Shown: piece by piece, positions 1-27,909 of the stretch
Layout of the letters: each line of letters begins with the position of its first letter
Position numbering within the stretch: the stretch's first letter is position 1
IMG/VR virus record: IMGVR_UViG_3300042937_000104
Coordinates: 1 to 27,909 of that record
Source: a virus
Length of the DNA stretch: 27,909 bases
Direction: 5' to 3' (one strand)
Notes under the pieces: model-generated
What the model saw: only the letters and a program-made list of their open reading frames with translations
The model's database searches: none
Told to the model about the DNA's origin: nothing
Position numbers and translations under genes: made by a program

Positions 1-1364
1 CAACAACTACCAACGGTAATCTCGGTAGTTCAATAGGCATAGAGTCTATCAAAGAATATAAAGACTCTGCTGGTGTCTCTGCAATCTTCACAGCAGCTAA
101 CAACAAGATACTCAAAGGGACTGCTACGTTAGTTGATAAGACTCCTGCTGCTTACACCATCACTACTAACAACTGGCAGATGGTTAACTTTAACGACAGG
201 ATGTACTTCTTCCAGCGTGGCTACGAACCTCTAGTGTACATTGGTTCTACAGATGTCCTAGCTAAGATGAGTGTCGTAGCCGGAGCAGCAGGAACACCAC
301 CACAAGCTAACACAGCTATTGCAGCCTACGGTAGAGTATGGTGTGCTGACTTCGCTGCTGATAAACATACAGTGTATTGGTCAGACCTACTCAACGGAAG
401 TATCTGGACAGGTGGTAGCTCAGGTAATATTGACATCTCTGAAGTATGGCCTGACGGGTATGATGAGATTGTCACCATGACAGCTCACAACGGCTTTCTA
501 ATCATCTTTGGGAAGAAGTCTATCCTGGTCTATGCTGGTGCTGAAGACCCAGCGACAATGGCTATAGCAGACGTTATAAACGGCATAGGATGCGTTGCTA
601 GAGACAGTGTACAACACACAGGTGCTGACATATTGTTCTTAGATGCTACAGGGGTTAGAAGCCTCGGTAGAACTATTCAAGAGAAGTCTGTACCTATTGG
701 TGACATCAGCAAGAATGTTAGAGATGAGATTAAAGATTTAATATTTACAACTACACAGCCTATTAAGTGTCACTACAGTCCTGAGAATGCTTTCTACTTA
801 GTTACTTTTAGAAGCTCTTCGATTACTTATTGTTTTGATACACGTAGACCTCTAGAGGATGGTAGCTACAGAGCTACAACATGGACAGGTTTAGTACCGT
901 TGTGCTATGAAAGAACACTAGGTGGTATAATGTACATAGGTACTTTAGGAGGTGTTGGTAAGTATCAAGGGTATATAGATAACACCACTCCATACCTGAT
1001 GAGTTACTTTAGTCATCCGTTAACCTTTGATAATCCTTCTAACTTAAAGTTCTTAAAGAAAGTGTCATTGATTACCATTGGTGGTACTAGCAATAACGGC
1101 ATCTTAAACTGGGCTTATGATTATTCATTAGCATACAGCAAACAAGCATTCTCGTTTGTGACGAGTCTTAATCCCGCTAACTATAACATCTCTGAATTTA
1201 ATACAAATGCTGAATATACATTCCCTACAACTATTAATAAACCATCCATTAATACAACAGGCAGCGGTGTTGCTGTGTCAATAGGTGTAGAGGCTACGAT
1301 AAATAATTCAGCATTCTCCATACAAGAAATGAACATTTATGCACTACTAGGAAGGATTATATAA
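1..1364 (+). CDS. Virion structural protein, probable tail nozzle/stabilisation protein (5' end outside window)
   Basis: The reading frame is already open at base 3 and runs to a TAA at 1362-1364, so the true start lies left of the window; at least 453 residues are visible. The methionine at 180 is internal. The protein is rich in short beta strands, Gly, Thr and aromatic residues, with repeated blade-like segments such as NGFLIIFGKKSILVY and DILFLDATGVRSL. That pattern resembles the beta-propeller tail accessory proteins of podoviruses (P22 gp10-like or T7 gp12-like nozzle proteins). It is followed without a gap (TAATG overlap) by other virion genes. The exact tail role is inferred from fold impression and gene order; a tail fibre or other tail-hub protein is possible. 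Confidence 0.6.
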   Translation, partial: TTTNGNLGSSIGIESIKEYKDSAGVSAIFTAANNKILKGTATLVDKTPAAYTITTNNWQMVNFNDRMYFFQRGYEPLVYIGSTDVLAKMSVVAGAAGTPPQANTAIAAYGRVWCADFAADKHTVYWSDLLNGSIWTGGSSGNIDISEVWPDGYDEIVTMTAHNGFLIIFGKKSILVYAGAEDPATMAIADVINGIGCVARDSVQHTGADILFLDATGVRSLGRTIQEKSVPIGDISKNVRDEIKDLIFTTTQPIKCHYSPENAFYLVTFRSSSITYCFDTRRPLEDGSYRATTWTGLVPLCYERTLGGIMYIGTLGGVGKYQGYIDNTTPYLMSYFSHPLTFDNPSNLKFLKKVSLITIGGTSNNGILNWAYDYSLAYSKQAFSFVTSLNPANYNISEFNTNAEYTFPTTINKPSINTTGSGVAVSIGVEATINNSAFSIQEMNIYALLGRII

Positions 1365-1597
1365 TGGCTGATTACACTAAGGCTACGAACTTCGCAGCTA
1401 AGGATGCTTTGGTAACAGGGAATCCTTTGAAGGTTGTTGTAGGTACGGATATTGACACAGAGTTTAATGCTTTGCAGAGTGCTGTTAACAGTAAGGCAGA
1501 TAAGGCATCACCTACCTTCACAGGGACAGTGGTAATACCAACACTAACTGTTAGCGGTACAGCCACCATAGGCACTATCACTGGTGGAACTTATTAA
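1364..1597 (+). CDS. Small tail-fibre-like structural protein
   Basis: A 77-residue protein whose ATG overlaps the preceding stop (TAATG). The middle carries the phrase KADKASPTFTGTV, a short motif often seen in phage tail fibres and host-recognition proteins just before or between trimeric repeats. The C-terminus continues as alternating Thr/Val/Ile/Gly (TLTVSGTATIGTITGG), the kind of sequence that forms a beta-helical or trimeric stalk. At 77 residues it is far shorter than a full fibre, so it may be a fibre adaptor or a stub, or a trimeric tip piece. The role is inferred from the motif and from its place next to tail genes. Confidence 0.6.
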   Translation: MADYTKATNFAAKDALVTGNPLKVVVGTDIDTEFNALQSAVNSKADKASPTFTGTVVIPTLTVSGTATIGTITGGTY

Positions 1598-1607
1598 GGA
1601 GTAGGGT

Positions 1608-2498
1608 ATGGATAGTATTTGGGACTTTTTAAGTGGTCAAGCTAATAGCGGTACTTTTGGTAACCTCTTAGGTGCAGGCGGTAGTTTAGCATTAGCAGAG
1701 AACTATGCTAGAGAAATAGAGAAGGCTGGTCAATCAGCTTCTACAGCAGCTAACACGTTAGGAACTTCATTGGCTGCTGGATCACAGTTTAAACCATTCA
1801 CTGTTACTACAGGGTTGTCAACAGTTAATACAACACCTACAGGTGGCTACAACATCAACCTAAGCCCTGAGCAACAGTTCTATCAGAATGAGTTGTTTGG
1901 TACAGCAGCAGGGTTGTTGCAGAGTGCTACACAGAATGACGCTACAAGAGAACAACAGATATTCAATCGTCTACAGGCTATGGTGTCTCCAGGACAAGAG
2001 AGAGAAGCATTAGCTCTGGAGAATAGGTTGTACAATCAAGGTAGAGGTGGTGTTAGTACAGCAATGTACGGCGGTACACCGGAGCAGCTTGCAAGGGCTA
2101 AGGCTGTTGAAGAGCAGCGTAGCACTAATGTCTTTGGTGCTATGCAGCAGTCAATGGCTGAACAAGCTCAGAAGGCTAATATCGGTAGTGGTTTGTTCCA
2201 GATGGGTTACATGCCACAGAGAGAAGCAATAGCTACTATGACTCCTGCTATTAACCTAGCTGACATAGCTGGTGCAGGTCAGAGAGCTGGCATACAGGCA
2301 CAAGGCTTGTTAGGTCAGACAGGTATTGAAGCATTATTGACAGGTGCTAACACAGCAGCAGGTACACGCACTAACACATTAGCAACCCTGCTGAATAGCC
2401 TAGCATCTCCTAAAACTGATGCAGCAGGTAATACAACACAGCAAAGCATCATTGACAGAGCTTTGGGCGGTTTGTTTAGTAGATTCATAAGAGGTTAA
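1608..2498 (+). CDS. Probable internal virion protein (296 aa)
   Basis: Starts 10 bases after the previous stop, with a GGAG-type ribosome site (ggagtagggt) just before ATG. The protein is rich in Ala, Gly, Gln and Thr and mostly predicted helical. It has small hydrophobic patches at the N-terminus (about residues 18-32) and in the glycine-rich stretch around 210-250. No enzymatic motif is visible. This composition and a position between tail genes and a very large helical protein fit the smaller ejection proteins of podoviruses, which sit inside the capsid and pass through the tail into the host. The family is not recognised with certainty. Confidence 0.55.
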   Translation: MDSIWDFLSGQANSGTFGNLLGAGGSLALAENYAREIEKAGQSASTAANTLGTSLAAGSQFKPFTVTTGLSTVNTTPTGGYNINLSPEQQFYQNELFGTAAGLLQSATQNDATREQQIFNRLQAMVSPGQEREALALENRLYNQGRGGVSTAMYGGTPEQLARAKAVEEQRSTNVFGAMQQSMAEQAQKANIGSGLFQMGYMPQREAIATMTPAINLADIAGAGQRAGIQAQGLLGQTGIEALLTGANTAAGTRTNTLATLLNSLASPKTDAAGNTTQQSIIDRALGGLFSRFIRG

Positions 2499-2499
2499 T

Positions 2500-3627
2500 A
2501 TGTTAACAAACATACAGAGTTTATTTGCAGATATCCTACAAACACCACAGCAACGAGCTATGCAGCTTTCTACTGAGGGTTTAAATAGAGCTGAACTAGC
2601 TACGAGAGGCTTGTCAGGCGGTGCATCTATGTTGTCTCCTTTGATAGCAGCAGAGGCTAGAACAGCACCTATGCGTGAAGAGATGCTGAGTAGAAGCCTG
2701 GGTAGATTGTTTGGACAAGATGTACGTACAGAGTCTGAGTCTATTCAGAATACGTTGTCACAGGCTGATACAGCTACGCCAGAAGGTCAGCAAGCGTTGT
2801 TAACAGCACTTCGTAATCAAGGCTATGGTGTACAGGCTGCACAGTATCAACAGATGATGTTGGCACAGCAGCAGGCTGATGAAGATCGTCAACTAGAAAG
2901 AGACCTTGCTACTTCACGTTTATCAACAGAAGGTCTACAGCAAGAGCTAGCTGGTATAAACATAGAAGCTGCTAATCAAAACATTACTTTAAATGGACTA
3001 CAAATAACTGAAGCAGAACGTGCAGCAGAAGCACAGAAAATAGCAAAGCGAGAAAGAGAAGCACAACAAACAGCATTGTCTACTTGGTTTACTGGTAAAG
3101 GTAATGAAGATTTGGCAGGACTTGCTAGAGCCGGTGTAGTCACTGCTTCAAACTTAGACAGCTTTGTTGTAGATAACAAGCCTATTGTTTTAGGTAAGGA
3201 CGATATTCTTGTAAGTCAAGAGGGTAACGTAATAGTGACAAACCCTAACACTAATGAACAAGTAACTAGAGATTACTCTTTAACTTCCCCTGAAATAGAT
3301 ACGTATAAAACCCTTATAGAAGAGAATGAGGATATTAAAAAAGCCTTCCAAACCCCTCGAAGATTCTGGCCTGGCTCTGTTACAAACGAGAACAAGATAA
3401 GAATACTTATTGATGAAGCAGAGCGTATAAGAACACAGAATCCTGAGATATCTAAAGAGGCTGCTTTACGCCAAGCACTTGCTCAAAGTGAATCACAGCC
3501 AGTAGTTGATGCGCCTACTGAAGAACAGCCAGCAGCAGTAAGTATAACAACGGAAGAAGAATACAACAGCATTCCTAGAGGAACGCGTTTTACAACGCCC
3601 GATGGTGTTACGAGAGTTAAACAATGA
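2500..3627 (+). CDS. Probable internal virion protein (375 aa)
   Basis: Starts two bases after the preceding stop, behind an AGAGG ribosome site. Residues of about 70 to 200 are a long Gln/Ala/Glu-rich helical or coiled-coil region. The tail is acidic and proline-containing, and the protein ends with the short phrase YNSIPRGTRFTTPDGVTRVK. C-termini of this kind (IPxGxRFxxPDGxxRVK) recur in phage internal proteins. No catalytic residues are apparent. Its stop overlaps the start of the 921-residue gene (ATGA), so the three are probably translated in step and act together as ejection or internal core proteins. That role is inferred from composition and order. Confidence 0.55.
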   Translation: MLTNIQSLFADILQTPQQRAMQLSTEGLNRAELATRGLSGGASMLSPLIAAEARTAPMREEMLSRSLGRLFGQDVRTESESIQNTLSQADTATPEGQQALLTALRNQGYGVQAAQYQQMMLAQQQADEDRQLERDLATSRLSTEGLQQELAGINIEAANQNITLNGLQITEAERAAEAQKIAKREREAQQTALSTWFTGKGNEDLAGLARAGVVTASNLDSFVVDNKPIVLGKDDILVSQEGNVIVTNPNTNEQVTRDYSLTSPEIDTYKTLIEENEDIKKAFQTPRRFWPGSVTNENKIRILIDEAERIRTQNPEISKEAALRQALAQSESQPVVDAPTEEQPAAVSITTEEEYNSIPRGTRFTTPDGVTRVKQ

Positions 3628-6389
3628 GTAATCCCTGGGATAATGATCCGATAGTACAGACACAGCCTACAGGAGAAAGAACACCTCTTGCGGCTACCGA
3701 TCCGTTGTTTATACAAGAGGCTGCACCTGTAGAGCAAGCATCTTCTATGCCCTGGGATAACGATCCTATTGTTTCAAATCAACAAGAACCAGAAGCATCT
3801 TCATGGGAGCAGTTTAAGTATGCTTTTGATAAAGCAGGTAACATAACTTCTTATGCAGCAGACGTTATTGGAGCTAGAGCACCTTTGTTATCTGGCAGGA
3901 TAACTTTTGATTTTAAAGATGGCTTTCAATACTTCTCTCCTACTGAAGCATACGGAGAAGGATTTAATGAAGCTACTCCTGACCAACGTAGAGAAATGAT
4001 CTTTGCAAATAAAGAAAAGTTTCTTGAGGAAGAGTATGGGGAAGGCTTTGTAGCAGACGGTGTTCCTGCTTTCTTAGGTGCAGTAAGTAAAGGTATTTTA
4101 GACCCTACTTCTCTGATACCTCTAGGTCAAACATACAAAGCAATGGCAGGAACTTCAGCAGCATTAGGAGGTAGCTGGAGTGTGCTAGAAGACCTAGCCA
4201 CCACAGGTGATATTGATCCTGTTAAGGCTCTTACTTTAGCAGCTGCCTCTGGCTTGTTAGCCCCTGCTACTGTTGCTGGTGTACGTGCTTTAACTAACGC
4301 AGCAACTACTAGAGGTGCTAATAGAGTTGTTGCTGAAGCAGAGACTGTCATTAACAGAAGGATAGCACAGGGTTATGACATTGATAGTATACCAGCAGCG
4401 TTAGAAGAAGCTGGTGTAGATATTATTAGACTGGCAAGGGCACAAGAACACTTAGGTACTAAGCTACGAATACCTGCTAATGCTGATAGAGCACAAGAAA
4501 CTATTAGGAAGGCTGTAGTAAATGATAGTGCTACATCTAGGCTATACAGCAAGTCACTGGATAAATACTTAGGTACTCTGTCAACAAGACTCGGTAACAT
4601 TTCAGAAACAATAAAAGGTAGAGTTAGACGCTTTGAGTACAATACATTAGTTAATACCAAAGATAAGTTAGTCTCTACTAATCCTTTCTTAGCTACCTTT
4701 TCTAAGATACCTAAGCAGACACAAAACACTGTGTATAGGATGTTGTTGAATAGCGAGTTTGACGCTGCTGAAACTATAATGAGAGGTGCGTTACCACAGC
4801 TTGCTGACAACTTTAGTACATTGAAAGGTGTCCTAGAGCAAACAGCAAATGAACTAGCAGAATCTGGGCATGTGTTTACTAAGTTAGAAAATTACTTCCC
4901 TCGCGTTGTTAAAGATGTCAATGGTTTATTAGACAGCTTAGGAGCACAGCAGAAAGGTAAGATAGAAAAAGCAATATCAGACTATGCTAAAGTAAAACAA
5001 GTGTCTATAACATCTCTAACTCGTGATGAAAAAGCAGAGATCATTGATCTAGCACTGCGTGGTTATACAATGGGTGTTGATGGTAACAGACCTCGTTTCT
5101 TACGTCCTCGTGTTGTTAATGTAATTAGTGAAGAGCAGATGAAGTTCTATGCTGATCCTGCTGAATCATTACACACCTACATAAGAGGTGCTGTAAACAA
5201 CATAGAGAAAAGAAAGTTCTTTGGCAGAGCTGCACAGGACAGTGCTGGTAAGTTTGATCCTGATGGTTCTATAGGAAGGCTAGTAGCTGACGAATTAGAA
5301 GCTGGTACTATACCTGGAGATAAACAAGCTGAGTTGTCTGATCTGCTTAATGCTAGGTTTATATCTGGAGAAATACCAAGCAGCTCTGCTGTGGGTTTTA
5401 TTCGTGACTTAGGATACATGGGTACTATTGCTAATCCTATATCAGCAATAACTCAACTATCAGATGTAGGTATTACTTCTGCTTTAAAAGGTTTTAGGAA
5501 CACGTTTAAGGCTATGTTTAATGCTAAGGAAGTAAAGTTAATTGACTTAGGATTAGATCAGGTAATCTCTCAAGAATTTAAAAACCTTTCAGTCACTGCT
5601 AATCTTCTTAATAAAATGTTCTCTATATCTGGTTTTAAAGCAACAGACAATTTAGGTAAAGAGACAGCTATTAATGCTTCTTTAAACAAAGCAAGAGCAA
5701 TGTCCATGAATGCTCAAGGTGTGCAAAAACTAAGAGAGAAGTGGTCTCCTGTTTTTAAAGAAAACACTGATGCTTTTATACAAGACTTAAAAGATAAACA
5801 GATTACAGACGATGTTAAATTCTTTTTGTTTAATGAGCTATCAGACTTACAGCCAGTTACATTATCTGAAATGCCGCAGGCTTACCTTGAGAATCCCAAC
5901 GGTAGAATATACTATTCTTTAAAGTCTTTTACACTAAAGCAATATGACATTGTTAGAAACAACATAGTTCAACAGTGGGCTAGAGGCAACAAAGGAGAGG
6001 CGGTAAAGAATGCAGCTTTGTTAGCAGGGTACATGACAACCTCCGGAGTAGCTGTTACTACTGTTAAAAACTTCTTACAGGGTAGAGACATTCGTCCAGA
6101 GAATATACCAGATGAAGCTATGTGGTCTTTGTTAGGTGTATATGGTCTAAACAAATACACCAATGAAAGATACTTAGCAAGAGGGGATATTAAAGGTGCT
6201 GTTGTTAACACCTTAGTTCCTGCTACTCCTATAATAGACGCTGCTTTTAAACTAGGTACAGAGCTTCCACAGGATGATCCACAAATAGCATCAACGCTTA
6301 GGGCTATTCCTGTTGTTGGTTCTTTAATATATGCCTGGTTTGGAGGCGGTGCTGAGAAGTACAATGAAGAGCTTAAAGAGAGGGAATAA
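3624..6389 (+). CDS. Large internal virion / DNA ejection protein (921 aa)
   Basis: The longest protein in the window. It begins in an ATGA overlap with the preceding stop. The N-terminus carries a motif PWDNDPIV twice, at residues 4-11 and 43-50, on either side of a flexible, Pro/Thr/Gln-rich linker. Residues of about 150-230 are Ala/Gly-rich with amphipathic or hydrophobic helices. Further hydrophobic helices follow near 795-820 and at the extreme C-terminus (IPVVGSLIYAWFGGG). The rest is charged helix. Size, helical content and position next to the tail module fit the large ejected core proteins of podoviruses (the role of T7 gp16). No lytic transglycosylase motif was seen in it. A structural role is likely; the ejection role is inference. 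Confidence 0.6.
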   Translation: MSNPWDNDPIVQTQPTGERTPLAATDPLFIQEAAPVEQASSMPWDNDPIVSNQQEPEASSWEQFKYAFDKAGNITSYAADVIGARAPLLSGRITFDFKDGFQYFSPTEAYGEGFNEATPDQRREMIFANKEKFLEEEYGEGFVADGVPAFLGAVSKGILDPTSLIPLGQTYKAMAGTSAALGGSWSVLEDLATTGDIDPVKALTLAAASGLLAPATVAGVRALTNAATTRGANRVVAEAETVINRRIAQGYDIDSIPAALEEAGVDIIRLARAQEHLGTKLRIPANADRAQETIRKAVVNDSATSRLYSKSLDKYLGTLSTRLGNISETIKGRVRRFEYNTLVNTKDKLVSTNPFLATFSKIPKQTQNTVYRMLLNSEFDAAETIMRGALPQLADNFSTLKGVLEQTANELAESGHVFTKLENYFPRVVKDVNGLLDSLGAQQKGKIEKAISDYAKVKQVSITSLTRDEKAEIIDLALRGYTMGVDGNRPRFLRPRVVNVISEEQMKFYADPAESLHTYIRGAVNNIEKRKFFGRAAQDSAGKFDPDGSIGRLVADELEAGTIPGDKQAELSDLLNARFISGEIPSSSAVGFIRDLGYMGTIANPISAITQLSDVGITSALKGFRNTFKAMFNAKEVKLIDLGLDQVISQEFKNLSVTANLLNKMFSISGFKATDNLGKETAINASLNKARAMSMNAQGVQKLREKWSPVFKENTDAFIQDLKDKQITDDVKFFLFNELSDLQPVTLSEMPQAYLENPNGRIYYSLKSFTLKQYDIVRNNIVQQWARGNKGEAVKNAALLAGYMTTSGVAVTTVKNFLQGRDIRPENIPDEAMWSLLGVYGLNKYTNERYLARGDIKGAVVNTLVPATPIIDAAFKLGTELPQDDPQIASTLRAIPVVGSLIYAWFGGGAEKYNEELKERE

Positions 6390-6664
6390 TGAAAGATTCA
6401 AAGTTAACTAGAGTAGGAGTTAGCGGCTATAACAAACCTAAGCGTACTCCCAGTCACCCTACAAAGTCTCATGTAGTTGTGGCTAAAGAGGGTGACACTA
6501 CAAAGACGATCAGGTTTGGACAGCAGGGTGTTAGCGGTGCAGGTAAGAACCCTACGTCAGAGTCTGAGAAGGCTAGGAAGGCATCGTTTAAGGCTAGACA
6601 TGCTGCTAACATAGCCAAAGGTAAGATGTCGGCAGCATACTGGGCAGACAAAGTTAAGTGGTGA
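6389..6664 (+). CDS. Small basic conserved phage protein, DUF6321-like
   Basis: A 91-residue, very basic protein that starts in a TAATG overlap with the large virion gene and closes the rightward operon. Its recognisable phrases are SGYNKPKRTP, FGQQGVSGAG, FKARHAANIAKGKMSAAYWA and a terminal KVKW. They match my recollection of a small phage family listed as DUF6321. The function is unknown. The charge and conserved Arg/Lys/His residues suggest nucleic-acid contact, but that is only inference. The stop codon lies at the base of the terminator hairpin between this gene and the leftward operon. Confidence 0.65.
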   Translation: MKDSKLTRVGVSGYNKPKRTPSHPTKSHVVVAKEGDTTKTIRFGQQGVSGAGKNPTSESEKARKASFKARHAANIAKGKMSAAYWADKVKW

Positions 6665-6705
6665 ACAAAGGCTCTGTAGTCATTGACGGCTACAGAGCTT
6701 TTGTT
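6664..6705. terminator. Bidirectional intrinsic terminator between converging operons
   Basis: An inverted repeat of 18 paired positions (6664-6681 with 6688-6705; two G-T pairs, loop ATTGAC) occupies the whole 43-base gap between the rightward stop at 6664 and the leftward stop at 6708. The core is GCTCTGTAG/CTACAGAGC. The flanks are A-rich on the left and T-rich on the right, so either transcript makes a strong stem followed by U-rich RNA. Confidence 0.85.
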
Positions 6706-6707
6706 AT

Positions 6708-8585
6708 TTAGACTTCACAAACTCCAGCAACACACGCTAGATTCTGCACACCTTCTGTCACATCTGTAGCCTCTTCCAAGTCCCATGAGAACTGTGTAGG
6801 GAATGTCTTCACAAGTTCTTCATACTTCTCTTTAGAGATTGGTTCATACGGTGCTTGTTTGTAAACATGGTCATCATAAGGTAAGAATGATATACCACTG
6901 ATCTTATCAAACTTGTTATACACCCACTGACCCACTGCTAAGAACTCTGTATCTCTGTAGTAGCATGTCATTGATGGTTTATGTTCACACCAGTGATCTT
7001 GGTATATCTCCCACAAATCTAGCTGCTGCTGTGCTGTCATCTCTCCAGCCGTTATAGCACCCTCTGGAGCTGCTTTAGGGAAGGAGAACACCAAAGCATT
7101 CTTAGACATTACATCGTTCTCCCAAGGCACTCCAGCGTCCTTCAGGATGGCACATAGAGGGTCTGTAGCATCTGCCCTAACCCTGCGTATGTAATGACTC
7201 GCATAACGAGGGTGAATACCACTGGCACTATCAACCAATTGACTCACTGTACCTGATGGTTTAACACAAGTGATTGCTGTTGATTGTTGTATCCCCATCA
7301 ACTGTGCATACTCTTTGTTAACACGTACAGATAAGTCTCTCAAACCTTCCAAAACAATCTTTAAGTCTTCTTTGTTAGTCTGTCCAGACAACAGAGGATG
7401 ATCCATAATCCCTGTCATTGACACACCCAGCAATCTCTCTTCTTCTGTGTTCTTCTGCCAGACACTACGAACATAACGGAAGTTTGTTAACGTAGCCTGC
7501 AAAGTCCCTAAGATTGTTGCACATTTAACTTTGTATGCTAAAGACACAAGAGTGTCACCAGGACGTACAATAACTTCTGTCAAGTTACACAGTTGATTAG
7601 GACGCAGGATTATCTCAGAACAAGGGTTAGTACCAAAGTCATAGCTGACATCACGCCTGTTGTTCTTAGCAGCTTGTAGCTTAGAAGCCACTCTGTTGAA
7701 CACTCCACGCTCTCCAGCTTTAGACTTGTACATCTCTTGCCACTCATTCAAGAAGGCTTCAAAGTCTGGCTTCTCTGTGTAGCTGGCTGAGTTGTTAGCC
7801 AATGCTCTCTGTGGTGCTGTCATCCACCACTCACCTTGCTTACAACGCCTGATACGATCATCAGAGAGGTTAGACAGGCTAATCAATGCTGACCTACGTA
7901 CACCACCAACAACAACAATGTCAGCAATCTTGCAGCAGATGTCATGGCACTCTAGTGAATTAAGCTTACGTCCGGCAGAGGACTTGAATACTGCAACTGT
8001 AAAGTTGAATAGATCGACAAGAGGATCAGCTCCAGACGCTCTACCTCCGAAGGTTTTAAGAGTAGCTCCTTTTGGTCTAACACGGGAGACATCCCATTGA
8101 GGTACTTTACCTGTATAGAGCAATGATATAAGTTCTCTGAAGGCATTCGCCCATCCGATCTTGCTATCTTTAACGACAATGACTGTATCGGTTTCATGGA
8201 ACTGTTCCGCTACCTCCGGTAGTTTGTTAATGTACTGCCTCTCAACAGAAAAGCCTACGCCTGTACCACACATCAAGACATACATCATCTCGTCAAAGGC
8301 TCTAGGGTGATCCACTGTCAAGTATGAACAGTTGAAGCCTGCAATGTTGTCACGGTCTAGTGCTTTACCAGCCGTCATCAAAGCTCTCATAGATGGCATC
8401 ACATCCATGTTAATGATAGCTTCACGAAGCATTGCGTAGTCTGCGTCACTAACAACTGTGACACGTTCTTTGAAGAAGTTGATGTATCTGTCTACTGTCT
8501 CTGTCCAGGTCTCTCTACGCTTCAGCTCTGGAATGTAACGAGCATAGCGACTCTTATGTATATACGCTGAGTAAGCATCCATCAT
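6708..8585 (-). CDS. nrdJ: Class II (adenosylcobalamin-dependent) ribonucleotide reductase, monomeric type
   Basis: Converts ribonucleotides to deoxyribonucleotides for phage DNA synthesis, using coenzyme B12 to make the radical. I place the start at the ATG at 8585: it overlaps the upstream stop as ATGA and has AGGA five bases before it, giving 625 residues; an in-frame GTG lies at 8615. Visible catalytic set: Cys86 (FNCSY), Cys322 in NPCSEI, Glu324, Cys333 (LCNL) and a C-terminal pair Cys618/Cys623 spaced C-x4-C. The Cys322-Cys333 spacing of 11 and the C-x4-C tail match the Lactobacillus-type monomeric triphosphate reductase (Cys408/419, Cys731/736). That enzyme is about 110 residues longer. 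No small subunit gene and no glycyl-radical motif are present. No phage thioredoxin or glutaredoxin is seen nearby, so the host must supply reductant and B12. Confidence 0.9.
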   Translation of the reverse strand: MMDAYSAYIHKSRYARYIPELKRRETWTETVDRYINFFKERVTVVSDADYAMLREAIINMDVMPSMRALMTAGKALDRDNIAGFNCSYLTVDHPRAFDEMMYVLMCGTGVGFSVERQYINKLPEVAEQFHETDTVIVVKDSKIGWANAFRELISLLYTGKVPQWDVSRVRPKGATLKTFGGRASGADPLVDLFNFTVAVFKSSAGRKLNSLECHDICCKIADIVVVGGVRRSALISLSNLSDDRIRRCKQGEWWMTAPQRALANNSASYTEKPDFEAFLNEWQEMYKSKAGERGVFNRVASKLQAAKNNRRDVSYDFGTNPCSEIILRPNQLCNLTEVIVRPGDTLVSLAYKVKCATILGTLQATLTNFRYVRSVWQKNTEEERLLGVSMTGIMDHPLLSGQTNKEDLKIVLEGLRDLSVRVNKEYAQLMGIQQSTAITCVKPSGTVSQLVDSASGIHPRYASHYIRRVRADATDPLCAILKDAGVPWENDVMSKNALVFSFPKAAPEGAITAGEMTAQQQLDLWEIYQDHWCEHKPSMTCYYRDTEFLAVGQWVYNKFDKISGISFLPYDDHVYKQAPYEPISKEKYEELVKTFPTQFSWDLEEATDVTEGVQNLACVAGVCEV

Positions 8586-9022
8586 TGTTTTCCTATTAAC
8601 CTCTGTAAGTACCACTGTGCTTTATCTAAGTCTTGTTTCTTGTTACCTTTGTGACTACAACGCCACAGGTATTTCATTGCATTGCCTTTCAAGTATCCCT
8701 GAAACTCTTCTGGTGTCAGCGCAGCTTCTATGCCTTCTATGCACTCTACACCACCTGTGTTGTAGTGTGCTGGTTTGGTTACACTGTCATACTTTAAATC
8801 GTTTAATGTAACTGTAGGAGGACTCTGTGGTTGTGTATAAGCAGTTACTAAGTCCCAAGTAATACAATCTTCATCATACACAATGTTAGCTCCGCAGTGT
8901 GTAGCAACTAAATAAACTTTCCGTAGTGGGTCATACTCTATTACATCCATTACTTGATCTATTTTATCTGCGTACCATAACAGGGGGTCTTTACAGCTCT
9001 TTATCTGTATGTTTGTAATCAT
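8582..9022 (-). CDS. DUF3310 domain protein (T7 gp1.7-like region)
   Basis: A 146-residue protein with two parts. Residues 15-60 are a small beta-rich, SH3-like segment. Residues of about 78-145 are a DUF3310 domain, recognised by KPAHYNTGG.ECIEGIEA, FQGYLKGNAMKYLWR and KAQWYLQRLI. DUF3310 is common in tailed phages and forms part of the T7 gp1.7 nucleotide kinase. Here there is no visible P-loop, so enzymatic activity is not claimed. The gene starts in an ATGA overlap with a 53-residue gene and ends in an ATGA overlap with the ribonucleotide reductase, so a role in nucleotide metabolism is plausible. Confidence 0.8.
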   Translation of the reverse strand: MITNIQIKSCKDPLLWYADKIDQVMDVIEYDPLRKVYLVATHCGANIVYDEDCITWDLVTAYTQPQSPPTVTLNDLKYDSVTKPAHYNTGGVECIEGIEAALTPEEFQGYLKGNAMKYLWRCSHKGNKKQDLDKAQWYLQRLIGKQ

Positions 9023-9180
9023 AAGTCAACTAGCTCCTCTGCCAATTCTTCAAGCCTATCAATGATCTTATCTTCAAACCGATCAATGATGTCTTCAGCA
9101 TTTAAGTCTAAAACTTCTAAGACAATTACTTCATCAAGTCTCATCAGTTTCTGTTTAACTTCTTCCAATGTTAATGCCAT
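9019..9180 (-). CDS. Small acidic coiled-coil protein (53 aa)
   Basis: An overlooked short gene read from ATG at 9180 to TGA at 9019-9021. The stop overlaps the DUF3310 start as ATGA, and its first 26 bases overlap the end of the metallophosphoesterase gene. The protein is almost wholly helical and acidic (LTLEEVKQKL, LDLNAEDIIDRFEDKI, LEELAEEL), with leucine/isoleucine heptads. Small proteins of this appearance are frequent in podovirus replication operons. No function is known to me. Tight coupling on both sides is the main support that it is translated. Confidence 0.7.
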   Translation of the reverse strand: MALTLEEVKQKLMRLDEVIVLEVLDLNAEDIIDRFEDKIIDRLEELAEELVDL

Positions 9181-9949
9181 TTGAATTCCCGTATTTGCGC
9201 TTCAGGTATTTAATACTAACAGGCATCTCATCAAAACTACCATTAACCACATCGTTTAACATCCACACACCTGACCAGCTACCATTAGTTTGTGGTGTTA
9301 AGTAGTCTTCATCATGTTCATAAAAGATACCAGCGAATAGTGTTGTTATGTCACTGCCGTCAGCCCTGCGTCCAAAAGCTATGTCTCTATCTTGCACATG
9401 TCCTTGCACACATGACATCATCTTCTTCGTCATCAGCAGTCTTGCACTGCTCACTGGTCTACCCATGATACCACTGGTGAAGTAGTGGCAGTAGGCTACA
9501 CCGTCTATCACTATGGGTTGTAAGAATGGTATTACTTCCCACTTGTGCTGCACTAAATTAAAATCGTCATACTTCAACAATCCATCTAGCTTAGAGTCAG
9601 AGTTTATAGCTCTTTCAATTCTATTCTCATGATTACCTAGAGTAAAAACTAATCTAGGTTTCCATAGCTTCTTCTTGTTAGCACGTAGTCTTTCAATCTC
9701 TGCATCAATGTAGGACATCATTATGTCCATTGCTTCATTACCTACAGTTATATCGTGTATGTATCGTCTACCTTCAAAGGCTTTCTTACCTACATCGTAG
9801 CTGGACAGTGAAGGCATGTCCCAGTGATCGCCAATGTGTATGATGACATCAGGTTTCTTATCGACAATGTATTGACCTAGCCAATGAAACCTACGTAAAT
9901 CTTGTCCTGGTTTAACTTGTGTGTCAGGTATAAGGAGGTGCTTTATCAT
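9155..9949 (-). CDS. Calcineurin-like metallophosphoesterase
   Basis: A 264-residue two-metal phosphoesterase. The motifs fall in the expected order: Asp9 in PDTQ, GDHWD at 40-44, GNHE at 105-108, His155 after AYCH, and GHVQ at 183-186. The first motif reads DxQ instead of the usual DxH, a substitution I associate with phage members of the family, so one metal ligand differs. The substrate cannot be told from sequence; phosphorylated nucleotides, RNA ends or protein phosphates are all possible. It begins in an ATGA overlap with a tiny membrane protein gene and lies among nucleotide-metabolism genes, which hints at a nucleotide or nucleic-acid substrate. Confidence 0.85.
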   Translation of the reverse strand: MIKHLLIPDTQVKPGQDLRRFHWLGQYIVDKKPDVIIHIGDHWDMPSLSSYDVGKKAFEGRRYIHDITVGNEAMDIMMSYIDAEIERLRANKKKLWKPRLVFTLGNHENRIERAINSDSKLDGLLKYDDFNLVQHKWEVIPFLQPIVIDGVAYCHYFTSGIMGRPVSSARLLMTKKMMSCVQGHVQDRDIAFGRRADGSDITTLFAGIFYEHDEDYLTPQTNGSWSGVWMLNDVVNGSFDEMPVSIKYLKRKYGNSNGINIGRS

Positions 9950-10047
9950 AGTGTTCCATTCCAGTCATCATCGTCTTTGTTGAAATCATAAAGAAACCAA
10001 GCTGTTACTAACACTGTCACCAACACTACCAGCGAATACTCATACAC
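9946..10047 (-). CDS. Tiny single-pass membrane protein (33-36 aa)
   Basis: A short frame with GTG start at 10047 (another in-frame GTG at 10056) and TGA at 9946-9948 that overlaps the metallophosphoesterase start as ATGA. The start overlaps the preceding stop at 10040. A GGAG lies about 10 bases upstream of the 10047 GTG. The product is one hydrophobic helix (SLVVLVTVLVTAWFLY) followed by an acidic tail (NKDDDDW), the layout of an N-out or type-I-like membrane peptide. The function is unknown; a holin-like or regulatory role cannot be excluded. The overlaps on both sides are the main evidence. Confidence 0.5.
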   Translation of the reverse strand: MYEYSLVVLVTVLVTAWFLYDFNKDDDDWNGTL

Positions 10048-10222
10048 AATCGTCACTCTCCGTTTTCTTAGGTGTGTAGCATTTAAACTCTGATACAGAT
10101 AGAGGCAGTCCTACTTTCTTAGCATCCTCTATCACCTGCTCTGTAATAGTTCTGCTACACTTATCAGACCATACACAAGTGCTAGACAGACTACAGAATG
10201 TCATGTCTCTGTAGCTAATCAT
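10040..10222 (-). CDS. Conserved small cysteine-containing phage protein (60 aa)
   Basis: Starts at ATG 10222, overlapping the previous stop (ATGATTAG). It contains five to six Cys, including FCSLSSTC near residues 9-16, Cys22 and Cys48. The SxxxxC spacing with a following CSR-type turn resembles a small hypothetical phage family that I recognise only by appearance. No catalytic motif is seen. Metal binding is possible, but the cysteines do not form clear C-x2-C pairs, so no zinc ribbon is claimed. Confidence 0.65.
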   Translation of the reverse strand: MISYRDMTFCSLSSTCVWSDKCSRTITEQVIEDAKKVGLPLSVSEFKCYTPKKTESDDCV

Positions 10223-10400
10223 TTTCTACTATCTCATCAAAAGAGAACCAATCGTTAATGTCATTCATCACAGCCAGCTGGATAGCATCTATTACCGCTG
10301 TTTCAGAAGGAGTGTCAGTGTGCTTATGAGCGCGTGTATACCCATATTCAATGCCTGATCTCACCGCCATTTCTAGCAAAGCATATTCTTTAGCTTTCAT
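10215..10400 (-). CDS. Conserved small phage protein of unknown function (61 aa)
   Basis: Begins at 10400 in an ATGA overlap with the MazG-like gene stop. The sequence is helical, with a conserved-looking central phrase GIEYGYTRAHKHTDTPSE followed by an amphipathic helix (AIQLAVMNDINDWF) and an acidic end. I recognise this type as a recurrent hypothetical protein in podovirus and siphovirus nucleotide-metabolism operons, but no function is known. The His/Asp/Thr-rich turn in the middle is the most likely functional site. Confidence 0.65.
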   Translation of the reverse strand: MKAKEYALLEMAVRSGIEYGYTRAHKHTDTPSETAVIDAIQLAVMNDINDWFSFDEIVEND

Positions 10401-10711
10401 ACGCTCTCCTTAATGAAGACACCTTTATCATTCAAGTAACCTTTCCTATCCTTGATGTCATTCCAAGCATGTTTCAGACAGTCTTCTAAACTGTACCCAG
10501 ACATCACAGCTATGTTGTTCAACACCACTAAGCAATCACCTATGTCATCTGCGACATCATTACCCTTAGCTACGTTGTCTGCCAACTCACCTATCTCACT
10601 CACCAGCTTCAACGTCTGTGTTGATATCTTACCGTTAGTCAAGATACCTCTTTCCTGGCTCCATGCTGTCACCAGGTCTACGTATCGCTCTAACTGTGTA
10701 TTTGTATTCAT
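10397..10711 (-). CDS. mazG-like: MazG-like nucleotide pyrophosphohydrolase
   Basis: A 104-residue all-helical protein with the metal-binding pattern of the MazG/all-alpha NTP pyrophosphatase superfamily: SEIGELAD (Glu39, Glu42, Asp45) in one helix and DDIGD (Asp56, Asp59) in the next. Such enzymes remove pyrophosphate from (d)NTPs. In phages they are thought to clean the nucleotide pool or alter alarmone levels; which applies here is unknown. The start is set at ATG 10711, five bases after AAGGAG; a GTG three bases upstream is too close to that site. The gene follows a structured, T-tract-flanked RNA element at 10730-10807. Confidence 0.8.
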   Translation of the reverse strand: MNTNTQLERYVDLVTAWSQERGILTNGKISTQTLKLVSEIGELADNVAKGNDVADDIGDCLVVLNNIAVMSGYSLEDCLKHAWNDIKDRKGYLNDKGVFIKESV

Positions 10712-10729
10712 CACTACTCCTTCTTCAAT

Positions 10730-10807
10730 AAAAAAGACTCTACACTCAACTGACTTCTAGCTGCATAACCCTGCGGATTGGTTAAGGTTGATTATTTGTG
10801 TAGAGTC
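10730..10807 (-). ncRNA. Candidate structured RNA element upstream of the MazG-like gene
   Basis: On the - strand a perfect 10-bp stem, GACTCTACAC (10798-10807) with GTGTAGAGTC (10736-10745), closes a 52-base interior. The interior holds two nested stems, TCAAC/GTTGA (10787-10791 with 10746-10750) and TAACC/GGTTA (10780-10784 with 10766-10770) with a 9-base loop. The outer stem is followed at once by six T (10735-10730), as in an intrinsic terminator. It could be an attenuator, a processing site or a small RNA. A tRNA cloverleaf does not fit. Function unknown. Confidence 0.5.
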
Positions 10808-10820
10808 GTTAACTGTTAAT

Positions 10821-10840
10821 AAACAAGTTTATTCTTGTTT
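10821..10840 (-). other. Hairpin spanning the HNH gene stop codon
   Basis: Perfect 7-bp inverted repeat AAACAAG/CTTGTTT with a 6-base loop; the TAA of the HNH gene (10829-10831) lies in the loop. It is AU-rich and has no T-tract on the - strand, so it is a weak stem. Together with the element at 10730-10807 it may protect or set the 3' end of the upstream transcript. Confidence 0.4.
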
Positions 10841-11200
10841 TCTAGCAGCTCTCTCTTGTGCTGTCTTAGTCTTATGACATCCCTTACACAGAACTTGTAA
10901 GTCATCAACTTCACAGAACAGCTTACGACAGAACTCACCTAAATCTGCATACTCTTTAAGACTACCTGCTGGTGTCTTATGATCTACTTCAACTTCAACA
11001 CCTTTGAACCACTGCTTACACTGAGCACACTTGTATTCAAACCTGTGCTTCATACCCTTCACTGTCTTCTCTGCTGCTTTCTTAGCTTTGAACTTTGGTG
11101 GGTAACGATTGAATGCGCTTCTCAGTGCTGATCGAATGAATCCAAAGTAGCGACTCTTCGTCCATGTGTTGTCTACGTGTGTCTTCTCGCCTCTAGCCAT
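10829..11200 (-). CDS. HNH endonuclease
   Basis: A 123-residue nuclease. I start it at ATG 11200, seven bases after GGAG and overlapping the exonuclease stop at 11193-11195; an upstream in-frame start at 11275 would lie deep in the exonuclease gene and lacks a ribosome site. The N-terminal 55 residues are basic. The HNH/zinc unit follows: CAQC (Cys58, Cys61), the catalytic VDH (Asp73-His74), and CKGCH (Cys105, Cys108, His109). No DNA-binding repeats typical of homing nucleases are seen. It sits where T7-like phages often hold a recombination or Holliday-junction nuclease and no other such gene is visible, so a replication role is plausible. Homing remains possible. Confidence 0.85.
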   Translation of the reverse strand: MARGEKTHVDNTWTKSRYFGFIRSALRSAFNRYPPKFKAKKAAEKTVKGMKHRFEYKCAQCKQWFKGVEVEVDHKTPAGSLKEYADLGEFCRKLFCEVDDLQVLCKGCHKTKTAQERAARKQE

Positions 11201-11882
11201 TAGCATTCTCCACAGCCAATACGGGAGGTTTCCACATCTGCCCAGCCTCTCGGCGTAGCCAGAGCAGTCTACCATTCTCTAGCACTCTGTCAGCACCTAG
11301 TATCTCTACACAAGCGTTGTACATCTCCACCTCTGTCTTACCTTCTAACAAAGCTTTAGACTTAACAGCTCCTATACCAGCAGCACCTATGATGTTGTCG
11401 ATCCTATCGCCTATCAAGATTGAACAATAGAAGGTTAATGTTGCTTCTTCCTGCGTCACTGTTATCAACGTGTCTTTAACAAAGTTGTAATGCTTACCTG
11501 GCACTTGCAGGAAGTCTTTGTCAATGCTGGCAATGATAGCATCAGGGTAGAGAGCAGTAGCTTTTATGGCTATGGTGTCATCAGCTTCTTCGCCAATGGA
11601 GAGGTCTGCTTCCCACTTCAACAGCATGTGGTTACGCAGGGCAGTGTAGTGTACAGGCTTGTCTGCCTTCCTGTTACCTTTGTAGGGAGCTGTAACAGCT
11701 ATCTGCTCTCTGAAGTTACCCTTACCTGATAAGAACAACTTATACTCTGTAGCACTGTGTAGTGGGCTAGTGAGGATTTCTGATATAAAACTATCTAATG
11801 TCTTTATTGCATTCTCTTGTGTGTCATTGTTACATGAGTAACCTACCCTGTAACACAATATGTCTGCATCAATTAACAACAT
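11193..11882 (-). CDS. 5'-3' exonuclease (FEN/T7 gp6-like)
   Basis: A 229-residue flap/5' nuclease. Visible acidic metal ligands in order: Asp5 and Asp7 (IDAD), Glu99/Asp101/Asp102 (GEEADD), Asp121 and Asp123 (SIDKDF), Asp159 and Asp162 (GDRIDN). A helix-hairpin-helix turn follows (AAGIGAVKSKALL, about 167-179). YKGNRK at 67-72 is the basic helical-arch motif. In T7 the gp6 enzyme removes RNA primers and degrades host DNA to recycle nucleotides, and the neighbours here (ssDNA-binding protein, polymerase, reductase) suit that role. The C-terminal 30 residues are less typical, but their reading frame is intact. Confidence 0.88.
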   Translation of the reverse strand: MLLIDADILCYRVGYSCNNDTQENAIKTLDSFISEILTSPLHSATEYKLFLSGKGNFREQIAVTAPYKGNRKADKPVHYTALRNHMLLKWEADLSIGEEADDTIAIKATALYPDAIIASIDKDFLQVPGKHYNFVKDTLITVTQEEATLTFYCSILIGDRIDNIIGAAGIGAVKSKALLEGKTEVEMYNACVEILGADRVLENGRLLWLRREAGQMWKPPVLAVENANG

Positions 11883-11927
11883 TGTATTCCCCTAAGTAGG
11901 TCACTTCCATGTGACCCGTGATGTTAA

Positions 11928-12332
11928 TTACACAGCCTCGTCCAAGTCATAAGATGAAGATTCTTTAGCATCTTCATAGACAAGCAAGTCTGTAATGACA
12001 AGTTTAAGGAGGGAAGGGGAGCGTCCAGCTTTGGTCTTGAATGTCCAATCGTAGCTACCCAGTACACACTTAGCTTTAGAGCCATTGCCTACAGCAAAGC
12101 CTACTTCAGTACCACTGGTGTCATACGCTTTGATGGGGTTGTTAGACTTCACAGTGATGAAGCTATTACGATCATCACCTTTGTTGGCTACTTTCATGCC
12201 ACGCATTTCAATCTCTTTGACAGCAGCGTCAGTGAGGTTGGTGAGGTCTACTTGATACTTACCAGACATGTCGTTCTTGTGATCTAAGCAAGCCCAGAAC
12301 ATTGTTGCATTTACTACTAATGGCTTATCCAT
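11928..12332 (-). CDS. Probable ssDNA-binding protein (T7 gp2.5-like role)
   Basis: A 134-residue beta-rich protein with an OB-fold-like run of strands and an acidic, flexible C-terminal tail (SSSYDLDEAV). Such tails are the hallmark by which phage and bacterial ssDNA-binding proteins contact polymerase and helicase. Aromatic residues Trp13, Tyr26, Phe78 and Trp96 could stack on bases. A strong ribosome site (AGGAG, eight bases before ATG) and its own sigma70-type promoter at 12371-12399 suggest high expression, as expected for an SSB. It lies between the polymerase and exonuclease. The identification rests on tail, size and context, not on a diagnostic motif. Confidence 0.65.
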   Translation of the reverse strand: MDKPLVVNATMFWACLDHKNDMSGKYQVDLTNLTDAAVKEIEMRGMKVANKGDDRNSFITVKSNNPIKAYDTSGTEVGFAVGNGSKAKCVLGSYDWTFKTKAGRSPSLLKLVITDLLVYEDAKESSSYDLDEAV

Positions 12333-12370
12333 CTCTACATCTCCTAAGTTAAATTATTTGGTACATCTCT

Positions 12371-12399
12371 ATAATGATACTACAAACAACGTGTGTCAA
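12371..12399 (-). promoter_or_regulatory. Leftward sigma70-type promoter for the ssDNA-binding protein gene
   Basis: On the - strand: -35 TTGACA (12394-12399, consensus), 17-base spacer, -10 CATTAT (12371-12376, four of six). The predicted start falls near 12364, leaving a leader of about 30 bases before the gene at 12332. The same architecture, with an identical -10, occurs at 20295-20323. Confidence 0.7.
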
Positions 12400-12412
12400 T
12401 ACATTAATTGTG

Positions 12413-14065
12413 TCAATGTGTTGCAGCCCAATTAGCACCTACTTTGTAAGCACCATCGAGAGGGCACTTCATGTTAAAGAACTCTCCAGCCTCTACAATG
12501 CTCTGCACAGCACACCTACCAACAGCATCAGCAGCCCATGCAGTGCATTCAATCTGCCATTCATCATGCACATTAGCTACAAACCTGGCAGGTAGTTTGT
12601 ATTTCTTAATCTTGTCATTCAATATCACTAACGCTTGCTTCATTACAATAGCTCCAGCACCCTGAAGCAGTGTGTTCAATGCACTGTGTTCACTACGGAC
12701 ACGCAGAACTCTACCGTCTAATCCCTTCAGCGTCCCTGTAGATGCCTCCTGCTGCACCCTTCTCTTCAATGCTGCTAGTGCTGGTGTATTCTCTAAGAAG
12801 CGTTGTGTCAATCTTGTACCGTCCCTAGAGTTACCACCAACAATACTACCGATCTTCTCAGCACCTGCTCCGTACAAGAATGCGTAGATAAATGTCTTCG
12901 CCTGACTCCTTGTCTGCAACCCTGCTGCTAGTTGATTAGAGGTGTGTATGTCACCACCTAAAAGTTCTTTCGTATACCCTGCATCATCCATGTAATGCGC
13001 CAGCATACGTAGTTCTAAACCACTAGCGTCTGCACCAACTAACACACAGCCTTCATCAACTGTCCAGCAGGCTCTGCACTCTTCACCGTACAACTTACCC
13101 ACAGCAGGGACTTGAGCCATGTTAGGGTTGCTGTGTGTCATCCTACCTGTGACAGCTCCGTTGCTCCTGACTCTACCGTACACTCTACCGTCTGCCCTAA
13201 CCTCTTGCAGCCAGCTATCAATCTGTGATGTACGCTTCTGTAGTGTCAAGTATTCAACCACTAACTTAGCTTCTGGTAGATCAATATCAGCTAACGTATC
13301 CTCATTAATAACTGTACTACCCTTCTCAGTTTCTTTAGAGAACACAGCACCTAAACTCTCCAGTCTCCCTGCAATCTGCTGACGACTACCTGGATTGAAG
13401 TGTGTCACCTTCACCTTCAATGTCTTCCCTGTCTTCTCAGACACCCGCGCCTCAACTATCGGTGGGAAGACTACTTGCAGCTCTTGTTCAATCACTTTCA
13501 TCCGACACATCAATGTGCTGTACAACGTGTTAGCCTTCTCAAGATCAAGCCTAAACCCTGTGTCCATCTGCTGCTGTATTATCAAAGCTACCTTGTGTTC
13601 CAGCTCAATGCTGTAGTCACTAAAGCCTTCATCATTCAGAGCCTTTGTCAACCACTTATACAAATGCACTGTCAACTCTACATCACGCTGACAGTATTCA
13701 ATCATCTGTGGTGTTAAGCCACCATCATAGTCTGTGAAGTCTATCTTGTGCTTACCAAACCTCTTACCCCAAGCATCCAGACTGTGACCACCATCAATGC
13801 TAGGGTTGTATAGGCGGGACATCACCAACGTATCTACAAGGCTCTGTGAGGGCAATACAGCGTCCCACACCTTACCCAGTACCTTAGCATCAAAGCCTAT
13901 GATGTTATGCCCTATGAAGCTGTCATAGCCTTTAATGACACCTGTGAAGTGTGCTGCGTCTGTAGATGTGTACTTTACACCAGAGTCTACGTCTTCAGCG
14001 CAGTTACACCAGATTGTGTCATGCTTTAGGTTGGTTTCTATGTCTAACACTAGCTTCGTATTCAT
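12413..14065 (-). CDS. Family A DNA polymerase (T7-like replicative polymerase)
   Basis: A 550-residue replicative polymerase. The N-terminal 3'-5' exonuclease retains all acidic ligands: Asp8 and Glu10 (LDIET), Asp59 (GHNIIGFD) and Asp128 with Tyr124 (YCQRDVELT). The polymerase domain has motif A around Asp346 (GADASGLELR), motif B at 386-399 (RSQAKTFIYAFLYG) and motif C His500-Asp501-Glu502 (NVHDEW). The residue four after the motif B lysine (Lys390) is Tyr394, the position of E. coli Pol I Phe762 and T7 Tyr526. At 550 residues it is clearly shorter than T7 gp5 (704), and no obvious thioredoxin-binding insertion stands out. A 58-residue gene overlaps its start; a promoter lies right after its stop. 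Confidence 0.95.
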   Translation of the reverse strand: MNTKLVLDIETNLKHDTIWCNCAEDVDSGVKYTSTDAAHFTGVIKGYDSFIGHNIIGFDAKVLGKVWDAVLPSQSLVDTLVMSRLYNPSIDGGHSLDAWGKRFGKHKIDFTDYDGGLTPQMIEYCQRDVELTVHLYKWLTKALNDEGFSDYSIELEHKVALIIQQQMDTGFRLDLEKANTLYSTLMCRMKVIEQELQVVFPPIVEARVSEKTGKTLKVKVTHFNPGSRQQIAGRLESLGAVFSKETEKGSTVINEDTLADIDLPEAKLVVEYLTLQKRTSQIDSWLQEVRADGRVYGRVRSNGAVTGRMTHSNPNMAQVPAVGKLYGEECRACWTVDEGCVLVGADASGLELRMLAHYMDDAGYTKELLGGDIHTSNQLAAGLQTRSQAKTFIYAFLYGAGAEKIGSIVGGNSRDGTRLTQRFLENTPALAALKRRVQQEASTGTLKGLDGRVLRVRSEHSALNTLLQGAGAIVMKQALVILNDKIKKYKLPARFVANVHDEWQIECTAWAADAVGRCAVQSIVEAGEFFNMKCPLDGAYKVGANWAATH

Positions 14066-14195
14066 TATAAACCTCTAACACTTGTTCACGTTCACGCTGT
14101 TTGTTGTGATCTCTGATTGTTGCTTCAATCTCAGCTATCCTAGCATCAACTTGATAATGATTACGCATAATTAAATAATCTTTTAACTTTGACAC
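14019..14195 (-). CDS. Small charged helical protein overlapping the polymerase start (58 aa)
   Basis: A GTG start at 14195 stands behind a near-perfect ribosome site (GGAGG, six bases upstream), which is the main support. It reads through to TGA at 14019-14021 and therefore overlaps the polymerase start at 14065 by 47 bases. Its start also overlaps the stop of the zinc-protein gene at 14183. The product is a charged single or paired helix (DARIAEIEATIRDHNKQRERE) of unknown function. Overlap of this length suggests translational coupling, perhaps limiting polymerase synthesis. Confidence 0.65.
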   Translation of the reverse strand: MSKLKDYLIMRNHYQVDARIAEIEATIRDHNKQREREQVLEVYNEYEASVRHRNQPKA

Positions 14196-14440
14196 GATAA
14201 ACCTCCGAAAGTTACGTCAATACGCATTGGGATAGTCCAATAAGTGTTGGTTCCACGTTTGCGTATAGACAATCCAGCCATTTCAGGGTCTATGCAATAC
14301 CTACCCACAGCCTGCTCCCCTTTCCTGTGTTTATCAAACATGGCTAAAGTAGAAAAGTATTCACCACAGGTGGGACACATACATCGTTTACCTACAAGTG
14401 TTGCCTTTGTTCTAGTCTGCTGTTCATTCCTGGTGTTCAT
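14183..14440 (-). CDS. Putative zinc-binding protein of the FDXHR type
   Basis: 85 residues, starting at ATG 14440, six bases after GGAGG; a GTG three bases upstream is too close to the ribosome site. The centre reads CMCPTC (Cys20, Cys22, Cys25), FDKHR (35-39, with His38) and a later Cys49. That is the arrangement of the small phage/actinobacterial family known as FDXHR putative zinc-binding proteins, and resembles a single zinc finger. DNA binding is possible but unproven. It lies between two other small genes just upstream of the DNA polymerase. Confidence 0.75.
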   Translation of the reverse strand: MNTRNEQQTRTKATLVGKRCMCPTCGEYFSTLAMFDKHRKGEQAVGRYCIDPEMAGLSIRKRGTNTYWTIPMRIDVTFGGLSCQS

Positions 14441-14443
14441 CAC

Positions 14444-14626
14444 TCACCTCCTATAGTCTTGTTCTTCAACTGTGAAACTTCTTAGCTCTGTCCTGTCTTC
14501 CAAATCAATAGTAGCTGTATGATCTGAGCAATTCAAGCACAAGTCTAAAAACTCTTTAGTCCCTGCGTATCTCCTGGTTTGTTCGTAATCCGTTAACGCT
14601 TCATCACAGCTTAAACATCTCATCAT
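14444..14626 (-). CDS. Small zinc-ribbon protein (60 aa)
   Basis: Two C-x2-C pairs, CLSC (Cys4, Cys7) and CLNC (Cys30, Cys33), 23 residues apart, form a probable zinc ribbon, followed by a charged tail. The ATG at 14626 overlaps the stop of the tiny membrane peptide (ATGA) and stands four bases after AAAGGGG; a second ATG at 14623 is equally possible. I recognise this as a common hypothetical phage protein type. A zinc site is well supported, the function is not known. Confidence 0.7.
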   Translation of the reverse strand: MMRCLSCDEALTDYEQTRRYAGTKEFLDLCLNCSDHTATIDLEDRTELRSFTVEEQDYRR

Positions 14627-14691
14627 TCATCCCCTTTATAAACTAACGCAGTTACCATCACAACTATTAACGACACCAGAAAGTAATCCAT
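14623..14691 (-). CDS. Tiny membrane peptide (22 aa)
   Basis: ATG at 14691 overlaps the primase-helicase stop (TGATG) and the stop at 14623-14625 overlaps the next start (ATGA), so the 69-base frame exactly bridges two genes. The product is one hydrophobic helix (FLVSLIVVMVTALVY) with a short charged end (KGDE). It resembles the 33-residue membrane protein at 9946-10047 in form. It may instead be only a translational bridge; expression is inferred from the two overlaps. Confidence 0.45.
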   Translation of the reverse strand: MDYFLVSLIVVMVTALVYKGDE

Positions 14692-16271
14692 CAAAACACC
14701 TCAACACTTCTGCCGCTGACATTATCATAAAACAACATGCAACACAGACCTGTCTCACCACTGAATCTATTCTTCAACACTCTAACGTGTGTTGTGTTTT
14801 TCTGTATCAAATCATCAGCTTGCCCGTCTCTCTCTAACCCTATGACAATATCTGATAGCTGTGCAATGCTGGCACTGCCGCGTAGCTGGCTCAGTGACGT
14901 ACTGCTACCCTCTTCGTGACCAACACCCTCCTTACGCTTCAAATGACTCACCAGTATCAAGGCTATGTCACTCTCTGCTGTCAGCATACGCAGCTTAGTC
15001 ATGCACTCATCAATAGCCTTACGCTCATCACCATTGCTTTGAGCAGATACAATAATACTGATGTGATCTAGGAAAATATAACGACAATCCAAACCCTTAG
15101 CCATATAACGTACACGCGACACGATGTTGTCTATGTCTGTTGATCCAAAGTGGTCAAACATAAACACTCTACCGTTACCAATAGTGGCATCAAAAGCCTG
15201 CTTACGCTCCTGCTCAGTGCTAATAGTAGTGGGTAGATGCAGAGTCTTGTTAGCCTCCAGTGACATCAACGACAACCCTGTCTTGCGTACACTCTCTTCC
15301 AGCATCAGCATACCGATGTTGACATCTGTGTGCTTAATAATGTGATGAGCCAACTCTCTTACAAACTGAGACTTACCCAGCCCACTACCGGCTGTGATAG
15401 TAACTAGTTCACCTGTCCTGATGCCGTAGGTAATCTTATTTATACCAGCCCACGGGTACTGCACAGGGGCTTGTTGCACTGGTGAGTTAACCTCTTCCCA
15501 TAGCGAGTCAGCACAGACAATGCCATCAGGGATGTAGCGTTCAGCGTCCCACCACTGCGTCATAAACAGCTTATCCTGCCCCTTCTGCAAGTAGTCGCTG
15601 GCATCTTTGTAACCTACTGCATGTTTTACAATCTTACACTTACCGCCAAAGAGCTGTGCCACCTCAATAGCAGCCTTCTGACCTGGTTCATCACCATCAA
15701 GGCATAGCACGATGTTCTCAAAGCTGTTGAGCCACTCATAAGCAGCCTTGCAGTCCTTCAACGCACTCGATGCGCCGTTGCGTACACTGACCGCTGGATA
15801 CTTACTACCCATCAGCTGGTATGCAGACAATGCATCATACTCACCTTCCACGATGGTGACATACTTACCGCCACCTGCGAACAGCTGCTGACCAAATAAT
15901 CCACCACCTGCCCAGTCACCAACAACACTGAACCGCTTGTCTGGGTATCGAATCTTAGCAGCCACCACTGTATGCGGATCAGCCGCTGCGTAGTAGCCGT
16001 AGATGACATAACTACCCATATCCATAGTAGAGTAGTGCTTCGCCGTTAAAACGCTTAGAGAGCGTTCAGGGATGGCTTTAAACGATGCCGTCACCAGTGC
16101 CTGCTGCACACTATCCCAATCCGCTTTACTTACTGTCGTTGTCATAACACCCCCACTGCCTGGAAAGAACCTATTGCAAGCAAAGCACTTGCTGCTGCCG
16201 TCATCATTGTAACACCTACCGTCACTGCTACCACAATCGTCACAAGGACGGTGGAGGATATTGAATCCCAT
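14691..16271 (-). CDS. Primase-helicase (T7 gp4-like)
   Basis: A 526-residue bifunctional enzyme that primes and unwinds at the fork. Domains in order: zinc ribbon (Cys10, Cys13, Cys29, Cys32) for template recognition; TOPRIM primase with VEGEYDA (Glu142, about 141-147) and LDGDEPG (Asp192, Asp194); RecA-type hexameric helicase with Walker A GSGLGKS (295-301), catalytic Glu325/326, Walker B FLDH (Asp402), VSHLKR (441-446) and QLRGSASI (462-469). I start it at ATG 16271, in a TGATG overlap with the upstream stop; an in-frame GTG lies at 16283. Met43 (16145), just after the zinc ribbon, has GGGGG four bases upstream and could start a short helicase-only form as in T7. Confidence 0.93.
   Translation of the reverse strand: MGFNILHRPCDDCGSSDGRCYNDDGSSKCFACNRFFPGSGGVMTTTVSKADWDSVQQALVTASFKAIPERSLSVLTAKHYSTMDMGSYVIYGYYAAADPHTVVAAKIRYPDKRFSVVGDWAGGGLFGQQLFAGGGKYVTIVEGEYDALSAYQLMGSKYPAVSVRNGASSALKDCKAAYEWLNSFENIVLCLDGDEPGQKAAIEVAQLFGGKCKIVKHAVGYKDASDYLQKGQDKLFMTQWWDAERYIPDGIVCADSLWEEVNSPVQQAPVQYPWAGINKITYGIRTGELVTITAGSGLGKSQFVRELAHHIIKHTDVNIGMLMLEESVRKTGLSLMSLEANKTLHLPTTISTEQERKQAFDATIGNGRVFMFDHFGSTDIDNIVSRVRYMAKGLDCRYIFLDHISIIVSAQSNGDERKAIDECMTKLRMLTAESDIALILVSHLKRKEGVGHEEGSSTSLSQLRGSASIAQLSDIVIGLERDGQADDLIQKNTTHVRVLKNRFSGETGLCCMLFYDNVSGRSVEVF
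16143..16154 (-). promoter_or_regulatory. Possible internal ribosome site for a helicase-only form
   Basis: On the - strand GGGGG (16154-16150), four bases, then an in-frame ATG at 16145 (Met43 of the primase-helicase). Initiation here would give 484 residues lacking the zinc ribbon, parallel to the T7 4B protein. The spacer is short, so efficiency is uncertain. Confidence 0.4.
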
Positions 16272-16492
16272 CACATACACCACTGGATGGTGACATAAAC
16301 AAACGGTAACAGGAGCATAATACCTGTCGTCTCTTCAACACCATCACCTTCACCCAGCAGCATTCTCTCAACATCTTCATCCAATATATCTTCAGACACT
16401 TTCACTATAAAGCCATTATTGCCAGCCAAGTCAAAACCGAAGCCGTTTCTCAGGCCAGCTATAACACTAACACCACCTATTGTAAAAAACAT
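16271..16492 (-). CDS. Small membrane protein with hydrophobic ends (73 aa)
   Basis: The start is set at ATG 16492, five bases after AGGAG; an upstream in-frame ATG at 16513 precedes that site and is not favoured. The N-terminal FFTIGGVSVIAG and C-terminal GIMLLLPFVYVTIQW are hydrophobic, with an acidic middle (SEDILDEDVERM, EGDGVEE). This gives a possible hairpin or two-pass membrane protein. It is the first gene of the replication operon after the 113-base gap at 16493-16605 and is coupled to the primase-helicase. A holin-like role is conceivable because no holin was recognised elsewhere, but nothing in the sequence proves it. Confidence 0.6.
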   Translation of the reverse strand: MFFTIGGVSVIAGLRNGFGFDLAGNNGFIVKVSEDILDEDVERMLLGEGDGVEETTGIMLLLPFVYVTIQWCM

Positions 16493-16537
16493 AACATCTC
16501 CTATTGACAACAAATCAAAACATCATTAAACTGCCTT

Positions 16538-16613
16538 CTATATAGTCTTTAGAGCAAGAGGTTAATATTGACTAACAACCATCAGCACAACTTAGACTAT
16601 ATAGACTATATAG
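16538..16613. repeat. Three CTATATAG palindromes between operon segments
   Basis: Copies of CTATATAG at 16538-16545, 16597-16604 and 16606-16613. The last two are in tandem with a 9-base period (GACTATATAGACTATATAG), and the last overlaps the final codons and stop of the 53-residue zinc gene. The same 8-mer recurs five times in the 20.4-21.2 kb control region. I found no convincing promoter in the gap itself. Confidence 0.75.
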
Positions 16614-16767
16614 TATCTTCCTGCCTCAGTTCATATTCTGTTAAACAAGCAACACAAACCATTCCTTTAGCGTACCAATGGAACAACGCACCAAAGCAAT
16701 CATTGCACACATATTGCTCTGGCAGCTCTGGTGGCTTTGTTGTCACTAACTGCAACACCTTATCCAT
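16606..16767 (-). CDS. Small zinc-ribbon protein (53 aa)
   Basis: Short gene read from ATG 16767, overlapping the preceding stop by eight bases (ATGGATAA), to TAG at 16606-16608. Two C-x2-C pairs, CNDC (Cys21, Cys24) and CVAC (Cys38, Cys41), make a compact zinc ribbon with aromatic residues between (FHWY). It is the last gene of the early block. No strong ribosome site is seen, so it probably depends on coupling to the gene before it. Function unknown. Confidence 0.65.
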   Translation of the reverse strand: MDKVLQLVTTKPPELPEQYVCNDCFGALFHWYAKGMVCVACLTEYELRQEDTI

Positions 16768-16993
16768 GATCTGAGTCATCGAATGGTGGATAGGTTATCT
16801 CTGCAACGTAAACACTTTTATAATTAGTATCCTCGCCGTTGAGTCTATTCCTACTGGTAACACCCAAGCTAACAGTGTCATCGTAGTTAACAAACCTGAC
16901 CAGGCATGACTTCAACGCCCAGATATCTGCAATCATTGGTGGTGCAATGACATAGCCTTCATCGTCCCACAGCACTCGTTGCCAGTTATTCAT
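16760..16993 (-). CDS. Hypothetical protein (77 aa)
   Basis: Starts at ATG 16993 in an eight-base overlap with the stop of the preceding gene. A mixed alpha/beta protein with many aromatic and acidic residues (NNWQRVLWDDEGYVI, ITYPPFDDSD). No family recognised and no motif. Its place in an unbroken row of coupled small genes supports it being real. Confidence 0.6.
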   Translation of the reverse strand: MNNWQRVLWDDEGYVIAPPMIADIWALKSCLVRFVNYDDTVSLGVTSRNRLNGEDTNYKSVYVAEITYPPFDDSDHG

Positions 16994-17246
16994 CGTAAGT
17001 CACCTCTTCCCAATAAGTTTCAATGTCTGTAACAATCTGGTCATAACAATCGTCATTCATCCAATCATCCATCAGTACACCATCAATCATTATTCTTTCT
17101 ATGTGAATGTAATAATTAGCACCGGCATCGTCACTGTCGTCAATCCATCGATAACTAACCTCCATCCCTCTAGGCCAAGCCCCGTGACTGTCCATATCTA
17201 CAGTGTATGTTGATAGTTCAAATACAGGTCTTCTATTCTTTTTCAT
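16986..17246 (-). CDS. Hypothetical acidic protein (86 aa)
   Basis: Start set at ATG 17246, five bases after AAGGGG; a start five codons upstream would overlap the previous gene and place the ribosome site inside. The protein is very acidic with many Asp, Trp and Tyr (SYRWIDDSDDAGANYYIHIE, DDWMNDDCYDQ). Small, strongly acidic phage proteins sometimes mimic DNA to block host DNA-binding enzymes. That is speculation here, based on composition alone. Confidence 0.6.
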   Translation of the reverse strand: MKKNRRPVFELSTYTVDMDSHGAWPRGMEVSYRWIDDSDDAGANYYIHIERIMIDGVLMDDWMNDDCYDQIVTDIETYWEEVTYDE

Positions 17247-17247
17247 G

Positions 17248-17418
17248 TTAACCCCTTGCAATCTTGTTGATGGTATCTTGATTAATCAATGTGGAATGCG
17301 TCATGTCTCTATCGTCAATCTCAATCGTCAGTATAGTGTGCTGATCCGTCACCGTGTCAATATCAACTCTAACTTTCACTCTATGCCCTTCAAAGTATGT
17401 CAATACTTGTTTAATCAT
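17248..17418 (-). CDS. Hypothetical small protein (56 aa)
   Basis: A short gene from ATG 17418, in a TAATG overlap with the previous stop, to TAA at 17248-17250. The sequence alternates hydrophobic and charged residues (VKVRVDIDT, TILTIEIDD), indicating a small beta sheet followed by a helix (LINQDTINKIARG). The ending IARG resembles that of the 272-residue GP88-like protein (LIARG). Unknown function. Confidence 0.6.
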   Translation of the reverse strand: MIKQVLTYFEGHRVKVRVDIDTVTDQHTILTIEIDDRDMTHSTLINQDTINKIARG

Positions 17419-17633
17419 TATCGTATCCCTTTAGCTTCGCGCTCTCTCTGTGATATCTCTTTAAAAGTCAATGCTTTATCTGGTAAAGCACTCTCACCAA
17501 TCTTAGCTGCGTACACTTTACCACCTAATCGTTTGAATATCCTAATGTCTCTGAGCAGTTTCTGCCGTAGTTTATCCGCTTGATCCAGTGTTCTCTGCGG
17601 CTCTGTTAACTTTCTAGGGTAAATGTCACTCAT
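17418..17633 (-). CDS. Conserved small basic phage protein (71 aa)
   Basis: Begins at ATG 17633, two bases after the previous stop. A basic, helical protein with LDQADKLRQKLLRDIRIFKRLGGK followed by a short Gly-containing loop and a second helix. I recognise this type as a recurrent hypothetical protein in phage early regions, without a known function. The positive charge would suit nucleic-acid or acidic-protein binding (inference). Confidence 0.6.
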   Translation of the reverse strand: MSDIYPRKLTEPQRTLDQADKLRQKLLRDIRIFKRLGGKVYAAKIGESALPDKALTFKEISQREREAKGIR

Positions 17634-17635
17634 TT

Positions 17636-17869
17636 TTATTCTACCTCTTTAGTTTTTAGAGCATCAAAACGCTCTTGAGCGTCTGCTGCTTTGCCTTGAT
17701 AAATTACTCCAGCTTTTCCTGTTATAGTGTCAAGAGAGTAAGCGTCTGTTATAAACCATTCGCAATCGTCAAAACGAGTATGAACCGGAAACAACGCATA
17801 ACGGTAATCACATGAAAATAACTTTTTTGCTGCCGGTTGTCCTGCTAAATTATGATTGTTTTTCAACAT
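17636..17869 (-). CDS. Hypothetical protein (77 aa)
   Basis: Start at ATG 17869, in a TAATG overlap with the upstream stop and about nine bases after GGAG; an in-frame start five codons further up is inside the previous gene. The mid part has a conserved-looking FSCDYRYALFPVHTRFDD and WFITDAYSLD. It could be a small alpha/beta fold. No family recognised. Confidence 0.6.
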   Translation of the reverse strand: MLKNNHNLAGQPAAKKLFSCDYRYALFPVHTRFDDCEWFITDAYSLDTITGKAGVIYQGKAADAQERFDALKTKEVE

Positions 17870-18054
17870 TATTCTACTCTCCAAAATTCCAACATAGGTT
17901 TGTTGTATCGACTAAAAACAATCATATCACTTTTACTTGTACGCTTGGCAAGTCTAGCGCGTAGCAAGCGTGCCTCTGCCTTGTCAGGGCATAGCATTAC
18001 CACTTTGCCAGGTTGTTGTAACAATTGTTGATAAACATCATCTATCGTATTCAT
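17869..18054 (-). CDS. Hypothetical protein (61 aa)
   Basis: Starts at ATG 18054, three bases after the tiny membrane gene's stop. The order helix, strand (GKVVMLCPD), helix (KAEARLLRARLAKR), strand (MIVFSRY) resembles half of a Rossmann-like fold, but no nucleotide-binding glycine motif is present. Unknown function. Confidence 0.6.
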   Translation of the reverse strand: MNTIDDVYQQLLQQPGKVVMLCPDKAEARLLRARLAKRTSKSDMIVFSRYNKPMLEFWRVE

Positions 18055-18057
18055 AAT

Positions 18058-18156
18058 TCACCCCTGTGCCATTGCCAAGATAGCAAGTATTGATATTGAA
18101 AAGGCTATGATACCGCACAGGATACAAGCTATAACCTCTTTCATTAGTTTATTCAT
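18058..18156 (-). CDS. Tiny single-pass membrane protein (32 aa)
   Basis: ATG at 18156 overlaps the previous stop (ATGA) and the frame ends with TGA at 18058-18060, three bases before the next gene. A short charged N-terminus (MNKLMKE) is followed by one strong hydrophobic helix (CILCGIIAFSISILAILAMA). It has the look of a small inner-membrane protein. It is the third gene of this form in the leftward operons. Function unknown. Confidence 0.55.
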   Translation of the reverse strand: MNKLMKEVIACILCGIIAFSISILAILAMAQG

Positions 18157-18302
18157 ACAAGCTCCCATGATTCAGAGTCAGGGTTAAAAATGACCTCCTC
18201 CACCTTGCCAGATTCAATATCTTCTGGCTCCCATCCGGAGGCGGTATCTATCGATCCGGTAAATAAATTCATGTAAAACTTTTCATTTTGAGTGATATTC
18301 AT
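18153..18302 (-). CDS. Conserved small phage protein (49 aa)
   Basis: Short gene from ATG 18302 to TGA 18153-18155, preceded by AGGGGA. The phrase NLFTGSIDTASGWEPED near residues 12-28 is of a type I recognise in small hypothetical phage proteins (FTGSxDT followed by a Trp/acidic segment). The protein is acidic and probably lacks a large hydrophobic core. It couples to the membrane peptide gene by an ATGA overlap. Function unknown. Confidence 0.6.
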   Translation of the reverse strand: MNITQNEKFYMNLFTGSIDTASGWEPEDIESGKVEEVIFNPDSESWELV

Positions 18303-18318
18303 AACATTCCCCTATTGA

Positions 18319-18600
18319 TTAAAATTGTGCAATGATGAATCGTTGACCATCAACCGGAATTACTATCGTCTGGTGTTCAATGTCTTCCATCGTTTGATAT
18401 GCATTACCGTATTGCTCTTGAAACTCTTCTAACGATTCAAACTCACTGAATTCGCAACACAGTCCTATGACATCCAACTCGGTATCAGAGTCATCAAGAT
18501 ACTCAAACAAAGCGCATAAGGCCTCGTAAGTGAATTGGTCGCCTCTGCCTTTATTGTGGAAAGCGTCTACAAAGTTATGCTTAGTTACTTGTATGTACAT
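18319..18600 (-). CDS. Conserved phage protein of unknown function (93 aa)
   Basis: ATG at 18600 behind AGGTGG. An acidic mixed fold whose recognisable parts are VTKHNFVDAFHNKGRGDQFTYEAL, LDVIGLCCEFSEF and a C-terminal strand pair (TIVIPVDGQRFIIAQF). Proteins of this kind (FHxxGRxxQFSYEAL ... ELDVIALCCEY) are found repeatedly in podoviruses and siphoviruses, and I know of no assigned function. The paired Cys and the acidic face may form an interaction site. Confidence 0.7.
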   Translation of the reverse strand: MYIQVTKHNFVDAFHNKGRGDQFTYEALCALFEYLDDSDTELDVIGLCCEFSEFESLEEFQEQYGNAYQTMEDIEHQTIVIPVDGQRFIIAQF

Positions 18601-18625
18601 GATTAATATCCACCTGTCGTTGTTT

Positions 18626-18817
18626 TCATACTGTTACCGCCTCTGTTTTAATGATATCGAATTCACCCAAGTAACCTAGCTTTATTCCATCCTCATCATA
18701 TACCGCAACTCTGGCAAGTCTAGTAGCGTCAATCTCTGCACGATATGTCCAGTTATCATCAGGATCAAAGTTTAGAGCGCATACTAGGTCGATAGCCTTA
18801 AGATAATGCATATTCAT
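18626..18817 (-). CDS. Hypothetical protein (63 aa)
   Basis: Start set at ATG 18817, which overlaps the preceding stop as ATGA; a longer frame upstream lies inside that gene. The protein has a Trp/Asp turn (FDPDDNWTYRAE) and then beta strands (RVAVYDEDGIKLGYLGEF). Possibly a small beta-barrel; no family recognised. Confidence 0.6.
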   Translation of the reverse strand: MNMHYLKAIDLVCALNFDPDDNWTYRAEIDATRLARVAVYDEDGIKLGYLGEFDIIKTEAVTV

Positions 18818-19044
18818 AACATGCCCCGTAATTCTGCTTTGATTGTCTGAGCTACAGCACCTCGCCACTGTCCGGCATTGCCTAGAAAGTACCGCACGAT
18901 AGCCTTACCATCATCGTAATAGTACATGTCTGTTATCTTATCCATTTGTATCATTGCTGCTAAGTATGGCACAGCAGCATAGTTAACCTTTTTCCAATCT
19001 CGTTTAATGTCATGCGCGATATTTGATAGCGGCCTTGTTTGCAT
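18814..19044 (-). CDS. Conserved small phage protein (76 aa)
   Basis: Start at ATG 19044, eight bases after GGAG; the longer frame from 19080 would overlap the preceding gene. The sequence has IAHDIKRDWKKVNYAAVPYLAAM, a Tyr/Asp-rich centre, and IVRYFLGNAGQWRG followed by a basic helix. This is a familiar hypothetical family in tailed phages. It is about 75 residues long in every case I recall, and its function is unknown. Confidence 0.7.
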   Translation of the reverse strand: MQTRPLSNIAHDIKRDWKKVNYAAVPYLAAMIQMDKITDMYYYDDGKAIVRYFLGNAGQWRGAVAQTIKAELRGML

Positions 19045-19048
19045 AATG

Positions 19049-19198
19049 TTAACTCCAATAGTAATCGATAGCGGTATCAAGTGTACCTATCCAAGATGGA
19101 CAAACCATAACGTGCATCCATACTAATGCGCCCATATTGTCACGGTATAGTCTATATAAACTACGGTTTTCAAGCTTGTATTCGTTTAAGTGTTCCAT
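19049..19198 (-). CDS. Hypothetical small protein (49 aa)
   Basis: Short gene from ATG 19198 (AAGAGG nine bases upstream, overlapping the end of the GP88-like gene) to TAA 19049-19051. Rich in Tyr, Trp, Met and Cys (LVWMHVMVCPSWIG), with a charged N-terminal helix. It fills the gap between two well supported genes, and its stop falls within the ribosome site region of the next. No family recognised. Confidence 0.55.
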   Translation of the reverse strand: MEHLNEYKLENRSLYRLYRDNMGALVWMHVMVCPSWIGTLDTAIDYYWS

Positions 19199-19202
19199 TG
19201 TG

Positions 19203-20021
19203 TTAACCTCTTGCAATCAAATTTTGCAGATTGGTGTAAGTTTTAAGACTGAAGAAAAAGTTCGGCTTATCCATGTTATCAATTCTTGATTGTCTGCTAC
19301 CGCCTTTATACTTTAAACCTCCTAAAACCTTATCATCAGTAAAGCGCAAATCGGTAGTATCAAAGTCTGCCAAGTCTGTCGGCATAGTGAATTCGCCTTT
19401 TCTCTCGCCTGTGTTAAATGCTATTGCTACTCTGTGTCCAGCCTTGATAGCCCGCGCTGTCATAAATATAGTTTTTTCACTGTATGCACTACCAGAAAAC
19501 GTAATGTCATAATTAGTCAATGTATTCTTGATAACACGGGCATAAACCTTGGAATAATCATAAAACCTGATATGCGGCATGCTGGCAATGAATGCGGTAA
19601 AATCAATATCCGTTGTGCCATTTAATCTGATAGCTAATTGGTCACCATGTTTGCGATGTTTTGCCTGAATCTCTTTTCGCAACATTGAATAGAATCGATC
19701 ACTGTCCAACAAATAAATTATGGTTCTACGTGTAGCGGCACTCTGTCCGGTTGTCATGCCGAGCATACCGCTACCGATCAGGCATATATCTTTGCATCCA
19801 AATAGTGCAGCAGCAGAACATAGTGTACGTGTTGCAACCTTATCTGCCGGTTGCATATATAGGATAGCAGTGTAATAACCTTCCGACTCTCCTTTCTCTA
19901 CTTTGATGCTACTACCCAACAACGGATTATCTGAATTGATATAGTCTAGGTTTTCTAATGCCCAAGCTTTAGACGCGGCATTGATTAAGCTTGTATCTTG
20001 TATTTGTTGAATTGTGATCAT
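19203..20021 (-). CDS. GP88-like phage protein of unknown function (272 aa)
   Basis: The largest protein of the early block, behind an AAGGAG-type site. Cys68, Cys76 and Cys80 (LCSAAALFGCKDICL) lead into GSGMLGMTTGQSAATRRT. Later phrases are LAIRLNGTTDIDF (about 129-141), FYDYSKV and NYDITFSGS. This set of short motifs matches my recollection of the phage family named gene product 88 (GP88), which is widespread, cysteine-bearing and of unknown function. The conserved Cys cluster could bind a metal or iron-sulphur centre. It is among the first genes read from the leftward promoter, so it may act early in infection. The family name should be confirmed by a profile search. Confidence 0.6.
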   Translation of the reverse strand: MITIQQIQDTSLINAASKAWALENLDYINSDNPLLGSSIKVEKGESEGYYTAILYMQPADKVATRTLCSAAALFGCKDICLIGSGMLGMTTGQSAATRRTIIYLLDSDRFYSMLRKEIQAKHRKHGDQLAIRLNGTTDIDFTAFIASMPHIRFYDYSKVYARVIKNTLTNYDITFSGSAYSEKTIFMTARAIKAGHRVAIAFNTGERKGEFTMPTDLADFDTTDLRFTDDKVLGGLKYKGGSRQSRIDNMDKPNFFFSLKTYTNLQNLIARG

Positions 20022-20040
20022 GATTATCTCCTTAGTTGAT

Positions 20041-20054
20041 GGGCATCCGTGCCC
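20041..20054. other. Short GC hairpin between the first two early genes
   Basis: GGGCA (20041-20045), loop TCCG, TGCCC (20050-20054). It sits between the 57-residue gene stop at 20063 and the next start at 20021. No T-tract follows on the - strand, so it is unlikely to terminate and may only set mRNA stability or spacing. Confidence 0.35.
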
Positions 20055-20062
20055 GTGATTGT

Positions 20063-20236
20063 TTACAGTGTTTGTTCTTGTACTTTTACTGTATATCCTA
20101 TGTCTTTTATTAAACGTATCGCCATTGGTGTTAGTGTTGTTGTTCCAGCTAACGCTGCTAACTTCTTGCTCACTTCACAGAAAGGATATACTACTTGTTG
20201 GCCGTAATTGTTCTTGATGCGTACTGTGATTGTCAT
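20063..20236 (-). CDS. Conserved small phage protein, first early gene (57 aa)
   Basis: ATG at 20236 with AAGGA about nine bases upstream; TAA at 20063-20065. The product has an N-terminal beta pair (TITVRIKNNYGQQVVYP), a Cys in YPFCE, a helix (VSKKLAALAG) and a second helix/strand (IRLIKDIGYTVKV). I recognise it as a small hypothetical protein type common in phages (about 55-60 residues, YPxCE then helix then GYxVxV). It is the first gene after the leftward promoter at 20295-20323, so probably the earliest product. Function unknown. Confidence 0.7.
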   Translation of the reverse strand: MTITVRIKNNYGQQVVYPFCEVSKKLAALAGTTTLTPMAIRLIKDIGYTVKVQEQTL

Positions 20237-20294
20237 GATCGTTTTCCTTGTTACTAATAATTGATGTTTGTCTGTGTTGCTTCGATCTGTGGTT

Positions 20295-20323
20295 ATAATG
20301 CTCTTCTATGGTTATATAGTCAA
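20295..20323 (-). promoter_or_regulatory. Leftward early promoter (sigma70 type)
   Basis: On the - strand: -35 TTGACT (20318-20323, five of six), 17-base spacer, -10 CATTAT (20295-20300, four of six). The predicted start is near 20288, with a leader of about 50 bases to the first early gene. The identical -10 and spacer length of the ssDNA-binding protein promoter support it. Confidence 0.65.
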
Positions 20324-20396
20324 TAAAGTATTGCATTGATTAAATCTATCGATTATCCAGGTTTGATAGAGACAATGTATGACTACCAGATACAGT

Positions 20397-20457
20397 CTAT
20401 ATAGAGACGTTGTTGTCTGTGTTGCCTATATAGATGGTGACTGTGTTGCCTATATAG
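20397..20457. repeat. CTATATAG palindromes and a 17-bp direct repeat
   Basis: CTATATAG at 20397-20404, 20426-20433 and 20450-20457. The latter two end a perfect direct repeat CTGTGTTGCCTATATAG at 20417-20433 and 20441-20457, 24 bases apart. The front half CTGTGTTGC also occurs at 20272-20280 within the early leader. Confidence 0.8.
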
Positions 20458-20531
20458 GTGCTACATAATCTCTCACGCTTTCAATATATAGTCGACTACA
20501 TAACGACTGTGTTATTATCCAACTGTATAAT

Positions 20532-20631
20532 TACTGAGTGATTATGAAATGCACTGACGGATTATGAACTAGTGCGACATCGTACTACTTAGACCACTGA
20601 CGGATTATGAACAACACTGACGGATTATGAA
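20532..20631 (+). repeat. Four phased 17-bp iterons
   Basis: CACTGACGGATTATGAA occurs perfectly at 20552-20568, 20595-20611 and 20615-20631; a variant TACTGAGTGATTATGAA is at 20532-20548. Start-to-start spacing is 20, 43 and 20 bases, close to whole turns of DNA, so all four face nearly the same side. This is the layout of initiator or repressor binding iterons. Confidence 0.85.
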
Positions 20632-20635
20632 ATGC

Positions 20636-20691
20636 TATGCTATAACATATCCAGGGCAGCAGCTGCTAAGTCTATGATATGCTATAACATA
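20636..20691 (+). repeat. Pair of 14-bp repeats flanking a palindrome
   Basis: TATGCTATAACATA at 20636-20649 and 20678-20691, 42 bases apart (four helical turns). Each is itself an imperfect palindrome. Between them lies the perfect palindrome AGCAGCTGCT (20658-20667). Likely protein-binding sites. Confidence 0.7.
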
Positions 20692-20696
20692 ACATA

Positions 20697-20712
20697 GGCG
20701 GGGGAGGGGGGG
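20697..20712 (+). other. G-tract
   Basis: Sixteen bases with only one C and one A among G (GGCGGGGGAGGGGGGG), in an otherwise AT-rich region, directly after the repeat pair. It could slow polymerases or fold into a G-quadruplex; it may also be a packaging or termination signal. Only the composition is seen. Confidence 0.6.
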
Positions 20713-20911
20713 CTGCTGTGGTGGTGATGATGTGGTAGCTACTTAGACACAAAATAAGGTAAATTAGACTTTGTTATATTAAAAAAGAATAAGGATGAAT
20801 GGTTACATAAGGCTATGATAACTATGAAGAAACGATGGCGGGCTGCGGAGACTGTGTACTGACACAAACCCGCACTGAGCTTGTGTGTAAGGGACACTAC
20901 ACAGGTTGTGC

Positions 20912-20927
20912 TGTGACTGCAATCACA
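20912..20927. promoter_or_regulatory. CRP-like operator upstream of the rightward promoter
   Basis: TGTGACTGCAATCACA is an exact match to the CRP core TGTGA-N6-TCACA. Its centre is about 70 bases before the predicted start of the rightward promoter (-10 at 20977-20982), a distance used by class I CRP-dependent promoters. A phage-encoded regulator that prefers the same palindrome is the alternative. Confidence 0.5.
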
Positions 20928-20953
20928 CGGTGATAAAATAACTATAAAAACAC

Positions 20954-20982
20954 TTGACTTTTTAGTGAAAATATGCTATATT
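20954..20982 (+). promoter_or_regulatory. Rightward promoter for packaging and head genes
   Basis: -35 TTGACT (20954-20959), 17-base spacer, -10 TATATT (20977-20982) with a TG extended -10 (TGCTATATT). The predicted start is near 20989, which overlaps a CTATATAG palindrome at 20984-20991 and gives a leader of about 200 bases. The same TATGCTATA core recurs in the promoter at 25667. Confidence 0.8.
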
Positions 20983-20983
20983 A

Positions 20984-21186
20984 CTATATAGTTATTAAAG
21001 AGTAAGACAAGCACTTTAAACAGACTCTGTACTAAGTTAATAATTGTTTAACCTCTTAGTACTTAGTTTGTTGATTATAACATTAAGTACTACGGTTGTT
21101 AATTATTAACACTGTCTACTTAAGAGATATAAGCGTTATAGAGACAACTTAGCTTCTTCCTATAAAGACTATATAGAGAGTATATT
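20984..21186 (+). other. Leader of the rightward operon with hairpin and operator-like palindromes
   Basis: About 200 untranslated bases. It has CTATATAG at 20984-20991 (at the predicted start site) and 21169-21176 (just before the first gene). There is a hairpin with GTACTAAG (21029-21036) pairing with CTTAGTAC (21055-21062), extended by TTAA/TTAA inside. A perfect 15-bp palindrome TGTTAATTATTAACA lies at 21097-21111. No open frame of note. Such a long structured leader suggests control after initiation. Confidence 0.55.
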
Positions 21187-21615
21187 ATGTCTAATGATGT
21201 TACACATGAAGAGATAGTTAATTCTTCTGTTACCCCTGAAGGGGATGTGTTAAAGAATAAGAGGGTAGGTCGTCCTACAAAGTCTATGTTAGCCGCTGTT
21301 CAGAAGAAGAATAAGGTTGGTAGACCAAAGGGTGATGCAGCCATCATGAATGATATGAAGGCTAGGTTAATAGCATCTCCCAAGTCTAGGAAGGTATTAG
21401 ACAGTATACTTAATGCTGCTTTAGATGATGAACACAAGAATCAATCAGCAGCATGGAAACTCCTGATGGATAGGATGTTACCTGTTAGCTTGTTTGAGAA
21501 AGGTGGTGGTAGCAGTCGTCCTAGTGTCAACATAACCATCAGTGGTGTTGGTACACCAGACATCAGCACAAACACAATAGAAGCTGACTACGAGAGTGTA
21601 GATGATGAACAGTAA
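21187..21615 (+). CDS. terS: Probable terminase small subunit with two AT-hook-like motifs
   Basis: 142 residues; recognises phage DNA and hands it to the large terminase. The N-terminal third carries two basic VGRP cores, at 27-30 (KRVGRPTK) and 44-47 (NKVGRPKG), which resemble AT-hooks that bind the minor groove of AT-rich DNA. The middle (MKARLIASPKSRKVLDSILNAALDDEHKNQ...AAWKLLMDRMLP, about 57-99) is a helical region I associate with podovirus small terminases. The tail is Ser/Thr/acidic. It is the first gene of the rightward operon, next to a repeat-rich non-coding region it might bind. It has only a weak GAGAG ribosome site. Confidence 0.7.
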   Translation: MSNDVTHEEIVNSSVTPEGDVLKNKRVGRPTKSMLAAVQKKNKVGRPKGDAAIMNDMKARLIASPKSRKVLDSILNAALDDEHKNQSAAWKLLMDRMLPVSLFEKGGGSSRPSVNITISGVGTPDISTNTIEADYESVDDEQ

Positions 21616-21952
21616 GCATTTCAAGAAAGAAGAGTTTACATGCAAACACAGTGGTGACAATTTCATCAATGAGAAGTTTGTTAGTAGGTTGGATGCTCTG
21701 AGAGATGCTTGTGGTTTTCCATTAGTTATTGTCAGTGGTTATCGCTCTGCTAAACACCCCATAGAAGCTGCTAAGAAGACACCAGGAACACACACCAGAG
21801 GCATAGCTGCTGACATCAGGGTTAGGAATGGTAGTGAGCGTATGAAGCTAGTCAGTGAAGCTACAAGGTTAGGCTTCACAGGTATTGGCGTAGCTAAGAG
21901 CTTTGTACATGTTGACATCCGTGATGACACTCCTGTTATGTGGTTATACTAA
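21602..21952 (+). CDS. Endolysin: M15-type zinc peptidase
   Basis: 116 residues, starting at ATG 21602 (a second ATG follows at once) inside the end of the small terminase gene. It shows the metal site of peptidase M15/VanY-like enzymes: SGYRS (45-49), THTRGIAAD with His64 and Asp71, and HVDIR with His103 and Asp105. Such enzymes cut peptidoglycan cross-links at host lysis. There is no signal peptide, so it would need a holin or similar membrane protein to reach the wall; none is adjacent, but several small membrane proteins are encoded on the other strand. Confidence 0.85.
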   Translation: MMNSKHFKKEEFTCKHSGDNFINEKFVSRLDALRDACGFPLVIVSGYRSAKHPIEAAKKTPGTHTRGIAADIRVRNGSERMKLVSEATRLGFTGIGVAKSFVHVDIRDDTPVMWLY

Positions 21953-22311
21953 TGAATACACAAGTTACTAAATACTCTGTTGGTAAGAACCTCACAGCTA
22001 ACGTAGCTAACACGTTGTTCACTGTACCTACGGGATACAGAGCTATTGTTAGTTATTTGTATATAGCTAATGCAGCAGCATCAGGTAGTGCTTCTGTCAG
22101 TGCTTCATGGGTTAACGGAACCACCATAGTGTTTCAGAGTGCTAAGTCTGTAGGACACGGCGACGCTATACAGTTTGGTGGTGATGGTAAGTGGATGGTT
22201 TTAAGAGAAGGTGACAGCATTGTCGTTACTCCAGACGCTGGTAGTACGTTTACAGCAATCGTTAGCTTTGAGTTAGAACGACACAACCCAGCCGCTGTGA
22301 GCTTTACCTAA
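21952..22311 (+). CDS. Beta-rich putative structural protein (119 aa)
   Basis: Start at ATG 21952, in a TAATG overlap with the endolysin stop; the frame opens four codons earlier but inside that gene. It is composed almost entirely of alternating beta strands with Gly/Ala/Ser turns (YRAIVSYLYIANAAASGSASVSASWVNG in outline, then GKWMVLREGDSIVVTPD and a final strand), suggesting a jelly-roll or immunoglobulin-like sandwich. A head decoration or fibre-associated protein is plausible. It is not a recognised family, and its place before the large terminase does not decide it. Confidence 0.5.
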   Translation: MNTQVTKYSVGKNLTANVANTLFTVPTGYRAIVSYLYIANAAASGSASVSASWVNGTTIVFQSAKSVGHGDAIQFGGDGKWMVLREGDSIVVTPDAGSTFTAIVSFELERHNPAAVSFT

Positions 22312-23561
22312 TGGATTTAAAGATATCACTGCTTCCCTGGCAACAGGAAGTGTGGAATGATCCAGCACGATTTAAAGTAGTTGCTGCTGGTCGGCGTACT
22401 GGTAAGTCTATGCTGGCTGCTTGGTTGTTGATTGTTAATGCCTTACAAGCTGACAAAGGTCATGTATTCTACGTAGCCCCTACACAAGGACAAGCTAGAG
22501 ACATTATGTGGAATACGTTGCTAGAGTTAGGTGCGCCAGTGATTGTTGGTAGTCATGTTAACAACCTACAGATTAAGTTGATTAACGGAGCCACCATCAG
22601 CTTAAAAGGTGGTGACAGACCTGAGACAATGCGAGGAGTGTCTTTGAAGTTCCTTGTACTTGATGAATACGCTGACATCAAACCTGATGTATGGAACATG
22701 ATATTACGCCCTGCTCTAACAGATCAAAAGGGTAATGCGTTATTCATAGGTACACCGATGGGTAGGAATCACTTCTATGATCTGTATAAGTATGCAGAGC
22801 TGTCAGAAGACCCTACTTATAAATCATGGCACTTTACAAGCTACAACAACCCTATGTTAGACCCGCTTGAGATTGACAGTGCTAAGAAATCAATGTCTTC
22901 TTATGCCTTCCGTACAGAGTTCATGGCTTCTTTTGAGGCTAGAGGCTCTGAGATGTTTAGGGAAGAGTGGGTTAAGTTTGATGAAGAAGAACCTGATGGT
23001 GACTACTTCGTTGCTATTGACTTAGCAGGCTTTGAAGAAATCAACAAAGTTAAATCAAAGAATAAGAGGTTAGACCAAACAGCTATTTCTGTTGTTAAAA
23101 TAACACAGGAAGGTGAGTGGTGGGTTAAAGATATTGTTTATGGACGCTGGGAGCTGAATGAGACAGCTAACAAGATATTTCAAATCATTAGAGATTATGA
23201 ACCTGTAGCTGTTGGTATTGAAAGAGGCATTGCTAGAAACGCTGTAATGTCTCCGTTGACAGATTTAATGAAAAGACATAACACATTCTTTCGTGTTGAT
23301 GAACTAACACACGGTAATAAGAAGAAAGTTGACAGGGTTATGTGGGCTTTGCAGGGTAGATTTGAGAATGGTGTTGTTAAACTTAACAAAGGTGACTGGA
23401 ATGCTGAATTCATGGATCAACTGTTTCAGTTCCCAGACACGTTAACACACGATGACTTGATAGACTCTCTAGCTTACATAGACCAGCTACACAAAGTAAC
23501 CTACGCATACGAAACAGAATACGATGATTACCAAGTTTATGACACAGTAGCTGGCTACTAA
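22311..23561 (+). CDS. terL: Terminase large subunit
   Basis: A 416-residue packaging motor. The N-terminal ATPase has Walker A AGRRTGKS (26-33), Walker B FLVLDE (114-119; Asp118, Glu119) and the coupling motif IGTP (about 146-149). The C-terminal RNase H-like nuclease has Asp237 (AIDLAG), Glu304 (VGIERG) and the DDLIDSLAY group (381-389). It cuts concatemers and pumps DNA through the portal encoded next. It starts in an overlap with the previous stop (TAATG). All catalytic residues are present; whether it packages by headful or by a fixed site cannot be told here. Confidence 0.93.
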   Translation: MDLKISLLPWQQEVWNDPARFKVVAAGRRTGKSMLAAWLLIVNALQADKGHVFYVAPTQGQARDIMWNTLLELGAPVIVGSHVNNLQIKLINGATISLKGGDRPETMRGVSLKFLVLDEYADIKPDVWNMILRPALTDQKGNALFIGTPMGRNHFYDLYKYAELSEDPTYKSWHFTSYNNPMLDPLEIDSAKKSMSSYAFRTEFMASFEARGSEMFREEWVKFDEEEPDGDYFVAIDLAGFEEINKVKSKNKRLDQTAISVVKITQEGEWWVKDIVYGRWELNETANKIFQIIRDYEPVAVGIERGIARNAVMSPLTDLMKRHNTFFRVDELTHGNKKKVDRVMWALQGRFENGVVKLNKGDWNAEFMDQLFQFPDTLTHDDLIDSLAYIDQLHKVTYAYETEYDDYQVYDTVAGY

Positions 23562-23571
23562 GAGGATTAAT

Positions 23572-25494
23572 ATGGAATACAACAAAGATATTATGGCAGA
23601 AACCCTAGAATCCTGGGTGATGTCTAAAGCAGACCAGTGGCGTGACCATTATGAGAACAACTATGAGAAGACGCATGATGAATACTATCGCCTGTGGCGT
23701 GGTATCTACTCTGTTGAAGACAAAACTAGGCAGTCTGAGCGTAGTCGCATCATCTCCCCTGCCCTTCAGCAAGCTGTTGAAAGCTCTGTTGCAGAGATTG
23801 AAGAGGCTACCTTTGGTCGTGGTAAGCTCTTTGACATCACAGATGACCTTGCTGACCAAGAGACACCAGACGTAGCCTTCTTACGTGAAAAACTACATGA
23901 AGACTTTGCTAAAACTAAGGTTAGGAAGGCTGTTGCTGAGTGTCTTATTAACTCTGCTGTCTATGGTACAGGTATTGGTGAGATTGTACTCGAAGAAATC
24001 AAAGAGATGGCTCCAGCTACGCAGCCTATCATGGATGGAGCATTACAAGCTGTAGGTGTTAACATCACTGAGCGTACAATAGTACGTCTTATACCCATCC
24101 TACCGCAGAACTTCTTGATTGACCCTGTAGCTACAAGCATTGAAGAAGCTATTGGTGTGTGTATTGATCGTTATGTACCATCACACACGGTAGAGATTGA
24201 ACAAGAGAAGGGTGTTTACAAGAAAGTATCATTGAACACCAGCGAATATGACATTGATCTTGACGCAGACCATGAATTGGTAGATCAACCAGAAGATAAA
24301 GTAAGGTTGACTAAGTACTTTGGTTTAGTTCCTCGACATCTGTTGATTAACGCAGATAAAGAAGAAGATGAAGACATTGTAACCCTCACTGATGAAGCTA
24401 AGGATGATGAGAGCTACTACATCGAAGCTATTGTTATCATAGCCAACGGTGGTGTGCTACTTAAAGCTGAAGAAAACCCCTACATGATGCAAGATCGTCC
24501 TGTTATTGCATTCCCGTGGGATGTTGTTCCTGGACGTTTCTGGGGTAGAGGTGTTTGTGAGAAAGGTTACAACAGCCAGAAGGCACTTGACGCAGAGCTG
24601 AGAGCACGTATTGATGCACTGGCACTCACAGTACACCCTATGATGGGAATGGACGCTACAAGGATGCCAAGAGGCTTTAAACCAGAGATTAGCCCTGGCA
24701 AGATCATTCTTACCAATGGTCGTCCTGATGAAATCTTCTATCCGTTTAACTTTGGTCAAGTAAGTCAGATTACCTTTGCTCAGGCAGAGGCTCTACAGCG
24801 CATGGTACAGACCGCTACAGGGGCTATTGACTCAGCAGGTATTGCAGGTAGCATTAACGGGGAAGCGACAGCAGCAGGCATCTCAATGAGTTTGGGAGCC
24901 ATCATTAAGCGACAGAAGCGCACGTTGATTAACTTCCAAGAGAGCTTCTTAATACCCTTCGTTACTAAAGCCGCACACCGTTACATGCAGTTTGATCCTG
25001 AACACTACCCTGTCAAAGACTACAAGTTTAATGTCGTCAGCTCTCTCGGCATTATTGCTAGAGAGTATGAAGTGTCTCAGCTTATTCAACTGTTGCAAAC
25101 CATGTCTCAAGAATCTCCGTTGTATAGCACACTGATACAGGCTGTGGTGGAGAACATGAACCTATCCAACAGAGAAGAGATGGTAGCATTGATTCAGCAA
25201 GCTGGTCAGAAGTCACCAGAGCAGCAGCAAGCTGAACAGCAAGCAGCACAAGAGGCTCAGGCATTGCAGAAGGCTCTACAAGAAGCTCAGATTGGTGTCT
25301 TGAACGGTCAAGCTGAAGAGTTCCTAGCAAGGGCTAAGAAGTATGATGCTGAAACAAAGGCAGTACCCGTTAAGCTTGAGACAGAACAAATCAAGACTAT
25401 CGGTGAGTTAGACTCAGATGATGAACGTAACTTTAAACAGCGTGTAGAGATTGCACGTTTAGCCATAGCCGAGAAAGGCAAAGGGAGACGATGA
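23572..25494 (+). CDS. Portal protein
   Basis: 640 residues behind AGAGG. It forms the twelve-fold ring at the capsid vertex through which DNA passes. Portal-like features are a charged helical N-terminus (HYENNYEKTHDEYYRLWRG in outline), a central beta/helix wing and stem region with PWDVVPGRFWGRGVCEKGYNSQ (about 313-335), RSSxxATAA-like AGSINGEATAAGIS near 425, and a Gln/Ala-rich coiled-coil barrel in the last 110 residues. It follows the large terminase and precedes the scaffold, as in most tailed phages. The stop overlaps a small downstream gene (ATGA). Confidence 0.85.
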   Translation: MEYNKDIMAETLESWVMSKADQWRDHYENNYEKTHDEYYRLWRGIYSVEDKTRQSERSRIISPALQQAVESSVAEIEEATFGRGKLFDITDDLADQETPDVAFLREKLHEDFAKTKVRKAVAECLINSAVYGTGIGEIVLEEIKEMAPATQPIMDGALQAVGVNITERTIVRLIPILPQNFLIDPVATSIEEAIGVCIDRYVPSHTVEIEQEKGVYKKVSLNTSEYDIDLDADHELVDQPEDKVRLTKYFGLVPRHLLINADKEEDEDIVTLTDEAKDDESYYIEAIVIIANGGVLLKAEENPYMMQDRPVIAFPWDVVPGRFWGRGVCEKGYNSQKALDAELRARIDALALTVHPMMGMDATRMPRGFKPEISPGKIILTNGRPDEIFYPFNFGQVSQITFAQAEALQRMVQTATGAIDSAGIAGSINGEATAAGISMSLGAIIKRQKRTLINFQESFLIPFVTKAAHRYMQFDPEHYPVKDYKFNVVSSLGIIAREYEVSQLIQLLQTMSQESPLYSTLIQAVVENMNLSNREEMVALIQQAGQKSPEQQQAEQQAAQEAQALQKALQEAQIGVLNGQAEEFLARAKKYDAETKAVPVKLETEQIKTIGELDSDDERNFKQRVEIARLAIAEKGKGRR

Positions 25495-25670
25495 TGTTTG
25501 TGAGTAAAGCGGATATAACTAAGATGGCTGTAGAGACTAACATAGGCTTTGCAGCGGTCTATCAAGAACTGCGAGAGATTAGGGAAGAACTTAAAATTCT
25601 AAAGGAGCTAGCAGGTGTTACTAAGAAATCTGGTAGCACATCAAAGAAAGAAAGTCAAGAAAATACTTGA
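25491..25670 (+). CDS. Small coiled-coil protein after the portal (59 aa)
   Basis: Starts at ATG 25491 in an ATGA overlap with the portal stop; the stop at 25668-25670 overlaps the -35 of the promoter at 25667. The middle is a strongly charged helix (ELREIREELKILKELAG) suited to a coiled coil; the tail is Lys/Ser-rich and flexible. Unknown function; a head-assembly accessory role is suggested only by position. Confidence 0.65.
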   Translation: MMFVSKADITKMAVETNIGFAAVYQELREIREELKILKELAGVTKKSGSTSKKESQENT

Positions 25671-25695
25671 CAAAAACACAAAAGTATGCTATACT
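25667..25695 (+). promoter_or_regulatory. Near-consensus promoter before a 14-residue peptide and the head genes
   Basis: -35 TTGACA (25667-25672, consensus), 17-base spacer, -10 TATACT (25690-25695, five of six) with a TG extended -10. Predicted start near 25702, about 19 bases before the 14-codon gene. It is the closest match to the sigma70 consensus in the window and should raise expression of scaffold and capsid. Confidence 0.82.
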
Positions 25696-25720
25696 CTAAC
25701 CTAGTATAAGGAGAACAAAT

Positions 25721-25765
25721 ATGATGTACGGCACAGGCAAGAAGAAAAAGACTAAAGGTAAGTAA
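25721..25765 (+). CDS. Lysine-rich micropeptide (14 aa)
   Basis: ATG at 25721 is preceded by AAGGAG with an eight-base spacer, the strongest ribosome site in the rightward operon, and lies just after a near-consensus promoter. The frame is 14 codons plus TAA: MMYGTGKKKKTKGK, net charge about +7. The next gene follows within 20 bases. I have seen similarly short MYG-plus-lysine frames in podovirus head regions, but know of no function. It may be a DNA- or RNA-binding peptide packed in the head, or a leader controlling downstream translation. Confidence 0.6.
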   Translation: MMYGTGKKKKTKGK

Positions 25766-25783
25766 TTAACAGAGGTGATGCAG

Positions 25784-26032
25784 ATGACTGATGATGACCT
25801 GGAACAATTCTACGGTGATATCAAAGAGATGTGTAATACCGCAGGCTACAAAGCTTTTTGTACAGAGTTAGAGACACAAGTAGATAACATAAACTCTGTA
25901 GAGTACACCAAGAATGCTGATGATTTAAACTTCCGTAAAGGTCAACTGAACATCATTCGTACATTCTTAAACCTAGAATTAAGTATTAAAGCAGCTTCAG
26001 AGCAGTTGTTTATCGGAGACACCAATGCGTAG
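25784..26032 (+). CDS. Hypothetical acidic helical protein (82 aa)
   Basis: Start set at ATG 25784, six bases after AGGTG; GTG 25775 and ATG 25778 lie within that ribosome site. The protein is helical and acidic, with FCTELETQVDNINSVE and a second helix FRKGQLNIIRTFLNLE. Proteins of this size often lie between portal and scaffold in podoviruses and have no known role. It overlaps the start of the zinc protein gene at 26025. Confidence 0.6.
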   Translation: MTDDDLEQFYGDIKEMCNTAGYKAFCTELETQVDNINSVEYTKNADDLNFRKGQLNIIRTFLNLELSIKAASEQLFIGDTNA

Positions 26033-26255
26033 AATCTTCGACTTTCAATGTTCTGCTAATCACACCTTTGAAGCCTTTGTAGATTCAGAGTGCAGAGAGA
26101 TGGATTGTAGAGTTTGTGAAGAAGCTGCTGTAAGAATAATCTCACCTGTTCGTAACATGCTTGACCCCATCTCTGGTAGTTTCCCAGGGGCTACAATGAA
26201 GTGGGCAAGAGACCGAGAAAGGAAGATTAATAAAGAACGCAGAAGCGCACAATAG
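26025..26255 (+). CDS. FmdB-like zinc-ribbon protein (76 aa)
   Basis: The pattern C-x3-H (Cys9, His13), Cys23 and C-x2-C (Cys28, Cys31), within FDFQCSANHTFEAFV and MDCRVCEEAAVRIIS, matches the FmdB-type regulatory zinc ribbon often found in phages beside head genes. The C-terminal part (PISGSFPGATMKWARDRERKINKERR in outline) is basic. The start overlaps the previous gene by eight bases. Whether it regulates transcription or helps assembly is not known. Confidence 0.7.
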   Translation: MRRIFDFQCSANHTFEAFVDSECREMDCRVCEEAAVRIISPVRNMLDPISGSFPGATMKWARDRERKINKERRSAQ

Positions 26256-26301
26256 CACAACTTCTGTATATCTCCACAATGTAAAAGCACGGAGTTTAGT
26301 A

Positions 26302-27078
26302 ATGGCAGCATTTTTGCTTGATGAAGAAGAGCGTTTAGAAGGCAACGTAGACCAAGAACCAGAGCAAGAAATACAACAAGAACAACAACAACAAGAAGTC
26401 GATGACATTCCTGAGAAGTACAAAAACAAGAGTGTTAAAGACATTGTACGGATGCACCAAGAAGCTGAAAAGCTCGCTGGTAGGCATAGCTCTGAGATTG
26501 GAGAACTACGCAAGATCGTTGATGATTTTGTAGTCTCACAAACAGAACTCAAGAAAGATAAGAAAAAACCAGTTGATGAAGTTGATTTCTTTACGAATCC
26601 TAGCGAGGCTGTTAAAGCCCTACTGGATAACGATCCCCGTTTAAAGCAGGCTGAAGACCTGAATAAACAAATGACACGCAGTGTAGCTGTGAATGCGTTG
26701 CAGAAGAAGCACCCAGACATGAGTGATATTCTCAACAATCCAAAGTTCAATGAGTGGATACAAGGATCGAATATTCGTAGGCGATTATATGAGCAAGCTG
26801 ACAAGGCATTTGACCATGAAGCTGCTGACGAATTGTTTTCTCTCTGGAAGGAGAGGACTCAAGTAGTAAACCAAACAGTGAGTGCTGAGAAAGATAAGCG
26901 TACACAACAAGTTAAAGCAGCCGCTACCGGCAGTTCTAATGGAAATGTGGATTCTAACAGTCGTAAAGTGTATCGGCGCGTTGACATTATTAAACTAATG
27001 CGTGATGACCCAAACCGCTATGAAGCTCTTTCTAATGAAATCATAAGAGCCTATGCCGAGGGTCGAGTTAAAGGCTAA
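26302..27078 (+). CDS. Capsid scaffolding protein
   Basis: 258 residues, highly charged and helical. A Glu/Gln-rich N-terminus (residues of about 8-34) is followed by IPEKYKNKSVKDIVRMHQEAEKLAG, a coiled coil (SSEIGELRKIVDDFVVSQTELKKD in outline), and a C-terminal basic helix pair (RRVDIIKLMRDDPNRYEAL, IIRAYAEGRVKG) like those that bind the coat protein. Scaffolds direct prohead assembly and are then lost. It sits immediately before the capsid gene, and the short gap before it (26256-26301) holds nothing else apparent. Confidence 0.82.
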   Translation: MAAFLLDEEERLEGNVDQEPEQEIQQEQQQQEVDDIPEKYKNKSVKDIVRMHQEAEKLAGRHSSEIGELRKIVDDFVVSQTELKKDKKKPVDEVDFFTNPSEAVKALLDNDPRLKQAEDLNKQMTRSVAVNALQKKHPDMSDILNNPKFNEWIQGSNIRRRLYEQADKAFDHEAADELFSLWKERTQVVNQTVSAEKDKRTQQVKAAATGSSNGNVDSNSRKVYRRVDIIKLMRDDPNRYEALSNEIIRAYAEGRVKG

Positions 27079-27098
27079 GTCCTTTAGGAGATTTACAA

Positions 27099-27909
27099 AT
27101 GGCAACTTCAGTTTATCCCGCTACTGGCGGTTTTGTAGACAACACTAGTGCAGCTACCTTTATTCCTGAATTGTGGAGTGACGAGGTACGCGCAGCCTAT
27201 GAGAAGAATCTCGTTATGGCTCCGCTTGTTAAAAAGCTGACAATGAAGGGTAAGAAAGGCGATACCATCAATATCCCTGCTCCTATCCGTGGTGTAGCTA
27301 CAGCTAAAGCTATCAACACTGCTGTTACAGTGCAGCAGGAAACAGAAGGTAACGTAGCTGTTGTCATCGACAAGCACTTTGAATATTCTCGTATGATTGA
27401 GGATTTGACAGAAGTGCAAGCGTTGGCATCACTGCGCCGCTTCTACACTTCTGATGCAGGTTATGCTCTGGCTCGTCAGATTGACACAGACTTGCTTGCT
27501 CTTGGTAAGACGTTGGGTGACGGTACTACTACGTTTGTTCATAGTGCTTCTTTCTACAACGATACTTCTACAGGTCTTACAGCTTATGCCGCAGACACCG
27601 TAGTAGCAGCAGATGTATTTACTGATGCAGCTCTTCGTGGTTTGATACAGAAGCAGGATGATGCAGATGTACCGATGGATAACCGTTGTTTTGTTATTCC
27701 TCCTTCACTGCGTAACGCCATCATGGGTATTGATCGTTATGTGTCTACAGACTTTGTTGCTGGTAAAACAGTTAACAACGGTTTGATTGGCAACCTGTAC
27801 GGCATTGACGTATACGTTACCAGCAACTGCCCTGTTGTAGAGACTGACGCTGAAAACAGTGTAGGTGGTCAACTACGAGCAGCTATGCTGTTCCACAAAG
27901 ACACCTTCA
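27099..27909 (+). CDS. Major capsid protein (3' end outside window)
   Basis: ATG at 27099, eight bases after AGGAG; the frame is open to the window end (270 codons seen). The N-terminus and middle show an HK97-fold coat pattern for podoviruses: FIPELWSDEVRAAYEKNLV, KGKKGDTINIPAP, DLTEVQALASLRRFYT, YALARQIDTDLLALG, FVIPPSLRNAIMG and LIGNLYGIDVYVTSNCP. Position right after the scaffold and the strong ribosome site also fit. The portion seen covers the N-arm, E-loop and much of the P- and A-domains; the last part lies outside. Confidence 0.9.
   Translation, partial: MATSVYPATGGFVDNTSAATFIPELWSDEVRAAYEKNLVMAPLVKKLTMKGKKGDTINIPAPIRGVATAKAINTAVTVQQETEGNVAVVIDKHFEYSRMIEDLTEVQALASLRRFYTSDAGYALARQIDTDLLALGKTLGDGTTTFVHSASFYNDTSTGLTAYAADTVVAADVFTDAALRGLIQKQDDADVPMDNRCFVIPPSLRNAIMGIDRYVSTDFVAGKTVNNGLIGNLYGIDVYVTSNCPVVETDAENSVGGQLRAAMLFHKDTF

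Follow-up and report, generated by a model that had tools for sequence, protein, structure and literature searches.

What is the function of the four 17-bp repeats upstream of the small terminase gene in this phage, and which protein recognises them? The window (the whole stretch of DNA analysed, a 27.9-kb virus record) carries them inside a 0.85-kb divergent intergenic region. Leftward replication genes lie on one side, including those for a ribonucleotide reductase, a T7-type DNA polymerase, an exonuclease and a primase-helicase, while the rightward genes on the other side begin with terS and terL. A preliminary description had treated the phage as T7-like. The T7-type DNA polymerase and the primase-helicase fit that label and are shared with the T7-supergroup marine phages (SIO1 and relatives). 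However, the phage does not seem to belong to the classical T7-like type: the leftward ORFs and early module of the record, which is incomplete, showed no candidate for a single-subunit RNA polymerase like that of T7, and no close isolate of the lineage was present in the collection searched. The window had no DNA matches to phage isolates, and tblastn found its TerS in none of them. In the primase-helicase, SIO1 ranked among the most similar isolates (about 44% identity), and the portal protein was distantly similar to those of HMO-2011-type phages (21-26%). Eighty relatives were fetched with TerS, and L109 and L111 were added via a DNA motif. Since the records are all fragments from metagenomes, with many near-duplicates among the relatives, counts are also given per sequence cluster (34 clusters). 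The features of the intergenic region and terS are as follows.

20295..20323, minus strand: sigma70-type promoter toward the early genes, TTGACT-17-CATTAT, found by scan; surrounding DNA conserved in L001 and L002
20514..20519, minus strand: possible leftward -10, GATAAT (TATAAT in L001), read by eye and not a scan match; its -35 position would lie inside R1
20532..20548, plus strand: repeat R1, TACTGAGTGATTATGAA, 3 mismatches to CACTGACGGATTATGAA
20552..20568, plus strand: repeat R2, CACTGACGGATTATGAA, 0 mismatches
20572..20585: inverted repeat GTGCGA-CA-TCGTAC, with one mismatch here and none in L001 and L002, separating the two repeat pairs
20595..20611, plus strand: repeat R3, CACTGACGGATTATGAA, 0 mismatches
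20615..20631, plus strand: repeat R4, CACTGACGGATTATGAA, 0 mismatches
20636..20649: first copy of TATGCTATAACATA, part of ATGCTATGCTATAACATATC, which is common to the window, L001-L004, L109 and L111
20678..20691: second copy of TATGCTATAACATA, 42 bp from the first and beside the G-tract
20697..20712, plus strand: G-tract GGCGGGGGAGGGGGGG, start of the lineage core, conserved
20736..20759, plus strand: core element TAGCTACTTAGACACAAAATAAGG, about 36 bp to the right of where the G-tract starts
20838..20873, plus strand: hairpin-like element GCGGG-CTGCGGAG-(inner stem)-CCCGC, conserved with the pattern GCG..CTGCGGAG-N-ACCCGC; the inner stem differs in relatives
20954..20982, plus strand: sigma70-type promoter toward terS, TTGACT-17-TATATT with extended -10, found by scan, conserved
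21187..21615, plus strand: terS, small terminase subunit, assigned from its position and its conservation, without a match in Pfam or PHROG

The repeats R1 to R4 were the sole matches to CACTGACGGATTATGAA at up to three mismatches in the window, whereas dinucleotide shuffling (100 rounds) yielded 0.05 matches on average and in no round four. The longest word with at least three occurrences in the intergenic region was 17 nt, compared with at most 10 nt in 300 Markov shuffles. The mismatch scan and the shuffles thus confirm the four-copy array reported earlier, with three exact copies and one variant, although the term near-perfect was generous for R1 with its three mismatches. The start positions gave the same spacings as before, 20, 43 and 20 bp (0, 1.9, 6.0 and 7.9 turns). 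At 10.5 bp per turn, the angular offsets of R1 to R4 were 0, -34, 0 and -34 degrees, and the earlier placement of all copies on about the same helix face was correct. The 17-mers are non-palindromic direct repeats in non-coding DNA, arranged as two tandem pairs flanking the central inverted repeat. They therefore show the several short, helically phased direct repeats by which an iteron origin is recognised.

The preliminary description had proposed a search for the same array in relatives, and had regarded its absence from all close relatives as fatal. The two nearest relatives, L001 and L002, kept four copies with spacings of 20, 44 and 20 bp, and L004 retained two degenerate copies, so the array stood up to this check. 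Across 14 copies from these four phages, CTGA, ATT and TGAA (CTGA-N3-ATT-N-TGAA) were invariant and the other bases varied, a pattern suggestive of a protein contact in two parts, separated by about one turn. Besides the window, L001 and L002 were the only viral contigs with the tandem pattern. Lone matches in the viral contigs L097-L103 were single isolated copies, judged to be chance given the size of the collection, and the tandem pattern in five cellular contigs was taken as unrelated since the taxa are unrelated.

Most of about 60 relatives shared a core composed of the G-tract, about 36 bp, TAGCTAC..ACAAAATAAGG, AT-rich DNA and then the rightward promoter. The core scan did not find an element like TAGCTACTTAGACACAAAATAAGG in ten loci. 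The least stable 50-bp DNA lay to the right of the G-tract in 26 of the 27 loci tested; because this AT-rich stretch overlaps the terS promoter and leader, it is not specific to an origin.

The segment to the left of the G-tract differed by phage and contained the 17-mers, other phased repeats, paired palindromes, clusters of DnaA boxes or tandem sigma54 promoters. The 17-mers formed this cassette in the window, L001 and L002. L109 and L111 carried TGACAACATGCTGTCAT twice, 36 bp apart, L003 had two CACTATAnGTAGTG-like palindromes about 33 bp apart, and further groups had 23-bp, 30-bp or other repeats. Of 52 loci, 29 had direct repeats (at least 14 of 16 matching bases) on the left side of the G-tract and 9 had them on the right side of the core, whereas none of 52 shuffled sequences did. 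The TerS proteins of L003 and L109 were 93% identical and the DNA from core to terS 88.5% identical, whereas their cassettes, with boundaries set by hand, were 52% alike, the level of unrelated cassettes. Similarly, L069 and the L041 group had similar flanks (about 90% identical in such pairs) and cassettes no more alike than chance. The cassette has therefore been replaced independently of terS. To the left of the cassette, 11-bp tandem repeats GGGACTATGTA (4-7 copies) were seen in L002 (3697-3774), L109 (1341-1395) and L003 (129-172) and were absent from the window and L001.

DnaA boxes, which like the sigma54 and NtrC calls below are motif matches and not proof of binding, were concentrated in the same region of the relatives. 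The 80 kb of DNA upstream of terS contained 84 strict boxes, compared with 25 in 440 kb from other parts of the same loci; this control, here and below, is mostly coding DNA, and the Markov expectations from the upstream sequence itself (9.5 for DnaA boxes) agree in direction. The spacings were mostly 11, 22 or 33 bp, and at least three strict boxes were present in 8 of the 34 clusters. In L026, 30-bp repeats stand where L032 has DnaA boxes, and the side with the early promoter and NtrC sites aligns well between the two. This exchange is the strongest reason to regard the repeats as probable initiator sites and the region as a candidate origin.

Sigma54-type -24/-12 sequences (TGGCAYR-N4-YTGCW) were found 38 times upstream of terS and 10 times elsewhere, with a Markov expectation of 0.2 (1.5 with one mismatch allowed). 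They occurred in 13 of the 34 clusters (L013, L021-L026, L029, L032-L040, L044-L049, L055 and L064-L074), and all upstream sites were on the leftward strand, pointing only at the early genes. Part of these relatives also had NtrC-type boxes, some of them perfect (24 upstream of terS, 0 elsewhere; Markov expectation 0.5). Both kinds of sequence agree with the published consensus TGGCACnnTTnTTGC and TGCACCAnnnTGGTGCA (PMC8743547). The cassette segment or its vicinity contained tandem sigma54 promoter sequences, or NtrC boxes at intervals of 20-23 bp, and in one subgroup the tandem sigma54 sites occupied the cassette position itself. These sites suggest host nitrogen control of early transcription in the relatives concerned. 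Neither sigma54 nor NtrC sites were present in the intergenic regions of the window, L001 and L002.

The preliminary description had offered an initiator-type origin or a cooperative regulator as the function of the array. These were the right two candidates, and relatives carry either the array or a substitute at the same place. The first of them is the best-supported reading, to which we give about equal belief and doubt; in it, the 17-mers would be the protein-recognition cassette of a replication origin in the divergent intergenic region. An initiator, from phage or host, would occupy both tandem pairs by cooperative binding along a single face of the helix and would sit beside the G-tract, the TAGCTAC element and the AT-rich core. 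It might then open the AT-rich DNA and allow the phage primase-helicase to load, and exchange of the cassette for DnaA boxes or other phased repeats would call different initiators to the same core. The origin reading is supported by the kept array, the conserved core, the enrichment of DnaA boxes, the repeats left of the G-tract and the weak DNA to its right. Against it stand the failure to find an initiator gene, the lack of an early gene that tracks the cassette and the lack of strict DnaA boxes in the window's intergenic region. GC skew was set aside as an origin test since it is confounded by divergent transcription.

Searches with Pfam and PHROG among the early proteins gave no initiator of the Rep or O-like kind, and no early gene tracked the cassette type by co-occurrence. 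The protein at 17418-17633 was rejected as binder: it occurred only in the window, L002 and L138, its low-confidence model had no helix-turn-helix, and L138 stops short of the origin. The protein at 18814-19038 was also discarded, being present in 25 viral contigs, some longer than 100 kb. The GP88-family protein at 19203-20021 also occurs in phages with another terminase, such as L082, and is therefore not specific to the array. The earlier statement that no binder is obvious in the window holds, and the reader may be a phage protein that these searches do not recognise or, equally, a host protein. The small terminase, for which binding assays had been proposed earlier, is an unlikely reader because near-identical TerS proteins accompany unrelated cassettes.

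The main alternative is that a host or phage activator binds the 17-mers and drives leftward early transcription, from a promoter overlapping R1 or as an upstream enhancer. We consider this possible but not probable. Sites of 17 bp at steps of about two turns resemble AraC- or OmpR-type arrays, and the -10-like GATAAT is placed so that its -35 would overlap R1. The relatives have sigma54 and NtrC sites in or near the same segment, the sigma54 sites all facing the early genes, and L004 combines its two degenerate 17-mers with a sigma54-type site. The subgroup with tandem sigma54 sites in the cassette position also points to transcription and keeps this alternative alive. However, the leftward promoter supported by the scan lies about 210 bp from the array. 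In addition, L032 and L026 share the promoter and NtrC side while the cassette on the G-tract side changes, which argues that the cassette is not the promoter there.

A broader proposal, which we put forward only tentatively, joins the origin and regulator readings. The segment might be one docking site beside a fixed origin core, at which arrays for DnaA, for sigma54/NtrC and for the 17-mer reader are swapped by recombination. If so, the phage would couple both the start of replication and its early transcription to the cell cycle or the nutritional state of the host it infects, and the 17-mers would mark a regulator new to phages.

A recent neutral tandem duplication without function would account for the confinement of the array to a small clade, and in L001 the spacers between the pairs are homogenised, a sign of duplication or conversion. 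This is improbable, as the putative contact bases are invariant in the 14 copies while the spacers vary, and three phages have retained the number of copies and their spacing. About as improbable is a pac site read by the small terminase. A pac site lies near terS in several pac phages, the array here is near terS, the first rightward gene, and several contigs end 530-590 bp upstream of terS. However, the nearly identical TerS proteins of L003 and L109 go with cassettes no more alike than chance, and the independent replacement described above speaks against a role in packaging. The contigs end at differing bases within the hypervariable cassette, as assembly breaks would be expected to do, and the DnaA boxes at the same position would be left unexplained. 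Equally improbable is a decoy function, in which the array would titrate a host regulator, in the way that datA titrates DnaA, and thereby disturb replication or gene control of the host: the clusters of sites for different host regulators in different relatives would fit, but with only a few sites in each genome, competition would be weak before replication is well under way, and a decoy has no need of a fixed place beside a conserved core.

Considered as an origin, the region resembles several known systems. The 17-mer sequence presumably differs from the iterons of RK2, P1 and F. The layout of direct repeats at steps of about two turns beside AT-rich DNA, here at most a candidate unwinding element, resembles that of iteron plasmid origins (RK2 oriV/TrfA, P1 oriR/RepA, F/RepE), which have several direct repeats of 17-22 bp and an AT-rich unwinding element, depend on helical phasing and in many cases contain DnaA boxes (PMC4980987). 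In this lineage such boxes are found in relatives and not in the window phage, and no gene for a Rep, the winged-helix initiator of these plasmids, was recognised in the window. The lambda ori likewise has four iterons of similar size by an AT-rich region in a phage (PMC7466680). In lambda, however, the iterons lie within the O gene and are themselves inverted repeats, unlike the non-palindromic, non-coding repeats here, and no O/P-like genes were found in the window. Because the cognate initiator was sought and not found, the array was classed neither as an iteron plasmid origin nor as a lambda ori. Relatives share with bacterial oriC 3-8 strict DnaA boxes, spacing in multiples of 11 bp and an adjoining GC tract and AT-rich DNA, whereas the window has no strict boxes and its core could not convincingly be read as DnaA-trio repeats.

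To our knowledge, it is not established how replication starts in phages that have T7-type replication proteins but no evident RNA polymerase of their own. A concrete candidate comes from this lineage, with one core and interchangeable putative initiator sites that include host DnaA boxes. The sigma54 promoter sequences with perfect NtrC boxes, seen in many relatives, are a by-product that may matter more than the array. If they work, early expression in a widespread metagenomic phage group would be tied to host nitrogen status, of which we found no report in the literature searched.

Other motifs were noted in the same regions. Motifs for PhoB, LexA (CTGT-N8-ACAG), FNR, ArgR, PurR and NrdR were not enriched upstream of terS. 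Fur-like boxes occurred upstream of terS in L022, L045, L064, L068 and others (26, compared with 23 elsewhere in five times more DNA). The element TATGCTATAACATA resembles a Zur-type palindrome, and Zur-like motifs numbered 25 upstream of terS and 2 elsewhere (Markov expectation 3.5). A perfect CRP-type site, TGTGACTGCAATCACA, at 20912-20927 has its centre about 69 bp ahead of the start inferred for the rightward promoter and is also present in L001 and L002. Rfam gave nothing at gathering score, and a weak mir-2010 match (E 0.49) was dismissed as noise.

A 60-aa cysteine-rich protein (14444-14626), with no Pfam or PHROG match, adjoins the primase-helicase and is encoded in every relative with the early region covered. 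The primase-helicases of the relatives fall into two groups, about 55-65% or 35-39% identical to that of the window (14691-16283). Polymerase and terminase stay similar across this split, indicating that the helicase gene has been exchanged. The hairpin-like element at 20838-20873, which is upstream of the rightward promoter and therefore outside that transcript, mainly accompanies the window-type primase-helicase.
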